Of a DNA stretch of 64,000 nt, positions 1-64,000 are shown one piece after another. The first letter of the stretch is position 1. Each line of letters opens with the position of its first letter. The notes under the pieces were generated by a model. The model made no database searches and was not told the origin of the DNA. It saw only the letters and a program-made list of their open reading frames with translations. This DNA comes from Sinomicrobium oceani (GTDB lineage: Bacteria; Bacteroidota; Bacteroidia; Flavobacteriales; Flavobacteriaceae): NCBI RefSeq assembly GCF_900119185.1, contig NZ_FPJE01000024.1:1-64000 (forward strand), in the 5' to 3' direction. A program made the translations under genes and the position numbers.

Positions 1-333
1 GATTAAAAGGCTTAGATCATATCAATAGGCAAACGTTGATGGAAATTATCGAAGACAGGCACGGAAAACGCTCCACCATTATGGCTTCCCAGCTTCCTAT
101 AGAGGCCTGGCATCAAACCATCGGGGAACAGACTATTGCGGACGCTATTTTAGATCGCCTGGTACATACCGCACACCGGATTAATATTAAGGGAGAATCT
201 ATGCGGAAAAAACTAAGAAATAAAAGCTAACTTTACACCAAGAATGAATCGATTTTAAACACTTCATTTACACTGCTCACTTTTATCCGTTTTAGGTGGC
301 TCACTTTGTCCGTTCTTTCCAGTTGAGGGTACA
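1..333 (+). mobile_element. 3' end of an IS21-family insertion sequence
   Basis: This is the C-terminal part of an istB-type gene plus about 100 bp of terminal DNA. The terminal DNA has two tandem copies of a GCTCACTTTxxTCCGTT-like repeat (about 275-291 and 299-314, period 24), as is usual for multiple IS21 end repeats. Read on the minus strand, the end starts TGTACCCTCAACTGG at about 333, which fits a TG...CA terminus. The element interrupts the MocR/GntR gene to its right. The exact boundary is an estimate. Confidence 0.75.
3..230 (+). CDS. istB: IstB-like transposition helper ATPase, C-terminal part (5' end outside window)
   Basis: The reading frame is open from the window edge; the 64-residue stretch after an internal TTG is only part of it. 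It matches the C-terminal end of IS21-family IstB helper ATPases: an EIIEDRHGKRSTIMASQLP segment followed by ADAILDRLVHTAHRI and a basic GESMRKK tail. IstB is a AAA+ protein that supports the IstA transposase in target selection. The Walker motifs and istA would be to the left. It ends about 100 bp before the inferred IS end, the usual spacing. Confidence 0.85.
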   Translation, partial: LKGLDHINRQTLMEIIEDRHGKRSTIMASQLPIEAWHQTIGEQTIADAILDRLVHTAHRINIKGESMRKKLRNKS

Positions 334-560
334 GATAATTGATTGGGTTTGTAATTAACAAAATACCCTGATTTAGGTCTGGAGATAATTAACCCTTGTG
401 ATTCCAGTTCCAGGTAGGCCTGAATAACCGTGTTCATACTAACCCCATATTCTCTCTTTAGATCTCTAAGAGAAGGCATTTTTTCCCCGGTCTTTATAGT
501 GCCGCTTTGAATCTGATCTGATAATGTTTCGGCAATTTTTTGATATAGTGTAGTCTTCAT
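264..560 (-). pseudogene. MocR/GntR-family regulator truncated by IS21 (DNA-binding domain only)
   Basis: From the ATG at 560 the frame encodes a GntR winged helix-turn-helix (YQKIAETLSDQIQSG, then MPSLRDLKREYGVSMNTV and SGYFVNY). After about NQLSVP the reading frame enters IS21 end sequence, so the last 17 or so residues (GKNGQSEPPKTDKSEQCK) come from the insertion sequence. MocR proteins normally continue with an aminotransferase-like PLP-binding domain of about 350 residues, which is missing here. The upstream in-frame ATG at 608 would add 16 residues without family resemblance. It is divergent from the exporter gene at 653, a classic regulator/target arrangement. The truncated product might still bind DNA but cannot sense its ligand. 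Confidence 0.75.
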
Positions 561-569
561 TATAAAATC

Positions 570-602
570 TGTATCCGTCAAAATTAATAAAATTGTATCT
601 GT
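570..602. promoter_or_regulatory. Candidate MocR/GntR operator: two direct repeats of TGTATCYGT
   Basis: In the divergent intergenic region TGTATCCGT (570-578) and TGTATCTGT (594-602) occur as direct repeats with 24-bp spacing, each preceded by an AAAAT tract. MocR-type regulators often bind direct repeats in the promoter they share with a divergent target. The link to this regulator rests on position only. Confidence 0.45.
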
Positions 603-652
603 AACCATTCATTTTTTCTGCTTTATTTTGTTATAAAAATTACCTACTTGCT

Positions 653-1555
653 ATGAATAAAAATCTATTAGCATATGTATCTCTTATTATCGTATGCTTA
701 GTATGGGGCTCTACCTACTTTGCAATCCGAATAGGCGTAGCCACTTTTCCTCCCTTTCTATTTTCTGCTATTCGGCAAATCATGGCAGGAGGCATCATGC
801 TGGTCGCATTAAAAATCATTGGAAAACTTCAGCTTAGAAGATCGGATTTACTTAATCAATCCATTACCGGTATTTTAATGGTCACTTTAGGCAATGGCGT
901 AATTGGTTGGTGCGAACGTTACATTACCAGTGGACTGGCCGCATTGATATTATCACTTATTCCTGTATTTGTGGTAGTAATCAGCTATCTGTTTGGTTTT
1001 GATAGAAGAAGACCGCATATTTTGATCTTATTTGGATTGATATTGGGTTGTTTGGGAATCATACTCATTTTCAGGGATAATCTAAAAGATATTGCCAATC
1101 CTGAATATTTTCTAGGAATGCTTATTGCATTTGGAGCCTGCCTGGCATGGGCTTCGGGAAGTGTCTTCAGTAAGTTCAAAATTTTAAATCATAAAAATGT
1201 TTTCCAAAATGCAGCCTTACAACTGCTCACGGGAGGGATTACATTAGTGCTTTTTAGCCTCTTTTTAGACGACTACACAGAACTAAAAGTAATTTCAGGC
1301 AAAAGTATATGGGCATTGGCATACCTTGTCGTATTTGGCTCTATTATCGCTTACTCCAGTTTTGTATATGCCCTGAAACATTTACCCATTGGTGTCTCCT
1401 CTTTATACGCATACATCAATCCATTTATAGCCATTATGCTAGGGTATTTTTTCCTGAATGAACCCCTTACGGATATAACGCTATTAGCTTTAACCGCTAC
1501 ACTTTCCGGTGTGTATTGTATTAACAGAGGATATAGAAAAATGGTAATACAATGA
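653..1555 (+). CDS. EamA/DMT-superfamily permease (probable exporter)
   Basis: A 300-residue, very hydrophobic protein with the two-repeat layout (about ten membrane helices) of EamA-type drug/metabolite transporters. The N-terminal VWGSTYFAIRIG is typical, and the second repeat starts near residue 155 (FGACLAWASGSVFSK). DMT family members export amino acids, metabolites or drugs through the inner membrane; the substrate cannot be read from sequence. It starts the cargo array, is divergent from a truncated MocR-type regulator, and overlaps the next gene by 4 bp (ATGA), so the two are probably translationally coupled. Confidence 0.85.
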   Translation: MNKNLLAYVSLIIVCLVWGSTYFAIRIGVATFPPFLFSAIRQIMAGGIMLVALKIIGKLQLRRSDLLNQSITGILMVTLGNGVIGWCERYITSGLAALILSLIPVFVVVISYLFGFDRRRPHILILFGLILGCLGIILIFRDNLKDIANPEYFLGMLIAFGACLAWASGSVFSKFKILNHKNVFQNAALQLLTGGITLVLFSLFLDDYTELKVISGKSIWALAYLVVFGSIIAYSSFVYALKHLPIGVSSLYAYINPFIAIMLGYFFLNEPLTDITLLALTATLSGVYCINRGYRKMVIQ

Positions 1556-2061
1556 GAATAGAACAAACCATCATAACAGATATTTCCATTGTTGAAAAAA
1601 TATACACAGAAGCAATTGCATATCAACATCATCAAACTGGTTACAGTTGGTATCCATTCAGCTCATCTTTCATAAAACAAGAGATTGAAGAGAAAAGAAA
1701 TTTTAAGGTAGTGACTGACGAAGATGAAATTGCAGGCGTTTTTTCCGTAATGAATGTTGACCCCATTATTTGGAATGATGATAAAGGAAAGGAAGCCATC
1801 TATCTACATCGAATGGCAATTCTCAACAATTACAGAGGGAAAAATATAGCTAAAAGAGTTGTAGAATGGGCTATGATTGAAGCCTTTAAATGCAAAAAGA
1901 AATTTATAAGAATTGATACTTGGGCCAGTAATAAGAAATTGATAACCTATTACCAAAACTTAGGGTTCCGGTTAATCGGGAAAAAACAATTGCCCCCTAA
2001 AAGTAATCTTCCTGCCCATTACAACAATATTGAAGTCAGCTTATTTGAAATAAAATTATGA
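1552..2061 (+). CDS. GNAT-family N-acetyltransferase
   Basis: 169 residues with the GNAT acetyl-CoA-binding motif A: HRMAILNNYRGKNIAKRVV at about residues 86-104, preceded by the YLH strand typical of the fold. The C-terminal YYQNLGFR is the usual motif B segment. It is predicted to transfer an acetyl group from acetyl-CoA to an amine of unknown identity. It overlaps both neighbours by 4 bp, showing tight operon packing with the exporter and the next acetyltransferase. It could act on an amine or antibiotic also handled by the exporter, but nothing in the sequence proves this. Confidence 0.85.
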   Translation: MRIEQTIITDISIVEKIYTEAIAYQHHQTGYSWYPFSSSFIKQEIEEKRNFKVVTDEDEIAGVFSVMNVDPIIWNDDKGKEAIYLHRMAILNNYRGKNIAKRVVEWAMIEAFKCKKKFIRIDTWASNKKLITYYQNLGFRLIGKKQLPPKSNLPAHYNNIEVSLFEIKL

Positions 2062-2522
2062 CAAACATACACATAGCACCATACCGTCCTGAATGGCAAC
2101 CTTACTTTGAAAAATTCAACAAAGCTTGGATTGAAAAACATTTTGTATTGGAAGCTATTGACAACTATGTCCTAACTCATCCTGAAGAAGCTATTTTAAA
2201 AGATGGGGGAGAAATTTTATTTGCGCTTCATAATCAAACGGTAATAGGTGCAGTGGCACTGAAAAAAATAGACAATGCTACTATGGAACTTACCAAAATG
2301 GCTGTGGACGAGGCTTTTCACGGACTTGGGGCAGGTACAAAACTATGTAAATCAGCCCTGGAAAAAGCAAAAGAACTAGAAGTAAAAAAATTAGTGCTCT
2401 ATACTCAATCTGCTTTAAAACCTGCTTTAAGCATTTATAAAAAATTTGGGTTTCAACAAATACCCATGGAACAGGGCATTTATAAAAGAGCAGACACTAA
2501 AATGGAATTAAACATAAAATAG
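2058..2522 (+). CDS. GNAT-family N-acetyltransferase
   Basis: 154 residues. The GNAT core has ELTKMAVDEAFHGLGAGTKLC as motif A (Q/RxxGxG type, here HGLGAGT at about residues 91-97) and SIYKKFGFQQIP as the C-terminal motif. It is a predicted acetyl-CoA-dependent acetyltransferase of unknown substrate. It overlaps the preceding GNAT gene by 4 bp and lies 6 bp before the aminotransferase. The two GNATs are only distantly alike, so they are not a recent tandem duplication. Confidence 0.85.
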   Translation: MTNIHIAPYRPEWQPYFEKFNKAWIEKHFVLEAIDNYVLTHPEEAILKDGGEILFALHNQTVIGAVALKKIDNATMELTKMAVDEAFHGLGAGTKLCKSALEKAKELEVKKLVLYTQSALKPALSIYKKFGFQQIPMEQGIYKRADTKMELNIK

Positions 2523-2528
2523 TAAGCT

Positions 2529-3587
2529 ATGGAAACAATGGCAATAGACATTCACAAAAATGATCAGAGTAAACAATCAGCATTCAATTATGATGATTTT
2601 AATTTTGGGACACAGCCTACCGATCACCTATTCCTGAGCGAATATGATCATGGAAACTGGAGGTCTCATAGAATTGTACCCACACAACATTTTTCATTAA
2701 GTCCTTTTGCGCTTTGTCTTCACTATGGGCAAACCGTTTTTGAAGGAATGAAAGCTTTTCGTCAAGATAACGGTCAAGTACATATTTTTCGCCCCGAAAA
2801 GCATCACCAACGTTTCAATCGTTCTTTGGAGCGTATGTGCATGCCGCCCATAGAAAAAGAGCTTTTCATCAATGCTTTGGAAGAATTAGTAAGGCTTGAA
2901 CAGCATTGGATTCCACAGGATAAAGAAGTAAGTCTATATATCCGCCCGTTTGTTTTTGCTACGGAGCCACGTTTGGGGGTTAAAGTGGCTGACAACTATA
3001 CGTTTTGTATTACCTGTACCCCGATGGGGCTGTACTATCCCAAACCGGTAAAGGTAAAAGTTGAAACCGAATACGTTAGGGCAGCAGAAGGCGGTGTGGG
3101 CTACGTAAAATGTGGCGGAAACTACGGAGCTGCCTTTTACCCTACACAACAGGCAAAAGAAAAGGGGTTCGATCAAATTATCTGGACAGATGCCAAAACA
3201 CATCAGTTTTTGGAAGAAGCCGGAACTATGAATATGATGGTAATGCTCAAGGATACACTCATCACTCCACGTTTAAGTACTTCTATCCTGGATGGGGTAA
3301 CCCGAAATTCCATTATCCAGATTGCCAGGGATAAAGGAATGAAGGTGGAAGAACGGGCTATTAGCTATCAAGAGCTGGAAGATGCGTTTAATGCCGGAAA
3401 TCGAGTGGAACTTTTTGGTGTGGGTACTGCAGCAGTCATTTCCCCTGTATATAGCATTCAGATACAAGACAAAGACTATTCCCCTTATATAGGGGACGAT
3501 GCTATGATGTTTCAACTGAAAACAGCTTTGGAGAACATCCGAAAAGGAAGAACTAAAGACACCCACTCGTGGAATCACTTTATCTAA
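2529..3587 (+). CDS. ilvE: Branched-chain amino acid aminotransferase (PLP fold type IV)
   Basis: 352 residues, the size of group II branched-chain aminotransferases. The PLP lysine is K194 in GYVKCGGNYGAAF, and EEAGTMNMM (229-237) matches the conserved ExGTMN phosphate-binding motif. The FEGMKAFR and YIRPF segments near residues 71 and 137 are also characteristic. It interconverts Leu, Ile or Val and their 2-oxo acids with 2-oxoglutarate/glutamate. In this cargo setting it may be an extra copy working with the neighbouring PLP-linked proteins rather than the housekeeping enzyme. An alternative ATG lies four codons in (MAIDIHK). Confidence 0.88.
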   Translation: METMAIDIHKNDQSKQSAFNYDDFNFGTQPTDHLFLSEYDHGNWRSHRIVPTQHFSLSPFALCLHYGQTVFEGMKAFRQDNGQVHIFRPEKHHQRFNRSLERMCMPPIEKELFINALEELVRLEQHWIPQDKEVSLYIRPFVFATEPRLGVKVADNYTFCITCTPMGLYYPKPVKVKVETEYVRAAEGGVGYVKCGGNYGAAFYPTQQAKEKGFDQIIWTDAKTHQFLEEAGTMNMMVMLKDTLITPRLSTSILDGVTRNSIIQIARDKGMKVEERAISYQELEDAFNAGNRVELFGVGTAAVISPVYSIQIQDKDYSPYIGDDAMMFQLKTALENIRKGRTKDTHSWNHFI

Positions 3588-3599
3588 AATAAGCATCGT

Positions 3600-4133
3600 A
3601 TGAATGAAAAAGATCAATATCCAATAGGCCGATATAAAGAAAACCTGGAATTGCATCAGCAGATGCAACAACAATGGATTGCTACTATTGCATCATTGCC
3701 TTTCCGTATCAAAGAAGAAGCACAGTCGCTCACGCAGCTTCAATTGGACACCCCGTACCGGGAAAATGGTTGGACAGTCAGGCAGGTTATTCATCATCTG
3801 GCAGACAGTAATATAAATTGTTTTGCACGTATCAAATTTGCGTTGACCGAAGAAAATCCAAGTATTAAACCTTTTGCAGAAAAGCCTTGGGCAGACCTGT
3901 TTGATGCCAAACTAACAGACATTGAACCTTCTCTAAAAATTCTCGAAGGGATTCATGAGCGCTGGGTTGCTCTTTTGGAAAATCTGGAAGAAAAAGATTG
4001 GCAAAAATCTTTTTTTCATCCTGAACTCCAAAAAAACCAGACTATAGCTCAGGCAATGGACAAATACAGTTGGCACTGCGAACATCATTTGGCGCACATT
4101 GTAAATACAAAAGAAAAAATGGGATGGAATTGA
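3600..4133 (+). CDS. YfiT/BstA-family DinB-fold metal-dependent (bacillithiol) transferase
   Basis: 177 residues of the DinB/YfiT four-helix fold. The N-terminal YPIGRY, the GWTVRQVIHHLADS segment (metal His near residue 64) and the C-terminal WHCEHHLAHI (HxxxH) provide the usual three-His metal site. In Firmicutes and some Bacteroidota such proteins transfer bacillithiol to electrophiles. The substrate here is unknown, and a general detoxification role is inference. It lies 12 bp after the aminotransferase and overlaps the following GNAT by 10 bp. Confidence 0.85.
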   Translation: MNEKDQYPIGRYKENLELHQQMQQQWIATIASLPFRIKEEAQSLTQLQLDTPYRENGWTVRQVIHHLADSNINCFARIKFALTEENPSIKPFAEKPWADLFDAKLTDIEPSLKILEGIHERWVALLENLEEKDWQKSFFHPELQKNQTIAQAMDKYSWHCEHHLAHIVNTKEKMGWN

Positions 4134-4558
4134 AGAAAAACTACAGCATAAAAACAGGGTATAACAATATGGATATCCAGGCTATTCACCAATTTCTATG
4201 CATGGAGAGCTATTGGGCAAAAGGGATTTCTAAGGAACAGGTTGAAAAAGCATTGCAGCACTCTTTTTGTATCGGAGTGTTTCTAGCCGACAAACAAATA
4301 GGCTTTGCCAGACTGATTACGGATTATACCACATTTGCTTATTTGGCAGATGTGTATATTCTGGAACAGCACCGAGGAGAAGGACTCTCCAAAAAACTGA
4401 TGGAATATATAATGAGTTTAGACAACGTAAAAGGAATGAGAAGGATATTATTGGCTACACTCGATGCACACGCACTATATAGCAAATTCGGTTTCCAATC
4501 TCCTGAAAACCCGGAAAGACTTATGGAGATAAAAAGAAATAATTTATACAGCAAATAG
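4124..4558 (+). CDS. GNAT-family N-acetyltransferase
   Basis: From the ATG at 4124 this gives 144 residues (MELKKNYSIKTGYNN). An upstream in-frame ATG at 4070 would overlap the previous gene by 64 bp and add unrelated sequence. LADVYILEQHRGEGLSKKLM is GNAT motif A, followed by a SKFGFQ motif near the C-terminus. The arrangement resembles short YjdJ/Ttr-like single-domain GNATs. It is the last gene before the tRNA-like gene at 4578. Confidence 0.85.
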   Translation: MELKKNYSIKTGYNNMDIQAIHQFLCMESYWAKGISKEQVEKALQHSFCIGVFLADKQIGFARLITDYTTFAYLADVYILEQHRGEGLSKKLMEYIMSLDNVKGMRRILLATLDAHALYSKFGFQSPENPERLMEIKRNNLYSK

Positions 4559-4577
4559 CTGTTGAAATAACATAAAA

Positions 4578-4648
4578 GGTCGGATGGCTGAGTGGTTAGG
4601 CAAGGATACGCAATATCCTTTACAATGGTTCAAATCCATTTCCGACCT
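4578..4648 (+). tRNA. tRNA-Cys (anticodon GCA), atypical anticodon loop
   Basis: A complete cloverleaf can be drawn. The acceptor GGTCGGA/TCCGACC is 7 bp and perfect, with a D arm from 4587 to 4601. The anticodon stem is AGGAT/ATCCT with loop ACGCAAT (4608-4614), and the T arm is AATGG-TTCAAAT-CCATT. The discriminator is T, as expected for tRNA-Cys. The 71-nt length without CCA equals bacterial tRNA-Cys, and CCA is not encoded. Position 33 is C instead of the near-universal U, and 32/38 are A/T. It may be a divergent or decaying ICE-borne tRNA, so I am sure of the fold but not of its function. Confidence 0.8.
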
Positions 4649-4769
4649 CAAATCAATAACCTTGGGGCGATTCCACAATTTATGAATCGAACCGCCTTTT
4701 TAAAATTTTGGGGCAGGCCTCGAAAAGAGAAACCCTCAATTAGGGATTAAAACTTTAGAAAATACAACC

Positions 4770-4796
4770 AATATTCATTTTCGAAAAATGAATATT
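4770..4796. repeat. Palindrome (11-bp arms, 5-nt loop) upstream of the AAA+ gene
   Basis: AATATTCATTT (4770-4780) and AAATGAATATT (4786-4796) form a perfect inverted repeat around TCGAA, ending 18 bp before the ATG of the next gene. It lacks a GC-rich stem, so an operator or mRNA 5' hairpin is more likely than a terminator. Positions 4649-4769 before it show no gene. Confidence 0.55.
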
Positions 4797-4814
4797 TAGA
4801 ATAGCAATAAATTT

Positions 4815-5543
4815 ATGAATGTATATGATCTGCTTATAAATGATAAAGAAAAGGTTCTCCTTGATGAGGTCTTACTTGACTGTGAAAATCAAGATCAAAT
4901 AAAGCAACTCATTAGGGAACACAAACACATTAACGAACTATCAAAATACGGGCTGCCTGTTAATAATAAAATTTTGCTTCACGGCAGTTCAGGATGTGGT
5001 AAAACAATGACTGCAAAAGCTATTGCAAGTAGTTTGGGTAAAAACATCCTTATACTCAATTTGAGCAATATTGTCTGTTCTCGAATAGGGGAAACATCAA
5101 AAAACCTCAAACAGATTTTTGATAAAGCAGGCAGGGAAAAGTCGGTGTTGTTTTTAGATGAATTTGACCAGGTAGGCAAAGCAAGGGGAAACGATGAGAA
5201 GGATGTAGGGGAAATGAGAAGATTAGTAAATACCATTATCCAATTAATGGATTATTTGCCTGAAAATGCCTTGTTGATTTGCGCCACGAATCATAAGGAA
5301 ATGATTGACACAGCATTGATAAGGAGATTTCAGATTAGGATTAAATACAGCTTGCCTAGCAAGGAATTATTAGACAGCTATTACAACAAATTGCTGGCTG
5401 TATTTCCCGAAAATATACAAACTATTAAAAGGGATTATAATCTATCATTTGCTGAAGCTAAAGATTATACCTACACACTTATAAAATCTATGTTGCTGGA
5501 TGAGTTAGGGCAACAGGAAAAAGCAATGCAATATGAACAGTGA
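4815..5543 (+). CDS. Small AAA+ family ATPase
   Basis: 242 residues containing one AAA+ module. Walker A is GSSGCGKT (57-64), Walker B VLFLDEFD (111-118), sensor-like ICATNH near 155, and an arginine-finger-like ALIRRF follows. Sequence similarity is to FtsH/Cdc48-type AAA cores rather than IstB or DnaC. No protease or other partner domain is present. Its stop overlaps the YggS gene by 11 bp, so the two are probably translated together. Function unknown; it could be a remodelling ATPase for a cargo protein. The usual S8-peptidase partner seen with some short AAA proteins is not adjacent. Confidence 0.75.
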   Translation: MNVYDLLINDKEKVLLDEVLLDCENQDQIKQLIREHKHINELSKYGLPVNNKILLHGSSGCGKTMTAKAIASSLGKNILILNLSNIVCSRIGETSKNLKQIFDKAGREKSVLFLDEFDQVGKARGNDEKDVGEMRRLVNTIIQLMDYLPENALLICATNHKEMIDTALIRRFQIRIKYSLPSKELLDSYYNKLLAVFPENIQTIKRDYNLSFAEAKDYTYTLIKSMLLDELGQQEKAMQYEQ

Positions 5544-6273
5544 AATAATACATAACCTGCAAACTATTCAACAGCGAATACAAAACGCCTGTACCGAAAG
5601 CAATCGTGATTGTAGTGAGGTAAAATTACTATTGGCCACCAAAACCGTTTCGCCAGAGCGTATTAAAGCAGCTTTAAATTCAGGACAAACATTGATTGCC
5701 GAAAATAAGGTGCAGGAATTAAAGGCTAAATACGATGCCTTAAAAGGCACCCCGCACATCAGTCATTTTATCGGGCATTTACAGACCAATAAGATCAAAG
5801 AAATTTTAAAACATGAGGTCTCTTGCATTCAATCCCTTGACCGGTTGGACTTAGCAGAGAAATTACAACAGCGATTGGAATTTGAGAACAAGGAAATAGA
5901 GGTTTTTATACAAGTAAACACTTCTAATGAAGAAAGTAAATTCGGTGTACATCCAAGCAAAGCTATTGACTTGGTGCAACAAGTAGCAAAATTCGATAGA
6001 CTAAAAATAAAAGGATTAATGACCATAGGATTATTTAGTGCCGAAACGGAAAAAGTCCGTCAATGTTTCCGCTTACTGAAAAACATACAGCAGGAAATTA
6101 TTGCTTTAAATATCCCCAACGTCGTAATGAAGGAATTGTCAATGGGAATGAGTGCAGATTTAGAAACAGCCATAAAAGAAGGGGCTACAATAGTCAGGGT
6201 GGGCACAGCAGTCTTCGGGCAGCGTATGTACCCTGACAGTTATTATTGGAATGAAAATAAAGCATACCTATGA
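5533..6273 (+). CDS. YggS/PLPBP-family pyridoxal phosphate homeostasis protein
   Basis: 246 residues of the alanine-racemase-like barrel. The PLP lysine is K37 in LLLATKTVSP. ENKVQE near residue 57, HFIGHLQTNK at 75-84, and the C-terminal SMGMSADLETAI plus VRVGTAVFG phosphate-binding segments are all conserved. These proteins have no known catalytic activity and help balance PLP and amino or keto acid pools. Chromosomal copies usually sit near proC or cell-division genes, so this one, coupled to an AAA+ gene in ICE cargo, is likely an extra copy. Confidence 0.9.
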   Translation: MNSEIIHNLQTIQQRIQNACTESNRDCSEVKLLLATKTVSPERIKAALNSGQTLIAENKVQELKAKYDALKGTPHISHFIGHLQTNKIKEILKHEVSCIQSLDRLDLAEKLQQRLEFENKEIEVFIQVNTSNEESKFGVHPSKAIDLVQQVAKFDRLKIKGLMTIGLFSAETEKVRQCFRLLKNIQQEIIALNIPNVVMKELSMGMSADLETAIKEGATIVRVGTAVFGQRMYPDSYYWNENKAYL

Positions 6274-6980
6274 ATGTCCATTATTTACAACACGTACCCT
6301 TTGAAGGTTTAGGAGCTATTAAAATCTGGTTGGATGACAAAGAACACAAAATATCCTCCACAAAATTTTATGATCCCGGGTTTCTACTACCTGATATTTC
6401 AGAGATAGATGCCTTGATTGTACTGGGAGGCCCAATGGGTATTTACGAAGAATCGGTATATCAATGGTTAAAGGCAGAAAAATTGTTTATCAAATCCTGT
6501 ATAGCCGCAGGTAAAAAAGTATTGGGAATTTGTTTGGGTGCACAACTCATTGCGGATTGTTTAGGTGCAAAAGTATCTCCTGCCACTCATAAAGAGATAG
6601 GTTGGTTTCCGGTTTTTCCTACCGAAGAAAGTAAAAAGCTACCTTGGTTTTATAAGCTGTTCAGCAATAACCCCATCGTCTTTCACTGGCACGGAGACCG
6701 GTTCGATATTCCTGATAACGGAAGTTTAGACCTATTGTATTCAGAAGCTAATGCGCATCAGGCTTTTTACTACAATAAAAATGTAATAGGACTTCAATTT
6801 CATTTGGAAGTAACACAAACCAGCTTATTGCAAATGCTTGAAAATGGAAAAGAAGACATAGAACCGCTTTCTTATGTACAATCTGAAGCAGAAATCCATA
6901 CAGGGGTACAAAACACAAGTACGTGCAACACACTTATGAATGAATTTTTAAATAATTGGTTCTATGAAAACAATCAGTAA
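6270..6980 (+). CDS. Class I (type 1) glutamine amidotransferase-like protein
   Basis: 236 residues with the complete amidotransferase triad: nucleophile C88 in LGICLGAQLIAD, and H178/E180 in GLQFHLEVT. VLGGPMGIYE (51-60) is the oxyanion segment. It resembles stand-alone GMP-synthase-like amidotransferases that hydrolyse glutamine, or gamma-glutamyl compounds, and pass ammonia to a partner. No synthase partner is fused or obvious nearby. It overlaps YggS by 4 bp and the thioesterase by 17 bp. Confidence 0.85.
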   Translation: MNVHYLQHVPFEGLGAIKIWLDDKEHKISSTKFYDPGFLLPDISEIDALIVLGGPMGIYEESVYQWLKAEKLFIKSCIAAGKKVLGICLGAQLIADCLGAKVSPATHKEIGWFPVFPTEESKKLPWFYKLFSNNPIVFHWHGDRFDIPDNGSLDLLYSEANAHQAFYYNKNVIGLQFHLEVTQTSLLQMLENGKEDIEPLSYVQSEAEIHTGVQNTSTCNTLMNEFLNNWFYENNQ

Positions 6981-7419
6981 CGAACGAAAAAAGCAACTAC
7001 AGGAAAGTTTTAATCGTTCCAAAATGATGGAATTATTTGGAGCAGAAATAACCGGAATTGGCGAGGGCTATTTTGAAATTACCGTTGCTAAACAAGAATT
7101 TATGGCTCGCCCCGCAGGAATGTTCAACGGCAGTACCATTGCTACTTTAGTAGATGTTTCCTCTGGTTATGCAGGAGCTTCGGCAAAACCGGAAGACAGT
7201 TACTTTACTACGGTTGAATTAAAAGTGAATTATCTAAACCCCGCTTTTGGAGAACAATTGGTGGCTAAAGCGCAGGTGGTAAAAAACGGAAAAGTACTTA
7301 CTGTGGTACGTTCGGATGTATTTAGTATTACGAATAAAGGCGAGGAAACACTAGCGGCAACTTCATTAGTAACCTTAATGCAGTTATCTAAAAAAGCGCC
7401 TGACAAACAAATAGACTGA
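6964..7419 (+). CDS. PaaI-family hotdog-fold thioesterase
   Basis: 151 residues with hotdog-fold features: FMARPAGMFNGSTIATLVDVSSGYA carries the GG/NGxxxxxxD-type active-site helix (about residues 45-66), and TTVELKVNYLNPA is the central strand. Predicted to hydrolyse an acyl-CoA or similar thioester. The 5' end overlaps the amidotransferase gene by 17 bp, so that stop lies within this gene. Substrate unknown. Confidence 0.82.
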   Translation: MKTISNERKKQLQESFNRSKMMELFGAEITGIGEGYFEITVAKQEFMARPAGMFNGSTIATLVDVSSGYAGASAKPEDSYFTTVELKVNYLNPAFGEQLVAKAQVVKNGKVLTVVRSDVFSITNKGEETLAATSLVTLMQLSKKAPDKQID

Positions 7420-7426
7420 ACGAATT

Positions 7427-7930
7427 ATGGAAATAACCAATATCAACACCTTTCTGGACTATTACGGAAAAATCAGGGAACGGACGAACCGATTGATAGC
7501 TGTTATTCCACCAGAATACATGGATTGGGCGTATAGACCCGGAAAGTTTACCATAGCCGACCAAATACGTCATATTGCAGCAATAGAAAGATATATGTTT
7601 GCCGAAACCATTTTAGGAAAGCCATGTAGCTATAGCGGTTGTGGTAAAGAATTAGCAGATGGATACAATGAGATAATCGGGTATTTTAATGAGAAACACG
7701 AGGAAGCATTAGCTATTTTAAAAAAGCTTAGCAATGATGATTTGCAACGAAAATGCCTGACACCAGCCAATACACCTATTACGGTATGGAAGTGGCTTCG
7801 TGCAATGACCGAACACGAAATTCATCACAGAGCACAGCTTTATATTTATCTGAACCTGTTGGATGTAAAGACACCGCCAATGTTTGGATTGAGTTCAGAA
7901 GAAATTATTCAAAACAGTCGATTAAAATAA
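7427..7930 (+). CDS. DinB-family protein
   Basis: 167 residues with the DinB four-helix layout: KFTIADQIRHIAAIE carries the first metal histidine, and the C-terminal TEHEIHHRAQLYIYLNLL carries the HxxxHxxQ signature at about residues 127-140. The family includes thiol-dependent transferases with divalent metals; the specific reaction is not predictable. This is the second DinB-fold gene of the cargo, 7 bp after the thioesterase. Confidence 0.85.
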   Translation: MEITNINTFLDYYGKIRERTNRLIAVIPPEYMDWAYRPGKFTIADQIRHIAAIERYMFAETILGKPCSYSGCGKELADGYNEIIGYFNEKHEEALAILKKLSNDDLQRKCLTPANTPITVWKWLRAMTEHEIHHRAQLYIYLNLLDVKTPPMFGLSSEEIIQNSRLK

Positions 7931-7936
7931 ACGGAT

Positions 7937-8284
7937 ATGAATACAGATTTTGCACAGGAGTGGCTCATGGCGTGGAACAGTCACGATTTGAATAAAATAA
8001 TGGAGCATTACAGCGAAAAAATTGATTTTGTATCTCCTATTATCCAGCAAATGGGAATAAACGCAGAAGGTAAAATTTCCAATAAAAGTGATTTAAAGGA
8101 TTATTTTTCAAAAGCCCTGCAAAAATACCCCGACCTGCACTTTGAATTATATCACGAACTCAAAGGATCTCATTCAATCGTTTTGTTTTACCGAAGTGTA
8201 AATAACTCCTTTTCGGCAGAATATATGGAATTGAATAATGAAGGAAAAGTAAGTAAAGTAAGAGCACATTATAAAATCCAGTAA
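7937..8284 (+). CDS. SnoaL/NTF2-like protein
   Basis: 115 residues. WLMAWNSHDLNKIMEHYSEKIDFVSP is the usual opening of SnoaL/NTF2-like cone-fold proteins, followed by a DLKDYFSKALQKYPDLHFE segment. Members are small-molecule binding proteins, isomerases or cyclases; this one has no diagnostic catalytic residues I can name. It sits 6 bp downstream of the DinB gene and 4 bp before the isochorismatase-like gene. Confidence 0.75.
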   Translation: MNTDFAQEWLMAWNSHDLNKIMEHYSEKIDFVSPIIQQMGINAEGKISNKSDLKDYFSKALQKYPDLHFELYHELKGSHSIVLFYRSVNNSFSAEYMELNNEGKVSKVRAHYKIQ

Positions 8285-8288
8285 GAAA

Positions 8289-8939
8289 ATGGAATACACA
8301 AAAATGAATTGGAATAGGAGTGCCTTGATCATCATTGACATGCAAAAGGATTTTGCAAAAAAAGATGGTGCATCATATATACAGGGAACCGAAGACGTTA
8401 CGGAAAATATTGCCAAACTGGCATCTGTATTTCGTAACTGCCAACTTCCGGTCATACACGTCATTAGACTTTATAAAGAGGATGGCAGTAATGCTGAGCT
8501 ATGCAGAAAGAGCTTGTTTCAAGATGGTAAAAAAATCGTTTCCCCGGGTAGTAATGGAGCTAAAATAGTTACGGAATTATTACCCGAAAATGCGGAAAAT
8601 TATTCAGATATATCGCTGCTAAACGGTCAGATTATACCAATAGCCCCTTATGATTTTATAGTCTATAAACCTCGCTGGGGAGCTTTCTATAGCACACAAT
8701 TAGATGATTGGCTTACCAGTCATCAAATCAATTCGTTGTTGATTGCAGGCTGCAATTTCCCCAATTGCCCCAGAGCTACCATATATGAAGCTAGTGAAAG
8801 AGATTACCATATTAGTATTGTTCCTGAGACTATCTCCGGAATTTACCCCAAAGGTATCGATGAATTGAAAGGGATAGGTGTAGGTATTTGCTCCGTTAAA
8901 GAATTAAAAAATATAATCAAAACCAAAAGAGATGAATAG
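8289..8939 (+). CDS. Isochorismatase-like cysteine hydrolase
   Basis: 216 residues with the family triad: D17 (ALIIIDMQKDF), K127 (FIVYKPRWGAF) and C160 (GCNFPNCPRATIYEASERDY). IxxG-type oxyanion sequence precedes the cysteine. Relatives include nicotinamidases, N-carbamoylsarcosine amidases, ureidoacrylate hydrolases and isochorismatases, so it probably hydrolyses an amide or vinyl-ether bond. The start may instead be the second methionine at 8304. It overlaps the next gene by 8 bp. Confidence 0.85.
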   Translation: MEYTKMNWNRSALIIIDMQKDFAKKDGASYIQGTEDVTENIAKLASVFRNCQLPVIHVIRLYKEDGSNAELCRKSLFQDGKKIVSPGSNGAKIVTELLPENAENYSDISLLNGQIIPIAPYDFIVYKPRWGAFYSTQLDDWLTSHQINSLLIAGCNFPNCPRATIYEASERDYHISIVPETISGIYPKGIDELKGIGVGICSVKELKNIIKTKRDE

Positions 8940-9483
8940 TTATTTGGAAAGCATTAAAAAACAGTTTCTCTATTATAAAATGTTAGGAGAAAAAGCGATG
9001 GAACAACTAACTGAAGAACAATTGTTTTGGCAATACAATGAAGAAAGCAATAGCATCGCCATTCTAGTAAATCATATTGCTGGAAATATGTTATCAAGAT
9101 TTACCGATTTTCTAACCACAGATGGAGAAAAGGGCTGGCGTAATAGGGATTCTGAATTTACGAATTCATTTTTGAACAAAACAGAAATGATGAACTATTG
9201 GAATAAAGGATGGGAATGTCTCTTAACTACGCTTGAACAATTATCAGAAAAAGACTTGGAAAAAATTATTTATATACGGAATGATGGCCATACCGTAGTA
9301 GAAGCCATTAATAGACAATTAGCTCACTACCCATATCATATTGGTCAGATGGTTTTCATTGCCAAAATGCTGAAAAACGAAGCGTGGAATACATTATCCA
9401 TAGCCAGAAATAAATCAGGAGATTACAACAATCGAAAATTTTCACAGGAGAAAAGCAAAAGACATTATACAGATGACTTATAA
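8932..9483 (+). CDS. DUF1572-type DinB-superfamily protein
   Basis: 183 residues. EESNSIAILVNHIAGNMLSRFTDFLTTDGEKGWRNRD and the C-terminal LAHYPYHIGQMVFIAKML correspond to DUF1572 family proteins, a branch of the DinB superfamily with metal-binding histidines in the NHIAGN and HYPYHIGQ segments. No reaction is established. It is the third DinB-fold protein in the cargo, which is unusual for one operon. Confidence 0.82.
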   Translation: MNSYLESIKKQFLYYKMLGEKAMEQLTEEQLFWQYNEESNSIAILVNHIAGNMLSRFTDFLTTDGEKGWRNRDSEFTNSFLNKTEMMNYWNKGWECLLTTLEQLSEKDLEKIIYIRNDGHTVVEAINRQLAHYPYHIGQMVFIAKMLKNEAWNTLSIARNKSGDYNNRKFSQEKSKRHYTDDL

Positions 9484-9495
9484 CCTCTAAAAATT

Positions 9496-9834
9496 ATGAT
9501 TACAAATACAGAAAATACCCTTCACTACACATGGGGAAATCATTGTGATGCCTGGACATTAATACAATCAGACCAAGTCATCATCAAAGAAGAAAAAATG
9601 CCACTAAATACGGAAGAACAAACACATTATCATAATGAAACTGCGCAATTCTTTTATATTCTTGAAGGCGTTGCAACATTTCTACTCAACAAAAAAGAAA
9701 TTGTTGTAAAACAAAATGAAGGGATTAAAATTGAAAAAAAACAATTTCATAAAATTTGTAATAGACACTCAGAATACCTACGTTTTTTAGTGATATCATT
9801 TCCTGGCAATCCTATGGATAGAATCAATTTATAA
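9496..9834 (+). CDS. Cupin-domain protein
   Basis: 112 residues, one cupin barrel. Metal-site motif 1 is HYHNETAQFFYILEG (about residues 36-50), followed by the second conserved stretch EGIKIEKKQFHKICN. Small cupins bind metals and act as isomerases, dioxygenases or sensors; nothing here decides between these. It is the last gene of the same-strand cargo array, 12 bp after the DUF1572 gene. Confidence 0.82.
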   Translation: MITNTENTLHYTWGNHCDAWTLIQSDQVIIKEEKMPLNTEEQTHYHNETAQFFYILEGVATFLLNKKEIVVKQNEGIKIEKKQFHKICNRHSEYLRFLVISFPGNPMDRINL

Positions 9835-9913
9835 TCCTATAAAACAACCTGAATATTATAAAAAGGAAGAATATATAATTAACTGTAAGAATAGAGTCCG
9901 CAAATGAATTATC

Positions 9914-11122
9914 TTGAAAAATGCAAACAAATCATATCCACTTGAATGGCTCGATCTACTTATTACAGTCACGCTCAACCCTTCCAAAACAGATATAGGG
10001 GCAATTACCGATGTGCAGTTAAATAATATTATCCTTCGAATTTCTGAAGAAAATCTTCGTTTACAACTACTCATAAAAAGCCAGGTCTTTTCCACAAACA
10101 AGGAAAATGAAATAAAACTGCTTATCAAACAATACCACTCTTCCTTTATCATATTATTAAATCAAACTCTAGAAAATCAAAAAGCGGCAATCCCAAGGAA
10201 ATTAATTTTAAAGAATACCTATAAGAGCTTACTTGTAAATATTGACGAACTTCTTTCTTTCATAGAAACCCACTTTGCCAATTATCTAAGCCCTGAAGAA
10301 GAGGTCCCAGAAACCTATCTTTCGGTAACACGTAAAGAGCTCAGGAAAAAATTGGATAGATTAAAATCAAAACATAAAAGAATTACAAATCCTGTTATGG
10401 ATATTGTATTAAAGAGATTATATCGTTTTACAGACACCAACTTGAGATATAAAATAGCTTTTAGAGATATTTTTTACAAAAAAGATCTGGTACGGGGGTT
10501 GGAAGAAATAGATTGGAATTCAGTAAATAATAAAGCTTTTTCTCCTATTGATGAGCTACTAATCTATTTAAATTTCAACAGTAAAGGCTACATTAATTTA
10601 CTTACTGAACGTATTTCTCAATGTATTAATAGCTGTGATAATTCTATTGAGAAAATGGATAGATTGCTATACTATTACAAAGCTTTCAACCAATTACATC
10701 GCAAGCCAAGTTTGGTACTGAACCCTAACTATCATGATCTGGAAACAATTTTGGGAAATTGGTTTACACAAGAGATTCTTTACCTAGAAAAGAAATTACA
10801 TCTATCAGTTGTCCCGCTGCAAAGTAAAAAGGAAAACCCAGTAGAAAAGCAATCAACCGCAAAGGAGAAGCAGAAAGTGCTTTGTATGCTTTCTACTGAC
10901 CAGATAGGGCTTATCCTTCGTGCTTCCGATGAGCTACGAATATTGGTTGCAAAGTCAATGAGCCAGATATTTAAAACTATAGTACCCCATTTATCAACCC
11001 CTTATAAAGAAGACCTGTCCTACGATGGCATGCGTAGCAAATCGTATGTAGCAGAAGAACGAGACAAACAAATAGCCATTGAAACCCTGGAACGAATTAT
11101 TAAAAAAATCAAAGAATATTAA
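9914..11122 (+). CDS. RteC-like ICE regulatory protein
   Basis: 402 residues, rich in charged helices. The C-terminal stretch (LSTDQIGLILRASDELRI, KTIVPHLSTPYKEDLSYD, SKSYVAEERDK) looks like RteC-domain proteins of Bacteroidetes conjugative transposons, which activate excision genes in CTnDOT-type elements. The recorded start is a TTG at 9914; no in-frame ATG lies close upstream. It stands between the cargo and the transfer operon, as expected for an ICE control gene. Family assignment is by recall of motifs; function in this element is inferred. Confidence 0.65.
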   Translation: MKNANKSYPLEWLDLLITVTLNPSKTDIGAITDVQLNNIILRISEENLRLQLLIKSQVFSTNKENEIKLLIKQYHSSFIILLNQTLENQKAAIPRKLILKNTYKSLLVNIDELLSFIETHFANYLSPEEEVPETYLSVTRKELRKKLDRLKSKHKRITNPVMDIVLKRLYRFTDTNLRYKIAFRDIFYKKDLVRGLEEIDWNSVNNKAFSPIDELLIYLNFNSKGYINLLTERISQCINSCDNSIEKMDRLLYYYKAFNQLHRKPSLVLNPNYHDLETILGNWFTQEILYLEKKLHLSVVPLQSKKENPVEKQSTAKEKQKVLCMLSTDQIGLILRASDELRILVAKSMSQIFKTIVPHLSTPYKEDLSYDGMRSKSYVAEERDKQIAIETLERIIKKIKEY

Positions 11123-11134
11123 AACCACTATACT

Positions 11135-11665
11135 ATGAAAAAACTATTTCTCATATTCATTATCATCCCTGTGATTGGGTGTCAAACAAATCAAAAACCT
11201 GATAAGGAGACTGTCTTAAAAAGAATCAATGATGATCTAAACTTTCCACGTACTATTGATTATGAAATCTTTTGTAGTGATCCTGCTCATGCTAAAAAGT
11301 TGCTGGATTTAAAGCTTGATGAGAAAGGAATGGTTGCCATTCAAAAAACACAAAGATTAAAAGATATCGGTTCACCGTTAATCTCTTTTACCGAAGCAGC
11401 CCAACCGTATCTGATTAAACCTACAGCAAAGGAAAGGAAGCTCGACATTCAAAAAGTAAAGATTGCAGAAGAAACCATAGATAACATCAAACTCGGAAAC
11501 AGTTCTGAATCCAATGGAAAAACATCTATCCCGGTGACTTATACAGTAACCTGTACCAATATCACCCCATTTTCTGTCTTGATGAAACGTGATTTTTCCA
11601 AACCGATTGATCGCTCCGCTACACTACGTTTCACAGATGGCAAATGGAAACTGATAAAGCCATAA
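11135..11665 (+). CDS. Putative lipoprotein of unknown function
   Basis: 176 residues starting with a lipoprotein signal: a basic N-terminus, hydrophobic core, and lipobox VIGC with the modified cysteine at residue 16. The mature part has no motif I recognise; it ends with ATLRFTDGKWKLIKP, resembling DUF-type small periplasmic domains. It follows the RteC-like gene by 12 bp and has its own terminator downstream. Confidence 0.65.
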   Translation: MKKLFLIFIIIPVIGCQTNQKPDKETVLKRINDDLNFPRTIDYEIFCSDPAHAKKLLDLKLDEKGMVAIQKTQRLKDIGSPLISFTEAAQPYLIKPTAKERKLDIQKVKIAEETIDNIKLGNSSESNGKTSIPVTYTVTCTNITPFSVLMKRDFSKPIDRSATLRFTDGKWKLIKP

Positions 11666-11691
11666 AAATCATTTTTCCATATCATAGTTAC

Positions 11692-11722
11692 AAAAGAGAA
11701 CTTTTTAAGAATGTTCTCTTTT
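11692..11722 (+). terminator. Rho-independent terminator after the lipoprotein gene
   Basis: AAAAGAGAAC (11692-11701) pairs with GTTCTCTTTT (11713-11722) across an 11-nt loop and is followed by further Ts. It closes the RteC-like/lipoprotein unit. The rest of 11723-11906 contains only short unsupported frames. Confidence 0.65.
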
Positions 11723-11906
11723 TTTTGAATAATCTCTTCACGAAAGACATCTATTTCATTAAGGTTCCAATGGTTACAAAAAGGTTCCAGCCAAAAGTTG
11801 GACTTGTAGCGCCCTGCCTGCCTTCGTTTCTTTGCTATCGAGATTAATGTAAACGACCCGACATTAAATGCCGAGTTGAATTGTAGAACGATAAAATGAG
11901 AGGCGT

Positions 11907-12389
11907 ATGTTTACCCAGATTTCATGGACAGACTACCTGTTGGCGGTCTCCATACTACTAGCTATTTATTATTTGTTTGTTGGGGTACGGTATTTTTCCG
12001 ATAACCTTAAAGCCCTGTTGGCAGGAAAACGAAAACTCCCCCAAAAGACATCCCCGTGTCCCGGTTTTCCTGATCATCATCCCACTCTGGAAAATGAAGC
12101 TTCAGAAAATATTTCGGTATCTACAGATGAATATACCGATGACGAATTCGCAGAAGTAGAATACCTGATCGAAAAAGTGAAAACGATGATTGCCGATGCG
12201 CTTGGCAAACAACTTGTCAAGGAAGAATTCAGGAAGTACCTACGCCTTGTCCTTAAAGAATTTCCCTCCGTAAAAACATCCGTACTCCGTCCTTCGGTCA
12301 ATGAACTGATTGTATCGGAGTGCGAAAAACAAGGGATTGGTGCCTTTAATGAAGATGAAGTGGATGCGTTGTGGAGCGAGGAAAGGTAG
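11907..12389 (+). CDS. ICE-associated membrane-anchored protein (unknown, tra region)
   Basis: 160 residues: a single N-terminal membrane segment (SWTDYLLAVSILLAIYYLFV, about residues 5-25), a proline-rich linker, then an acidic cytoplasmic domain ending in SECEKQGIGAFNEDEVDALW. Such proteins often stand directly upstream of traE in flavobacterial conjugative elements, but I know no function. It is the first gene of the transfer module. Confidence 0.6.
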   Translation: MFTQISWTDYLLAVSILLAIYYLFVGVRYFSDNLKALLAGKRKLPQKTSPCPGFPDHHPTLENEASENISVSTDEYTDDEFAEVEYLIEKVKTMIADALGKQLVKEEFRKYLRLVLKEFPSVKTSVLRPSVNELIVSECEKQGIGAFNEDEVDALWSEER

Positions 12390-12396
12390 CAATCCC

Positions 12397-12482
12397 AGCG
12401 GAACGTGTTTCCCTGTTCAACCCCGGGCGTAAGGCGATGTGTGACAGAATGGATGGGTCAGTAACGGCGAAACCGTTCCGCT
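12397..12482 (+). promoter_or_regulatory. Structured leader with alternative hairpins upstream of traE
   Basis: AGCGGAACG (12397-12405) is complementary to CGTTCCGCT (12474-12482), enclosing 68 nt. Within that interval AACGG (12463-12467) can instead pair with CCGTT (12473-12477), using the same bases and followed by CCGCTTTTTATTT. The two structures exclude each other, the layout of an attenuator or conserved leader RNA. It lies between the membrane-protein gene and traE. Confidence 0.45.
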
Positions 12483-12529
12483 TTTTATTTCTAAAAAACT
12501 TTTGATTTTAAACTTTAAAAATGTGAGTT

Positions 12530-12868
12530 ATGAAAATGTGCAGTAAGAAAACAACAAAGTTTAACCGAAAAAAGGTTATTACCATTTGTGCCGCTATGGC
12601 ATTATTAGCCATTCAATACAGTGCTTATGCACAGGATGGTATTGAGGGGATCAACGAAGCCAACACCAAAGTACGCAGCTACTTTGCCGCAGGCACCAAC
12701 CTGATGTATGCCGTAGGTGCATTGCTAGGCTTAATCGGCGCCGTAAAGGTCTATCAAAAATGGAACAACGGCGATCAGGACACCGGAAAGGTAGCGGCCG
12801 CCTGGTTTGGTAGTTGTATTTTTCTGGTGGTTGTGGCTACCGTCATCCAGTCGTTCTTCGGTATCTAA
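12530..12868 (+). CDS. traE: TraE (DUF4134) conjugation protein, VirB2-like pilin candidate
   Basis: 112 residues: signal-peptide-like segment ending near YAQ (residue 35), mature start DGIEGINEANTKVRSYF, then two membrane helices (NLMYAVGALLGLIGAVKVY and AAWFGSCIFLVVVATVIQSFF). This matches DUF4134/TraE of Bacteroidetes conjugative transposons, thought to be the pilin-like subunit of the mating channel. An in-frame ATG two codons in is also possible. It heads the traE-traN block. Confidence 0.85.
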   Translation: MKMCSKKTTKFNRKKVITICAAMALLAIQYSAYAQDGIEGINEANTKVRSYFAAGTNLMYAVGALLGLIGAVKVYQKWNNGDQDTGKVAAAWFGSCIFLVVVATVIQSFFGI

Positions 12869-12880
12869 AATCCCTGAAGT

Positions 12881-13309
12881 ATGCAGACGCAATTAAAAGA
12901 AAAGTTGTGGGCGTTTATCGTCCACAACAATCCCGAATTGATGTTCAATTTGCAGGAAGACTATTCGGTGACCAGCTATCTGGATTCAAAAATAAAGGAC
13001 ATTATGCCTTTGGCGGAACAATTACTTTCTGAAAACCGACCCGATTATGTTGTGGAAGAATTATGTCTGGAGCAGATGACTGAAGAGCTTAAACCTTCCC
13101 GTTACCACTACCTCCTTTCCATACTTGAAGAAGAATTTTCTGCCGACTATGAGCGGTTACGGGAAAGCGGCACGCTCACCTATGAAGTCGTCAACCTGAT
13201 TGCTTACTGCAAGGACATTTTTGACGGATACGGATTCAATGCAGCAAATGAAGAGGACAGGCAGCTACGGTACACTGTCATCGGACAGGTACACGAATAT
13301 CTGAGTTAA
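12881..13309 (+). CDS. ICE-conserved hypothetical protein (possibly DUF1896-like)
   Basis: 142 residues, acidic and helical, no membrane segment or signal. Sequence style (VTSYLDSKIKDIMPLAEQL, VVEELCLEQMTEEL, FSADYERLRESG) resembles small DUF1896-like cytoplasmic proteins of Bacteroidetes mobile elements. It is 12 bp after traE and directly before the methylase-helicase gene, with which such proteins often co-occur. No function is known. Confidence 0.55.
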   Translation: MQTQLKEKLWAFIVHNNPELMFNLQEDYSVTSYLDSKIKDIMPLAEQLLSENRPDYVVEELCLEQMTEELKPSRYHYLLSILEEEFSADYERLRESGTLTYEVVNLIAYCKDIFDGYGFNAANEEDRQLRYTVIGQVHEYLS

Positions 13310-13322
13310 CTACCAATACGAA

Positions 13323-13354
13323 AAAGCCGGTCATTAGGAAAAGAGGACGGCTTT
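13323..13354 (+). terminator. Hairpin between the DUF1896-like gene and the methylase-helicase
   Basis: AAAGCCG (13323-13329) pairs with CGGCTTT (13348-13354) over an 18-nt loop, followed by only a short T run. It could be a weak terminator or a processing site in the transfer operon. Confidence 0.35.
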
Positions 13355-13394
13355 ACAGCCATAAAGGAATTGTGAGAATGAAAAATGTGTGGAT

Positions 13395-16300
13395 ATGGCT
13401 TACAATATTTCAGAAAAACTACAGGACAATATCAGGGCGATCCGAATCGCCCTGAGCCATCAAGACGGTAAAGAACTAAGTCCGGATGAAGTCTCGAACC
13501 TGAAAAAATTCTCAGGTTTTGGAGGGATCAAGGCTATCCTATACCCTTATGGTACACAGGAAGAATGGTCAGCCAATGGGGCTACCAAAGAAGACCTGAA
13601 ACACCATGCAGATATTATGGAGCTGCATGACCTGCTAAAGGAAAACTATACCGAAACTCAATATCGGGAAATTATTTCTTCTTTGCGCAATAGTGTGCTG
13701 ACCGCCTTTTATACCCCGCAGGTAGTTCCCGAAACCTTATACACTGTTCTGGCAGCACAAAATCTGCACCCCAAACGATTGTACGAACCTTCGGCAGGTT
13801 CCGGTATTTTTATCAGTGAAGCGGTAAAGGCTTTTCCTGAATTGGAACAGATTACCGCCGTAGAGAAAGATACCCTTTCCGGGTTGGTACTCTCTGCCAT
13901 CAACAGTACGCTTCCTGTTCCGGCAGAAACCCATATCACCGGTTTTGAAGAAACCCCGATAACCGAAAATTCCAGCTATGACCTTATCGTCAGCAATATT
14001 CCGTTCGGCAATTTTTCGGTATATGATGAGGTTTATCCCAATAAAGCACTATCTGGAAAAATACACAATTACTTTTTTGCCAAGGGATTAGACAAACTAG
14101 CTGATGGCGGTCTCATGGCTTATATTACCACCGATGCTTTCTTAAACAGCCCGTCCAATCAAAAAGCGAGGGAATACCTATTCGAAAAAGCGGATTTTAT
14201 AAGCCTATCAGTTATGCCCGACAACCTGATGAAGGATACCGGCAATACCGAAGCTCCCAACCACCTATTGATTGTTCAAAAGAATGCAACAAAAGAAACC
14301 CTATCCGAAGAAGAAACCTTACTGGTGACTACCGTATCATTAGAGAATGAATATGGAACCTACCATAGCAATAGCTATATTCAACAGCATCGGGATATCA
14401 TTACGGGAAATACCCTCCAACCGGGTAAAAATCAATACGGACAGGCACACGAAACCGTATGGCAGCAAGGCGACCTCAATGACATTCGTGAAAAACTTGG
14501 ACAGACGATTACCGAAGGTTTTAATACCCGTTTAAATCGGGAGCGTTATTTCCAAAGTCAATCCCTACCAATAGAAAAACAGGAATTTGGTGGCAGGAAG
14601 CTGACTTATCTTCCGATGCCTGAGAATAAAGCAGAAACCGTTTCGGTACAGTTAGGGCTTTTTGATACGGCACCGGCAGAACAGATCAACCGTGCCATAG
14701 CCTATATCAACCCTTTGGATGCCACCGTCGTTCGAAAAGAAAGTGCACGGCTTATCAGTACCATTCGTACTACTGATAAGCCTACGCACGAGAGTATTGT
14801 ACTCTTGGCAGCCAAACAACAAAAATCCAATCGCTACCTATATAAACTATATTCCAACGTCAAGGAGATTGATCATTTCTCCGCCAACTGGATGGATGCC
14901 CGCTTATTGGGACATGAACTGCAAAACCTGTCCGGGGAATTGCAAGGGTTTGGCCATGCGTTTACTTACGAAGGTGATCAAACCTTAGAAGGAGTATTTC
15001 AATTAAACGGGCAGGCAGCACGTCCCTTTACCAATATACACCCGTTTCATAAAGAAGGTACACTGATCGTTTATCAGGGACAAGTGGGTACGCTTTCCGA
15101 AATTGATAATGATTTTAAAAATGCGGTGTTCCAACCCCTGGGTATGCAAACCGATAAGCGTTTCTATGAACACTATATAACCCTTCGGGATGAGTACCTA
15201 AAAATTTCCGAAAAAGAAACTACAAGAACTCCGGTTCCCCAAACCGAACGGGATGAGTTGAACCAGCGTTATGATCAATTTATTTCCCAATATGGGCAGT
15301 TAAACAGCCAAGGTAACCGTAGACGCATATTGGAAGATATCGCTTTCGGTTTGACCATGTTATCCTCTTTGGAACGCAGGGAAGGTGAACATTTTGTCAA
15401 GTCCGATATGCTGACCAGCACTGCTCAGGTATCCGTAAAACGTTTTGTCACCGATGACCCGATTGAAGCCCTGGCACATAGCCTGAATGATACCGGAAAG
15501 GTGGATATCGGGTTTATTGGTGCGGCCATGGGATTGGAGGAACCGGAAACCATTGCCCATTTGGGCGAGCATATTTACCTGAACCCGGTAAGCAAAGATT
15601 GGGAAACCGCAGATCAGTTCCTGAGCGGTAACGTAGTGGAAAAATTACGACAGGCAAAACAACAAACGGGTGCTGAGAATGATACCCCACAAGTACAAAG
15701 AAGCCTGACCGCTTTGGAAAAAGTTCAACCCGAACGCATCCCTTTCGAACTATTGGATTTTAACCTGGGCGAACGCTGGATTCCCGTAAGCTATTACGAA
15801 CGTTTTGCTGCGGAACTCTTCGAGCAACATACGGGTATCAATTATTTTCCTTCATTGGATGCCTTTAAGGTCACCACCGGGATGAATACCAAAGTAGCCC
15901 GGGAATTTGCCGTCACCCCGAAAAGCGGACGGACTACCTACGGCTATACCTTGCTGGAACATGCTTTGGAAAATACAACACCGTTTTTCACCTATGAGGT
16001 ATCCGTTGGCGATGGCAAAAGCATACGGGTGCCCGATAATGAAGCCATTCAACTGGCGCACCAAAAGATCGACCAGATACGCAATGGCTTTATAGATTGG
16101 CTCAAAGAATTGCCGGATACCGATAAAAAGCATATCGAAAACCTGTACAACGATACCTTCAATTGTTATGTATTACGGGAATTTGACGGTAGTCACCTGA
16201 ACTTTCCCGGACTGGACAAAAAGGCTTTGGGCATTGAAGATTTGTACAGCAGTCAGAAAAATGCTGCCTGGCGCATTATCCAAAACAGGGGCGCACTGAT

Positions 16301-18917
16301 CGATCACGAAGTGGGATTGGGAAAAACCCTCACCATGATTGTTTCCGCTCAGGAAATGAAACGGCTCGGTATTGTCCAAAAACCGATGATCCTTGCCCTG
16401 AAAGCCAATGTCAATCAAATTGCGGAAACCTATCGAAAAGCCTATCCCCACGCCCGGATATTGTCCCCGGGGCAAAATGATTTTACCCCCACTAAAAGGC
16501 TACGCTTATTCCATGAAATCAAAAACAACAACTGGGATTGTATTATCCTTACCCATGACCAGTTTGGTAAAATACCACAGTCTCCGGAAATGCAGCAACA
16601 GATCTTCCGGACGGAACTGGATCATATCGAACGTGACCTGAATACTGTCAGGGAGTTGGGCGGGGCGATTTCCAAAAAGATGCTCAAAGGACTGGAAATA
16701 CGAAAAAACAACCTCGAAGGAAAATTAAAAACGGTACTCAAAGACATTGAAGAAAAGAAAGATACGGGCATCAACTTTAAGGAAATGGGTGTTGACCATT
16801 TGTTTGTGGACGAATCCCATAAATTCAAAAACCTGACCTTTACCACACGTCATAACCGAGTGGCCGGATTGGGCAATATGGCAGGCAGCCAAAAAGCACT
16901 TAATATGCTTTTTGCCGTGCGCACTTTGCAGGAGCGTTTCAATTCCGACCTCTGTGTGACCTTCTTATCGGGTACACCCATTTCCAACAGCCTGACGGAA
17001 ATGTACCTACTATTCAAATACCTACGCCCTAAAGAAATGGAACGCCAACGCATTGAGAATTTTGACGGCTGGGCAGCGGTATTTGCCCGCAAAACCACCG
17101 ACTTTGAGTTTAGTGTTACCAATGAAATCATTGCCAAAGAACGCTTCCGTCATTTTATCAAAGTTCCTGAGTTGGCTTTGTTCTATAACGAGATTACCGA
17201 TTACAAAACCGCCAAACACATCAACCTGGACAAACCGGAACTCAGGGAAACCCTGGTCAATATTCCGCCTACACCACAGCAATCGGTCTTTATAAAAAAC
17301 CTGATGCAATTCGCCAAGACCGGTGATGGAGAACTCATCGGGCGTGGCAGGCTGACCCCCGAAGAAGATAAAGGGCGTATGCTCATTGCAACCAATTACG
17401 CCAAGAAAATGGCAGCCGATATGCGATTGGTAGATGATTGGAAATACGGAGACCATCCGGATAACAAGGTGAACACCGCAGCAAGAAAGATCGCTGAAAT
17501 TTATAATAATACCCAACCTCATAAAGGGACGCAGATTGTCTTTTCGGATATAGGAACCCCCAAACCGGACCGTTTTAATATTTATGATACCCTGAAGGAA
17601 AAACTGGTGAGGGATTTCCATATCCCTGCCGGGGAAGTCACTTTTATTCATGACTGGACGGATCGCAAGAAACCGGAACTTTTCCGTAAGATGAACCGGG
17701 GTGAAATCCGCATCCTGCTTGGAAGTACGGAAAAAGCGGGTACCGGTTTGAATGTACAGGAGCGTGTGGTGGCGATACACCATTTGGATATTCCCTGGAA
17801 GCCTTCGGAACTGGAACAGCGCAACGGCCGTGGGGCAAGGCAGGGTAACCGTATTGCCAAAGAATATTATGGCAATCAGGTACAGAATTTCGTCTATGCC
17901 GTGGAGCAATCGCTGGACAACTACAAATTCAACTTGCTTAAAAACAAACAGACCTTCATTTCCCAAATGAAAAACAGTGAACTCAATGTCCGTACCATTG
18001 ATGAAGGGGCTGTAGATGAAAAAAGCGGTATGAACTTCTCCGAATACATCGCCATCCTTTCTGGGGATACCTCCCTTTTGGAAAAAAGCAAACTGGAAAA
18101 GAAAGTGGCGGTAATGGAAAGCCTGAAACATTCGCATTTTAGGGAACTCACCCGTCATAAATACCAGTTGGAAAAACTGCAAAACGATCATGCTTCCACG
18201 GAAAAAACACTCGGAAAGCTTTCTGACGATGCAGCCGTGTATAAAGACCGTCTCCAGATGACCAAAGAAGGTACTAAAGCTAACCCCATTCAATTGGACG
18301 GGAAAACTGGTCGGGACAGTGAAGCTATAGGCAAACACATTATCCAGTTGTATCAAAACTGGAAGCCAAAAGCCGGGCAGCACGAAGAAAAAATTGGTAA
18401 CCTGTACGGTTTTCAGCTATACATCCGCAGGCAACAGGAAGCCTACGAAGAAAACGGATTGTTCGAATACCGGTATTCCAATAGCTTCTATGCACAAAGG
18501 GAAAGTGAGGGGATTAAATATACCTACAATAACGGTTTGCCCAATACGGATAATCCGAAACTGGCAGCACGGCATTTTTTAAATGCCATTGACCGGGTGG
18601 AGCATCTTAAAGAGCGGTATGAACGGAACCTTTTCGATCTGAAAACCGAACTTCCCAAGATTGAAAAACTCACCTCCAAACCTTTTACCAAGGAGCACGA
18701 GCTGCGGGAACTGAAAACAGAACTCGCCAATCTGGAACGGCAGATCGCCATTAAGATTCAGGAAAACCAGTTAAAGCAACACCAACCCAATGAACCGGAT
18801 GAAGAACAAACCCCGGTCATCAAACTCGGGGAACATCAAACAAACGGGCATGCCGTCAAAGAGTCTGTAGTAGCTGCTTCGGCATCGGAGCGTCCCCGTA
18901 GCAGGATGCGATTGTAA
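13395..18917 (+). CDS. Giant N6-adenine methylase / SNF2-type helicase of the ICE
   Basis: About 1,840 residues. The N-terminal methyltransferase-like part carries LYEPSAGSGIF (near residue 131; SAM motif) and SNIPFG (near 203; NPPY-like). A long linker leads to an SNF2/DEAD helicase: DHEVGLGKT (near 970), VDESHKF (near 1139), LSGTPISNSLTEM, and AGTGLNVQERV with ELEQRNGRGARQG (near 1475). The C-terminus is coiled-coil-like. Related proteins are conserved in Bacteroidetes conjugative elements, perhaps protecting or processing transferred DNA; the target is unknown. The listed start is the ATG (MAYNISEK); a GTG two codons earlier is possible. The SNIPFG motif departs from the canonical NPPF, so methylation activity is not certain. 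Confidence 0.85.
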   Translation: MAYNISEKLQDNIRAIRIALSHQDGKELSPDEVSNLKKFSGFGGIKAILYPYGTQEEWSANGATKEDLKHHADIMELHDLLKENYTETQYREIISSLRNSVLTAFYTPQVVPETLYTVLAAQNLHPKRLYEPSAGSGIFISEAVKAFPELEQITAVEKDTLSGLVLSAINSTLPVPAETHITGFEETPITENSSYDLIVSNIPFGNFSVYDEVYPNKALSGKIHNYFFAKGLDKLADGGLMAYITTDAFLNSPSNQKAREYLFEKADFISLSVMPDNLMKDTGNTEAPNHLLIVQKNATKETLSEEETLLVTTVSLENEYGTYHSNSYIQQHRDIITGNTLQPGKNQYGQAHETVWQQGDLNDIREKLGQTITEGFNTRLNRERYFQSQSLPIEKQEFGGRKLTYLPMPENKAETVSVQLGLFDTAPAEQINRAIAYINPLDATVVRKESARLISTIRTTDKPTHESIVLLAAKQQKSNRYLYKLYSNVKEIDHFSANWMDARLLGHELQNLSGELQGFGHAFTYEGDQTLEGVFQLNGQAARPFTNIHPFHKEGTLIVYQGQVGTLSEIDNDFKNAVFQPLGMQTDKRFYEHYITLRDEYLKISEKETTRTPVPQTERDELNQRYDQFISQYGQLNSQGNRRRILEDIAFGLTMLSSLERREGEHFVKSDMLTSTAQVSVKRFVTDDPIEALAHSLNDTGKVDIGFIGAAMGLEEPETIAHLGEHIYLNPVSKDWETADQFLSGNVVEKLRQAKQQTGAENDTPQVQRSLTALEKVQPERIPFELLDFNLGERWIPVSYYERFAAELFEQHTGINYFPSLDAFKVTTGMNTKVAREFAVTPKSGRTTYGYTLLEHALENTTPFFTYEVSVGDGKSIRVPDNEAIQLAHQKIDQIRNGFIDWLKELPDTDKKHIENLYNDTFNCYVLREFDGSHLNFPGLDKKALGIEDLYSSQKNAAWRIIQNRGALIDHEVGLGKTLTMIVSAQEMKRLGIVQKPMILALKANVNQIAETYRKAYPHARILSPGQNDFTPTKRLRLFHEIKNNNWDCIILTHDQFGKIPQSPEMQQQIFRTELDHIERDLNTVRELGGAISKKMLKGLEIRKNNLEGKLKTVLKDIEEKKDTGINFKEMGVDHLFVDESHKFKNLTFTTRHNRVAGLGNMAGSQKALNMLFAVRTLQERFNSDLCVTFLSGTPISNSLTEMYLLFKYLRPKEMERQRIENFDGWAAVFARKTTDFEFSVTNEIIAKERFRHFIKVPELALFYNEITDYKTAKHINLDKPELRETLVNIPPTPQQSVFIKNLMQFAKTGDGELIGRGRLTPEEDKGRMLIATNYAKKMAADMRLVDDWKYGDHPDNKVNTAARKIAEIYNNTQPHKGTQIVFSDIGTPKPDRFNIYDTLKEKLVRDFHIPAGEVTFIHDWTDRKKPELFRKMNRGEIRILLGSTEKAGTGLNVQERVVAIHHLDIPWKPSELEQRNGRGARQGNRIAKEYYGNQVQNFVYAVEQSLDNYKFNLLKNKQTFISQMKNSELNVRTIDEGAVDEKSGMNFSEYIAILSGDTSLLEKSKLEKKVAVMESLKHSHFRELTRHKYQLEKLQNDHASTEKTLGKLSDDAAVYKDRLQMTKEGTKANPIQLDGKTGRDSEAIGKHIIQLYQNWKPKAGQHEEKIGNLYGFQLYIRRQQEAYEENGLFEYRYSNSFYAQRESEGIKYTYNNGLPNTDNPKLAARHFLNAIDRVEHLKERYERNLFDLKTELPKIEKLTSKPFTKEHELRELKTELANLERQIAIKIQENQLKQHQPNEPDEEQTPVIKLGEHQTNGHAVKESVVAASASERPRSRMRL

Positions 18918-18934
18918 CATTAAAAAAGAAACGT

Positions 18935-19249
18935 ATGGCAAATAGTGTGTATCAGGTCAATAAAGGAATTAACCGCAGTATCGAATTTAAGGGATTAAAA
19001 GCCCAATATATCTGGTATTTGGGTGGCGGTGTGGTAGGATTGCTCATCGTATTTGCCATCATGTATATCATCGGGCTGCCCACACTGGTATGTATCGGTG
19101 TCATTCTCGGCTTAGGCACCCTGCTGGTGATGAAGATCTACCGAATGAGCAATCAATACGGGGAATACGGACTTATGAAAACCCTGGCACGAAAACAGGT
19201 TCCCAAAGCGCTCCGCTCCAGAAGCCGCAGGGCATTTTTAAAACGATAA
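18935..19249 (+). CDS. traF: TraF (DUF4133) conjugation protein
   Basis: 104 residues with two membrane helices (ggVVGLLIVFAIMYIIGLPTLVCIGVILG, about 30-65) and a basic C-terminus rich in Arg (RSRSRRAFLKR). This is the DUF4133/TraF family, a VirB3-like inner-membrane component of the mating apparatus. It lies between the methylase-helicase and traG, the usual TraE-F-G order being interrupted here by the giant gene. Confidence 0.85.
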   Translation: MANSVYQVNKGINRSIEFKGLKAQYIWYLGGGVVGLLIVFAIMYIIGLPTLVCIGVILGLGTLLVMKIYRMSNQYGEYGLMKTLARKQVPKALRSRSRRAFLKR

Positions 19250-19283
19250 AAAAATAAGTAATAATCCGGTAAATACTATAAGA

Positions 19284-21752
19284 ATGGAAAAAATGTTGGA
19301 TAATCTATTACCGATTATGGATGTGGAACACGACAGCATCCTGAGCAAACAAGGCGATGTCACCGTCGTGTTTAAAGCAGACCTGCCGGAGATCTTTACC
19401 CTTTCCGATCAGGAATATGAAGCTTTTCATCAGGCCTGGGTAAAAGCCATTAAGGTATTGCCCAAATTCAGTGTACTGCATAAACAGGACTGGTTTTTGC
19501 AAACCGGGCATCAACCCGATTTTACCAAAGCCGATACCAGTTTTTTAAGCCGGGCAAGTGAGCGGTTTTTTAATGAACGCCCCTTTCTGGATCATAGGTG
19601 TTATATCCTACTGACCAAAAAACCGGATAACCGCAAAACGGCAACTTCTGCCTATTCCAGCCTGCTGCGCAGAAGCATCGTCCCGGAAGAAACATTGAAA
19701 CCCTCTTTGTTACAGGATTTTCTGGACGCTGCCGGTCAGTTTCAACGTATCATGGAAGATAGTGGCTTTGTGAAACTGACCCGATTACGGGAAAAGGAAC
19801 TTTGGAGTGGCAAACGGACAATGGGTATCATTGAAAAGTACTGCTACCTGTCGGAGCACAATGACCAGTATCTCATGGGAGACATCAACTTCCAGGAAGG
19901 CTTACAGGTAGGTTCAAAGCATTGTCAACTTTACACCCTGGGGGATGCTGCTGACCTGCCTGCACTTTGTGGCAGTCGTATCAATTACGATAAGTACAGT
20001 ACGGACAAAACCAAATTCAGTATCGGCTTTGCCTCTACGCTGGGTCAACTACTGCCCTGTAATCATATTTACAACCAATACCTGTTTATCGAGGATGCCC
20101 AGAAGACGATCACTAAACTGGAATCCAAAAGGCTACGGTTGCAATCCCTGTCCGCTTACAGCCGGGAAAATATGATTGCCCGTGATGCGACCAATGATTT
20201 TTTAAATGAAGCTATCAGTCAGCAACGCCTTCCGGTAAAAGCCCATTTTAATGTACTGGTATGGACGGAAGATAAGGAAGAACTCAAAGACCTGAAAAAC
20301 AAAGTCTCCTCCGCATTGGCACAAATGGATGCGGTAGCCAAACAGGAAACCATCGGAGCTCCTCAGATTTTCTGGGCAGGTATTCCCGGCAATGCCGCTG
20401 ACTTTCCCATGAACGATACCTTCGACACCTTTGCCGAACAGGCGACCTGTTTTCTGAACCTGGAAACGGGTTACCGTACTTCCTTAAGTCCTGTAGGGAT
20501 TCGTCTGGGAGATCGGATGACGGGCAAACCTGTACATGTGGACATTAGTGATGAACCCATGAACATGGGGATTTGTACCAACCGTAACAAGTTTATACTA
20601 GGTCCCTCCGGGAGCGGAAAATCCTTTTTTACCAATCATATGGTACGCAGCTATTACGAGCAGGGAACCCATATTGTACTGGTGGATGTAGGACATAGCT
20701 ATAAGGGCTTGTGTGATATGGTCAACGGCTACTATTTCACCTACAGTGAAGAAAACCCGATCCGTTTCAACCCTTTCTTTATCGGGGAGGGTGACCACCT
20801 GGACACGGAAAAGAAAGAAAGTATCAAAACACTGCTGCTCGCTCTTTGGAAAAAGGATGATGAAGCCTTCAAACGCAGCGAGTATGTAGCGCTTTCCAAT
20901 GCCATTACCGGATACTACCGGCACCTTGAGAAGAATCCATCGGTGTTTCCTTGTTTCAACAGCTTTTATGAATTCCTGCGGGATGAGTATGTAGCGGTAC
21001 TTCAACAGGATCGGGTAAAAGACCGGGATTTTGATATGGATAATTTCCTGTATGTACTCCGCCCATATTTCCGGGGCGGGGAATTTGATTACCTGCTCAA
21101 TGCCACGGAAAACCTGAACCTTTTACAGGAACGCTTTATCGTGTTTGAACTGGACAATATCAAAGATCATCCCATCCTCTTCCCGGTAGTGACCATCATT
21201 ATCATGGAAGTCTTCATCAACAAGATGCGCAAAATGAAAGGCATCCGTAAGATGATCTTAATTGAAGAAGCCTGGAAAGCCCTGATGAAAGAAGGTTTTG
21301 CGGAATACATCAAATACCTCTTTAAAACAGTACGGAAATTCTTTGGCGAGGCTATCGTGGTGACCCAGGAAGTAGAAGATATTATTTCTTCTCCGGTGGT
21401 CAAGCAGGCGATCATCAATAACAGCGATTGCAAGATACTGCTCGACCAAAGCAAGTACCAAAACAAATTTGACCAAATACAGGAACTCTTAGGGTTAACG
21501 GAAAAAGAAAAAGCCCTTGTGTTATCGGTCAATAAAGCCAATGATCCCACCCGAAAATACAAAGAGGTCTTTATCAGCCTCGGCGGAATGCTCAGCAAGG
21601 TGTACCGCACCGAAGTGAGCGTGGAAGAATACCTGGCGTACACCACCGAACAGACTGAAAAGGTGAAACTGATGGAATATGCGGCAAAATTTGGCGGGGA
21701 TATCCGCAAGGGTATTGCTGCAATGGCGGAAGATCTAAAACTTAAAAAATGA
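19284..21752 (+). CDS. traG: TraG-family conjugation ATPase (VirB4-like)
   Basis: 822 residues, the normal size for Bacteroidetes TraG. The N-terminal DUF3875-like region (MLDNLLPIMDVEHDSIL) is followed by the ATPase: Walker A LGPSGSGKSFF near residue 438 and Walker B MILIEEAWKAL near residue 656. It powers assembly of, and transport through, the type IV secretion channel. It shares its operon with traF upstream and the traI-like gene 6 bp downstream. The in-frame ATG three codons in (MLDNLL) is an alternative start. Confidence 0.92.
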   Translation: MEKMLDNLLPIMDVEHDSILSKQGDVTVVFKADLPEIFTLSDQEYEAFHQAWVKAIKVLPKFSVLHKQDWFLQTGHQPDFTKADTSFLSRASERFFNERPFLDHRCYILLTKKPDNRKTATSAYSSLLRRSIVPEETLKPSLLQDFLDAAGQFQRIMEDSGFVKLTRLREKELWSGKRTMGIIEKYCYLSEHNDQYLMGDINFQEGLQVGSKHCQLYTLGDAADLPALCGSRINYDKYSTDKTKFSIGFASTLGQLLPCNHIYNQYLFIEDAQKTITKLESKRLRLQSLSAYSRENMIARDATNDFLNEAISQQRLPVKAHFNVLVWTEDKEELKDLKNKVSSALAQMDAVAKQETIGAPQIFWAGIPGNAADFPMNDTFDTFAEQATCFLNLETGYRTSLSPVGIRLGDRMTGKPVHVDISDEPMNMGICTNRNKFILGPSGSGKSFFTNHMVRSYYEQGTHIVLVDVGHSYKGLCDMVNGYYFTYSEENPIRFNPFFIGEGDHLDTEKKESIKTLLLALWKKDDEAFKRSEYVALSNAITGYYRHLEKNPSVFPCFNSFYEFLRDEYVAVLQQDRVKDRDFDMDNFLYVLRPYFRGGEFDYLLNATENLNLLQERFIVFELDNIKDHPILFPVVTIIIMEVFINKMRKMKGIRKMILIEEAWKALMKEGFAEYIKYLFKTVRKFFGEAIVVTQEVEDIISSPVVKQAIINNSDCKILLDQSKYQNKFDQIQELLGLTEKEKALVLSVNKANDPTRKYKEVFISLGGMLSKVYRTEVSVEEYLAYTTEQTEKVKLMEYAAKFGGDIRKGIAAMAEDLKLKK

Positions 21753-21758
21753 TGAACC

Positions 21759-22448
21759 ATGAAAAAATATGCAAGAATGTTACTGCTTGCCCTTTGTATC
21801 TCCTTTATGGTACTACCGGTACAACAGGCGAATGCCACTCCGATAGCCATACTGGAAATCATCAAAGCAGGCATCAAAAAAGTAATCAAAGCCGTGGATT
21901 TAAAAATCCAGCGCTTACAGAACAAGACCATCTGGTTACAGAACGCCCAGAAGACCTTGGAAAATACGCTTTCCAAGCTCAAACTGGATGAGATTTCCGA
22001 GTGGACGGAAAAACAAAAAGAGCAATACCGGGAATATTATGAAGAGCTGGCTAAGGTAAAGGCTATTATTTCCTATTACCAGCGCATCCGGGATATCACC
22101 CAAAAACAGGTTCGGCTGGTCAATGAATACCAACATGCCTGGCAGCTCATTCAGCAGGATGAACACTTTACCTCGGATGAGATTGAATATATGTCAGAGG
22201 TATACTCCGGTATCCTGGAAGAGAGCCTAAACAATATTGACCAGATTACCCTGATCGTTCAATCCTTTACCACCACCATGAGTGATGCCAAACGCCTGGA
22301 GATCATCAACAATGCCGCCGATCAGGTTGATGCCAATTATGATGACCTGATGCGCTTTAATCAGCAAAATGTATTGCTGAGCCTTTCCAGGGCAAAGACT
22401 TCCATTGAAGTACAAACCGTGAAAAAATTATATGGACTTCCTCAATAA
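21759..22448 (+). CDS. TraI-like exported conjugation protein
   Basis: 229 residues: signal peptide (MKKYARMLLLALCISFMVLP...ANA, about 1-27), then a long helical domain (IQRLQNKTIWLQNAQKTLEN, YYQRIRDITQKQVRLVNEY). It resembles the DUF4141/TraI family that occupies this place between TraG and TraJ. It is probably periplasmic, VirB5-like in position. The two following genes are exported helical proteins of similar length. Confidence 0.75.
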   Translation: MKKYARMLLLALCISFMVLPVQQANATPIAILEIIKAGIKKVIKAVDLKIQRLQNKTIWLQNAQKTLENTLSKLKLDEISEWTEKQKEQYREYYEELAKVKAIISYYQRIRDITQKQVRLVNEYQHAWQLIQQDEHFTSDEIEYMSEVYSGILEESLNNIDQITLIVQSFTTTMSDAKRLEIINNAADQVDANYDDLMRFNQQNVLLSLSRAKTSIEVQTVKKLYGLPQ

Positions 22449-22456
22449 CACGAACT

Positions 22457-23113
22457 ATGAGAAAGATAATTTTAATAGGACTCATGCTGTTTCTGGCAGC
22501 AGGAACCGTTCAGGCACAGACTTTTTCAGAGTGGTTCCGCCAGAAAAAGACACAGAAGAAATACCTGCTTCAGCAGATTGCCGCTTTACAGGTATATATC
22601 GGATATGCTCAAAAAGGGTATCGTATTGCCAAAGAAGGTTTGACCACTATCGGAGGGTTTACCAAAGGGGAATTTGACCTGCATAATGATTTTATAAACT
22701 CCTTGAGTACAGTCAACCCTGAAATCAGAAACTATGCAAAGGTAGCAGACATCATCGCCCTTGAAATACGCATCATTCAGGATTACGGGCAAACCTACGG
22801 ACAACTTGGTAATAGCGATGCTTTTACCGAAGCAGAACTCAGCTATATCGGGCGGGTTTTTACTCGCCTCTTGGAGGATTGTGAACAGGCACTGGACGAA
22901 CTTATTGCGATAACTACGGATGCCGAGTTGCAAATGGAAGATAATGAGCGCATGGAGCGTATCGACAAGCTCTACTTACGCATGCAGGACAATTACACCT
23001 TCTCGCAAAGTTTCGGCAATGAAGCCAAAGTAATGGCAGCCGCTCGGATCAGGGAATACCATGAAGTACAATACGGCAAAACACTCAGGAACCTTCAAAA
23101 CGAAAACCCATGA
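22457..23113 (+). CDS. Exported helical conjugation protein (TraI-region paralogue 1)
   Basis: 218 residues with signal peptide ending at VQAQ (residue 21) and a helical mature part. Shares with the next gene the pattern KGY-I-x-IxxFxxGxFxxHxxFxxxLxxVxPxxRNYxxVxDI and a C-terminal DNERMERIDKLYLRMQDNYTF / DDERLQAIDRIYADMQDKLMF segment. Databases sometimes label this family TerB-like tellurite resistance, which the operon context does not support. Probably a periplasmic component of the mating channel. Confidence 0.7.
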   Translation: MRKIILIGLMLFLAAGTVQAQTFSEWFRQKKTQKKYLLQQIAALQVYIGYAQKGYRIAKEGLTTIGGFTKGEFDLHNDFINSLSTVNPEIRNYAKVADIIALEIRIIQDYGQTYGQLGNSDAFTEAELSYIGRVFTRLLEDCEQALDELIAITTDAELQMEDNERMERIDKLYLRMQDNYTFSQSFGNEAKVMAAARIREYHEVQYGKTLRNLQNENP

Positions 23114-23748
23114 AAAAGACAGGAATACTTATAGGACTTGTGATCTGCGGGCTCTTCTGCTCGTTCAGAGCATCAGCGCAATCCGCAGAGATACAACAGC
23201 TCTTGCTCAATGTAGAAAAACTGACCCAGTTCAAACAGATATTGAGCGATATGAAAAAGGGCTATCAGATATTGGAAGGAGGTTATAATACCATCAAGGA
23301 TATATCGGAAGGTAATTTCAGTATGCACAAAGCTTTTTTGGACGGGCTGATGGAAGTAAGCCCCACCGTTCGCAATTACAAACGTGTGGGCGATATTGTG
23401 AATTATCAGGTGATACTGGTCAGGGAATACCGGAATGCGTATGACCGGTTTCAAAGTGACGGGAATTTCAATCCGCAGGAACTGGCGTATCTCGGACGGG
23501 TGTATGATAACCTCTTTGATGAAAGCCTGCGAAATCTCGATGAATTACTGGTCATCATTACGGCAGGTAAAGCCCGTATGAGTGATGATGAGCGTTTACA
23601 GGCCATTGACCGGATCTATGCCGATATGCAGGACAAACTAATGTTCCTCAGACACTTTAATAATAATACGACCATTCTTGCGGTGCAAAGGGCAAAAGAA
23701 AGAAATGATGCCCGCACCATTCGCAATATATATGGTATAAACAACTAA
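23110..23748 (+). CDS. Exported helical conjugation protein (TraI-region paralogue 2)
   Basis: 212 residues, signal peptide cleaved near ASAQ (residue 24). It is clearly paralogous to the preceding gene: SEGNFSMHKAFLDGLMEVSPTVRNY, PQELAYLGRVYDNL and the DDERLQAIDRIYADMQDK motif align without gaps. The start overlaps the preceding stop by 4 bp. A local gene duplication is the simplest explanation. Function as above, not independently supported. Confidence 0.7.
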   Translation: MKKTGILIGLVICGLFCSFRASAQSAEIQQLLLNVEKLTQFKQILSDMKKGYQILEGGYNTIKDISEGNFSMHKAFLDGLMEVSPTVRNYKRVGDIVNYQVILVREYRNAYDRFQSDGNFNPQELAYLGRVYDNLFDESLRNLDELLVIITAGKARMSDDERLQAIDRIYADMQDKLMFLRHFNNNTTILAVQRAKERNDARTIRNIYGINN

Positions 23749-23760
23749 AAATCAAAAATT

Positions 23761-24975
23761 ATGGCAACATATAGAAAAACCGCCTGGCTGGCGGTTATAG
23801 GATTGCTATTGCCTTTTATGGGCAGTGCACAGGGAATTGCCGGTGAGATGAACAGCTTGCATAGTGTATTGGAACAACTCTATGATGAAATGATGCCACT
23901 GTGCAGCCAGCTTATTGGCGTAGGACAGGCACTGGCGGGATTTGCCGCCATGTGGTATATCGCTTCCAGGGTCTGGGGACATTTGTCAAGAGCGGAACCT
24001 ATCGACTTTTACCCGCTTTTTCGCCCGTTTGTCATCGGGTTTTGTGTGCTGATATTCCCTTCCGTTCTGGGATTGATCAACGGGATCATGAAACCCACGG
24101 TGACCGCTACCGCTTCGATGGTAGAAGGCTCCGACAGGGCAATTGCGGTGCTTTTGGAAAAGAAGGAAGAAGCCATCAAAAAAACGGATGTATGGCAGAT
24201 GTATGTGGGTGAAAGCGGGGATGGTGACCGGGACCGATGGTATAAATACACCCATGATAATGCCAGTCCTTCTGATGAAGGCTTTTTTGAAGGGATTGGC
24301 AACGACATCAAGTTTGCCATGTCCAAAGCCTCGTACAATTTCCGCAATTCGGTCAAGGAATGGATGAGTGAAGTACTGCGGGTACTCTTTGAAGCCGCAG
24401 CCTTATGTATCGATACGCTACGAACCTTTCAATTGGTGGTACTTGCCATATTGGGGCCGCTGGTATTTGGGATTGCCGTCTTTGACGGGTTCCAGCATAC
24501 CCTGACCGTTTGGATTGCCCGATACATCAATATTTTTCTCTGGCTTCCGGTAGCCAATATTTTCGGGAGCATTATCGGAAAAATCCAGGAGAAAATGCTG
24601 GAAATGGACATTGCCCAGGTACAGGATTACGGGGATACTTTTTTCAGCCGCACGGATATGGCCTATCTGGTCTTTATGATTATTGGCATTGTAGGATACT
24701 TTACCGTGCCTTCGGTAGCCAATTACATTGTCCATGCGGGAGGTGGCGGTGCTTTGGGACAGAAAGTCACCAGTATCTTCAGCAGTTCCTCCAGAGCAGT
24801 TATGGGAGCAGCCACAGGTGGGGCCAGCATGGCGGCGGATGCAATGGGCAATGCCGCCAGTCGTATTTCCCAGAGTATGGCCAGCAATGGTACAACCAAT
24901 CCTTATTTCAAGGATGGCAATTCGGATGGCGGTGGCTCCGGCTATATGAATGACAAACTCAAAGGTAATTCTTAA
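23761..24975 (+). CDS. traJ: TraJ conjugation protein (VirB6-like, polytopic)
   Basis: 404 residues: N-terminal signal or first helix, then several membrane spans (around 45-65, 80-105, 200-260, 300-325) and a glycine/serine-rich C-terminal tail (GAATGGASMAADAMGNAASR). This is the TraJ layout of Bacteroidetes elements, taking the inner-membrane channel role of VirB6. It lies in traI-J-K order, 12 bp after the preceding gene. Confidence 0.85.
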   Translation: MATYRKTAWLAVIGLLLPFMGSAQGIAGEMNSLHSVLEQLYDEMMPLCSQLIGVGQALAGFAAMWYIASRVWGHLSRAEPIDFYPLFRPFVIGFCVLIFPSVLGLINGIMKPTVTATASMVEGSDRAIAVLLEKKEEAIKKTDVWQMYVGESGDGDRDRWYKYTHDNASPSDEGFFEGIGNDIKFAMSKASYNFRNSVKEWMSEVLRVLFEAAALCIDTLRTFQLVVLAILGPLVFGIAVFDGFQHTLTVWIARYINIFLWLPVANIFGSIIGKIQEKMLEMDIAQVQDYGDTFFSRTDMAYLVFMIIGIVGYFTVPSVANYIVHAGGGGALGQKVTSIFSSSSRAVMGAATGGASMAADAMGNAASRISQSMASNGTTNPYFKDGNSDGGGSGYMNDKLKGNS

Positions 24976-24993
24976 CCCCAAAAAGGAGAAATC

Positions 24994-25617
24994 ATGTTTA
25001 AAAAAATGAAAAATATCGATACGGCTTTTCGGCATATCCGGGGATTTACCATGCTTATTATTGCAGGCTCGGTGCTATTATCCTGCTTTGCCCTTTATAA
25101 GAGTTTCAGTCTGGTATCGGAGATGCAGGATAGGATTTACATTCTTGCCAATGGCAAGGCACTCGAAGCCTATTCCGCCGGACGTAAGGACAATATCCCA
25201 GTGGAAGCACGGGATCATGTGAAAACCTTCCACCAATTGTTCTTTACCCTTGACCCGGATGATAAAGCAATTGAAACGAATATCACTAAAGCTTTATACC
25301 TGGCGGATGGCAGTGCCAAACGGATTTATGATGACCTGAAGGAGAACGGATATTATGCCGGGCTTATTTCCGGAAATGTTAACCAGACCATCCATGTGGA
25401 TAGCGTAGCGGTGGACATCAATGAATACCCCTATAAATTCCGGTGCTACGCTACCCAGCGCATAATCCGTCCGACCAGTATCACTACCCGAAGCCTGATT
25501 ACTGAAGGGGCGTTGCGTAATGTATCCCGAAGTGATAATAATCCGCATGGTTTTCTGATAGAACGCTGGGCAACCATCGCCAACAAGGATTTGAAAACGA
25601 CCGCCAGACGGTATTAA
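24994..25617 (+). CDS. traK: TraK conjugation protein (VirB8-like)
   Basis: 207 residues, standard TraK size. One N-terminal membrane helix (FTMLIIAGSVLLSCFALYK, about 17-36) and a periplasmic domain with LFFTLDPDDKAIETNITKALYLAD and FRCYATQRIIRPTSITTRSL, the strands typical of the VirB8-like NTF2 fold. Nucleation protein of the type IV channel. It directly follows traJ. Confidence 0.88.
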   Translation: MFKKMKNIDTAFRHIRGFTMLIIAGSVLLSCFALYKSFSLVSEMQDRIYILANGKALEAYSAGRKDNIPVEARDHVKTFHQLFFTLDPDDKAIETNITKALYLADGSAKRIYDDLKENGYYAGLISGNVNQTIHVDSVAVDINEYPYKFRCYATQRIIRPTSITTRSLITEGALRNVSRSDNNPHGFLIERWATIANKDLKTTARRY

Positions 25618-25688
25618 GCCCATAATGGACATTTATTCAAAATTAATACAAACAAAGTCAATTGAGTGGCTTATAAAACTTTGTACAA

Positions 25689-26168
25689 ATGAAACGAAAT
25701 ACAAAACAGAAAAAGGAGGCTCCTAAAAACGGACTGTTAATCCTGGGATTACTTGCCTTATACAAATGGCTGCAAAAAGCATGGGCAAAATGGATGTCGA
25801 ATAAGACAAAGCGTATTTCCAAGCGGTCAGGAACCATAGCGCTGGTCCTTTTTGTAAGCCTCACCAGCGGTTACTGTATCTATCTCGGGGTACACGCCAT
25901 CACTGGAAAAAGTAAGGACAATGCCTTTACGGTAACCTCGATCAAACGTCCCCGGCATCTTACGGAATCCGAAGCTATAGCATCACCGCTCCCTCCGGTA
26001 TCCAAACAGGATTACAGGCGCATTCAAAAGTTCCGGTGGTATATGGATAGCCTTGCCCGAAGCCCATCGGGTAGAAAACTATATGACAGTATCGTAGCAG
26101 CCCGTCCGGGATTGATGGATTCGGTTCGCTATATCGAAAAAGAATATCAAAACTTTAAAAATCAATGA
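25689..26168 (+). CDS. TraL-like conjugation membrane protein
   Basis: 159 residues with two hydrophobic spans (LLILGLLALYKWL and GTIALVLFVSLTSGYCIYL). It sits between traK and traM, the traL position, but is longer than the about 100-residue classical TraL because of a C-terminal helical extension (IQKFRWYMDSLARSPSGRKLYDSI). Its stop overlaps traM by 4 bp. The name is by position and topology. Confidence 0.65.
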   Translation: MKRNTKQKKEAPKNGLLILGLLALYKWLQKAWAKWMSNKTKRISKRSGTIALVLFVSLTSGYCIYLGVHAITGKSKDNAFTVTSIKRPRHLTESEAIASPLPPVSKQDYRRIQKFRWYMDSLARSPSGRKLYDSIVAARPGLMDSVRYIEKEYQNFKNQ

Positions 26169-27475
26169 CCATGGAAAAACAGGTAATAACACCAAAAATG
26201 AAAAGACAGCGCAAGTTCCTATTGGTATTGCCGCTGCTCGTCCTTCCTTTCACCACTCTGATATTTTGGGTATTGGGAGGCGGACAGGTACAGGAACTAC
26301 AGGCACAGGAAACTCCACAGAACGGGTTTAACCTTCACCTGCCGGAAGCAAAACTGACCGATGACAAGCAAATGGATAAGATGAGCTATTACAACCGGGC
26401 AGAACAGGATTCGGCAAAATTCAGGGAACTCCGTAAAAATGATCCGAACTATAAAAACAGTGTGATTTCAGATATGGATGATGTATTACCCCAACAGGAA
26501 GTAAAACCGGGTCAGGTATCATCCGGTGGACTGAAAACTTCCCTCTACGGAAGCGGTCAGGGCAACGATCCGAATACGGATAAAATTTATAAAAAGCTGG
26601 AAGCTTTAAACAGGGAATTGAACAAACCGGTGGAACGAACCCAGCTTTCTGAAGATTCCGCGAAACAGGAAACAAAAACCAATTATGGTAATACATCGGT
26701 GAGTTCCAGTGATGTGGACAGGCTGGAAGAAATGATGCACACCATGACCCAGCCGGAAGCACCTGACCCGGAACTGGAACAACTCAACAGTATGCTGGAA
26801 AAGATTCTTGATGTACAGCATCCCGAGCGGGTTCAGGAGAAACTAAAACAACTATCGGAGGATCGCAGGGAACAATTGTACAAAGTATCCACTGCACAGA
26901 AAGATGATAGTATTTCGCTGATGCATACCGGACGCTTTGTTACTCCTACGGCAAATGGATTTTATTCCCTGGACGATGACCAAATTGCTGAACAACCAGA
27001 AAATGCCATACAAGCGGTTATTCACGAATCACAGACCGTAGTGAACGGGTCTACCGTAAAGCTTCGCCTGGTCAATGATGTATTCATTAATGGGGTGCAT
27101 ATCCCCAAAGACAACTTTGTGTTTGGAATTGCTTCCCTTAGCGGGGAAAGGCTGCATATCAAGATCAACAGCATTAGAAGCGGTAATTCCCTTTTCCCGG
27201 TAGAACTCTCCGTGTACGATATGGATGGATTGGACGGGGTTTACATTCCCGGCGCCATTACCCGGGATGTCGCCAAACAATCGGCTGACCGCTCCATGCA
27301 AAACATCGGATTGACCTCTCTTGACCCTTCCTGGCAGGCACAGGCCGCAGGTGCCGGTATAGAAACGGCTAAATCACTGTTCAGTAAAAAAGTAAAACTG
27401 ATAAAAGTAACCCTGAAAGCGGGCTATCAGGTATTGCTCCGTGATGAAAAACAAAAACAGATCAGTAATCAATAA
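26165..27475 (+). CDS. traM: TraM conjugation protein (VirB10-like)
   Basis: 436 residues: cytoplasmic start, one membrane helix (FLLVLPLLVLPFTTLIFWVLGG, about 18-39), a long acidic/glutamine-rich linker, and a C-terminal beta domain (VVNGSTVKLRLVNDVFINGVHIPKDNFVFGI, LDPSWQAQAAGAGI) typical of Bacteroidetes TraM. It spans the periplasm, linking inner and outer membrane parts of the channel. Immediately precedes traN. Confidence 0.9.
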   Translation: MTMEKQVITPKMKRQRKFLLVLPLLVLPFTTLIFWVLGGGQVQELQAQETPQNGFNLHLPEAKLTDDKQMDKMSYYNRAEQDSAKFRELRKNDPNYKNSVISDMDDVLPQQEVKPGQVSSGGLKTSLYGSGQGNDPNTDKIYKKLEALNRELNKPVERTQLSEDSAKQETKTNYGNTSVSSSDVDRLEEMMHTMTQPEAPDPELEQLNSMLEKILDVQHPERVQEKLKQLSEDRREQLYKVSTAQKDDSISLMHTGRFVTPTANGFYSLDDDQIAEQPENAIQAVIHESQTVVNGSTVKLRLVNDVFINGVHIPKDNFVFGIASLSGERLHIKINSIRSGNSLFPVELSVYDMDGLDGVYIPGAITRDVAKQSADRSMQNIGLTSLDPSWQAQAAGAGIETAKSLFSKKVKLIKVTLKAGYQVLLRDEKQKQISNQ

Positions 27476-27502
27476 GTAATAACCATTTAAAATTCCATAA
27501 AG

Positions 27503-28378
27503 ATGAAAAAGATAAATGCACATATGGTGATGGGATTTTTCCTGTTCCTTTTCGGATTAAATGTAAACGCTCAAAGCAGGACTAAGCTTGAGCCCAAATC
27601 CATCGCTCCCTATCCTTTGGAGATTACCTATTTTAAAACGACCAATATTATATTTCCAAGTGCCATTGTGGGTGTGGACAGGGGTAGTAAAGATGTGTTG
27701 GCGCAAAAAGCTAAAGGAGCTGCCAATATTCTACAGCTCAAAGCGGCAAGGGACAGTTTCCCGGAGACCAACCTGACGGTGATTACCGCAGATGGGAAAT
27801 TGAATTCCTTTGTGATTAACTATACACCCATGCCGTCCGTGTTGAATGTTTCCATAAAGGAAAGGGATAACAAAAACAGTATTTTCCTTTCACCCGGATC
27901 GGTTAATGAAGCTGAAGTCACTACCTATGCTACACACACCTTATATTCCAAATACAAAGGGCATAAGGTAAAGCGCAGCAAATATGGTATCCGCTTCGGA
28001 TTGAACGGCATATTCATTCGGGACAACCTGATGTACCTGAGGTTAACCATTACCAACACATCCAATATCAGCTATGATATTGACCAATTACGCTTTTTTA
28101 TCCGTGACCAGAAAAAGGCGAAAAGGACAGCTTCACAGGAAATTGAGATTACCCCGGTACACATCCAAAATAAGGTAACAAAAATTGACGGTCGGTCTTC
28201 ACAGGCCTTGGTAGTTGCCGTTCCCAAGTTTACCATTCCCGATAAGAAATATTTCGCTATTCAATTGTTTGAAGCAAACGGGGGAAGGCATATCGAACTC
28301 AGTGTAAAAAACAGGACGATTATTAAAGCTGTAGTACTTCCCACATTGCAAATCAACAGGAAGTACACCTATCAATAA
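27503..28378 (+). CDS. traN: TraN conjugation protein (DUF4138, VirB9-like)
   Basis: 291 residues with signal peptide (cleavage after NVNAQ, residue 24). The mature part begins EPKSIAPYPLEITYFKTTNIIFP and includes YGIRFGLNGIFIRDNLMYLRLTI, characteristic of TraN/DUF4138. Predicted outer-membrane-associated channel component that works with TraM. TraO, TraP and TraQ do not follow; the block ends here. Confidence 0.9.
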   Translation: MKKINAHMVMGFFLFLFGLNVNAQSRTKLEPKSIAPYPLEITYFKTTNIIFPSAIVGVDRGSKDVLAQKAKGAANILQLKAARDSFPETNLTVITADGKLNSFVINYTPMPSVLNVSIKERDNKNSIFLSPGSVNEAEVTTYATHTLYSKYKGHKVKRSKYGIRFGLNGIFIRDNLMYLRLTITNTSNISYDIDQLRFFIRDQKKAKRTASQEIEITPVHIQNKVTKIDGRSSQALVVAVPKFTIPDKKYFAIQLFEANGGRHIELSVKNRTIIKAVVLPTLQINRKYTYQ

Positions 28379-28395
28379 CTTTTAAATCAATTATC

Positions 28396-29196
28396 ATGAA
28401 TCAGAAGAATTTAGAATACCTGAAAGATCAGATTAAATATACCGGTTTTGGAGAAGGCTTTGAAGCTCCCTTAAAGCGAATGATGGAAATAGAAAAGCCA
28501 GCTTTTAAGCTGGTACATGAAACCCAATTCGGTACTGATAAGGTGGAAGCCCGAATGAATTTTAGCAAGTCCAAGCAAACGGATATGTATTTCTTTAACT
28601 CCTATCAGGTGAGTGTACAAAAGGAAAATAGTCCTGATGAAGCGATGAAACAGACCTTCTATATCAACAAAGGCAATAACATTACCCTGAAAGAAGCCTA
28701 CAACTTAATGGAAGGGCGGTCGGTCAATAAGGATTTGACCAACAAGGAAGGGCAACTCTACAATGCATGGTTACAGATGGATTTTAAACAGAGTGATGAC
28801 AATGGAAATTTTAAAATACAGCAGTACCATCAAAACTATGGGTACGATCTGGAAGCAACACTTTCTAAACATCCCATTAAAGAACTGGAGCACGAAACCT
28901 ATAAATCCAACCTGGTCGATTCCCTGAAAAAAGGAAACCTGCAATCGGCAACTTTTCAAAAGGAAGGTTCGGAGCAGAAACAGTACATCGAGGCGAATCC
29001 ACGGTTTAAGACCATCAATATCTATGACAGTAATATGCAACGGATGGATAACCGCCAGTCCAAGACGGAAAAACAATCGGAAGCACAAAGCCGCTCTGCT
29101 AAACAGGATCATAAAGGTCAGGAGCAGCCAATTAACGATGAAGCTCCGGATATACCGAAGGCTAAGAAGAAAAGAAAGAGACCCACTATAACCTAA
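28396..29196 (+). CDS. ICE-conserved hypothetical protein with charged C-terminus
   Basis: 266 residues without signal or membrane helix. The middle (LKEAYNLMEGRSVNKDLTN, QQYHQNYGYDLEATLSKHPIKELE) belongs to a family recurrent in Bacteroidetes conjugative elements. The tail is Lys/Gln-rich (PKAKKKRKRPTIT), suggesting nucleic-acid contact. Function unknown. It follows traN by 17 bp, likely same transcript. Confidence 0.6.
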   Translation: MNQKNLEYLKDQIKYTGFGEGFEAPLKRMMEIEKPAFKLVHETQFGTDKVEARMNFSKSKQTDMYFFNSYQVSVQKENSPDEAMKQTFYINKGNNITLKEAYNLMEGRSVNKDLTNKEGQLYNAWLQMDFKQSDDNGNFKIQQYHQNYGYDLEATLSKHPIKELEHETYKSNLVDSLKKGNLQSATFQKEGSEQKQYIEANPRFKTINIYDSNMQRMDNRQSKTEKQSEAQSRSAKQDHKGQEQPINDEAPDIPKAKKKRKRPTIT

Positions 29197-29201
29197 ATGA
29201 T

Positions 29202-29495
29202 ATGGAAGAGTTAAAGCCTTTATCTAATTTTTTTACGGCTATTGAGCAGGATGGCCGTATCAGCATTACACATATAGGGATATATGCTGCCCTGTTAGAG
29301 TACCGGGCGCAGATGGGCAATAGCAATCCGATAGTGGCATTCAGCTATGACATTATGAAGATTGCAAAAATATCATCTGCCATGACCTATCATAAATGTG
29401 TAAAGGATCTTAATGCCTACGGGTATATACGGTATGAACCCTCATTTAATAAAAACAAGGGGAGTAAAATCTACTTTCACGAAACCGATGGGTAG
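29202..29495 (+). CDS. Small winged-helix-like ICE protein
   Basis: 97 residues. The arrangement ISITHIGIYAALLEY, SYDIMKIAKISSAMTYHKCVKDLNAYGYIRYEPS is the pattern of a MarR/RepA-type winged helix: helix, recognition helix with MTYHKC, then a beta wing (GSKIYF). Probably a transcriptional regulator or replication-initiator-like DNA-binding protein of the element. It is 5 bp from the preceding gene. Confidence 0.55.
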   Translation: MEELKPLSNFFTAIEQDGRISITHIGIYAALLEYRAQMGNSNPIVAFSYDIMKIAKISSAMTYHKCVKDLNAYGYIRYEPSFNKNKGSKIYFHETDG

Positions 29496-29516
29496 CATGA
29501 ATTAATTTTTCGGTAT

Positions 29517-29535
29517 AAAGCCCTTCGGGGCTTTT
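29517..29535 (+). terminator. Rho-independent terminator closing the tra operon
   Basis: AAAGCCC (29517-29523), TTCG tetraloop, GGGCTTT (29528-29534) and a further T: a compact, stable hairpin just after the winged-helix gene and before the small ORF at 29560. Confidence 0.7.
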
Positions 29536-29559
29536 GCTGTTTTAAAGCGGAGGTGTAAG

Positions 29560-29718
29560 ATGGAAAATGAAGTAAAGAGAATTCCGCCGGAAAAAGCAAT
29601 AGCACTATTGAAAGAAGACGGTATAGAAGTAACAGCAGAACAGGTGAAAGTCATCCTGGACTTTATGTATGAGATTGCAGATATTGTAGTAGATCAGTAT
29701 CTGGCAAAACCTGCCTGA
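29560..29718 (+). CDS. 52-residue hypothetical protein next to the recombinase
   Basis: ATG at 29560 to TGA at 29716-29718. The product begins MENEVKRIPPEKAIALL, continues DGIEVTAEQVKVILDFMY, and ends VVDQYLAKPA. It is helical and acidic, with no recognisable domain. A purine-rich AGCGGAGG stretch just upstream could be a ribosome-binding site, unusual in this phylum. Similar short proteins are common beside recombinase genes in flavobacterial elements. A recombination directionality factor or regulator role is a guess. Confidence 0.55.
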   Translation: MENEVKRIPPEKAIALLKEDGIEVTAEQVKVILDFMYEIADIVVDQYLAKPA

Positions 29719-29780
29719 ATTTCGTATATTTATAAACGGAATCAAGCTGTTAGACAGAACAACCTTAAAACGTGGGAGAG

Positions 29781-31340
29781 ATGAAAATTGCAGATTTATA
29801 CATACGGGTAAGCACGGATGAACAGGCCGATAAGGGATACTCACAACGGGATCAGGAAGAGCGTTTGCGTAAGTATTGTGAAATCAACCATATTCAGGTA
29901 CGGAAAGTGATTTATGAGGATCATTCTGCAAAAACCTTTAAACGTCCTTCCTGGACAAAACTGTTGGGCATCCTTCGTAAATCCAGAGGGCAGTCCGATT
30001 TGATATTATTTACCAAATGGGACAGGTTCAGCCGAAATGCGGGAGATGCTTATCAGATGATCGGCACGTTGAGAAGATTGGGGGTAGAACCGCAGGCAGT
30101 CGAACAACCGCTCGATTTATCCATTCCTGAAAATAAAATGATGCTCGCCTTTTATTTGGCTGCTCCTGAAGTGGAAAATGACAGAAGGGCATTGAATGTA
30201 TTTCATGGGATGCGCAGGGCTAAAAAAGAAGGTCGCTGGATGGGAACAGCGCCGATTGGATACGTCAATAAAACCAACGAAAGCGGTAAAAAATATATTG
30301 CCCCAAGGGAAGTTCAGAGCGATATTATGAAATGGGCGTTCAAAGAGTTGGCAAAAAATATGTTCAGTACCGAGCAGGTTTGGAAAATGGCAAAGGAAAA
30401 GGGGCTGAAATGCAGTAAGAATAATTTCTGGACAGCTATCCGTAATCCTATGTATTGCGGTAAAATATTTATTCCTAAATACAAAGATGAAGAAAGTCAA
30501 TTGGTAATGGGGCAACACGAACCCCTGATATCTGAAGCCTTGTTTTATGATGTACAGGATGTGCTTGACGGTCGTAAAAAAGTGATGCGGGCTAAAATGA
30601 AGGTGGATGGTCATTTTCCATTACGTGGATTTGTGATTTGCCCGGATTGCGGACGTATGCTGACCGGTAGCAAGTCGAAAGGGCGTTCCCAGTATTATTA
30701 CTATTACCATTGCTCTGGTGGCTGTAAATTCAGACACAAGGCTGAAGATATGAATGAAAAGATCGTTTCCGAAATTGGGAAATATGTGTATTCCATTCCT
30801 AAGCTGAATCTATTTAAAGAAGTCATTACTTCGGTATATAAAACAAAAACCAGAGACAGGATTGGAAATATACAGCAGTTGAAAATCCGTTTACAGGACG
30901 AAAACAATAAACTGAGTAAAGCAAGGGAATTACTTTTGTGTGGTGATATTGAAGCGGATGATTACCGAATGATGAAAGCGGATGCCGATAAAAAAATAAA
31001 CAGGCTGGAAGCTAAACTGACAAGCACGATAACCGACACTCAAAACGTAGAACCCCTGTGGGACAAGGCGATCAGCAATCTTTCACAGTTGGGCTACTTG
31101 TATGAAACCGGGACGATTACACAAAAAAGAAAGATCATTGGTTCGGTCTTTCCTGAAAATCTGACTTTTGACGGATTTGAATATCGAACCACCCGCGTTA
31201 ATGAAGCAATCAAGTATATCACACTGATTGACAAAGATTTAAATGGAAATAAAAATGGGACAAACTCATCATTTTTGAATTTGTCCCATCAAGTGACCCC
31301 GGAGGGATTCGAACCCCCAACCCTCAGAGCCGAAATCTGA
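29781..31340 (+). CDS. Large serine recombinase (ICE integrase)
   Basis: About 519 residues from the ATG at 29781 (MKIADLYIRVSTDEQ; catalytic Ser11); an ATG three codons earlier is also open. Domains in order: resolvase catalytic domain (1-150; TKWDRFSRN), recombinase domain (about 165-270), zinc ribbon (CPDCGRMLTGS...HCSGGC, near 290-320) and a coiled coil. The last 16 or so residues (QVTPEGFEPPTLRAEI) are translated from the tRNA-Arg gene, so the stop codon lies inside that gene. This is expected if integration joined an element-borne frame to the tRNA 3' end. It probably catalyses integration and excision. Confidence 0.9.
   Translation: MKIADLYIRVSTDEQADKGYSQRDQEERLRKYCEINHIQVRKVIYEDHSAKTFKRPSWTKLLGILRKSRGQSDLILFTKWDRFSRNAGDAYQMIGTLRRLGVEPQAVEQPLDLSIPENKMMLAFYLAAPEVENDRRALNVFHGMRRAKKEGRWMGTAPIGYVNKTNESGKKYIAPREVQSDIMKWAFKELAKNMFSTEQVWKMAKEKGLKCSKNNFWTAIRNPMYCGKIFIPKYKDEESQLVMGQHEPLISEALFYDVQDVLDGRKKVMRAKMKVDGHFPLRGFVICPDCGRMLTGSKSKGRSQYYYYYHCSGGCKFRHKAEDMNEKIVSEIGKYVYSIPKLNLFKEVITSVYKTKTRDRIGNIQQLKIRLQDENNKLSKARELLLCGDIEADDYRMMKADADKKINRLEAKLTSTITDTQNVEPLWDKAISNLSQLGYLYETGTITQKRKIIGSVFPENLTFDGFEYRTTRVNEAIKYITLIDKDLNGNKNGTNSSFLNLSHQVTPEGFEPPTLRAEI
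31255..31289. repeat. Inverted repeat next to the ICE attachment site
   Basis: ATGGGACAAA (31255-31264) and TTTGTCCCAT (31280-31289) are perfect 10-bp arms around a 15-nt loop. They lie inside the recombinase 3' end, 4 bp short of the tRNA 3' end. It could be a serine-recombinase recognition half-site or a minus-strand terminator for the tRNA. Confidence 0.6.
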
Positions 31341-31367
31341 TATTCTATCCAGTTGAACTACGGAGCC
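31294..31367 (-). tRNA. tRNA-Arg (anticodon TCG), ICE attachment site
   Basis: 74 nt on the minus strand. Acceptor GGCTCCG/CGGGGTC has two G-T pairs; the anticodon stem is TCAGA/TCTGA with loop TTTCGGC, giving anticodon TCG (reads CGA). The T loop is TTCGAAT and the discriminator is A; CCA is not encoded. The 3' half (31294-31340) is also translated by the recombinase. Its 3' end borders the ICE, the typical attachment position. Confidence 0.92.
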
Positions 31368-31421
31368 ATGATCCGGGCAATGAAATAAAATTTCATTAAG
31401 ATCCCAGGTTTATTTTAATTT

Positions 31422-31868
31422 TTAAGCTAACTTCTGTTTTACGATTGCAGAGATCACTTTACCATCTGCTTTTCCCGCCAATTGCTTGGTTACAGCTCCC
31501 ATCACTTTCCCCATATCTTTCATGCCTTCGGCACCGGTATCGGCAATGGTTTTTTCTACCACAACCGCAATCTCTTCTTCACTCATTTGTTCCGGAAGGA
31601 ATTTCTCTATCACTGCCGCCTGAGCCAATTCAGGTGCTGCAAGATCCTCTCTTCCCTGATCCGAATAAATTGTCGCACTATCTTTACGCTGTTTCACGAG
31701 CTTTTGTAACAATTTCAATTCGTCTGCTTCCGACAATTCCTTGGAACTGCTCTCGGTCTGTGCAAGCAAAAGTGCAGATTTGATAGCACGTAGAGCTTCC
31801 AAAGACACAGTGTCTTTTGCCCTCATGGCAGTCTTCATCTCCTCCATTACTTTACTTTGCAAACTCAT
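31422..31868 (-). CDS. yqeY: GatB/YqeY domain-containing protein
   Basis: 148 residues, full-length YqeY-type protein: MSLQSKVMEEMKTAMRAKD, EALRAIKSALL, and the C-terminal GAVTKQLAGKADGKVISAIV, which is the GatB-tail-like domain. It resembles the tRNA-binding C-terminal part of GatB and is thought to interact with tRNA. It lies downstream of ftsZ in the same direction, the common Flavobacteriia order, and is the first chromosomal gene beyond the ICE. Confidence 0.9.
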   Translation of the reverse strand: MSLQSKVMEEMKTAMRAKDTVSLEALRAIKSALLLAQTESSSKELSEADELKLLQKLVKQRKDSATIYSDQGREDLAAPELAQAAVIEKFLPEQMSEEEIAVVVEKTIADTGAEGMKDMGKVMGAVTKQLAGKADGKVISAIVKQKLA

Positions 31869-32057
31869 AATTTTCGGCTTTTATTTCCGGACTGCGAATA
31901 TAAGAAAGAATTCGAGAATGTGTAGCGAAAAATTTGAAGATTTTTACAGCATTCCTTAAAACAGTTAAACGTCATGGTTTTAAAAAACACATGACGTTTA
32001 ACATCTTTTGTTCACCATATATCGCTAAGAATTTCTCTCCTTGGAAGAACACAACAA

Positions 32058-34040
32058 TCAGTCTACATTATCGTGCAGGAACGAATTGTTGGATCTTAAC
32101 TGCATATCATCATTACTGTCCTTACCTACCGAAATCCGGGATGTACCGTCTTCGGATGTTCTTTCATGCAGTTGGACTCCCATTCTCTTATATGCAGGCT
32201 GCTTCTCGATCTCATCGATCTTGGAAGTACTGTTATTGAACTTGTAATTGAATTCCTTGAGCCTTTTTCTTCGTTCTTCAGCACGGAGTTTCAGACTGTC
32301 TTCTATAGAAGAATTAAAAGGATCTATCTCCTTATTCTCAGCGGGAGGAGCAGATTGATTAACTACCTTTTTCTCGATAGCAAGCTCCCGGTCTGCCACT
32401 TCATTTTTCTTCTGTACCGGTTTGGCATTGGAAAGCCTGCTTTCCATCTCCATATAATCATCCAGGCTATATCGCCTTACACCTTCTTCGGACACTTCGG
32501 TTACGGGCACTACTTCTACATGATCTTTCACCTCGTAGTTTCTCGTATCCTCATCCATATCAAAGGTAAAAACATTCTTTTTCTCTTCCTTTTTCTGTTG
32601 TTGCTCGGACTTGGGTGTCTCCCGATTTTCATTTCCGGGAGTCAAAGGCATATCAAAAGAAAGCATGGTCTGCTGTTGCTGCTTCTGCTGTTCTTTCATT
32701 CGTATCTCTTCGACCTCAACTTCTATATTACGGATATTTTCGGTGGTATCTATGATCACAAAATCTTCTTCTCTGGCATACACCTCATCATAGATCACAT
32801 TGATATTCCGTATAAGATCGGTAGTAGGAACCAGGTCCGGGCCCTTTTTTACCTCGGTTTCGGGCATATCATCCGTAAGCGTATGTTTTACGGTTTGTTG
32901 TTTCGGTTCTTCCGAAACAGCCTTGGGCTTTATCTCACCCGGAAAATTCATCGTGGAAAACGTCTTATCCGGAGTCAGCTCCTGGGTAGCCCGCTGCTCA
33001 TCTTCGAGGGTATGAATAATCTTTTTGGCTTCCGTATTTACGATCTCATGTTGTTGTTCGATATTAAAACCTGTAGCGATAACCGTTACGGAAATAGCAT
33101 CTCCGATGGTGTCATCTTCACCGACACCCATAATGATGTTGGCTCCGTGACCGGCTTCATTCTGAATATGATCATTGATCTCTCCTATTTCATCTATAGT
33201 GATCTCCTCTCCGCCAGAAACGATAAGTAGCAGTACGTTTTTGGCTCCGGTGATCTTATTATCGTTCAACAACGGAGAATCCAGCGCCTTGATAATAGCG
33301 TCCTGAGCACGGTTACCCCCGGAAGCGGAAGCAGAACCCATGATCGCAGTACCGCTACTCGACAGGACGGTCTTGGCATCCCTGAGGTCAATGTTTTGTG
33401 TATAGTGATGCGTAATAACTTCCGCAATACCCCTGGAAGCTGTGGCAAGGACTTCATCCGCTTTGGAGAAACCTGCTTTAAACCCGAGGTTTCCGTAAAC
33501 TTCGCGCAGTTTGTTATTGTTGATAACGATGAGTGAGTCCACATGGCTCCGCAGGTTCTCTACTCCTCTACGGGCCTGCTCATTACGCATTTTCCCTTCG
33601 AACTGGAAAGGAATGGTAACGATACCCACAGTAAGGATATCGAGTTCTTTAGCCATTTTAGCAATGATAGGAGCTGCCCCGGTACCGGTACCTCCTCCCA
33701 TTCCTGCCGTTATAAAGAGCATTTTGGTATTGCTGTCCAGCATCCCCTTTATCTCTTCAAAACTTTCTATGGCGGCTTTTTCCCCGACATCGGGATTAGC
33801 TCCGGCTCCCAGTCCTTCCGTGAGCGATACCCCAAGCTGTATTTTATTGGGTACAGGACTGTTGTCCAAAGCCTGCGAATCCGTATTACATACTACAAAG
33901 TCGACACCTTTTATCCCCAGTTGAAACATGTGGTTGATAGCATTGCTACCACCACCGCCAACACCAATCACCTTGATTACATTGCTCTGGTTTTTGGGCA
34001 TGTCGAACGAGATGTTTCCAAAATCTGTGTTGCTACTCAT
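32058..34040 (-). CDS. ftsZ: Cell division protein FtsZ, long C-terminal tail
   Basis: 660 residues. The GTPase half (1-330) has VGGGGSNAINHM near 27, the tubulin signature GMGGGTGTGAAP (113-124) and the T7 loop IDLRDAKTV. The remainder is a low-complexity, charged linker of about 330 residues ending near SFLHDNVD. FtsZ polymerises at midcell to form the Z ring and recruits the divisome, including FtsA encoded just upstream. A length above 600 is usual for Bacteroidota, which have long linkers. Confidence 0.97.
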   Translation of the reverse strand: MSSNTDFGNISFDMPKNQSNVIKVIGVGGGGSNAINHMFQLGIKGVDFVVCNTDSQALDNSPVPNKIQLGVSLTEGLGAGANPDVGEKAAIESFEEIKGMLDSNTKMLFITAGMGGGTGTGAAPIIAKMAKELDILTVGIVTIPFQFEGKMRNEQARRGVENLRSHVDSLIVINNNKLREVYGNLGFKAGFSKADEVLATASRGIAEVITHHYTQNIDLRDAKTVLSSSGTAIMGSASASGGNRAQDAIIKALDSPLLNDNKITGAKNVLLLIVSGGEEITIDEIGEINDHIQNEAGHGANIIMGVGEDDTIGDAISVTVIATGFNIEQQHEIVNTEAKKIIHTLEDEQRATQELTPDKTFSTMNFPGEIKPKAVSEEPKQQTVKHTLTDDMPETEVKKGPDLVPTTDLIRNINVIYDEVYAREEDFVIIDTTENIRNIEVEVEEIRMKEQQKQQQQTMLSFDMPLTPGNENRETPKSEQQQKKEEKKNVFTFDMDEDTRNYEVKDHVEVVPVTEVSEEGVRRYSLDDYMEMESRLSNAKPVQKKNEVADRELAIEKKVVNQSAPPAENKEIDPFNSSIEDSLKLRAEERRKRLKEFNYKFNNSTSKIDEIEKQPAYKRMGVQLHERTSEDGTSRISVGKDSNDDMQLRSNNSFLHDNVD

Positions 34041-34087
34041 AATTCTTGTTTACAGGTTTTAAAATATTTTCCTTTAGCCAATACCGT

Positions 34088-35422
34088 TTACTCCGCATTG
34101 TCTAAAAAATCTTTCACTCTATCGGACCATTTTTCCAGGAAAGACTTTCGCTCTTTCGAAGGTCTCGATACAGTTTCGGGCTCATCGTTGGTTGGTTCTT
34201 CGGGTTGTTGTTCAGTCTGTATTTTCTTTTCTACAATCTTTTCTTCTTTAAAATTCTTTTCCTGTCTGTCGAGGGCGTTCATCACCAGGCCTACTGCCGT
34301 AGCATATACGGGGCTTGCTACCTCCGGATCGGAATCTCCGGCCAGGTGCTCATTGGGGTATCCTATTCTGGTATCCATCCCCGTAATATATTCGACCAGT
34401 TGCTTCAGATGCTTCAACTGGCTTCCGCCCCCCGTAAGCACAATACCGGCTATGAGTTTCTTCTTTTGGTCCTCATGCCCGTAATTCTTTATTTCCATGT
34501 ACACCTGCTCTATGATCTCCACCACTCTCGCGTGGATGATCTTAGAGAGGTTTTTCAATGTAATTTCTTTGGGCTCTCTGCCTCTCAGGCCAGGAATAGA
34601 AACAATCTCATTGTCCTTATTCTCTCCCGGCCAGGCGGAACCGAATTTAATTTTCAGCAATTCGGCCTGCTTTTCGATAATAGAGCAGCCTTCTTTTATA
34701 TCTTCGGTGATCACATTACCCCCAAAAGGGATGACTGCCGTATGTCTGATGATCCCGTCTTTGAAGATCGCCAGATCGGTTGTACCTCCTCCGATATCGA
34801 TCAGCGCTACCCCAGCCTCTTTTTCTTCCTGGCTCAACACTGCATTGGCCGAAGCCAGCGGCTCCAGAGTTATGCCCGATAATTCCAGTCCGGAACTTTT
34901 TACACAGCGCCCTATATTGCGTATGGAAGATACCTGCCCTACCACCACATGAAAATTAGCCTCCAGTCTTCCGCCGTACATCCCGACAGGCTCCTTGATT
35001 TCCGACTGCCCATCCAGCTTGTATTCCTGCGGAAGTACATGAATAATTTCTTCTCCCGGCAGCATAACCAGTTTATAAACCTGGTTACACAACCTGTCTA
35101 CATCCGATTCGTCTATGACCTCATCCGAATTGGGACGGGTAATATAGTCGCTGTGCTGCAGACTTCGTATATGTTGCCCGGCAATACCTACCACCACTTC
35201 GGTGATCTGTTTCCCGGAATTGTTCTCTGCTTCCTGTACCGCTTGTTGTATGGACTGGATCGTCTGGGTGATATTATTCACCACCCCACGGTGGACCCCA
35301 AGACTTTTTGCTTTCCCAATGCCCAATATCTCTATCTTGCCATATTCGTTTTTACGGCCGATCATAACCACGATTTTCGTGGTCCCTATATCCAATCCTA
35401 TTGCGTATTTCTCCTTTTCCAT
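34088..35422 (-). CDS. ftsA: Cell division protein FtsA
   Basis: 444 residues. Actin-like ATPase with the N-terminal phosphate motif GLDIGTTKIVVMIG (8-21), a second phosphate motif ALIDIGGGTTDLAIF near 215, and GIVLTGGGSQL near 335. The C-terminus ends WSDRVKDFLDNAE, a likely membrane-targeting amphipathic helix. It tethers FtsZ to the membrane. Located between ftsQ (3 bp upstream) and ftsZ. Confidence 0.96.
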   Translation of the reverse strand: MEKEKYAIGLDIGTTKIVVMIGRKNEYGKIEILGIGKAKSLGVHRGVVNNITQTIQSIQQAVQEAENNSGKQITEVVVGIAGQHIRSLQHSDYITRPNSDEVIDESDVDRLCNQVYKLVMLPGEEIIHVLPQEYKLDGQSEIKEPVGMYGGRLEANFHVVVGQVSSIRNIGRCVKSSGLELSGITLEPLASANAVLSQEEKEAGVALIDIGGGTTDLAIFKDGIIRHTAVIPFGGNVITEDIKEGCSIIEKQAELLKIKFGSAWPGENKDNEIVSIPGLRGREPKEITLKNLSKIIHARVVEIIEQVYMEIKNYGHEDQKKKLIAGIVLTGGGSQLKHLKQLVEYITGMDTRIGYPNEHLAGDSDPEVASPVYATAVGLVMNALDRQEKNFKEEKIVEKKIQTEQQPEEPTNDEPETVSRPSKERKSFLEKWSDRVKDFLDNAE

Positions 35423-35425
35423 ATC

Positions 35426-36142
35426 TTACTTTTTGGTGCAAACCACCTGGTCATTGAATCGCAGATCTACTTTTTTATAGGTTCCCAAAGACTGGTCTTT
35501 ACGTGCTTTTTGATAAAAAGCCTTAAAATTAACGACTTTCTGTTCCAGGTTATCCGTATTACCCAAGATCACAGTAAAGTCGTCCGTTCGCAGTCTCAGG
35601 TCGTATCCTGATTCCGTCTTGTGTATTCCTACAATATTCCTGTTTAAAAACCTGTCTTCATCTATATACTTCACCAGTACATACACATCATTCAGGTCGT
35701 CTTCGTTTACCTGGCCGGTGATCAAAGGCACACGCGCCGCGTGAACCGGAGACAGTGGCATTTTTTTGCCTTTTCTGTCGATATAAAACGACGACTTGCC
35801 CGCTACACGGGCAATCGGTTCTCTTTGCTTTATTTTCGCACCAAGTTGCCCGTTAACAGTAAGATAGACCTGGGCCTCCTGAATCATTTCATTAGAGTAC
35901 AGAGTATGCTCTAACTTATTCAAAACTAATTTTTCTTTAGGTATGTTCGGGACGGAGTCCGTACTTAGTATTAACAATTTATTAACCATGGCATGGGTAA
36001 CGAAAAGGTTATCTCCATCGAGAAACTCGACCTGCAAACCGGATACCGGCTTTTTCCCGGATCTCTGATTTGCAAAAGAATACAGAAAAACCAACACTAT
36101 AACAGCCAGTAACAGCTTTACTATGTAAAATATTTTTCTCAT
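35426..36142 (-). CDS. ftsQ: Cell division protein FtsQ
   Basis: 238 residues: short cytoplasmic start, one membrane helix (YIVKLLLAVIVLVFLYSFA, about 6-24), then a periplasmic POTRA-like region (VEFLDGDNLFVTHAMVNKLL) and beta domain ending LRFNDQVVCTKK. A scaffold of the divisome that joins FtsL/B to septal synthesis. The place between murC and ftsA is canonical. Confidence 0.93.
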   Translation of the reverse strand: MRKIFYIVKLLLAVIVLVFLYSFANQRSGKKPVSGLQVEFLDGDNLFVTHAMVNKLLILSTDSVPNIPKEKLVLNKLEHTLYSNEMIQEAQVYLTVNGQLGAKIKQREPIARVAGKSSFYIDRKGKKMPLSPVHAARVPLITGQVNEDDLNDVYVLVKYIDEDRFLNRNIVGIHKTESGYDLRLRTDDFTVILGNTDNLEQKVVNFKAFYQKARKDQSLGTYKKVDLRFNDQVVCTKK

Positions 36143-36197
36143 GAGATCATTCTAAATTTCCTTCCTCTTCTTTTACGCCAACCTTAAAATCTTATTT

Positions 36198-37556
36198 TTA
36201 TTCTTTAGCCTTTTCCGAAAGTACCTCCCTGATCTTTTCTACTTCCCGGCCAATGTCTCCCGCTCCCAAGGTAAGCACTACATCGGCATCGGTTTTTTTC
36301 AGCAGGGACAACAATTCTTTTTTACTTACCAACTGTTTATTATCATTGTCGATCTCTTCGAGCAAACGCGCGGAAGTAATACCTTCTATAGGCTCTTCCC
36401 GGGCCGGATAAATATCCAGCAGCACTACTTCATCGAAACCGGAAAGACTCCTTCCGAATTCTTCCATAAAATCCCTGGTCCGACTAAAGAGATGGGGCTG
36501 AAACACCGCCATGACCTTTTTCCCGGGATACATCTCCCGGACCGCCTGGTATACCGCATCGATTTCCGCAGGATGGTGCGCATAGTCATCGACATACACG
36601 ATATTTTCCGATTTCAGCTGATACGAGAATCTTCGTTTCACTCCTTTAAAGCCAAACAAAGCCTCGGCAGCGTCCCCGGGCTCCACTCCTCCTTCTACAG
36701 CCATTGTAAATGCCGCAAGCGCATTGAGAAGGTTGTGCTTTCCGGGCTTCCCGAATTTTACACGGGTTACCAGTTTTTCCGGTGTCCTTATATCAAATAC
36801 ATACCCACCATCCCGGATCTCCAGATTTTCGACCGAATAATCGGCACCGGATTCTACCCCGTAGGTTATTCCGGATATCGGCAAACCATACCGTACTATG
36901 AGTTTTCCTCCGGGCTTCACCTTACCTGCAAATTCGCGGAATGTACGATCCATCTCCTCCTTGTTTCCATATATATCGAGATGATCAGCATCTATAGAGG
37001 TAATACAGGCTATATCCGGTGACAGGTGCAAAAAAGACCTGTCGAATTCATCGGCTTCGGTCACGGTAATCTTATCTCCTTCGAGGAGAAAATTACTGTT
37101 CAGGTTTTCCGAGATCCCTCCGAGAAATGCGGTTACCGGAACTCCTGTATCTTTTAGCACATGAGCAAGTATCGCCGAAGTCGTAGTTTTTCCGTGCGTC
37201 CCGGCCACTGCATAGCAGAATGATCCTGATGTTATAAAGCCCAGAACCTGCGCCCTTTTACACACTTCGAACCCCTTACCTGTAAAATACTGAAACAGCG
37301 CACTGCTTTTGGGCACCGCAGGAGTATAAACCACCAAAGTACCGACAGTATCTCTGAACACTTCGGGGATTTCCTCTTCGTCATCCTTAAAGGTCACCGA
37401 CATCCCTGCATTTTCCAGCTCCGTAGTCATCTCGGTAGAAACACGGTCGTACCCGGCTACGTTTTTACCGATAAATTTAAAGTAACGGGCCAGGGCAGAC
37501 ATTCCTATACCTCCTATACCTATAAAATAGACGTTATTTATAGTCTTTAGATTCAT
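36198..37556 (-). CDS. murC: UDP-N-acetylmuramate--L-alanine ligase MurC
   Basis: 452 residues, full length. Rossmann start (VYFIGIGGIGMSALARYF), ATP P-loop AGTHGKTTT (118-126), VTEADEFDRSFLHL and the HHPAEIDAVYQA segment typical of MurC. It adds L-alanine to UDP-MurNAc, the first amino acid of the peptidoglycan stem. Cytoplasmic. It follows murG by about 10 bp. Confidence 0.97.
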   Translation of the reverse strand: MNLKTINNVYFIGIGGIGMSALARYFKFIGKNVAGYDRVSTEMTTELENAGMSVTFKDDEEEIPEVFRDTVGTLVVYTPAVPKSSALFQYFTGKGFEVCKRAQVLGFITSGSFCYAVAGTHGKTTTSAILAHVLKDTGVPVTAFLGGISENLNSNFLLEGDKITVTEADEFDRSFLHLSPDIACITSIDADHLDIYGNKEEMDRTFREFAGKVKPGGKLIVRYGLPISGITYGVESGADYSVENLEIRDGGYVFDIRTPEKLVTRVKFGKPGKHNLLNALAAFTMAVEGGVEPGDAAEALFGFKGVKRRFSYQLKSENIVYVDDYAHHPAEIDAVYQAVREMYPGKKVMAVFQPHLFSRTRDFMEEFGRSLSGFDEVVLLDIYPAREEPIEGITSARLLEEIDNDNKQLVSKKELLSLLKKTDADVVLTLGAGDIGREVEKIREVLSEKAKE

Positions 37557-37566
37557 CTGTCGCGAT

Positions 37567-38670
37567 CTACTGTTTCTCCTTTGGTTTAATACACTTTTCT
37601 ATTTCATCGACAATAGTTGCCGTAGCATCAGGCAGCGCAAGCTTCCTGAAATTATTACCGAGCTCCTCCTGTTTTTCTTCAGACGAGATCAGGGACACGA
37701 ATTCGTTTTCAAAGACCGTATCCAGTTCTTTTTCACGGATAAGTATGGCAGCATTTTTAGCGGCAACAGCCTGAGCATTTTTGGTTTGATGGTCTTCCGC
37801 AACATGGGGCGAAGGAATAAAAATCACCGGTTTCCCCACGACACTCAACTCCGACACCGAGCTTGCTCCTGCCCTTGATATCACTACATCCGCCGCAGCA
37901 TAGGCCAGTGCCATCTCGTTTATAAACGCATGCACCCGGACCGTATTATCCTCGTACTCTTTAAATTCTTCGTAATATAACTTTCCGCATTGCCAAAGCA
38001 CCTGTACCCCATTTTTCCGTAACAACGGCAGTTGCTTCCGGACCAATTCATTTATTGCTCTTGCCCCGAGACTACCTCCCAGAACCAATACTACTTTCTT
38101 CCCGGGGTCTATACGAAAAAACGCCTGTGCTTCCACACGTCTTGTCTTTACATCCAGCAAATCCTTTCGCACCGGGTTTCCCGTCTTTATAATTTTATCT
38201 GCCGGAAAAAACCTTTCCAGTCCGTCATAAGCAACACATATCTTCGATACTTTTCCGGCCAGCAAACGGTTGGTTATCCCCGGATAGGAATTCTGCTCCT
38301 GCAGGACACAGGGAACACCTTTACCGGAAGCTACCCTTAAAAGCGGGCCGCTGGCAAATCCGCCCGTACCGACAACCACATCGGGCTTAAATCTTTTTAA
38401 TATCCTGCCCGCTTTCCACAAACTACTGATCAGTTTGAAAGGAAACAACAGGTTTTTCAAACTTATTTTACGATCAATCCCCGATATCCATAATCCTTCT
38501 ATCCGGTATCCGGCCTGAGGCACCTTCTCCATTTCCATCCTGTCGCTTGCTCCTACAAAAAGAAACGCTGCACCCGGATGCCGCATCCGCAATTCATCTG
38601 CGATAGCTATGGCGGGGTAGATATGCCCCCCGGTTCCTCCTCCTGATATGATAAATCTATAATTGTTCAC
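37567..38670 (-). CDS. murG: UDP-GlcNAc:undecaprenyl-PP-MurNAc-pentapeptide transferase MurG
   Basis: 367 residues. GT-B fold: N-terminal [15 protein letters not shown] (10-24) and C-terminal [22 protein letters not shown], which binds UDP-GlcNAc; [12 protein letters not shown] lies between. It converts lipid I to lipid II at the inner face of the membrane. The start overlaps ftsW by 14 bp, so the flippase/polymerase-side and transferase genes are tightly linked. Confidence 0.97.
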
Positions 38671-39865
38671 TTAATATCTCTAATGGGTTCTGTTCTTCTT
38701 CATCAACCGGAACTCCAGACTGCTCTACCGCTTCCTGTCGTTGTGCACTTACACTCAGAATAATTCCGAGCGCCATACACGACATCCAGATCGATGTCCC
38801 CCCGGTACTGATCAGCGGCAGGTTTTGCCCGGTTACTGGAAACAACTCTACGGCAACCGCCATATTGATAAGGGCCTGGAAAACTATAGGCAAACCTACA
38901 CCGACCACTACAAGTTTACCAAAGACCGAATCTGCCTTGTAGGCTACAATGACGATACGGAACAACAGTAACATATACAAAAACAATAATAACAATCCGC
39001 CTGCCAGTCCGTATTCTTCTACGATAATAGCATAAATAAAGTCGGACGAACTCTGCGGAAGGAAATTTTTCATCACACTTTTACCTGCTCCGACACCCAG
39101 CACTCCTCCGGTAGCTATAGCGATTTTCGCCTTTTCGATCTGGTAGTCCGCCTCGGTATCTTCACCGTTGGCAAAGTTTTCCACCCGGCTCACCCAGGTA
39201 TCTATCCTGTTTGGAAGCAGGTCCGGAAAAGCCTTGTTTATCAACACAAAGATCAACAGGCAAAAAATACCGGCACCAATAATACTGAGGATGTATTTGG
39301 TGGGGTACCCTCCCAGAAAACACAATACCAGGACCATAAAAAACAGTATTGCCGTAGTCGAAAAATTCGCTGGCAATATCAGGGCCATCACCAGAAAAAC
39401 AGGTATCCAAAGCGGCAACAGTGTCTCGTTGAATGTCACTTCCTGGTCTTTTATCCTGGACAGATACCTGGCTACGTAAATAAGCAGCACCACCGTAGCG
39501 AGAGTAGACGTCTGAAAACTGACTCCCACAAAAGGGATCTGCACCCAGCGACTGGCATTTGCCCCACCTATGGTTGTACCCTGCGCCAGGGTGTAAACAA
39601 GCAACAGAAAGACCACGGGCATAGCTATAATGGACAACCCCTTGAAATACCTGTAAGGAATACGGTGCATCCCGAAAATAATTCCGAACCCGAGTAACAG
39701 TAACAGGCCATGCTTCAGCAGATGTCCGACAGTCGTACCGTTACCAACCACATAAACCAGGTTAGAACTCGCACTGTACACCGGCAGAAAGGAAAGGATC
39801 GCCAACAGGGCTACGATAGCCCAGATGGTTTTGTCCCCTTTGATATTTCTGAATATACTTTGCAT
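38657..39865 (-). CDS. ftsW: Septal peptidoglycan glycosyltransferase FtsW (SEDS family)
   Basis: 402 residues, about ten membrane helices. SEDS motifs include [12 protein letters not shown] near residue 98, the catalytic-side loop EEYGLAGG near 275, and [26 protein letters not shown] near 330. It polymerises glycan chains at the septum together with the class B PBP (ftsI here). C-terminus is charged ([13 protein letters not shown]). Canonical dcw position between murD and murG. Confidence 0.95.
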
Positions 39866-39926
39866 TTCCGTTATTATATTTCATTTCCCCGGCCCGATCA
39901 TAGCCGGGAGATAATATACTATGTCA

Positions 39927-41282
39927 CTACAGCTTTCTCACTGCTTCTTTAAACTGATCTCCCCGGTCTTCGTAATTCCGGAACAGGTCAAAACTCGCAC
40001 ATGCAGGTGAAAGCAACACATTATCACCCTTTTCCGCAATTTTGTATGCTATTTTCACCGCTTCTTCCATGGACTGCGTTTCGACCATAAGATCAACCAC
40101 TTTCCCAAAAGTGTCAATAATTTTGGTATTATCCAGTCCGAGACAGATAATTGCCTTTACTTTTTCCCTCACCAGGGGCATCAGGGTATTGTAATCGTTA
40201 CCCTTATCTTCTCCTCCGACGATCCAGACAGTAGGAGCAGACATGCTATCCAGGGCATACATGGCTGCATTTACATTAGTTGCCTTGGAGTCATTGATAT
40301 ACTGAACATTCTGAATCTTCAGTACTTTTTCCAGTCGGTGCTCTACACCCTGAAAATTTTCGAGACTCTCCCTAATGGTTTTCTTTCTGACCTTAACCAG
40401 GTGGGCTACCAGAGAAGCCGCCATCGTGTTCTTAACGTTGTGCTTCCCTTCTAATGCTAATGTGTCTGTTGACATAGTTATCTGATCGTTATCTATTGTT
40501 ATTATTATTCTGTTTTCTTTTGCGTAAGCGCCATTCGGGATCTCTTTCTCCAGTGAAAACGGCAGCTGTCTCGACTTCACCGGATGTTTTTGCAACCAGT
40601 CGGCAATCACTTCATCATCAGCATCATAAATGAGATAATCGGCTGCTGTCTGGTTCAGGGCAATCCGAAACTTGGACGCTATATAATTCTCAAATTTGTA
40701 TTCGTACCTATCGAGATGATCGGGAGTAATATTGGTAATTACTGCAATATGAGGCCTGAAATCCACTATACCATCCAACTGAAAACTGCTGATCTCCAGC
40801 ACATAGTTTTCCTTGTCATCTTCGGCAACCATCTGAGCAAAACTATCTCCGATATTTCCCGCCATTCCCACATCGAGCCCTTCACTATTCAACAGGTGAT
40901 ATGTGAGCATTGTCGTCGTGGTCTTCCCGTTACTCCCCGTAATTCCGATAAGCTGTCCTTTGGTATAAGCCGCAGCAAATTCTATTTCCGATATTACCGG
41001 AACACCTTTGGCTCTCAACTCACGGACCAGCGCCACTTTATCAGGAATACCGGGGCTTTTCATAACCAGGTCCGCATCGTAAATTTTTTCTTCCGTATGC
41101 TGTCCTTCTTCCCAGGAAATCCCATGTTGTTCAAGAACGTGTTTATACTTTTCCTTTATCAGTCCTTTATCGGACACAAAAACCTCAAAACCTGCTTTCA
41201 GACCAAGCACAGCCGTACCTACACCACTTTCTCCCCCTCCGAGCACGATCAGTTTTTTTCCTTTACTCTTGTCTGCCTCCAT
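39927..41282 (-). CDS. murD: UDP-N-acetylmuramoylalanine--D-glutamate ligase MurD
   Basis: 451 residues. GGGESGVGTA at 15-24, ATP site GITGSNGKTTTTM (113-125), ATNVNAAMYALDSM and the KDK-like GGEDKGNDYN of MurD. It adds D-glutamate to UDP-MurNAc-L-Ala. Cytoplasmic, between mraY and ftsW. Alternative downstream starts would remove the first residues of the leader MEADKSKGKK. Confidence 0.97.
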   Translation of the reverse strand: MEADKSKGKKLIVLGGGESGVGTAVLGLKAGFEVFVSDKGLIKEKYKHVLEQHGISWEEGQHTEEKIYDADLVMKSPGIPDKVALVRELRAKGVPVISEIEFAAAYTKGQLIGITGSNGKTTTTMLTYHLLNSEGLDVGMAGNIGDSFAQMVAEDDKENYVLEISSFQLDGIVDFRPHIAVITNITPDHLDRYEYKFENYIASKFRIALNQTAADYLIYDADDEVIADWLQKHPVKSRQLPFSLEKEIPNGAYAKENRIIITIDNDQITMSTDTLALEGKHNVKNTMAASLVAHLVKVRKKTIRESLENFQGVEHRLEKVLKIQNVQYINDSKATNVNAAMYALDSMSAPTVWIVGGEDKGNDYNTLMPLVREKVKAIICLGLDNTKIIDTFGKVVDLMVETQSMEEAVKIAYKIAEKGDNVLLSPACASFDLFRNYEDRGDQFKEAVRKL

Positions 41283-41304
41283 AGCTTTGATCTTTACAAA
41301 CTAC

Positions 41305-42528
41305 TTATCTGACCTTCAATGTAACAATGGAGATCACTGCAAGCATAATTCCTATAATCCAGAACCGGGTCACGATCTTGCTTTCGTGATAGCCCTTTTT
41401 CTGATAGTGGTGATGCAACGGGGACATCAGAAATATCCGCCTTCCTTCCCCGTATTTTTTCTTGGTGTACTTAAAATAACTCACCTGTAAGACCACGGAT
41501 AAATTTTCTGCCAGAAAAATACCGCACAATACAGGTATAAGCAGTTCTTTCCGGACCGCTACGGCAATTACAGCGATGATACCGCCAATAGTCAGGCTTC
41601 CGGTATCTCCCATAAACACCTGTGCAGGATAAGTATTGTACCATAAAAACCCTACCAGAGCCCCGGCAAAAGCCGCGATGTAAACGGACAACTCCCCTAC
41701 GCGAGGGATATACATAATATTGAGATAATCCGAGAAGATAATATTACCGGACACCCATGCAAAAATCCCCAGGACGATTACAATAATTGCAGATGATCCT
41801 GCCGCGAGACCATCTATTCCGTCGGTAAGATTTGCCCCGTTGGACACTGCCGTAACGATAAAGATGACTATAGGGATAAAAATCAACCAGGCATAGTCTT
41901 TATAATGCTCTCCCGTCCACGCTATAATACGGGAATAATCCAGTTCGTTATTCTTTACAAAAGGGATCGTTGTTACGGTCGATTTCTCTTCTTTGTTTGC
42001 TGCTTCTGCCGAACGGCCTACCATCTCGACACCATCTGCCTTAGGGTCTTCCTTGATCGTCACTTCGGGGTGAAAATAGAACGTAGCACCTACTATTATT
42101 CCCAATCCCACCTGGCCAAGCACTTTAAACCTTCCTTTCAGCCCTTCTTTATCTTTTTTAAATATCTTAATATAGTCATCCACAAAGCCGATAGCCCCCA
42201 TCCACACCGTGGTAATCAGCAATACAATAACATAGATATTGTTGAGTTTAGCGAACAGCAATACCGGCACCAGGGTAGAAAGTATGATAATAATACCTCC
42301 CATGGTCGGCGTTCCCGCCTTTTCATTTTGTCCCTGCAGACCAAGATCGCGTACGGTCTCTCCAACCTGTTGTCTACGGAGAAAGTCTATGATGCGTTTC
42401 CCGAAAATCGTAGAGATCAACAAAGAGCAGATGACAGCCATAGCAGCCCTGAAAGAAAGGAACTGAAACAGTCCCGATCCGGGAAATTCGTAATGTTTGC
42501 TCAGGTATTCGAATAAATGGTACAACAT
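41305..42528 (-). CDS. mraY: Phospho-N-acetylmuramoyl-pentapeptide transferase MraY
   Basis: 407 residues with about ten membrane helices. Diagnostic motifs: [18 protein letters not shown] (Mg site), [13 protein letters not shown] and [11 protein letters not shown], plus the C-terminal [20 protein letters not shown]. It moves phospho-MurNAc-pentapeptide onto undecaprenyl phosphate to form lipid I. The extra cytoplasmic loop of about 40 residues after [14 protein letters not shown] is typical of Bacteroidota. Confidence 0.97.
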
Positions 42529-42578
42529 CTAATCTCTGTCTTTTTACTGTTCTATATTCTTAAGACATCGATAAAGAA

Positions 42579-44042
42579 TTACTTACGCAACTCCTTCATC
42601 AATGTTTCTGCTATTTTAAAATCGTCAAAATCTCTCCTGACACCATTGATCTCCTGATAGGTTTCATGTCCTTTGCCGGCAACCAGGATAATATCGTTTT
42701 CTTTTGCCATCTGGCATGCGGCTTTTATAGCCTGCTTACGATCTGTTATGGATAAGGTTTTTTTGAAATTCTGAGGCTCAACCCCTTTTTCCATCTCCCC
42801 GATAATAACATCCGGGTCTTCCGTCCTCGGATTATCGGAAGTAAAAATGACCTTCGTACTGAGTGCGGCTGCTATTGCTCCCATCACGGGTCTTTTGGTT
42901 TTATCCCGGTCTCCGCCGCAGCCTACGACAGTGATCAGTTCTTCATTCCCTGTACGGATACTGTTGATCGTTTCAAGCACATTTTTCAGCGAATCGGGAG
43001 TATGCGAATAATCGATTATTGTCGTTATTTTACCTTCTGATATAAAATACTGAAATCGCCCTTGAACACTGTCGAGTTCGCTCAACAGACGTAGCACTTC
43101 CATTTCTTCGAGCCCCAGTAATACGGCTGCTGCATAGATTGCCAGCATATTATAGGCGTTAAACTGCCCGATGAGCTTAACCCAGACTTCATTATCCCCG
43201 ATCTTCAAAAGCAAACCGTTCAATTGGTTCTCCAAAATTTTAGCACGGTAATCCGCATAGGATTTCAGGGCATACGTATATTTTTTAGCTACGGTATTCT
43301 GAATCATCACCAGACCGTTCTTATCATCTGTATTGGTCAGTGCAAAAGCACTTTTGGGCAATTGGTCAAAAAAGGACTTTTTTACATCCCTGTATTCCGC
43401 AAAGGTCTTGTGATAATCCAGGTGATCATGGGTAAGATTCGTAAAAATACCCCCGGTGAAATGCAGCCCTGTCGTTCTTTTCTGTGCAATTCCATGCGAA
43501 CTCACTTCCATAAAACAATACTCCACCCCTTCCATCGTCATCAGGTCCAGGTAATAATTTATGGTCAATGGATCCGGTGTCGTGTGCGTAGCTTTATACT
43601 CCTTATCATTCACGAGGACTTTTACCGTAGACAGCAACCCCACCTTAAATCCGGCCCGGCGGAACAACTGGTACAACAAGGTAGCTATCGTTGTCTTTCC
43701 GTTAGTTCCCGTCACCCCCACCAACCTGATGTTAACCGAAGGATTTCCATAGTAGTTGGAAGCCATTATCGCCAAAGCGGCATGTGTATCCGTGACCTGC
43801 ACATAGGTGACACCATTAACGACAGACGATGGCATTTCTTCACAGATTACCGCAACAGCACCCTGATGCACAGCTGCTTCTATAAAACGGTGGCCATCAG
43901 ACTCCACGCCACGGATAGCCACAAAAACATCGTTGAGCGAGACTTCCCTCGAATCGAAACACAGGGCATTAACGGAAACCGAAGTGTTTCCGGTCACAGC
44001 GTCAATAGGCACTTTATATAATATGTCCTTGAGTATGCTCAT
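42579..44042 (-). CDS. murE: UDP-MurNAc-tripeptide ligase MurE (meso-DAP type)
   Basis: 487 residues. ATP site GTNGKTTIATLL (112-123) and EVSSHGIAQKR. SDNPRTEDPD (near 400) carries the DNPR sequence of meso-diaminopimelate-adding MurE, so the stem peptide is inferred to contain meso-DAP. C-terminal GKGHETYQ is the usual last motif. Cytoplasmic, 2 bp from the PBP gene. Confidence 0.97.
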   Translation of the reverse strand: MSILKDILYKVPIDAVTGNTSVSVNALCFDSREVSLNDVFVAIRGVESDGHRFIEAAVHQGAVAVICEEMPSSVVNGVTYVQVTDTHAALAIMASNYYGNPSVNIRLVGVTGTNGKTTIATLLYQLFRRAGFKVGLLSTVKVLVNDKEYKATHTTPDPLTINYYLDLMTMEGVEYCFMEVSSHGIAQKRTTGLHFTGGIFTNLTHDHLDYHKTFAEYRDVKKSFFDQLPKSAFALTNTDDKNGLVMIQNTVAKKYTYALKSYADYRAKILENQLNGLLLKIGDNEVWVKLIGQFNAYNMLAIYAAAVLLGLEEMEVLRLLSELDSVQGRFQYFISEGKITTIIDYSHTPDSLKNVLETINSIRTGNEELITVVGCGGDRDKTKRPVMGAIAAALSTKVIFTSDNPRTEDPDVIIGEMEKGVEPQNFKKTLSITDRKQAIKAACQMAKENDIILVAGKGHETYQEINGVRRDFDDFKIAETLMKELRK

Positions 44043-44044
44043 TC

Positions 44045-46045
44045 TTAAGAAAGCTCTAATAGTATAGTCTGATCCGCAGCAATCTTTTTTCCTCCGGATA
44101 TCGATTGTTTTTTCACTCTTCCGTTTCCTGTTACCCTTACCTTCAACCCGAGATTTTCGAGCAGAGGTATGGCATCCATACCACTCATTCCCATCACGTC
44201 CGGAACAGTTTCGGATCGTTTCTGCGCTCTTGCGTAATACGACTCATAACTCTTCTCCGTTTCGTCCTTATCATCCCCCAGCTCCCTGACCTCATCAATC
44301 TGTGGCGAATTCGTATATATTTTATGGGCTATACTTTTAAATACGGGCCCGGAAACATCGGCTCCGTAATATCCCACACTACGGTCGGGTTCATGAATCA
44401 CAACAATACAGGAATACTTCGGGGCATCTGCAGGAAAGTATCCCGCAAAGGTGGATATATACTGTAATCTTTCCTTGTTTTTGGGATTGTAGTTTTTCTG
44501 AGCCGTACCCGTCTTCCCTGCCATGGAAAAATTAGGGGAATACAATCCTTTTCCGGTTCCTTTAAGCACTACATTTTTCATCATCCCCCGCAGTTTACCT
44601 ACAGTTTCAGGCGAACATACCTGCGGATTAATAACTTCTTTATCAAATTTCAGGATGGTCTTGTTCCATTCTTTCACTTCCTTGATCAGCCTGGGCTTTA
44701 CCATTTCCCCGTCATTCGCTATAGCATTATAAAAGGTCAGGGTCTGTAAAGGAGTCAGCGATACCCCGTACCCGAAAGCCATCCACTCCAATGCTATACC
44801 GCTCCATTGTTTTTTATTACGAGGGTCCGGTATATAAGGGCTCCCTTCGCCCTTAATAGAAAGCCCCAACTGCTTGTCGAGCCCCATCTCACGAAGTTTA
44901 TCCACAAACTTTTCAGGATGATCGGTGTAATGATCATGGATCGTCCGCACGACCCCGACATTGGAAGAAACCTCAAAAGCCCGGCCCACACTTATTTTCC
45001 CGTATCCGCCATGCTTGGTATCTCTCACTTTTCTCCTGTAATAAGTAATTACTCCTTTTTCGGTATCGACAATATCACTGGTATCGACCACTTTATCTTC
45101 AAGCGCTACCGCAAGAGCCATCAGTTTAAAGGTAGATCCCGGTTCATGCGATTCTCCTATGGCATAATTCAGTTTTTCGTAGTATTTTCCGTCTTCGGTC
45201 CTGCCCAGATTGGAAATCGCTTTCACTTCTCCGGTTTCTGTTTCCATGACGACCACGGTACCATGCTCCGCCTTATATTTTTCGAGTTGAGCCAGCAACG
45301 CGTGGTGCGCTATATCCTGAATATTGATATCTATAGTAGAAATCACATCATAGCCATCCTGGGGTTCCACTTCGTTATTATCACTTATCGGCTTCCACTG
45401 TCCTTTGGCTATTCGCTGTTTCAATCGTTTGCCGTTCCTTCCTCTCAGGTATTCGCTATACGCACCTTCGAGCCCTACGCGCAGGGCATGACCTTCACCG
45501 TCCAGACGTTCGTAACCTATACTTCTTTCGGCCATTTTCCCCAACGGATGCTCCCGCTCCACATGCTGCTCAACGATAATACCCCCTTTATAAGGACCGA
45601 GTTCAAACAGCGGAAAATTCTTTAAACGTATATAATCGGAATATCCGAGATCGCGGGCTACCAACAGGTAACGGTTCTTATTGGCCCGGGCTTTACGAAA
45701 CATCTGCTGATAATAGGACGAGGGTTTCCCCAGCATCCCGGACAGGTTATCGCAAAGCGGTTTGAGGTATTTTTCAAAATTCTTACCCGATACGGTCATC
45801 GCATCAAAACGAATATCGTATTTCGTCACCGAAGTTGCCAGCAGACTCCCGTCATCAGAATACAGATTGCCGCGATTTGCCGGAATGGTAAAATTCCGGA
45901 TCGTACGCTCTTCTGCCATTTGCCTGTATTCATCGCCGTCGATCTGGATAAAGACCAGCTTTACGGCTACCGCGACAGAAAACAGGAACATAGCCCCTGC
46001 TACAAAATACAATCGGTGCAATATTTTCTTTTCTGTTATCGGCAT
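44045..46045 (-). CDS. ftsI: Class B penicillin-binding protein FtsI with PASTA domain
   Basis: 666 residues. N-terminal membrane helix (LYFVAGAMFLFSVAVAVKLV, 12-31) and dimerisation domain with RGNLYSDDG. Transpeptidase motifs: STFK (S304, K307), SSN (360-362) and KTG (511-513). A C-terminal PASTA domain (VPDVMGMSGMDAIPLLENLGL, about 605-666) is unlike E. coli FtsI but common in Bacteroidota. It crosslinks septal peptidoglycan with FtsW. Confidence 0.95.
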   Translation of the reverse strand: MPITEKKILHRLYFVAGAMFLFSVAVAVKLVFIQIDGDEYRQMAEERTIRNFTIPANRGNLYSDDGSLLATSVTKYDIRFDAMTVSGKNFEKYLKPLCDNLSGMLGKPSSYYQQMFRKARANKNRYLLVARDLGYSDYIRLKNFPLFELGPYKGGIIVEQHVEREHPLGKMAERSIGYERLDGEGHALRVGLEGAYSEYLRGRNGKRLKQRIAKGQWKPISDNNEVEPQDGYDVISTIDINIQDIAHHALLAQLEKYKAEHGTVVVMETETGEVKAISNLGRTEDGKYYEKLNYAIGESHEPGSTFKLMALAVALEDKVVDTSDIVDTEKGVITYYRRKVRDTKHGGYGKISVGRAFEVSSNVGVVRTIHDHYTDHPEKFVDKLREMGLDKQLGLSIKGEGSPYIPDPRNKKQWSGIALEWMAFGYGVSLTPLQTLTFYNAIANDGEMVKPRLIKEVKEWNKTILKFDKEVINPQVCSPETVGKLRGMMKNVVLKGTGKGLYSPNFSMAGKTGTAQKNYNPKNKERLQYISTFAGYFPADAPKYSCIVVIHEPDRSVGYYGADVSGPVFKSIAHKIYTNSPQIDEVRELGDDKDETEKSYESYYARAQKRSETVPDVMGMSGMDAIPLLENLGLKVRVTGNGRVKKQSISGGKKIAADQTILLELS

Positions 46046-46089
46046 TACTCGCTTTTCTGAAAAATCTTTTTTAATTCATTCGGTTTATC

Positions 46090-46434
46090 TTAACGCCCCT
46101 CCAGGACGACTATCTTCCTGGGCGCTGTTTCGGATTGCTTCAACCCCTTGTTCTCCAGTCGGGACAGAATGGTAGATTCGAGCTTCATGCGCTGCATGAT
46201 AGACCTCGTATCCACATATTCGTTCTGCAACTCCTTTACTTCATCATTGAGCCTGGCTATTTCATGCACTTTCCTGTCCACACTGTGCGAACTGGCAATC
46301 ATAAACACGGCAAGCGCAGACACAAAAAGGATAAACCTCCAGTTCTTCACCGCGTCTTCACTGACGAGGAACTTTCCTTTGAGTATATCCATCAACCTGC
46401 TTTTCATCTCCAGCTGCTTTTTCCGTGTTTTCAA
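46090..46434 (-). CDS. ftsL: FtsL-like cell division protein
   Basis: 114 residues: basic cytoplasmic start, one membrane helix (WRFILFVSALAVFMIASS, about 32-49), then a coiled coil (VDRKVHEIARLNDEVKELQNEY). FtsL evolves quickly; the size, topology and position between rsmH and ftsI identify it. It stabilises the FtsQLB complex that activates FtsWI. Confidence 0.85.
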   Translation of the reverse strand: MKTRKKQLEMKSRLMDILKGKFLVSEDAVKNWRFILFVSALAVFMIASSHSVDRKVHEIARLNDEVKELQNEYVDTRSIMQRMKLESTILSRLENKGLKQSETAPRKIVVLEGR

Positions 46435-47331
46435 TTATATCTTTTCGGCTATACGAAGCTTCGCACTCCGCGCCCTGTTATTTTCAGCTATCTCTTCCGC
46501 TCCGGGAACGATGAGTCCTCCGACTTTTTTCAAAGGCACTTCCACATTACCGTAGAAATCCTTTTCCGGCTCTCCCTCAAACAGCCCACTGCGTATAAAT
46601 CGTTTGACCAAACGATCTTCCAGGGAGTGATAACTAATAAGGCTCAATCGCCCCTCTTTTTTCAGCAACTCCGGCATCTGCAGTAAAAACTCACGCAGTA
46701 CCTCGATCTCCCTGTTCACTTCTATACGAACAGCCTGATAAATCTGGGCCAGTATCTTATGTTCCTTATTTGCAGGCAGAAAACGCTTCAGTACTTTTTT
46801 GAGCTGCTCAGTAGTTTTCACCGGCTCTTCCTTACGCGCCTCTGAGATAACCCGGGCCATAGCTCTTGCATTCTTCAACTCTCCATATAACTGCAGCACC
46901 TCCCGCAACTCTTCTTCTTCATACACATTGATCACGTCATAAGCCGACAGATCGTTTTTTCTACTCATCCTCATATCGAGCCCCGCTTCGAACCTGGTCG
47001 AAAAACCACGCTCCGGCACATCGAACTGATGAGACGAAACACCAAAATCTCCCAAAACACCATCAACCTGCTTTATCCCGTAGAGCCTCAAAAACCGCCT
47101 GACATGACGGAAATTTTCACGGATAAGCACAAACCTGTCATCGGCAATCTCATTCTCCCAGGCATCTTCATCCTGGTCAAAAGCAAAAAGCTTCCCGTTC
47201 ACCCCTAATCTTTTAAGGATTTCCCGGGAATGCCCTCCTCCGCCAAAGGTCACATCCACATACACCCCGTCCTCTTTAATACGGAGCCCGTCTACAGACT
47301 CCTTCAGCAGTACCGGCTTATGATATTCCAT
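46435..47331 (-). CDS. rsmH: 16S rRNA (cytosine1402-N4)-methyltransferase RsmH
   Basis: About 298 residues from MEYHKPVLLKESVDGL; an ATG three codons upstream is also open. SAM motif VDVTFGGGGHSREIL near 28 and GVLGDFGVSSHQFDVPERGFS near 100, with the C-terminal SYHSLEDRLVKRF typical of RsmH/MraW. It methylates C1402 in the ribosomal decoding site. The start overlaps the mraZ end by 14 bp, consistent with co-translation. Confidence 0.96.
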   Translation of the reverse strand: MEYHKPVLLKESVDGLRIKEDGVYVDVTFGGGGHSREILKRLGVNGKLFAFDQDEDAWENEIADDRFVLIRENFRHVRRFLRLYGIKQVDGVLGDFGVSSHQFDVPERGFSTRFEAGLDMRMSRKNDLSAYDVINVYEEEELREVLQLYGELKNARAMARVISEARKEEPVKTTEQLKKVLKRFLPANKEHKILAQIYQAVRIEVNREIEVLREFLLQMPELLKKEGRLSLISYHSLEDRLVKRFIRSGLFEGEPEKDFYGNVEVPLKKVGGLIVPGAEEIAENNRARSAKLRIAEKI

Positions 47332-47788
47332 CTTCGTCATCTTCGTCTCCCATTACTTCTTCGGCAAGTTCCGCAAAATCCACAGCAGCATCGTCAATTG
47401 CCTGTTCATACTTATCTTTGTCCCAAATCTCAATAATGTTTATAGCAGAAGACAGCACAATCTCCTTACCGATCCCGGCAAAAGCCACCAAATCTTTCGG
47501 AACAAGCAGCCGCCCCGTAGCATCCACCTCAACCATTTTAACCCCCGCAGTGAAACGACGGATAAAATCATTATTCTTCTTCTTAAACCTATTGAGTTTA
47601 TTCATCTTCTGCATCAGCACATTCCACTCCTCCATCGGATACAATTCCAGGCAAGGCTGAAAAACAGCTCTTTTGAGCACAAACCCGTGTTGCAACACAG
47701 GCGAAAGCTGATTTTTAAGCGCAACGGGAAGCATCACCCTTCCTTTGGCATCCGCTTTACACTCGTATGTCCCGATGAAGTTATTCAT
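47318..47788 (-). CDS. mraZ: Transcriptional regulator MraZ
   Basis: 156 residues from ATG at 47788 (MNNFIGTYE); two codons upstream add MI. Two AbrB/SpoVT-like repeats, each with the DxxxR DNA-binding core (DAKGRVMLP near 11 and DATGRLLVP near 95). MraZ binds boxes upstream of its own gene and controls the dcw cluster. It leads the minus-strand dcw operon. Three MraZ-type boxes are found upstream. Confidence 0.96.
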   Translation of the reverse strand: MNNFIGTYECKADAKGRVMLPVALKNQLSPVLQHGFVLKRAVFQPCLELYPMEEWNVLMQKMNKLNRFKKKNNDFIRRFTAGVKMVEVDATGRLLVPKDLVAFAGIGKEIVLSSAINIIEIWDKDKYEQAIDDAAVDFAELAEEVMGDEDDEDGIS

Positions 47789-47821
47789 TATCAAACCTTA
47801 AGGTTCTGAGATTTACTTTTT

Positions 47822-47829
47822 CAAATATA
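47822..47829 (-). promoter_or_regulatory. Promoter -7 box for the mraZ/dcw operon
   Basis: On the minus strand TATATTTG fits the Bacteroidota TAnnTTTG -7 element, about 34 bp before the mraZ start. The -33 position falls in the MraZ box repeats, and no separate TTG box is evident. Confidence 0.5.
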
Positions 47830-47840
47830 TGGAATTATTT

Positions 47841-47868
47841 ACCACTTTTTACCACTTTCTACCACTTT
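47841..47868 (-). promoter_or_regulatory. Three tandem MraZ boxes
   Basis: AAAGTGGT occurs three times on the minus strand (plus-strand ACCACTTT at 47841-47848, 47851-47858 and 47861-47868) with exact 10-bp spacing, one helical turn. Tandem GTGG-containing repeats are the MraZ-binding signature in other bacteria. They overlap the expected -33 region, suggesting autoregulation. The interval 47870-48100 shows no gene. Confidence 0.75.
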
Positions 47869-48100
47869 GTTGATAAGTTTTACTGTTTTATGCCCCCTAA
47901 ATCCTCCGTTTCCTGACATTCCGGGGGGATTACCACAGGATTGTGCCTGTCCTGAGAATACTTATTTTTACCGTAAAGCCCTACACTATTCAATGACTAA
48001 GCCTCCGAAAAAGGGCGGATTTTCTGAGTAGCAAAATGTCCCCTGAAAGGTCGTAAAAGCCTTATTTTCCATAAAAATCAACAAGAGAGCAGAAGTAAAA

Positions 48101-48130
48101 TTTGCAGTGAAACAATTTTATGTAAATTTG
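48101..48130 (+). promoter_or_regulatory. Bacteroidota-type promoter for the hydrolase-engB unit
   Basis: TTTG (48101-48104), an 18-bp spacer and TAAATTTG (48123-48130) fit the -33 TTTG / -7 TAnnTTTG consensus, 28 bp before the ATG at 48159. Confidence 0.5.
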
Positions 48131-48158
48131 CTAACTTAGAATATCAACTAACCTATTG

Positions 48159-48923
48159 ATGGTACACGACATAAAGAAAGAAGGCAAATATTCTTATTTA
48201 GAGGTCGGAGAAGGCACCCCGATGATTATCCTCCACGGGTTAATGGGGGGATTGAGCAACTTCAACGGAGTGACCTCATACTTTTCCACAAGAGGATACA
48301 AAGTCATAGTGCCTGAGCTGCCTATATATAAAAAGCCACTTCTACGCACCAATGTTAAGAGCTTCGCTAAATACCTCGAACAATTCATAGAATATAAAAA
48401 ACTGGACCAGGTTATTCTGCTGGGTAATTCCCTGGGGGGGCACATAGCATTGCTTCACGCCAAAATGTTCCCTCAGAAAGTAAAAGGACTGGTTATTACG
48501 GGAAGCTCGGGGCTTTACGAGAGTGCTATGGGCGACGGATACCCGAAGCGGGGGAATTACGAATTCATCAAGAAAAAAAGCGAAGATGTATTTTACGATC
48601 CGAACGTTGCAACCAAGGAAATCGTGGATGAAGTTTACGCGACGGTGAACGACCGCTCCAAACTGATCAAAACCCTGGCCATTGCAAAGAGTGCGATCCG
48701 CCATAATATGGCAAAAGATCTTCCGCACATGCTTACGCCCACATGTATCATCTGGGGAAAAAACGATTCGGTAACCCCACCGAATGTTGCCGAAGAGTTT
48801 CACAGTCTCTTACCGGATTCCGAATTATTCTGGATAGAAAAGTGCGGGCATGCCCCCATGATGGAACATCCGGAAGAATTTAATGTTCTCCTGGAAAAGT
48901 GGCTTACGGCCAAAAACATATAA
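48159..48923 (+). CDS. Alpha/beta-hydrolase
   Basis: 254 residues from the ATG at 48159. Alpha/beta-hydrolase fold: HGLMGGLSNF (oxyanion), nucleophile elbow LGNSLGGHIAL (Ser near 92), acid in WGKNDSVTP and histidine in KCGHAPMMEHP. Substrate unknown; esterases, meta-cleavage hydrolases and lipases share the fold. It lies 3 bp before engB, a recurring pair in flavobacteria. Confidence 0.88.
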   Translation: MVHDIKKEGKYSYLEVGEGTPMIILHGLMGGLSNFNGVTSYFSTRGYKVIVPELPIYKKPLLRTNVKSFAKYLEQFIEYKKLDQVILLGNSLGGHIALLHAKMFPQKVKGLVITGSSGLYESAMGDGYPKRGNYEFIKKKSEDVFYDPNVATKEIVDEVYATVNDRSKLIKTLAIAKSAIRHNMAKDLPHMLTPTCIIWGKNDSVTPPNVAEEFHSLLPDSELFWIEKCGHAPMMEHPEEFNVLLEKWLTAKNI

Positions 48924-48926
48924 TCC

Positions 48927-49532
48927 ATGCAAATCAATTCGGCTGAATTTATAGTCAGTAATACGGATGTAGGCAAATGCCCTTCCGAACCCATACCGGA
49001 ATACGCGTTCATCGGGCGTTCCAATGTAGGGAAGTCTTCCCTGATCAATATGCTGACCGAGAGAAAACAGCTTGCGAAAACTTCCGGAAAACCGGGAAAA
49101 ACACAGCTTATCAACCATTTCCGCATCAATAAGCGGTGGTTCCTGGTAGACTTGCCTGGATACGGCTATGCACGGGTGTCCAAAAAAATAAAGAAGACCT
49201 TTCAGAAATTTATCACCGATTATTTTGAGAAACGGGAACAACTGGTTTGTGCTTTTGTCCTTATTGACATCCGCCATGAGCCACAGCCGATAGATTTGGA
49301 ATTTATGGAATGGCTCGGCATGAGCGGCATACCTTTTGCCATTGTCTTCACCAAAGCCGACAAATTAAAACCACAGGCAGCCGAACGAAACACCCGGAAT
49401 TATCTGGATAGAATGCTCGAGGGTATCTGGGAAGAAGCCCCTCCCCATTTCATCACGTCGTCTTCAGACGGCCGGGGAAAGGAAGAACTCCTGGGATATA
49501 TAGAACACATCAACCAGGAGATCAAATCTTAG
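48927..49532 (+). CDS. engB: Ribosome biogenesis GTPase EngB (YsxC/YihA)
   Basis: 201 residues, full length. G1 GRSNVGKSSLINM (about 30-42), G3 DLPGYGYA near 78, G4 TKAD near 147 and G5 TSSSDGRG. These GTPases are needed for large-subunit assembly. It shares a transcript with the hydrolase. Confidence 0.96.
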   Translation: MQINSAEFIVSNTDVGKCPSEPIPEYAFIGRSNVGKSSLINMLTERKQLAKTSGKPGKTQLINHFRINKRWFLVDLPGYGYARVSKKIKKTFQKFITDYFEKREQLVCAFVLIDIRHEPQPIDLEFMEWLGMSGIPFAIVFTKADKLKPQAAERNTRNYLDRMLEGIWEEAPPHFITSSSDGRGKEELLGYIEHINQEIKS

Positions 49533-49535
49533 TCA

Positions 49536-49871
49536 CTACTTTTTCAACTCCAGCTTTTCTGCAAAGTAATCACAGAAATCGCGCATGGTAGCAGTCATCT
49601 TTTCATCTTGTGTAGCCTTGTTAAAAGTATCGCTCATCGCCACGAGTGTCTGATGAAAGAATACTTTCATCTCGTCGACAGGCATATCTTTGGTCCACAG
49701 ATCTATCCTCAGGGTTTCCTGGTTTTTACTATCCCAGATAGACAACAGTAAAGCCTTGGCTTCTTCATTATCTACGCCCCCGTCCTGCGCGGACCATTTG
49801 AGTTTTTCCGGAACCCTGTTCTCATCGAGTTCTACCGAAATATTTATATCCGATCGATGTGTCTTAGCCAT
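49536..49871 (-). CDS. gldC: Gliding motility protein GldC
   Basis: 111 residues, GldC family: DINISVELDENRVPEKLKWSAQDGGVDN opens the conserved fold, ending with DFCDYFAEKLELKK. Paired with gldB in Flavobacteriia; GldC is a cytoplasmic or membrane-linked accessory of the gliding and type IX secretion apparatus, with a poorly defined role. It converges with engB and is 54 bp from gldB. Confidence 0.92.
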   Translation of the reverse strand: MAKTHRSDINISVELDENRVPEKLKWSAQDGGVDNEEAKALLLSIWDSKNQETLRIDLWTKDMPVDEMKVFFHQTLVAMSDTFNKATQDEKMTATMRDFCDYFAEKLELKK

Positions 49872-49925
49872 ATTGTTTTTCTATTAAATTCGTATAGTGT
49901 TATCGCGGTCCGCCAAAGAGAAGCA

Positions 49926-50888
49926 CTACGCTTTTGCAGGCTTATAACCCGATGTCCTAAAAATGTCTTCTGCCGGTGTTTCCAGCATCTGCTGCAAAGA
50001 TACATCATTGTTCTCCATATACGACCGCACTATCTTCCAGCCGATAAAACGCCCTGTACCGCCGGGTGATTCGTTATCGATATCCAGGTAAAACTTGGAG
50101 AAAGGCGCAGCTTCTATAAAGCGATCTTTTAACCTCGAATCGGTATTGTACAGCAGGCTGCGCTCTACAAAATACCGCCACATTTCACTTTCGTTAGCCA
50201 TCACCCACTGCATTTCATCTGTGGTATACCCGATTTTAAGTGCATCCGGGACGGTTGGAAGCAGCAGATCTTTAACATACAATGCCTTCCCGGCACGCAC
50301 CATGGCTGCCAGCAGGCTTCTGTCGTGTTTTCCGGGGATGTGCAGCTCTGCAAAAGCGCCCGCGACATCGGAGGTTATATGTTCTCCCGAAAAGTTTTTC
50401 GCCTGGTAGGCCGGAATACCTTCGTAAAAACGGTGGTCTTCCCCCAGGTAGGTATCGAGAGCGATAAAAAGAAGACTATCCGTCCAGATCACTTTATTGC
50501 GGTAATCGACCTCCGAGGTCAGGGTGATCACCCGCGGCACTGTAAATCCGGGGAAATAATATCTGATATGCTGAAAAAGCGAATGCAACGCGGTCCGGAG
50601 CTTCGAAAGGTCAGGAAAAGCTTTTTTAACTTCCGAAGAAAGTTCCTTCTGGAGACTGTCATTCATTTTCTCAATCCATACACTATCCGTATATTGTGAA
50701 GGAAAGAGAAAAGGATAATCGGATTTCAACGCGGGGAGATCATCCGGTGTCGCTTCGGCAAATTCCACATCAAATCTGTCTATATGTACATCGACATCGA
50801 TCTTTTCTATTGCCGCTTCCAGGTCACTTTTCCTGTTACACGAAACAACAAGAAGAAAAACACATAAGAATATCACATTTTTACACAT
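49926..50888 (-). CDS. gldB: Gliding motility lipoprotein GldB
   Basis: 320 residues with lipoprotein signal (MCKNVIFLCVFLLVVSC; lipidated Cys17). The mature part carries GldB-type sequence (DVHIDRFDVEFAEA, FHMQ-like TTDEMQWVMANESEMWRYFVE, RFIGWKIVRSYMENNDVSLQQML). It is essential for gliding in Flavobacterium and linked to the type IX secretion machinery. Divergent from nadE. Confidence 0.93.
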   Translation of the reverse strand: MCKNVIFLCVFLLVVSCNRKSDLEAAIEKIDVDVHIDRFDVEFAEATPDDLPALKSDYPFLFPSQYTDSVWIEKMNDSLQKELSSEVKKAFPDLSKLRTALHSLFQHIRYYFPGFTVPRVITLTSEVDYRNKVIWTDSLLFIALDTYLGEDHRFYEGIPAYQAKNFSGEHITSDVAGAFAELHIPGKHDRSLLAAMVRAGKALYVKDLLLPTVPDALKIGYTTDEMQWVMANESEMWRYFVERSLLYNTDSRLKDRFIEAAPFSKFYLDIDNESPGGTGRFIGWKIVRSYMENNDVSLQQMLETPAEDIFRTSGYKPAKA

Positions 50889-50952
50889 AAGTGTGAGATT
50901 ACCTTTTATAATTAACCAATCTTTTTAATACTTTTATGCGGCCTAACAGCGG

Positions 50953-50960
50953 CAAAGGTA
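50953..50960 (-). promoter_or_regulatory. Candidate -7 box for gldB
   Basis: On the minus strand TACCTTTG matches TAnnTTTG, 64 bp upstream of the gldB start. A clear -33 TTG was not found at the usual distance, so the call is tentative. Confidence 0.35.
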
Positions 50961-50981
50961 AACAGAATAAACCACAACAGA

Positions 50982-51770
50982 ATGAAAACCGAAAAAGTAG
51001 TCGATCATATCGTACACTGGCTGAAAAATTATGCGGAGCAAGCAAAAATCAAGGGTTTTGTTATCGGGGTTTCCGGAGGCATTGATTCTGCGGTCACTTC
51101 CACCCTTTGTGCCAGGACAGGACTTCCGCTGCTTTGCCTTGAAATGCCCATACATCAGGCAGAAAACCAGGTTACACGTGCTTTAAAACACATTGCCTGG
51201 CTGGGCGAAAATTACGATAACATAAGTGTACAGCAGGTAAATCTTACCCCTGTTTTTGACAGTCTCGTGAGCAGTCTTCCCGAAGTAGACCAGGAAGAAG
51301 ACCGCTTTATGTCGCTCGCCAATACCCGGGCAAGACTGCGTATGACTACTTTATACTACTTTGCAGCACTGGAAGGTTATCTGGTAGCCGGTACCGGAAA
51401 TAAGGTAGAAGATTTCGGTGTAGGCTTTTATACCAAATACGGAGATGGCGGGGTAGACATCAGTCCTATTGCCGACCTGCTGAAAACCGAAGTTTATGAA
51501 ATAGCCGAACATCTCGGTATTATCCGGGAAATCCTCGTGGCACCCCCTACGGATGGCCTCTGGGGAGATGACCGTACCGACGAAGATCAGATAGGTGCCT
51601 CCTATCCGGAACTGGAATGGGCTATGCAAATGGATAACGAAGGCAAAAAGGCGGCAGATTTCGAAGGGCGAAAAAAAGAAGTTTTCGAAATATACAAGCG
51701 ATTTAACAATGCCAACAAACACAAGATGCTTCCCATCCCCGTATGTGAGATACCGGAAGCTCTTAAATAA
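50982..51770 (+). CDS. nadE: NAD+ synthase, ammonia-dependent
   Basis: 262 residues without a glutaminase domain, so ammonia is the expected nitrogen donor. PP-loop SGGIDSAV (near 31), NTRARLRMTTLYYFA, GTGNKVEDFGVGFYTKYGDGGVDISPIADLLKTEV and the catalytic-site PPTDGLWGDDRTDEDQIG. It amidates nicotinate adenine dinucleotide to NAD. Divergently arranged from gldB with a 93-bp shared spacer. Confidence 0.95.
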   Translation: MKTEKVVDHIVHWLKNYAEQAKIKGFVIGVSGGIDSAVTSTLCARTGLPLLCLEMPIHQAENQVTRALKHIAWLGENYDNISVQQVNLTPVFDSLVSSLPEVDQEEDRFMSLANTRARLRMTTLYYFAALEGYLVAGTGNKVEDFGVGFYTKYGDGGVDISPIADLLKTEVYEIAEHLGIIREILVAPPTDGLWGDDRTDEDQIGASYPELEWAMQMDNEGKKAADFEGRKKEVFEIYKRFNNANKHKMLPIPVCEIPEALK

Positions 51771-52123
51771 GGCCGCAACCAATATAAAGGCAGGCTCTGC
51801 CACAATACCTTTTGCGCCCTTCAAATCAACACCTTGTATAACAAGAAAAGGTTTTCTACGTATTTGAATATATTTGCCGGCAGAGTGTACCTGCACACCA
51901 AAAACTGTACTAATTAACTGTAATTTAATATTACATTTACGCACAGGCTCAGGGCTTTAATTACAAAAAAAACTGAAATATTTTTCTCTACTTTTGCATA
52001 GGATATTTTTTTTTATTACATTTATACCCACTTACTACCCCATATACTACCTGAATATTACTTCCTGCTTATCAGCGATGGTTTGTGAAAAACCTAACTA
52101 ATCCTAAATAAAAACAAATCATC
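51771..52123. other. 353-bp intergenic region (nadE to response regulator)
   Basis: No convincing gene. It holds small inverted repeats: GGCAG-GCT-CTGCC (51789-51801) and CTTGT-ATA-ACAAG (51833-51845). These may mark the end of the nadE transcript, though without a clear T run. The rest is AT-rich promoter DNA. Confidence 0.6.
51989..51996 (+). promoter_or_regulatory. Candidate -7 box for the response regulator
   Basis: TACTTTTG matches TAnnTTTG, giving an approximately 120-nt untranslated leader. No clear -33 TTG was found. Confidence 0.35.
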
Positions 52124-52753
52124 ATGATTAAAGTGTTAATTGCCGACAACCATCCGGTAGTACAAGATGGTATTGCTGCCGCCCTCAGCAGCAATAAAGA
52201 GATTGAAGTAGTGGCTAAAGTACGTACGACTTCCGAACTTTTCGAAGTTTTACCGAAAGTGAGCCCTGACATTATCCTTCTGGAAATGAATATTCCGGAA
52301 GTGAACGGAATTACAGCTTTGCGCCAGTTAAAGAAAGAATACGCCCAGGCCAAAGTTCTTATTTTCAGTTCCGAATCTGAAGACGTCTATGCATTGAGTA
52401 CCCTCCGTGCCGGTGCCTCGGGATATCTTTCAAAAGATGCGGACACCTCTCTTCTTTCCGAAGCCATAACCAAGATCGCCAACGGCGGATTGTTTATCAC
52501 CAACGAACTTGCTCAGCGCCTGGCTTTCGACGAGAGTACGAACAAACCCCGAAAATTCTTCCGCAAACTCTCCACAAGAGAAGTTGAAGTCCTCAAGCTT
52601 CTTGCAGAAGGAAAAAGAAACAAGTACGTTGCCGAAGAACTCGGACTCAACGAAAAAACCGTAAGCACCTACAAGGCGAGGCTGATGCGTAAGCTAAATG
52701 TAGACAATATGGTAGACATGCTCCAACAGGCAAAAGCGCTCGAACTGTACTAA
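52124..52753 (+). CDS. LuxR/NarL-type response regulator, phospho-acceptor Asp replaced by Glu
   Basis: 209 residues. Receiver domain (1-120) with D8 and the conserved Lys in YLSKDAD near 103. The position after beta-3 reads IILLEMNIP, with E54 instead of the phospho-acceptor Asp. C-terminal LuxR helix-turn-helix (LSTREVEVLKLLAEGKRNK...EKTVSTYKARLMRKL, 145-195) is intact. No histidine kinase is nearby. It may be a constitutively active or phosphorylation-independent regulator. Confidence 0.9.
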   Translation: MIKVLIADNHPVVQDGIAAALSSNKEIEVVAKVRTTSELFEVLPKVSPDIILLEMNIPEVNGITALRQLKKEYAQAKVLIFSSESEDVYALSTLRAGASGYLSKDADTSLLSEAITKIANGGLFITNELAQRLAFDESTNKPRKFFRKLSTREVEVLKLLAEGKRNKYVAEELGLNEKTVSTYKARLMRKLNVDNMVDMLQQAKALELY

Positions 52754-52778
52754 AAAAACAGTTTGGCATTATAGGTTT

Positions 52779-54764
52779 TCACAATACCCTGTTGAGCTTT
52801 TTAGCTAACAATCTTTTTAACTGATGGTAATTCATAATCTCCTCCAGGATTTCCGAATTACCATCTTTGTTTTCAAGGGTTTTCTCCTGCAGTTCGATGA
52901 CCCGCTTATCGATGAGAAAACAGCGGAGGCTCAACACTATTTCACTGACAAGCTGTCCCACCGTATCGTTCTTATCCTTAACCAGAATATCCTGTTCTTC
53001 CCAGCGGTGTAAAATATATTTTTCTTCTTCCATGAGAATAGAGGTCACTTCATCGGCCACATCATCCTCCATGGTCTGTACGAAAGTTTTAACGGTAAAA
53101 TCTTCTTTTTCATTCAGCTGCTGTATAAGCTGAGGGTACACTTTCCGGAAAATCGGATTACTCAGTTCGATTTCATCGTCCTGAAGGTCCAGGAATATTT
53201 TTTCGAATACGCAACTCCGATGCACCACACGCTCCAGCTGTAGTTCCCCTTCATCATCCTGCTTCAGTACAAAATCTTCGAATTCTTCGGTTTTTTTTCC
53301 GTAAAGCAATAACACTTCAATGATTTTGCGCTCCAGGAGATATTGCTGATCTATCTTCTGCAATGTACGCTCCGGGTCTTTAACCACCTGCATGCCCTGG
53401 TCGCGTCGCTCTTTTCTGAACTTCTTATCCGCATCGGTTATCTCCTTACGCCCTATCTGTGCCAGTGTATTAAAAAGCACCTCTTCAGAAATATCCATAA
53501 TACGGGAACATTCCTGTACATATACTTCCCTTTGTATGCGGTCTGGTATCTTTGAAATACTGTTTACGATGTCGCGTATGGTGTCTGCCTTTCGAATGGG
53601 ATCGTCCTTGGCTTCTTCCATAAGCATGGACGCCTTGAAACGGATAAAATCTTTAGCGTGTTCCTCCAGATACTGCTTTATGGCATCCAGGGAATTGGCT
53701 TTTGCAAAACTATCGGGGTCTTCCCCCTCGGGAAATGCGCACACTTTTACATTCATTCCCTGTTCGAGGATCAGATCGATGCCCCGCACCGAAGCCCGAA
53801 GCCCCGCCGCATCACCGTCAAAAAGTACCGTAATATTATTGGTCAGCCGATGGATCAGGCGTATTTGTTCCGGGGTGAGGGCGGTTCCGCTGGAAGCTAC
53901 CACATTTTCTATACCCCTCTGGTGAAACTGGATAACATCGGTATACCCTTCCACCAGGTAACAGTTGTCTTCTTTGGCGATGGTCTGCTTGGCATGATAT
54001 ATCCCATAGAGCACCTTACTTTTATGGTAGATGGCACTTTCGGGAGAGTTCAGGTACTTGGCTGCTTTTTTATCATTGGTCAGTATCCTTCCCCCGAACC
54101 CGAGCACTCTTCCGCTCATGGACTGTATAGGGAACATCACCCGCCCCTTAAAGCGGTCGAACTGTTTTCTTCCCGTTGGAGAAGCCGCATTTTCCTTGAC
54201 AATAGTGAGCCCTGTTTTTTCGAGAAATTCCAACTGATATCCCTGTGCCAGCGCTTCTTTGGTAAACGTTTCCCATTCATCCGGAGAATATCCGAGTCCG
54301 AAGCTCTTTATCGTCTCATCTGTAAAGCCGCGTTCCTTAAAATAGGTGAGCCCGACAGCCTTTCCCGGTTCCGTATTCCAGAGAACGTCCTCAAAATATC
54401 CCTTGGCATATTCACTCACGAGATACATACTTTCCCGCTCATCGGCCTGCTGCTTCTGTTCGTCGCTCTGCTCGGTCTCCTCGACCTCAATATTATATTT
54501 TTTAGCCAGGTATTTTACGGCTTCCGGATATGTAAAATGTTCGTGCTCCATAAGAAAAGCCACAACATTCCCACCCTTGCCCGAAGAGAAATCCTTCCAT
54601 ATCTGTTTTACCGGAGACACCATGAAACTCGGGGTACGTTCTTCGGTAAAAGGACTCAGCCCCTTGAAGTTGGAACCGGATTTTTTTAGCTGAACAAAAT
54701 CACCGATAACCTCCTCCACACGGGCCGCATCAAAAACTTTATCTATGGTCTCCTTCGAAATCAA
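52779..54764 (-). CDS. dnaG: DNA primase DnaG with degenerate zinc-binding site
   Basis: 661 residues. TOPRIM core is present (YLVEGYTDVIQFHQRGIENVVASSGTAL, LFDGDAAGLRASVRGIDL near 305-345), with a DnaB-interacting C-terminus. The N-terminal zinc ribbon keeps its frame (TPSFMVSPVKQIWKDFSSGKGG) but the CHCC ligands are S37, T40, D58 and S61. It synthesises replication primers. It is likely functional despite zinc loss, because the change is lineage-wide as far as I recall. Confidence 0.95.
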   Translation of the reverse strand: MISKETIDKVFDAARVEEVIGDFVQLKKSGSNFKGLSPFTEERTPSFMVSPVKQIWKDFSSGKGGNVVAFLMEHEHFTYPEAVKYLAKKYNIEVEETEQSDEQKQQADERESMYLVSEYAKGYFEDVLWNTEPGKAVGLTYFKERGFTDETIKSFGLGYSPDEWETFTKEALAQGYQLEFLEKTGLTIVKENAASPTGRKQFDRFKGRVMFPIQSMSGRVLGFGGRILTNDKKAAKYLNSPESAIYHKSKVLYGIYHAKQTIAKEDNCYLVEGYTDVIQFHQRGIENVVASSGTALTPEQIRLIHRLTNNITVLFDGDAAGLRASVRGIDLILEQGMNVKVCAFPEGEDPDSFAKANSLDAIKQYLEEHAKDFIRFKASMLMEEAKDDPIRKADTIRDIVNSISKIPDRIQREVYVQECSRIMDISEEVLFNTLAQIGRKEITDADKKFRKERRDQGMQVVKDPERTLQKIDQQYLLERKIIEVLLLYGKKTEEFEDFVLKQDDEGELQLERVVHRSCVFEKIFLDLQDDEIELSNPIFRKVYPQLIQQLNEKEDFTVKTFVQTMEDDVADEVTSILMEEEKYILHRWEEQDILVKDKNDTVGQLVSEIVLSLRCFLIDKRVIELQEKTLENKDGNSEILEEIMNYHQLKRLLAKKLNRVL

Positions 54765-54791
54765 TACTTCGTTCTTTTCTATAAAATTAAA

Positions 54792-54814
54792 GATTCCCGC
54801 CTGAAACGGGAATC
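54792..54814 (-). terminator. Terminator downstream of the ECF operon
   Basis: On the minus strand GATTCCCG pairs with CGGGAATC (8 bp, 7-nt loop), followed by TTTAATTTT. It lies after the outer-membrane protein gene and just upstream of dnaG. Confidence 0.6.
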
Positions 54815-54860
54815 AAAAGTAAGGAAATTATCGTTCCTGATTTTAAAGCACCGGCTGGTT

Positions 54861-55958
54861 TTACAACTCGAAACGCAGACCCAGTGAAATATTGTTCTGT
54901 TTTATGTTGGGTTCCTTAAAAATGGGGTTGAGATCGTACTTCAGATACAGTGATGTTCCCCCGATACCCGCATAGGCCGCCAGTCCGTAAACAAAGTTAT
55001 TGGTGTTGTAATCGTCCTTGATCTTTTCCCTGCCGGTACTCCCTTCCCGGTCGTATCTTAATTTCTGCCTGGATGTCAGGTTGAGCCCGGCATATCCCCC
55101 GAGGCCGATCCTGAATTTTTTGCGTGTCGAATACCGGAAATACTCATCGTGTTGCACACGCCTGGAAGGACCGAATTCGAAAAATACGGGAATTACGAGG
55201 TTGTCCTGACGGAATTTGGATTTTTTCAACCTGTACGGATACGCTTGCAACGAAGTCTCTTCCCCTTCCTTTTCAAAATACATGTTGTCCTTCGGTTTCA
55301 GGCCATTGGACTGGAACGAAAGTCCGTAACTCAAACGCACGGCATTGCTGTTTTTAAATACCCGGGTCTTCCATTGCCATCCCAGTTCAAAAAACCTGCT
55401 CCCCCCTGTTTTATAGGGACTGTCATTCAGGGATTCTCCCTCGATCAGAGCGTTATTAAAACCTACTGCCACCACAATATCGGAATAGGTCCGGCGATCA
55501 TATTTTTTGTCTTTTCGCTTATTTTCAAACCGTACTCCTAAAAACCTGCTGCCGTTTCCGTCATAATTATTACCGATACCTATACCGATCGTGGAACTCT
55601 CCAGATATTCCCAGCCTTTCTCTTCACCGCGTTCTACCAGGGCTCTCTTATTGTTGAGTACGGCCATTTTATTTTCGATGTTCAAAGCGGTTTTCCGGGC
55701 CTCCTCTTCTTTTTTTGCCCGGGCTTCTCCGGCGCTGATCTCCCCACGGTCTTCCAGTTCGCGAATACGTTCCACTTCTTTCTTCAATTTGGCTTTTTCT
55801 TCTTCCACCACACGTTCCTTACGGACGTCGATAGCTTCCAGTACCCGTTCGCGGGCACGTAAGTCCAGGCTATCCTTCTGCGAAAGGGTCTGGGCACATA
55901 AATTCTGGGCAATAAGGAGCAGGATCACATAAGTGACATAACTGATAATTCGTAACAT
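54861..55958 (-). CDS. Outer-membrane beta-barrel-like protein with coiled-coil domain
   Basis: 365 residues with signal peptide (LLLIAQNLCAQ, cleaved near residue 23). Residues 25-110 form a charged coiled coil (VVEEEKAKLKKEVERIRELE). The rest has alternating beta strands ending in Leu (ISLGLRFEL), the C-terminal signature of outer-membrane barrels. Last gene of the operon with the sigma and anti-sigma genes. No named family recognised; a possible stress-output target of the ECF factor. Confidence 0.6.
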   Translation of the reverse strand: MLRIISYVTYVILLLIAQNLCAQTLSQKDSLDLRARERVLEAIDVRKERVVEEEKAKLKKEVERIRELEDRGEISAGEARAKKEEEARKTALNIENKMAVLNNKRALVERGEEKGWEYLESSTIGIGIGNNYDGNGSRFLGVRFENKRKDKKYDRRTYSDIVVAVGFNNALIEGESLNDSPYKTGGSRFFELGWQWKTRVFKNSNAVRLSYGLSFQSNGLKPKDNMYFEKEGEETSLQAYPYRLKKSKFRQDNLVIPVFFEFGPSRRVQHDEYFRYSTRKKFRIGLGGYAGLNLTSRQKLRYDREGSTGREKIKDDYNTNNFVYGLAAYAGIGGTSLYLKYDLNPIFKEPNIKQNNISLGLRFEL

Positions 55959-55989
55959 AACTGATGGATTTGATTGATGAATGAATATA

Positions 55990-56724
55990 CTAATCGTTTC
56001 TGTTGGCCACAGCGGTTTTTACTTTTACAAAACCTTCTTTCAGCGCTTCGAATACCTTATCCCGGAAAGACTTATCCAGTTCCGTCTCTACCTCATTCAG
56101 CAGGGCCATGGCATCTACCGTTCCGGTTTGTGTTATAAGAGCGCGCTGTGTTTTTATTTCGCGTTGTGCCTCCATTAATAAAAGCTCGATCTCCTCATCA
56201 GTGACGGCTCTTTTTTCGTGAATCTCCATGACCCTGGCCACAACTTCATCAACCTTTTTACGCTCAAGATCATCCTCTTGTTCCGCTTTGGCCAACACCT
56301 CTTCTTTTTCTTCCGGGGCAGGCCGTGGAAACGGCATAACCTTCTGTTCCGGGGAATAGGAGGAAGCGGATTGTTTTTCCGGCTCGTTTATAGATTGTTC
56401 TGATATCCCTGTTTCGGTCAGGGCTTCATCCGTTCCCGCAGGAGCGGTTTCTGTTTTCACTGCTTTGGTATCGTTTGTAGTTTCGGTGATCTGCACTGTG
56501 GGAACATCCTGCGGTTCCCCTTCTCCGGAAAACATCCATATTCCTACAGAACACAGTATGAGCATGGAAGCAGCAATCCAATACAGATTAAGGTTGTGCA
56601 TTGTTCGGGGAGCTGCCGCCTCGTCCAGTTTCTGCTCCAGTCTGTCCCATGCCTTCGCCGAAGGCTCTATACGTCTTTCCTCCAGTTTTTTTATGAGTTG
56701 AAGCTCTCTTTTATCTTGTTCCAT
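55990..56724 (-). CDS. Membrane-bound anti-sigma factor candidate
   Basis: 244 residues: N-terminal cytoplasmic segment (EPSAKAWDRLEQKLDEA), one membrane helix (LYWIAASMLILCSVGIWMF, about 47-65), then a charged periplasmic domain. It overlaps the sigma-factor gene by 14 bp and is the second gene of the operon, the arrangement of ECF anti-sigma factors. No zinc-binding anti-sigma motif is visible, so assignment rests on topology and context. Confidence 0.6.
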   Translation of the reverse strand: MEQDKRELQLIKKLEERRIEPSAKAWDRLEQKLDEAAAPRTMHNLNLYWIAASMLILCSVGIWMFSGEGEPQDVPTVQITETTNDTKAVKTETAPAGTDEALTETGISEQSINEPEKQSASSYSPEQKVMPFPRPAPEEKEEVLAKAEQEDDLERKKVDEVVARVMEIHEKRAVTDEEIELLLMEAQREIKTQRALITQTGTVDAMALLNEVETELDKSFRDKVFEALKEGFVKVKTAVANRND

Positions 56725-57289
56725 TCTCCCTCATCTTTAGTTTTTCTATTTTTTCCTGCAACATCTTCCGCGCTTTAAACAATTGTGTTTTGGAGGTGTT
56801 TTCCGAGATACACAAAGTCTCCGCAATTTCTTTATGTGAATACCCCTCTATGGCATACATCAGGAAAACAGTTTTGTATCCCTGCGGCAACGCATCAATA
56901 ATAAACTGTATTGCTTCCACATCAATTCCGGAGTAGTCTGCCGTTTCGGAACTCACACCTGCAATATGTTCTTCTTCCAGAAAGGAGAGGGATTTTTCCT
57001 TTCGCAGGAAACTTATACATTCCCGCACCATAATACGCCTGATCCACCCTTCGAAACTCCCGTCTCCCCGGAATGCACCGATCTGTGTAAAAACCTTGAA
57101 AAAAGCGGTAATCATCACATCCTCGGCAAACTGTTCGTCTTTGATATAATACCTGCAAACACTGAGCATCCTGGAAGCATACTTCCTGAAAAGTTCCTGC
57201 TGGGCTTCCCGGTTATTTCCGGCTGCCTTCTTTACCAGCCTGGTTTCGTCTTTATAGAGCGGTATGATCTTCAAGAAATGCTTTTTCAT
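56711..57289 (-). CDS. ECF-type RNA polymerase sigma factor
   Basis: 192 residues with sigma-70 region 2 (YASRMLSVCRYYIKDEQFAED...FFKVFTQIGAFRGDGSFEGWIRRI, about 35-85) and region 4 (LPQGYKTVFLMYAIEGYSHKEIAETL, about 130-160). The start includes MKKHFLKIIPLYKDE. It directs transcription of unknown targets and is followed by an anti-sigma candidate. Confidence 0.92.
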   Translation of the reverse strand: MKKHFLKIIPLYKDETRLVKKAAGNNREAQQELFRKYASRMLSVCRYYIKDEQFAEDVMITAFFKVFTQIGAFRGDGSFEGWIRRIMVRECISFLRKEKSLSFLEEEHIAGVSSETADYSGIDVEAIQFIIDALPQGYKTVFLMYAIEGYSHKEIAETLCISENTSKTQLFKARKMLQEKIEKLKMRENGTR

Positions 57290-57447
57290 TAGTGTTTCTG
57301 TTTACATAGACGAAAAAAGCGTTTTAAAAGTTGCCTGAGAAGTGTATTTTTTTTGAATTTCCCGGAATAAAAAAAGAATCAAAAACCGTATAACACACAA
57401 AAACAGATCAATAACACTCTAAGACTAATCGTAAAAAATGTGAAGTT

Positions 57448-58425
57448 TTATTTTTTCCGATCAATGACGTAGTTGACCATAAGCTCCAGAGAATCTTTAT
57501 ATTCAGAGGGAGGATATGTGTCGAGTAACTGCAGGGCTTCCTGCTGAAAAGCTTTCATTTTTTGTTCGGCATATTCGAGCCCCCCGTTTTGTTTCACAAA
57601 AGCGATGACCTCTTTCACCCGGGCCATATTTTTATTGTGATTCTTTACGGAGTTGATCAACCATCGTTTGTCCTGTTCCGAACAATTGTTTAGCGTATAA
57701 ATAAGAGGAAGTGTCATTTTCTGCTCTTTGATATCGATCCCCGTAGGTTTGCCGATTCGTTCATCACCGTAATCAAAAAGGTCGTCCTTGATCTGGAAGG
57801 CCATTCCGATAAGTTCTCCGAACCTTCTCATTTTTTCAGTCTCGCCGGAATCGGGTTTCACCGAGCAGGCACCGAGTGCACAACAGGCAGCGATCAGGGT
57901 AGCTGTTTTTTGACGGATGATCTCGTAGTACACTGCTTCGGTAATATCGAGTCGCCTTGCCTTTTCTATCTGCAGGAGCTCCCCTTCGCTCATTTCCCTT
58001 ACGGCTACAGAAATAATTTTAAGCAGGTCAAAATCGTCGTTGTCGATCGACAACAACAATCCCTTGGAAAGCAGGTAATCCCCGACAAGTACGGCAATTT
58101 TATTTTTCCACAGGGCATTGAGGGAGAAAAAACCGCGACGGCGGTTACTGTCATCTACCACATCGTCATGAACCAGAGTAGCCGTATGGATAAGTTCAAT
58201 AACAGAAGCTCCACGGTATGTCCGTTCGTTCACTTTACCTCCCGAAACCATTTTGGCCACCAGGAAAACGAACATAGGCCGCATCTGCTTCCCTTTACGG
58301 TTTACGATATAATAGGTAATACGATTGAGTAGTGAAACTTTGGAAGACATGGATTCATAGAACTTTTTCTCGAAAAGTTCCATTTCCGTGTAAATTGGTT
58401 GTTTGATTCTGGCCACAGGTTTCAT
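57448..58425 (-). CDS. Polyprenyl diphosphate synthase (trans-prenyltransferase)
   Basis: 325 residues from MKPVARIKQPI. First Asp-rich motif LVHDDVVDDSNRRRG (about 89-103), second QIKDDLFDYGD (near 214). It elongates allylic diphosphates with IPP; in Flavobacteriia the product is probably the menaquinone side chain, but chain length cannot be inferred here. Divergent from the LOG-family gene. Confidence 0.92.
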   Translation of the reverse strand: MKPVARIKQPIYTEMELFEKKFYESMSSKVSLLNRITYYIVNRKGKQMRPMFVFLVAKMVSGGKVNERTYRGASVIELIHTATLVHDDVVDDSNRRRGFFSLNALWKNKIAVLVGDYLLSKGLLLSIDNDDFDLLKIISVAVREMSEGELLQIEKARRLDITEAVYYEIIRQKTATLIAACCALGACSVKPDSGETEKMRRFGELIGMAFQIKDDLFDYGDERIGKPTGIDIKEQKMTLPLIYTLNNCSEQDKRWLINSVKNHNKNMARVKEVIAFVKQNGGLEYAEQKMKAFQQEALQLLDTYPPSEYKDSLELMVNYVIDRKK

Positions 58426-58618
58426 CACGGCTCCAAAGATATAAAAAAGCTGTAATTAAAAAGATGACCGATCCCCCGAATTACAGTTATCCGGAAATAA
58501 ATATACCGCAAAATAAAGTTTGTATATTTTACATTGAATTGCGTATTTTAAAGACGTCAAAAATTACTTCTGCGATTGTCGTCTCCACGATCGCTTCAAG
58601 GCACAAAAAACAGAAAAC

Positions 58619-59194
58619 ATGAAACGAATAACAGTGTATTGCGGTTCCAATGACGGACTCGATCCCATGTATAAAGCTCAGGCCTATCTGCTCGGCCAAA
58701 CCCTGGCACAACGGGATATCGAACTCGTATATGGCGGAGCGCAGGTAGGCCTGATGGGCGCCATTGCAGACGGAGCTCTGGAACAGGGAGGAAAAGTTAC
58801 CGGCGTACTCCCTAACTTTTTACGGAACAAAGAAATCGCCCATAGGAAACTTACCGAACTTCTCCTGGTCGAAACCATGTCCCAACGAAAAATTAAAATA
58901 GAAGACCTCGCCGATGGTATTATCGCTTTGCCCGGCGGATATGGTACTCTTGACGAGCTTTTCGAGGCCCTGACCAATGCCCAACTGCAATTGCACCGAA
59001 AACCCATAGGCCTGCTCAATGTCCAGGGGTTTTATGATGGTTTGGTGCAGCTTCTGGACACGATGACTTCCAGAGGATTACTCCGGAAAAACAATCGGGA
59101 TATGCTGCTGATCAGTGAAGACATTGAAGATCTTCTCGATAAAATGGACCGTTACGAGGCCCCTGCAGGCAGCAAATGGATAGGAAAAAACTGA
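58619..59194 (+). CDS. LOG-family (TIGR00730) Rossmann-fold protein
   Basis: 191 residues with the family signature YGGAQVGLMGAIADGAL (about 38-54) and LPGGYGTLDELFEAL (about 100-114). Related enzymes hydrolyse cytokinin-type nucleoside monophosphates; many bacterial members have unresolved substrates. It stands 10 bp before the VOC gene. Confidence 0.9.
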   Translation: MKRITVYCGSNDGLDPMYKAQAYLLGQTLAQRDIELVYGGAQVGLMGAIADGALEQGGKVTGVLPNFLRNKEIAHRKLTELLLVETMSQRKIKIEDLADGIIALPGGYGTLDELFEALTNAQLQLHRKPIGLLNVQGFYDGLVQLLDTMTSRGLLRKNNRDMLLISEDIEDLLDKMDRYEAPAGSKWIGKN

Positions 59195-59204
59195 GGTATT
59201 TGCC

Positions 59205-59627
59205 ATGCTTAAACTCAACAAAATACACCATATCGCCATTATATGTTCCGATTACGAAAAATCGAAGGATTTTTACACCCGGGTACTGGGCTTTTCCATT
59301 ACCCGGGAAACATACCGGCAGGAGAGAAGCTCCTATAAACTGGACCTCTCCCTTCACGGGAATTACAGTATAGAACTTTTTTCCTTTCCCGGTCCGCCAC
59401 CAAGGGTCACCGGGCCGGAAGCCACAGGTTTGCGTCATCTGGCTTTTGAAGTAGACGATGTAGAAAGTGCGATAGCGGCCCTGCAGGAGCATGATATTCA
59501 AACAGAACGTATACGTACGGATGTACTTACCGGCAAACGCTTTACCTTTTTTTCCGATCCGGACGGCCTTCCTCTTGAACTCTATGAAAAGACTACCTGG
59601 AACGGAAAATGGATTAATTCGTTATAA
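59205..59627 (+). CDS. VOC-family glyoxalase/dioxygenase-like protein
   Basis: 140 residues with one vicinal-oxygen-chelate fold. HHIAIICSDYEKSKDFYTRVLGF opens it (metal His7 or 8), GLRHLAFEVDDVE is the middle strand with His near 72, and FFSDPDGLPLELYE supplies the metal Glu. The SMU1112c/YaeR-like subfamily fits, but the substrate is unknown. It precedes the graspetide precursor by 109 bp. Confidence 0.88.
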   Translation: MLKLNKIHHIAIICSDYEKSKDFYTRVLGFSITRETYRQERSSYKLDLSLHGNYSIELFSFPGPPPRVTGPEATGLRHLAFEVDDVESAIAALQEHDIQTERIRTDVLTGKRFTFFSDPDGLPLELYEKTTWNGKWINSL

Positions 59628-59736
59628 AAAAAATAAGAATTTTAACACATTATATTTAATATTTTCGCAATCTTTGAGTATCTCATTTGCCGTTGGCATG
59701 AGCGTAAAAATTAGTATTAAACCCAAATTTTTTACC

Positions 59737-59982
59737 ATGAACAAAAAGAACAAAGGCACTAAAAAGCCGTTTTTCGCCAATTTTCTGGAGCATCAGGTTT
59801 CCGGAGATCAAAAAGAAAATGCTCAGGGAGGTATTACTCTGAAGTACCCTTCCGACCAGGAAGAGGATGGTAACGGGGGGCCTATGCCTATTATTACCAA
59901 ACCTGTCCTGGACAATGATGGTGGTGGGGATGTTACCCTGAAGTATCCTTCGGATGACGACGAAGCAGGAGACCTGCTGTAA
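59737..59982 (+). CDS. Microviridin-type graspetide precursor with two core peptides
   Basis: 81 residues. The leader helix PFFANFLEHQ (11-20) corresponds to the PFFARFL motif by which microviridin ligases recognise precursors. Two cores follow: TLKYPSDQEED (34-44) and TLKYPSDDDEA (67-77). Against microviridin B numbering (T4, K6, S9, D10, E12, E13), core 1 keeps all six ring-forming residues: T34, K36, S39, D40, E42, E43. Core 2 keeps five, with D75 in place of E12. Each can form two esters and one Lys-Glu amide, giving a tricyclic cage. A glycine-rich linker carrying TKPVLDND separates them. The two ATP-grasp ligases follow. Confidence 0.93.
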   Translation: MNKKNKGTKKPFFANFLEHQVSGDQKENAQGGITLKYPSDQEEDGNGGPMPIITKPVLDNDGGGDVTLKYPSDDDEAGDLL

Positions 59983-60066
59983 AATTGATTAAAGTTTTCC
60001 GTAACAGGCAACGGCTTTCACAAGCTGTTGCCTTTTCGGATATTGTCCGCAAAACGATCTGCCCCG

Positions 60067-61038
60067 ATGATTTTATTTCTTACGCACAGTGAAGATCACT
60101 ACACCATAGATATTGTCCGGAAACAATGTGAGGCCCTCGGCAAAAAAGTATTCAGGATGAATACCGACCTTTTCTCGCACCGGGCGCGCTTCGGATACTC
60201 CTGCGACAACAGCAGTAAAGACCTTTACTGGTCGGTTGACAACAACAGCTTTTCGGTCAGAGATATCGAAGCCGTATGGTACCGGAAACTCTGGGCTATC
60301 AAGCCGCCCAGAGATCTTGCCCCGGAGTATCACGCCATTTACCTCCAGGAATACCAGACCATGCGCAACATTTTTTTTGCTTCCCTGAAGCATGTCCCCT
60401 GGATGAACCCTATAGCTACAGACCATGCCATCAGTCAGGATAAATTTGGGCAACTGCAGGTTGCAGCACGTCACGGTCTCGATATTCCCAAGAGTTTGTT
60501 CACTAATGATCCGGACAGAGCCAGGGAATTCTTTTACCGGGAGTGCAGAAAAAAAATGATCGTCAAACTTCACGGCTCGCTGTCGCGAAGCATGCGTGGA
60601 GACACTCCTTTTTTTCCTACTACAGCCATAGAAGAAAAAGATGTGGAGCGCCTGGATGTTCTTCCTTTATGCCCCATGATTTTTCAGGAAATGATCCCCA
60701 AAAGTTATGAACTCCGGATCATTTACATCGACGGTATGTTTTACACCGGAAAAATCAACACCAGCAACACTATGCCCGGAAATACGGACTGGAGAACAGC
60801 GACAGCTCCGGATATTGCCTGGGAACCCTACACCTTACCCGAAACGATCTGCAAGTGCCTGACTGCCATGATGCGCGAGATGGGATTGTTTTTCGGAGCC
60901 CTGGACATGATCCGCCACCAGAACGGATCATACATTTTTCTGGAAGTCAATCCGCAGGGCGAATGGGGCATGCTGCAACGCGATCTGCAGTATCCCATAG
61001 GCGAAACCATTGCCAAAAAACTAATTGCAGGCATATAA
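60067..61038 (+). CDS. Graspetide ATP-grasp ligase, MvdC-like
   Basis: 323 residues from the ATG at 60067 (MILFLTHSEDHYTIDIV); upstream in-frame codons to 60028 lack family resemblance. MvdC/D-type N-terminal domain (FLTHSEDHYTID), WYRK motif near 75, and C-terminal ATP-grasp: KLHGSLSRSMRG (ATP Lys), YIDGMFYTGKI and LEVNPQGEWGM, whose Glu and Asn bind Mg. The THSxDxxTID opening is nearer MvdC (omega-amide forming), but the ester/amide split between the two ligases is inferred. It lies 84 bp after the precursor. Confidence 0.85.
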   Translation: MILFLTHSEDHYTIDIVRKQCEALGKKVFRMNTDLFSHRARFGYSCDNSSKDLYWSVDNNSFSVRDIEAVWYRKLWAIKPPRDLAPEYHAIYLQEYQTMRNIFFASLKHVPWMNPIATDHAISQDKFGQLQVAARHGLDIPKSLFTNDPDRAREFFYRECRKKMIVKLHGSLSRSMRGDTPFFPTTAIEEKDVERLDVLPLCPMIFQEMIPKSYELRIIYIDGMFYTGKINTSNTMPGNTDWRTATAPDIAWEPYTLPETICKCLTAMMREMGLFFGALDMIRHQNGSYIFLEVNPQGEWGMLQRDLQYPIGETIAKKLIAGI

Positions 61039-61058
61039 CGCCTGCCAAATCTCTTCTC

Positions 61059-62066
61059 ATGCAAAAAATACTGATCATTACCCATTCCGAGGATAATGCT
61101 TCCATTGCCACGGTTTCCGCTTTTATCGAAGAAACCGGGGCCGAGGTCATTCGTTTTAATGTAAACGAATACCCCACGAAATATCGTCTGAGCAGTCTGT
61201 TTGAAAACGGGAAATGGACAACCGCTCTCGATACCGGGACAACACTGTGGTCTTTACACGATGTCACTGCAGTATGGTACCGGAGAAGTCACCATCTTGC
61301 CAAAGGCCTCGATACCATCCTGGACCATACTTTTCTTCCCAGCGCACAGAAAGAAATCAGGCGTACCTTTTTCGGTATGCTCGAAAGCATGCCGTGTTTT
61401 CAGATAGACCGTTTCAGTACCTACCGCAGGCTCGACAGCAAGGAAGAGCAAATGAAAATAGCTTCTTCCATAGGACTCCTTGTTCCCGATACCTGTATCA
61501 CCAACGATCCCGAAGCCGCAAAGCGTTTCGTACGTAAGTATCCGGACGGTGTCATTGCCAAAATGCAAAGTTCGTTTGCTATCTACCAAAACGGTATGGA
61601 ACACGTAGTCTTTACCAATATCGTATCCGAACAGGATCTGGAAAACATCGACACGCTGCAATACTGCCCCATGCAATTTCAGGAAAAACTCGAAAAATCA
61701 TGCGAACTACGGGTAACCATTGTGGGCGATGCTGTATTTACCTATGCCATAGATTCGGGCAAAACACTTCATGCCCGGGTAGACTGGCGCCGGGAAGGAA
61801 ATACTCTTCTTAACGAATGGAAACCCTATAAGCTTCCGGGAGATATCAGGAAAAAATTACTCCGGTTAATGGATATTTACCACATTAATTACGGCGCCAT
61901 TGATATTATCGTTACCCCTGAACAGGAGTATTATTTTCTGGAGATCAATGCTGCGGGAGAATATCTCTGGCTGGATCGCCTGGCTCAGGGCGCTATCTCG
62001 AGACATCTTGCCGAAGTGCTGACCGGGCGTGCATACCGACGGTACACGCCCCTTTTCGAAGAATGA
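61059..62066 (+). CDS. Graspetide ATP-grasp ligase, MvdD-like
   Basis: 335 residues from the ATG at 61059 (MQKILIITHSEDNASIATV); the longer open frame upstream overlaps the first ligase and is not family-like. WYRR motif near 73, ATP Lys in GVIAKMQSSF, and Mg-binding LEINAAGEYLWL near 305. The ITHSEDN start resembles MvdD, which forms the omega-esters first in microviridins; the assignment is inference. It shares the pattern but little identity with the first ligase. Last gene of the cluster, 20 bp downstream. Confidence 0.85.
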   Translation: MQKILIITHSEDNASIATVSAFIEETGAEVIRFNVNEYPTKYRLSSLFENGKWTTALDTGTTLWSLHDVTAVWYRRSHHLAKGLDTILDHTFLPSAQKEIRRTFFGMLESMPCFQIDRFSTYRRLDSKEEQMKIASSIGLLVPDTCITNDPEAAKRFVRKYPDGVIAKMQSSFAIYQNGMEHVVFTNIVSEQDLENIDTLQYCPMQFQEKLEKSCELRVTIVGDAVFTYAIDSGKTLHARVDWRREGNTLLNEWKPYKLPGDIRKKLLRLMDIYHINYGAIDIIVTPEQEYYFLEINAAGEYLWLDRLAQGAISRHLAEVLTGRAYRRYTPLFEE

Positions 62067-62086
62067 CAGTCAACATCAACTTCTGT

Positions 62087-62126
62087 AAAACACAACAGGC
62101 GCCTTACATAGCGCCTGTTGTGTTTT
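62087..62126. terminator. Strong bidirectional terminator hairpin
   Basis: AAAACACAACAGGCGC (62087-62102) and GCGCCTGTTGTGTTTT (62111-62126) are perfect 16-bp arms around an 8-nt loop. It ends the graspetide operon and also the convergent outer-membrane gene, with T-rich runs on both strands. Confidence 0.85.
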
Positions 62127-62142
62127 GTGAAACCGATACGAT

Positions 62143-63921
62143 TTACATATCAAATTTATAGGTCACTCCTCCGAGGATCTGGAAGCCCTGAACCTGATAA
62201 TTCATCCATCTCGTATATTGGTTATTCGCTATATTATTTGCCTTCACAAAAACCGACAACTGATCATTGAAGCGATATCCGGCACGTGCATTGACATCAA
62301 AATAACTATCGAGCGTAACCACCCGGGGGTCTCCGCCGAGCAGTGAACCGGGAGTGTACAGATCTTTCCGTTTCCCGACAAAAAACAGGTTAGCTCCTGC
62401 AAACCAGTGTGCCCCGATCTGGTAATCGCCAAAGAAAGACCCCTGAACTACCGGAAGGTTCCAGGCCTCCTGTTCGTTGTCCGCATCATACCCGGATATC
62501 TGAGCATTTACGCCAAGGGTGAGGTTACGGTCTATATCCGCATGAAGTTCACCGAATGCCGAATATGTCGTTACATCATCATACACCACACCAAAAGAGT
62601 TTCCGTATACGTATCCCTGTCCTTCATTGCCACTGACATTAACGGCATTGGCACGGAACAGAGGTTTGTTGTTTTCGGAACGGTACGATCCCTTTACATT
62701 ATACCCTACGGTAGAGGAAAGTTTTCCTTTCATCCCAACATACGCATCATATTGCCTGTCCGTAGGTGTTATTCCCAGGGTAGGTGACACAAAGAAGTTA
62801 TCCTGAACCAGGTCGTAATAAGAATTCTGATCCAATCCGCCTTCTACACCCCCATACACTGTCACGAATTCCTCAACAAGCCGGTATGAAGCTTTAACCT
62901 GCGGATAGATATACACATCATTATCGTCATTCTCAATATCCATTCCGTAAAATACAGAAGCTCCGAGGCTAATACTGAAATCTTCTCCGTCGATCAGGAG
63001 GTTGGGATTAACCCCCAACAACAGGTTTCCGTATTTTATTTTATCATTGGTAAAATAACCCCGGTCAAATTCTCCTCCGACATAGTCCGCAAATATTTTG
63101 GCGGTAATCAGCTCCTGCCCTACGGGAAATTGAAATGACGGATTGAAAACCAACCTGTTTTCACCTGAATCATGAGCATCCCAGAACCTTCGCAGCGTAA
63201 GTTCGGCTCCCGTAAACACCGATTCGTCAATAGCCTCTATATTTCCGCCTACGGAAGCGGTATAATACGTTTGTCTCTCATCGATACTGTTAATCTCGGC
63301 CTGGTCAAAACCTGCCTCCTCCGGCAATCCGTACCAATTGTAGATCTGGTGACGGAATTCCCCGTTCACTCCCCAGCGATAGAAACGCCCGGCATTGCTG
63401 TAGGATGCATCGAGACGGGTATCAAAAAATTTTGTGTCCAGTTCCATTTCATCAAGCTGTCCCTGGGCCGAATGGTGATTAAGACCGATGTCAAAAGATT
63501 CATCTTTACTGATCGCTCTGCTCGTGTAAAAATCCAGTAAAGCCGTGCTGTAATTGCCAAGCCCGAGAGACACATAAGTATTGTAAAGCATATCCCGCTT
63601 TTTCCTTTCAACCCCTGAGACTTTTCCTTTGGCAGGAACAAATGTAGACGCTACGGGCACCGAAAAAATGCTGTATTGAATTTTCTTTTTCTTTAATAAA
63701 GTGGAATCGTCAAGTGCCGGAACATCCCTCACTTTGAATGCATCGGAAATATTGGCCTTATACGGACGTACCACATCTACGGTTTCTGTTCCTATATTTT
63801 CCTTCTCCTGGGCAAATCCGGCCGACATTGCTAAAAATGCCAATGCTATCGTAATCAGCCCGGTTCCCTTTGGAATCCGATGAACTTGTTTTGAACCGGA
63901 TTTGCGAAGACTACGATCCAT
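62143..63921 (-). CDS. TonB-receptor-like outer-membrane beta-barrel protein
   Basis: 592 residues from the ATG at 63921 (MDRSLRKSGS); an upstream in-frame ATG at 63960 is possible. Signal peptide (LITIALAFLAMSAGFAQ), a short periplasmic start (ETVDVVRPYKANISDAFKVRD), then many amphipathic beta strands and a terminal YKFDM. No full TonB plug is visible, so it is a barrel-only relative of TonB receptors. It is convergent with the graspetide operon; no functional link is shown. Confidence 0.8.
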   Translation of the reverse strand: MDRSLRKSGSKQVHRIPKGTGLITIALAFLAMSAGFAQEKENIGTETVDVVRPYKANISDAFKVRDVPALDDSTLLKKKKIQYSIFSVPVASTFVPAKGKVSGVERKKRDMLYNTYVSLGLGNYSTALLDFYTSRAISKDESFDIGLNHHSAQGQLDEMELDTKFFDTRLDASYSNAGRFYRWGVNGEFRHQIYNWYGLPEEAGFDQAEINSIDERQTYYTASVGGNIEAIDESVFTGAELTLRRFWDAHDSGENRLVFNPSFQFPVGQELITAKIFADYVGGEFDRGYFTNDKIKYGNLLLGVNPNLLIDGEDFSISLGASVFYGMDIENDDNDVYIYPQVKASYRLVEEFVTVYGGVEGGLDQNSYYDLVQDNFFVSPTLGITPTDRQYDAYVGMKGKLSSTVGYNVKGSYRSENNKPLFRANAVNVSGNEGQGYVYGNSFGVVYDDVTTYSAFGELHADIDRNLTLGVNAQISGYDADNEQEAWNLPVVQGSFFGDYQIGAHWFAGANLFFVGKRKDLYTPGSLLGGDPRVVTLDSYFDVNARAGYRFNDQLSVFVKANNIANNQYTRWMNYQVQGFQILGGVTYKFDM

Positions 63922-64000
63922 AGCCGATGATTTTCCGTTATGACTATATATACTATACATGTACGTATGGAATTTTAGTTATTATTAGGATTTACGGAGG

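Follow-up and report, generated by a model that had tools for sequence, protein, structure and literature searches.

Precursor and ligase genes

The window, that is, the whole stretch of 64,000 nucleotides that we analysed, contains a small operon of three genes on the forward strand, in the order precursor, MvdC-type ligase, MvdD-type ligase. The precursor gene (59737..59982) encodes 81 amino acids (MNKKNKGTKKPFFANFLEHQVSGDQKENAQGGITLKYPSDQEEDGNGGPMPIITKPVLDNDGGGDVTLKYPSDDDEAGDLL), made up of a leader, a first core, a linker with a putative single-ring box, and a second core. The gene at 60067..61038 encodes an ATP-grasp ligase of the MvdC/MdnB/CdnB type (323 aa, predicted to form amides) and the gene at 61059..62066 one of the MvdD/MdnC/CdnC type (335 aa, predicted to form esters). 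An earlier note had described this reading frame with its leader motif, its pair of TLKYPSD cores and, downstream, two genes for ATP-grasp enzymes, and all of these, coordinates and length included, proved exact; it made no mention of the linker box, the leader's terminal GG or the hairpin ahead of the ligases. It had also proposed a microviridin-type graspetide operon and, as a check, a search against graspetide families. The search bears this out: the precursor belongs to the microviridin/marinostatin family NF033738 (63.2 bits, cut-off 26) and to Pfam Inhibitor_I10 (33.2 bits, cut-off 21), and the ligases belong to MvdC/MdnB and MvdD/MdnC/CdnC and match solved graspetide ligases. A second NF033738 match on the precursor gene, at 59875-59964, covers core 2. 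Orthologues of the precursor are found in three other Sinomicrobium species and in many Bacteroidota.

The leader carries the helix motif PFFANFLE (aa 11-18, 59767..59790, forward strand), which every precursor of the related loci also has; its counterpart PFFARFL is the ligase-binding element of microviridin leaders (PMC8939145). The sequence combines a PFFARFL-type leader with the core TxKxPSDx[DE][DE] that defines the class, and it does so with two cores.

For the MvdC-type ligase the best solved match is AMdnB (7m4s, E 5e-69, 38.8% identity), followed by MdnB (5ig8, 36.6%). The MvdD-type ligase is closest to CdnC (7mgv, E 5e-119, 54%) and also matches MdnC (5ig9, 42%). In a tree with the solved ligases each of the two genes joins its own type (support 93/90 and 88/81), and the Bacteroidota ester ligases, CdnC included, form one clade with 98/100 support. 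The pairing that marks the chryseoviridin subtype, an ester ligase of the CdnC clade with a CdnB-type amide ligase, is therefore present. Both ligases score below the NCBI equivalog cut-offs (364 bits against 425 for TIGR04185, 417.6 bits against 475 for TIGR04184). The characterised CdnC also misses the MvdD cut-off, with 470.8 bits, so the equivalog cut-offs exclude Bacteroidota members and the misses in the window say little. K168/K167 (K165 of AMdnC), D282/D280 and E-x-N are conserved across the ligases, with a single exception in the C-terminal columns, which is probably a short copy (L009). K165 and D280 of AMdnC are known from mutants to be essential (PMC5934393).

The same genome contains a second, unrelated graspetide-like cluster, L003 (G000:C20, match at 127128-128105). 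It consists of a precursor (L003:1197-1382), a grasp-with-spasm ATP-grasp ligase (L003:1423-2481; TIGR04192, 335 bits) and a SPASM protein (L003:2690-3745; TIGR04193, 357 bits), both matches being over the cut-off. The small GG-leader peptide of this cluster has a C-terminal end in which Ser alternates with Asp/Glu (SFSASASLSASLSLGYTEVDVEVEAEGEAEW).

Cores and linker box

Core 1 reads TLKYPSDQEE (aa 34-43, 59836..59865, forward strand) and core 2 TLKYPSDDDE (aa 67-76, 59935..59964, forward strand); each lies within a family match, core 2 within the second one, and both are complete, as they fit T-x-K-x-P-S-D-x-[DE]-[DE]. In microviridins the rings are numbered as a T4-D10 ester, an S9-E12 ester and a K6-E13 amide (PMC7823629). 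By analogy, the predicted links are T34-D40 (ester), S39-E42 (ester) and K36-E43 (amide) in core 1, and T67-D73 (ester), S72-D75 (ester) and K69-E76 (amide) in core 2.

We collected 33 distinct precursor sequences and used the 27 with multiple cores for all counts of position 12 and of the linker box. Position 12 is Glu in the first core of 22 of the 27 and Asp in the last core of 24. All 19 precursors in which this position differs between cores run from Glu to Asp, and the window obeys the same pattern, with QEE followed by DDE. To judge by their sequences, core 1 and core 2 are not equivalent, and the view of two linked inhibitors taken in the earlier note needs correction on this point. 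Glu12 and Asp12 may act as a constant label by which the ester ligase recognises each core.

The linker contains the box TKPVLD (T-x-P-x-x-D; aa 54-59, 59896..59913, forward strand). A [T/S]xxxxD box precedes the last core in 25/27 multi-core precursors, where 5.5 would be expected with shuffled linker residues; since the sequences are related, this figure is not a formal probability. A conserved C-terminal motif of chryseoviridins, TxxxxDxxxTxKxPSDxD[DE], with linkages determined by experiment, is given in a survey (PMC8939145). The box and core 2 of the window each match their part of this motif, but the spacer between them is seven residues long in Sinomicrobium, compared with the usual three. 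TKPVLD is most likely a third element with a single ring, a T54-D59 ester, as its conservation and its likeness to the chryseoviridin box suggest. Given that the box is conserved and is read as a ring in chryseoviridins, the predicted maximum is seven losses of water and not six. Of the two linked tricyclic inhibitors with up to six dehydrations that had been proposed, the two complete cores stand, while the maximum does not, as TKPVLD had been overlooked.

Hairpin between the precursor and the ligases

Between the precursor gene and the ligase genes there is a stem-loop with a 12-bp stem and a 4-nt loop, followed by TTTT (60006..60033, forward strand; MFE -26.1 kcal/mol, z = -3.6). We found a strict terminator-type hairpin downstream of the last precursor gene and ahead of the ligases in 19/22 loci, with 0.28 expected from shuffles, and after inner precursor genes in 0/11. 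The hairpin of the window, with only four T, fails the strict rule of five T and nothing else. The hairpin sequences are unrelated and differ between genera. The simplest reading would be a leaky terminator or attenuator that gives more precursor than enzyme. Terminator-like hairpins regularly occupy this place in L004-L024 and L031, and never lie between precursor genes. A literature search on such hairpins in operons for microviridins or other RiPPs yielded nothing useful, and inspection by eye of the regions upstream of the four Sinomicrobium precursors resolved no shared promoter motif.

Predicted leader removal and export

The leader ends in a double glycine (aa 31-32, 59827..59832, forward strand), where, by analogy with other GG leaders, a C39-type peptidase is predicted to cut. 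Nearly all related precursors have QGG, KGG or NGG here, an exception being QGS in L014, and a GG motif is typical of class II/III microviridin precursors (PMC13039773). We found no C39 domain on the contig of the window; other contigs hold three strong matches and one weak one. A dedicated transporter, protease or acetyltransferase was sought in the operon and none was found; the two ligases alone are common to all 17 loci.

Predicted target

The specificity of microviridins for proteases is switched by position 5, with far smaller effects from changes at positions 7, 9 and 11 (PMC7823629). The earlier note had argued from the missing W11 that the specificity should differ, which is a weak argument with position 5 as the main determinant and position 11 as a minor one (PMC7823629). 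Position 5 is Leu in both cores of the window, as in microviridin B, and this suggests, by analogy, serine proteases of the elastase/subtilisin type as targets. In three Sinomicrobium species (L004, L005, L022) core 2 has Gln5 where the window has Leu; judging from this Leu/Gln difference, the two cores may aim at different proteases in those species.

Distribution and neighbourhood

The triad of precursor, amide ligase and ester ligase occurs at 16 other Bacteroidota loci, including Flavobacterium, Taibaiella and Chryseobacterium, and is the only feature of the neighbourhood common to all of them. Such family matches, together with the recurrence of the triad on 16 other contigs, are far beyond chance. 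The closest named loci, by identity of the ester ligase, are those of Sinomicrobium pectinilyticum (76%) and S. weinanense (74%). The amide ligase is present in 3/5 other genomes of the genus. Among 395 genomes sampled evenly across the class, five have a precursor over the family cut-off, with the genome of the window counted.

Flanking genes are shared with the window in 2/3 readable Sinomicrobium contexts, namely a gene for a polyprenyl synthase on the upstream side and one for an outer-membrane barrel on the downstream side; their recurrence suggests that Sinomicrobium has had the operon for a long time. The gene for the outer-membrane beta-barrel-like protein (62143-63960, reverse strand) converges on the operon in each of the three Sinomicrobium contexts that we compared and is probably unrelated to it.

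In Taibaiella and in one Flavobacterium, three or four multi-core precursor genes lie in tandem ahead of one ligase pair (L011:5677-6854; L012:5713-6848; L006:5986-6882). Two Taibaiella precursors end in a core SKKxPSDWEDA, which has the cyanobacterial W11.

Proposed mechanism and alternatives

We read the locus as a minimal Sinomicrobium operon for a graspetide of the chryseoviridin/microviridin type, with a seven-ring, GG-processed, protease-inhibiting product and attenuated expression of the ligases, and, going by the sequence, we put the probability of this reading at roughly 0.75. What the sequence shows is the set of genes, the families they belong to, the residues that are conserved and the hairpin; from these we infer the reactions, the ring number, the export, the target and what the hairpin does for regulation, as follows. 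Both ATP-grasp ligases would bind the leader helix PFFANFLE. Asp/Glu side chains would be phosphorylated by the CdnC/MvdD-type ligase and joined as esters to Thr/Ser, twice in each core and once in the TKPVLD box, after which the CdnB/MvdC-type ligase would close each core with a single Lys-Glu amide. The leader would be cut off by a GG-specific C39 peptidase whose gene lies elsewhere, which would also export the peptide with up to seven crosslinks, and the peptide would inhibit elastase- or subtilisin-like serine proteases via Leu at position 5. Meanwhile the leaky terminator hairpin 3' of the precursor gene would keep precursor transcripts above ligase transcripts. A bolder version can be offered only tentatively. 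Here a single peptide would unite a core of class II, a single-ring box of class III and a core with Asp12, and the CdnC-type ligase would close three types of ester ring in a fixed order; the product would be one two-headed inhibitor, 49 residues long and crosslinked seven times. The rule of Glu12 first and Asp12 last would tell the ligase which core it has bound. Asp12 makes one ester ring of core 2 shorter, which we count against our preferred explanation, along with the seven-residue spacer, the lack of a protease or transporter gene in the operon, the ligase scores below the equivalog cut-offs and the four-T end of the hairpin.

The ring number could be lower if, as the earlier note assumed, there are two tricyclic cores only and TKPVLD is a plain linker, so that the product has at most six crosslinks. 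The distance from box to core 2 speaks for this, with seven residues in Sinomicrobium and usually three in the Flavobacterium and Chryseobacterium relatives, and TKPVLD may be without flanking residues that the ligase needs. We nevertheless find it doubtful: the box reads TKPVLD, TSPVLD or SKPVLD in the four Sinomicrobium species, with the hydroxyl donor alternating between T and S only and Asp always kept, whereas the neighbouring linker residues vary, and the element is present in nearly all multi-core precursors, as counted above. It is also conceivable that the cores are released separately by a cut at the second GG (GGG-DV-T), yielding two products, one from core 1 that bears the single ring and one of 17 residues from core 2. 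A GG does precede core 2 in all four Sinomicrobium precursors, in a context that resembles the leader end, and GG cleavage is used by class II/III precursors (PMC13039773). On the other hand, precursors of other genera are without GG ahead of the last core, and the internal GG has no leader-like helix upstream, so that separate release seems unlikely.

The remaining alternatives concern function and enzyme family. The chemistry might be right and the product still be an agent of competition or signalling and no protease inhibitor; the operon is without a target gene or a protease, and a target is not evident from the sequence. This we consider quite improbable, as all graspetides characterised as of a 2022 survey are protease inhibitors (PMC8939145) and both cores carry the substrate-like T-L-K loop, which in microviridins enters the S1 pocket (PMC7823629). 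Finally, weak RimK matches might hint that the ATP-grasp genes come from another family with unrelated substrates (RimK-like, grasp-with-spasm, PEARL or tail-adding). There is next to no chance of this: MvdC/MdnB and MvdD/MdnC/CdnC are best by wide margins among families and solved structures, and the real grasp-with-spasm ligase of the strain is a separate gene that lies outside both clades in the tree. We rejected membership in another family on the family and structure matches and the tree.

Comparison with known systems

The operon is genuine but unremarkable within a family known from flavobacteria and their relatives, and it leaves existing knowledge of the class unchanged. Multi-core Bacteroidota precursors are already an established class (PMC13039773). 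A microviridin-like cluster of the same kind was published in 2023 for Sinomicrobium sp. PAP.21 (S. oceani), with an antiSMASH match to microviridin J (BGC0000593) and without an analysis of the precursor (PMC10112250). For the family-level patterns, that is, the box, Glu12/Asp12 and the hairpin, we found no description in the literature examined. The extra ring box, the order of Glu12 and Asp12 and the hairpin make simple predictions for co-expression. The locus offers a compact two-core substrate with both ligases for the study of how a ligase chooses among cores and acids, and it might supply bivalent inhibitors of elastase/subtilisin.

The closest known system is that of the chryseoviridins (Chryseobacterium gregarium CdnA/CdnB/CdnC), which has the same three gene types, a related ester ligase (CdnC, the 54% match above), a PFFA-FLE leader with GG, and a TxxxxD box followed by a TxKxPSDxD[DE] core. 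Chryseobacterium precursors, however, have several single-ring boxes and one microviridin-like core, often on several precursor genes, whereas the window has one gene with two full microviridin cores, one box and a seven-residue spacer.

Class II is defined by several full cores, and class III, from Bacteroidota, by an end only that is microviridin-like (PMC13039773). As in the class II system AMdnA/AMdnC of Anabaena PCC 7120, the window has more than one full TxKYPSD core per leader (here two), two ligase types and GG (aa 31-32); it differs from AMdnA, which has three cores, by the putative ring box of its linker and by Asp at position 12 of its last core. With the class III chitinoviridins of Chitinophaga japonensis the precursor shares the long core region, the microviridin-like C-terminus, the origin in Bacteroidota and the GG, but in the window a complete microviridin core directly follows the GG. 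In its sequence, the precursor mixes the layouts of class II and class III.
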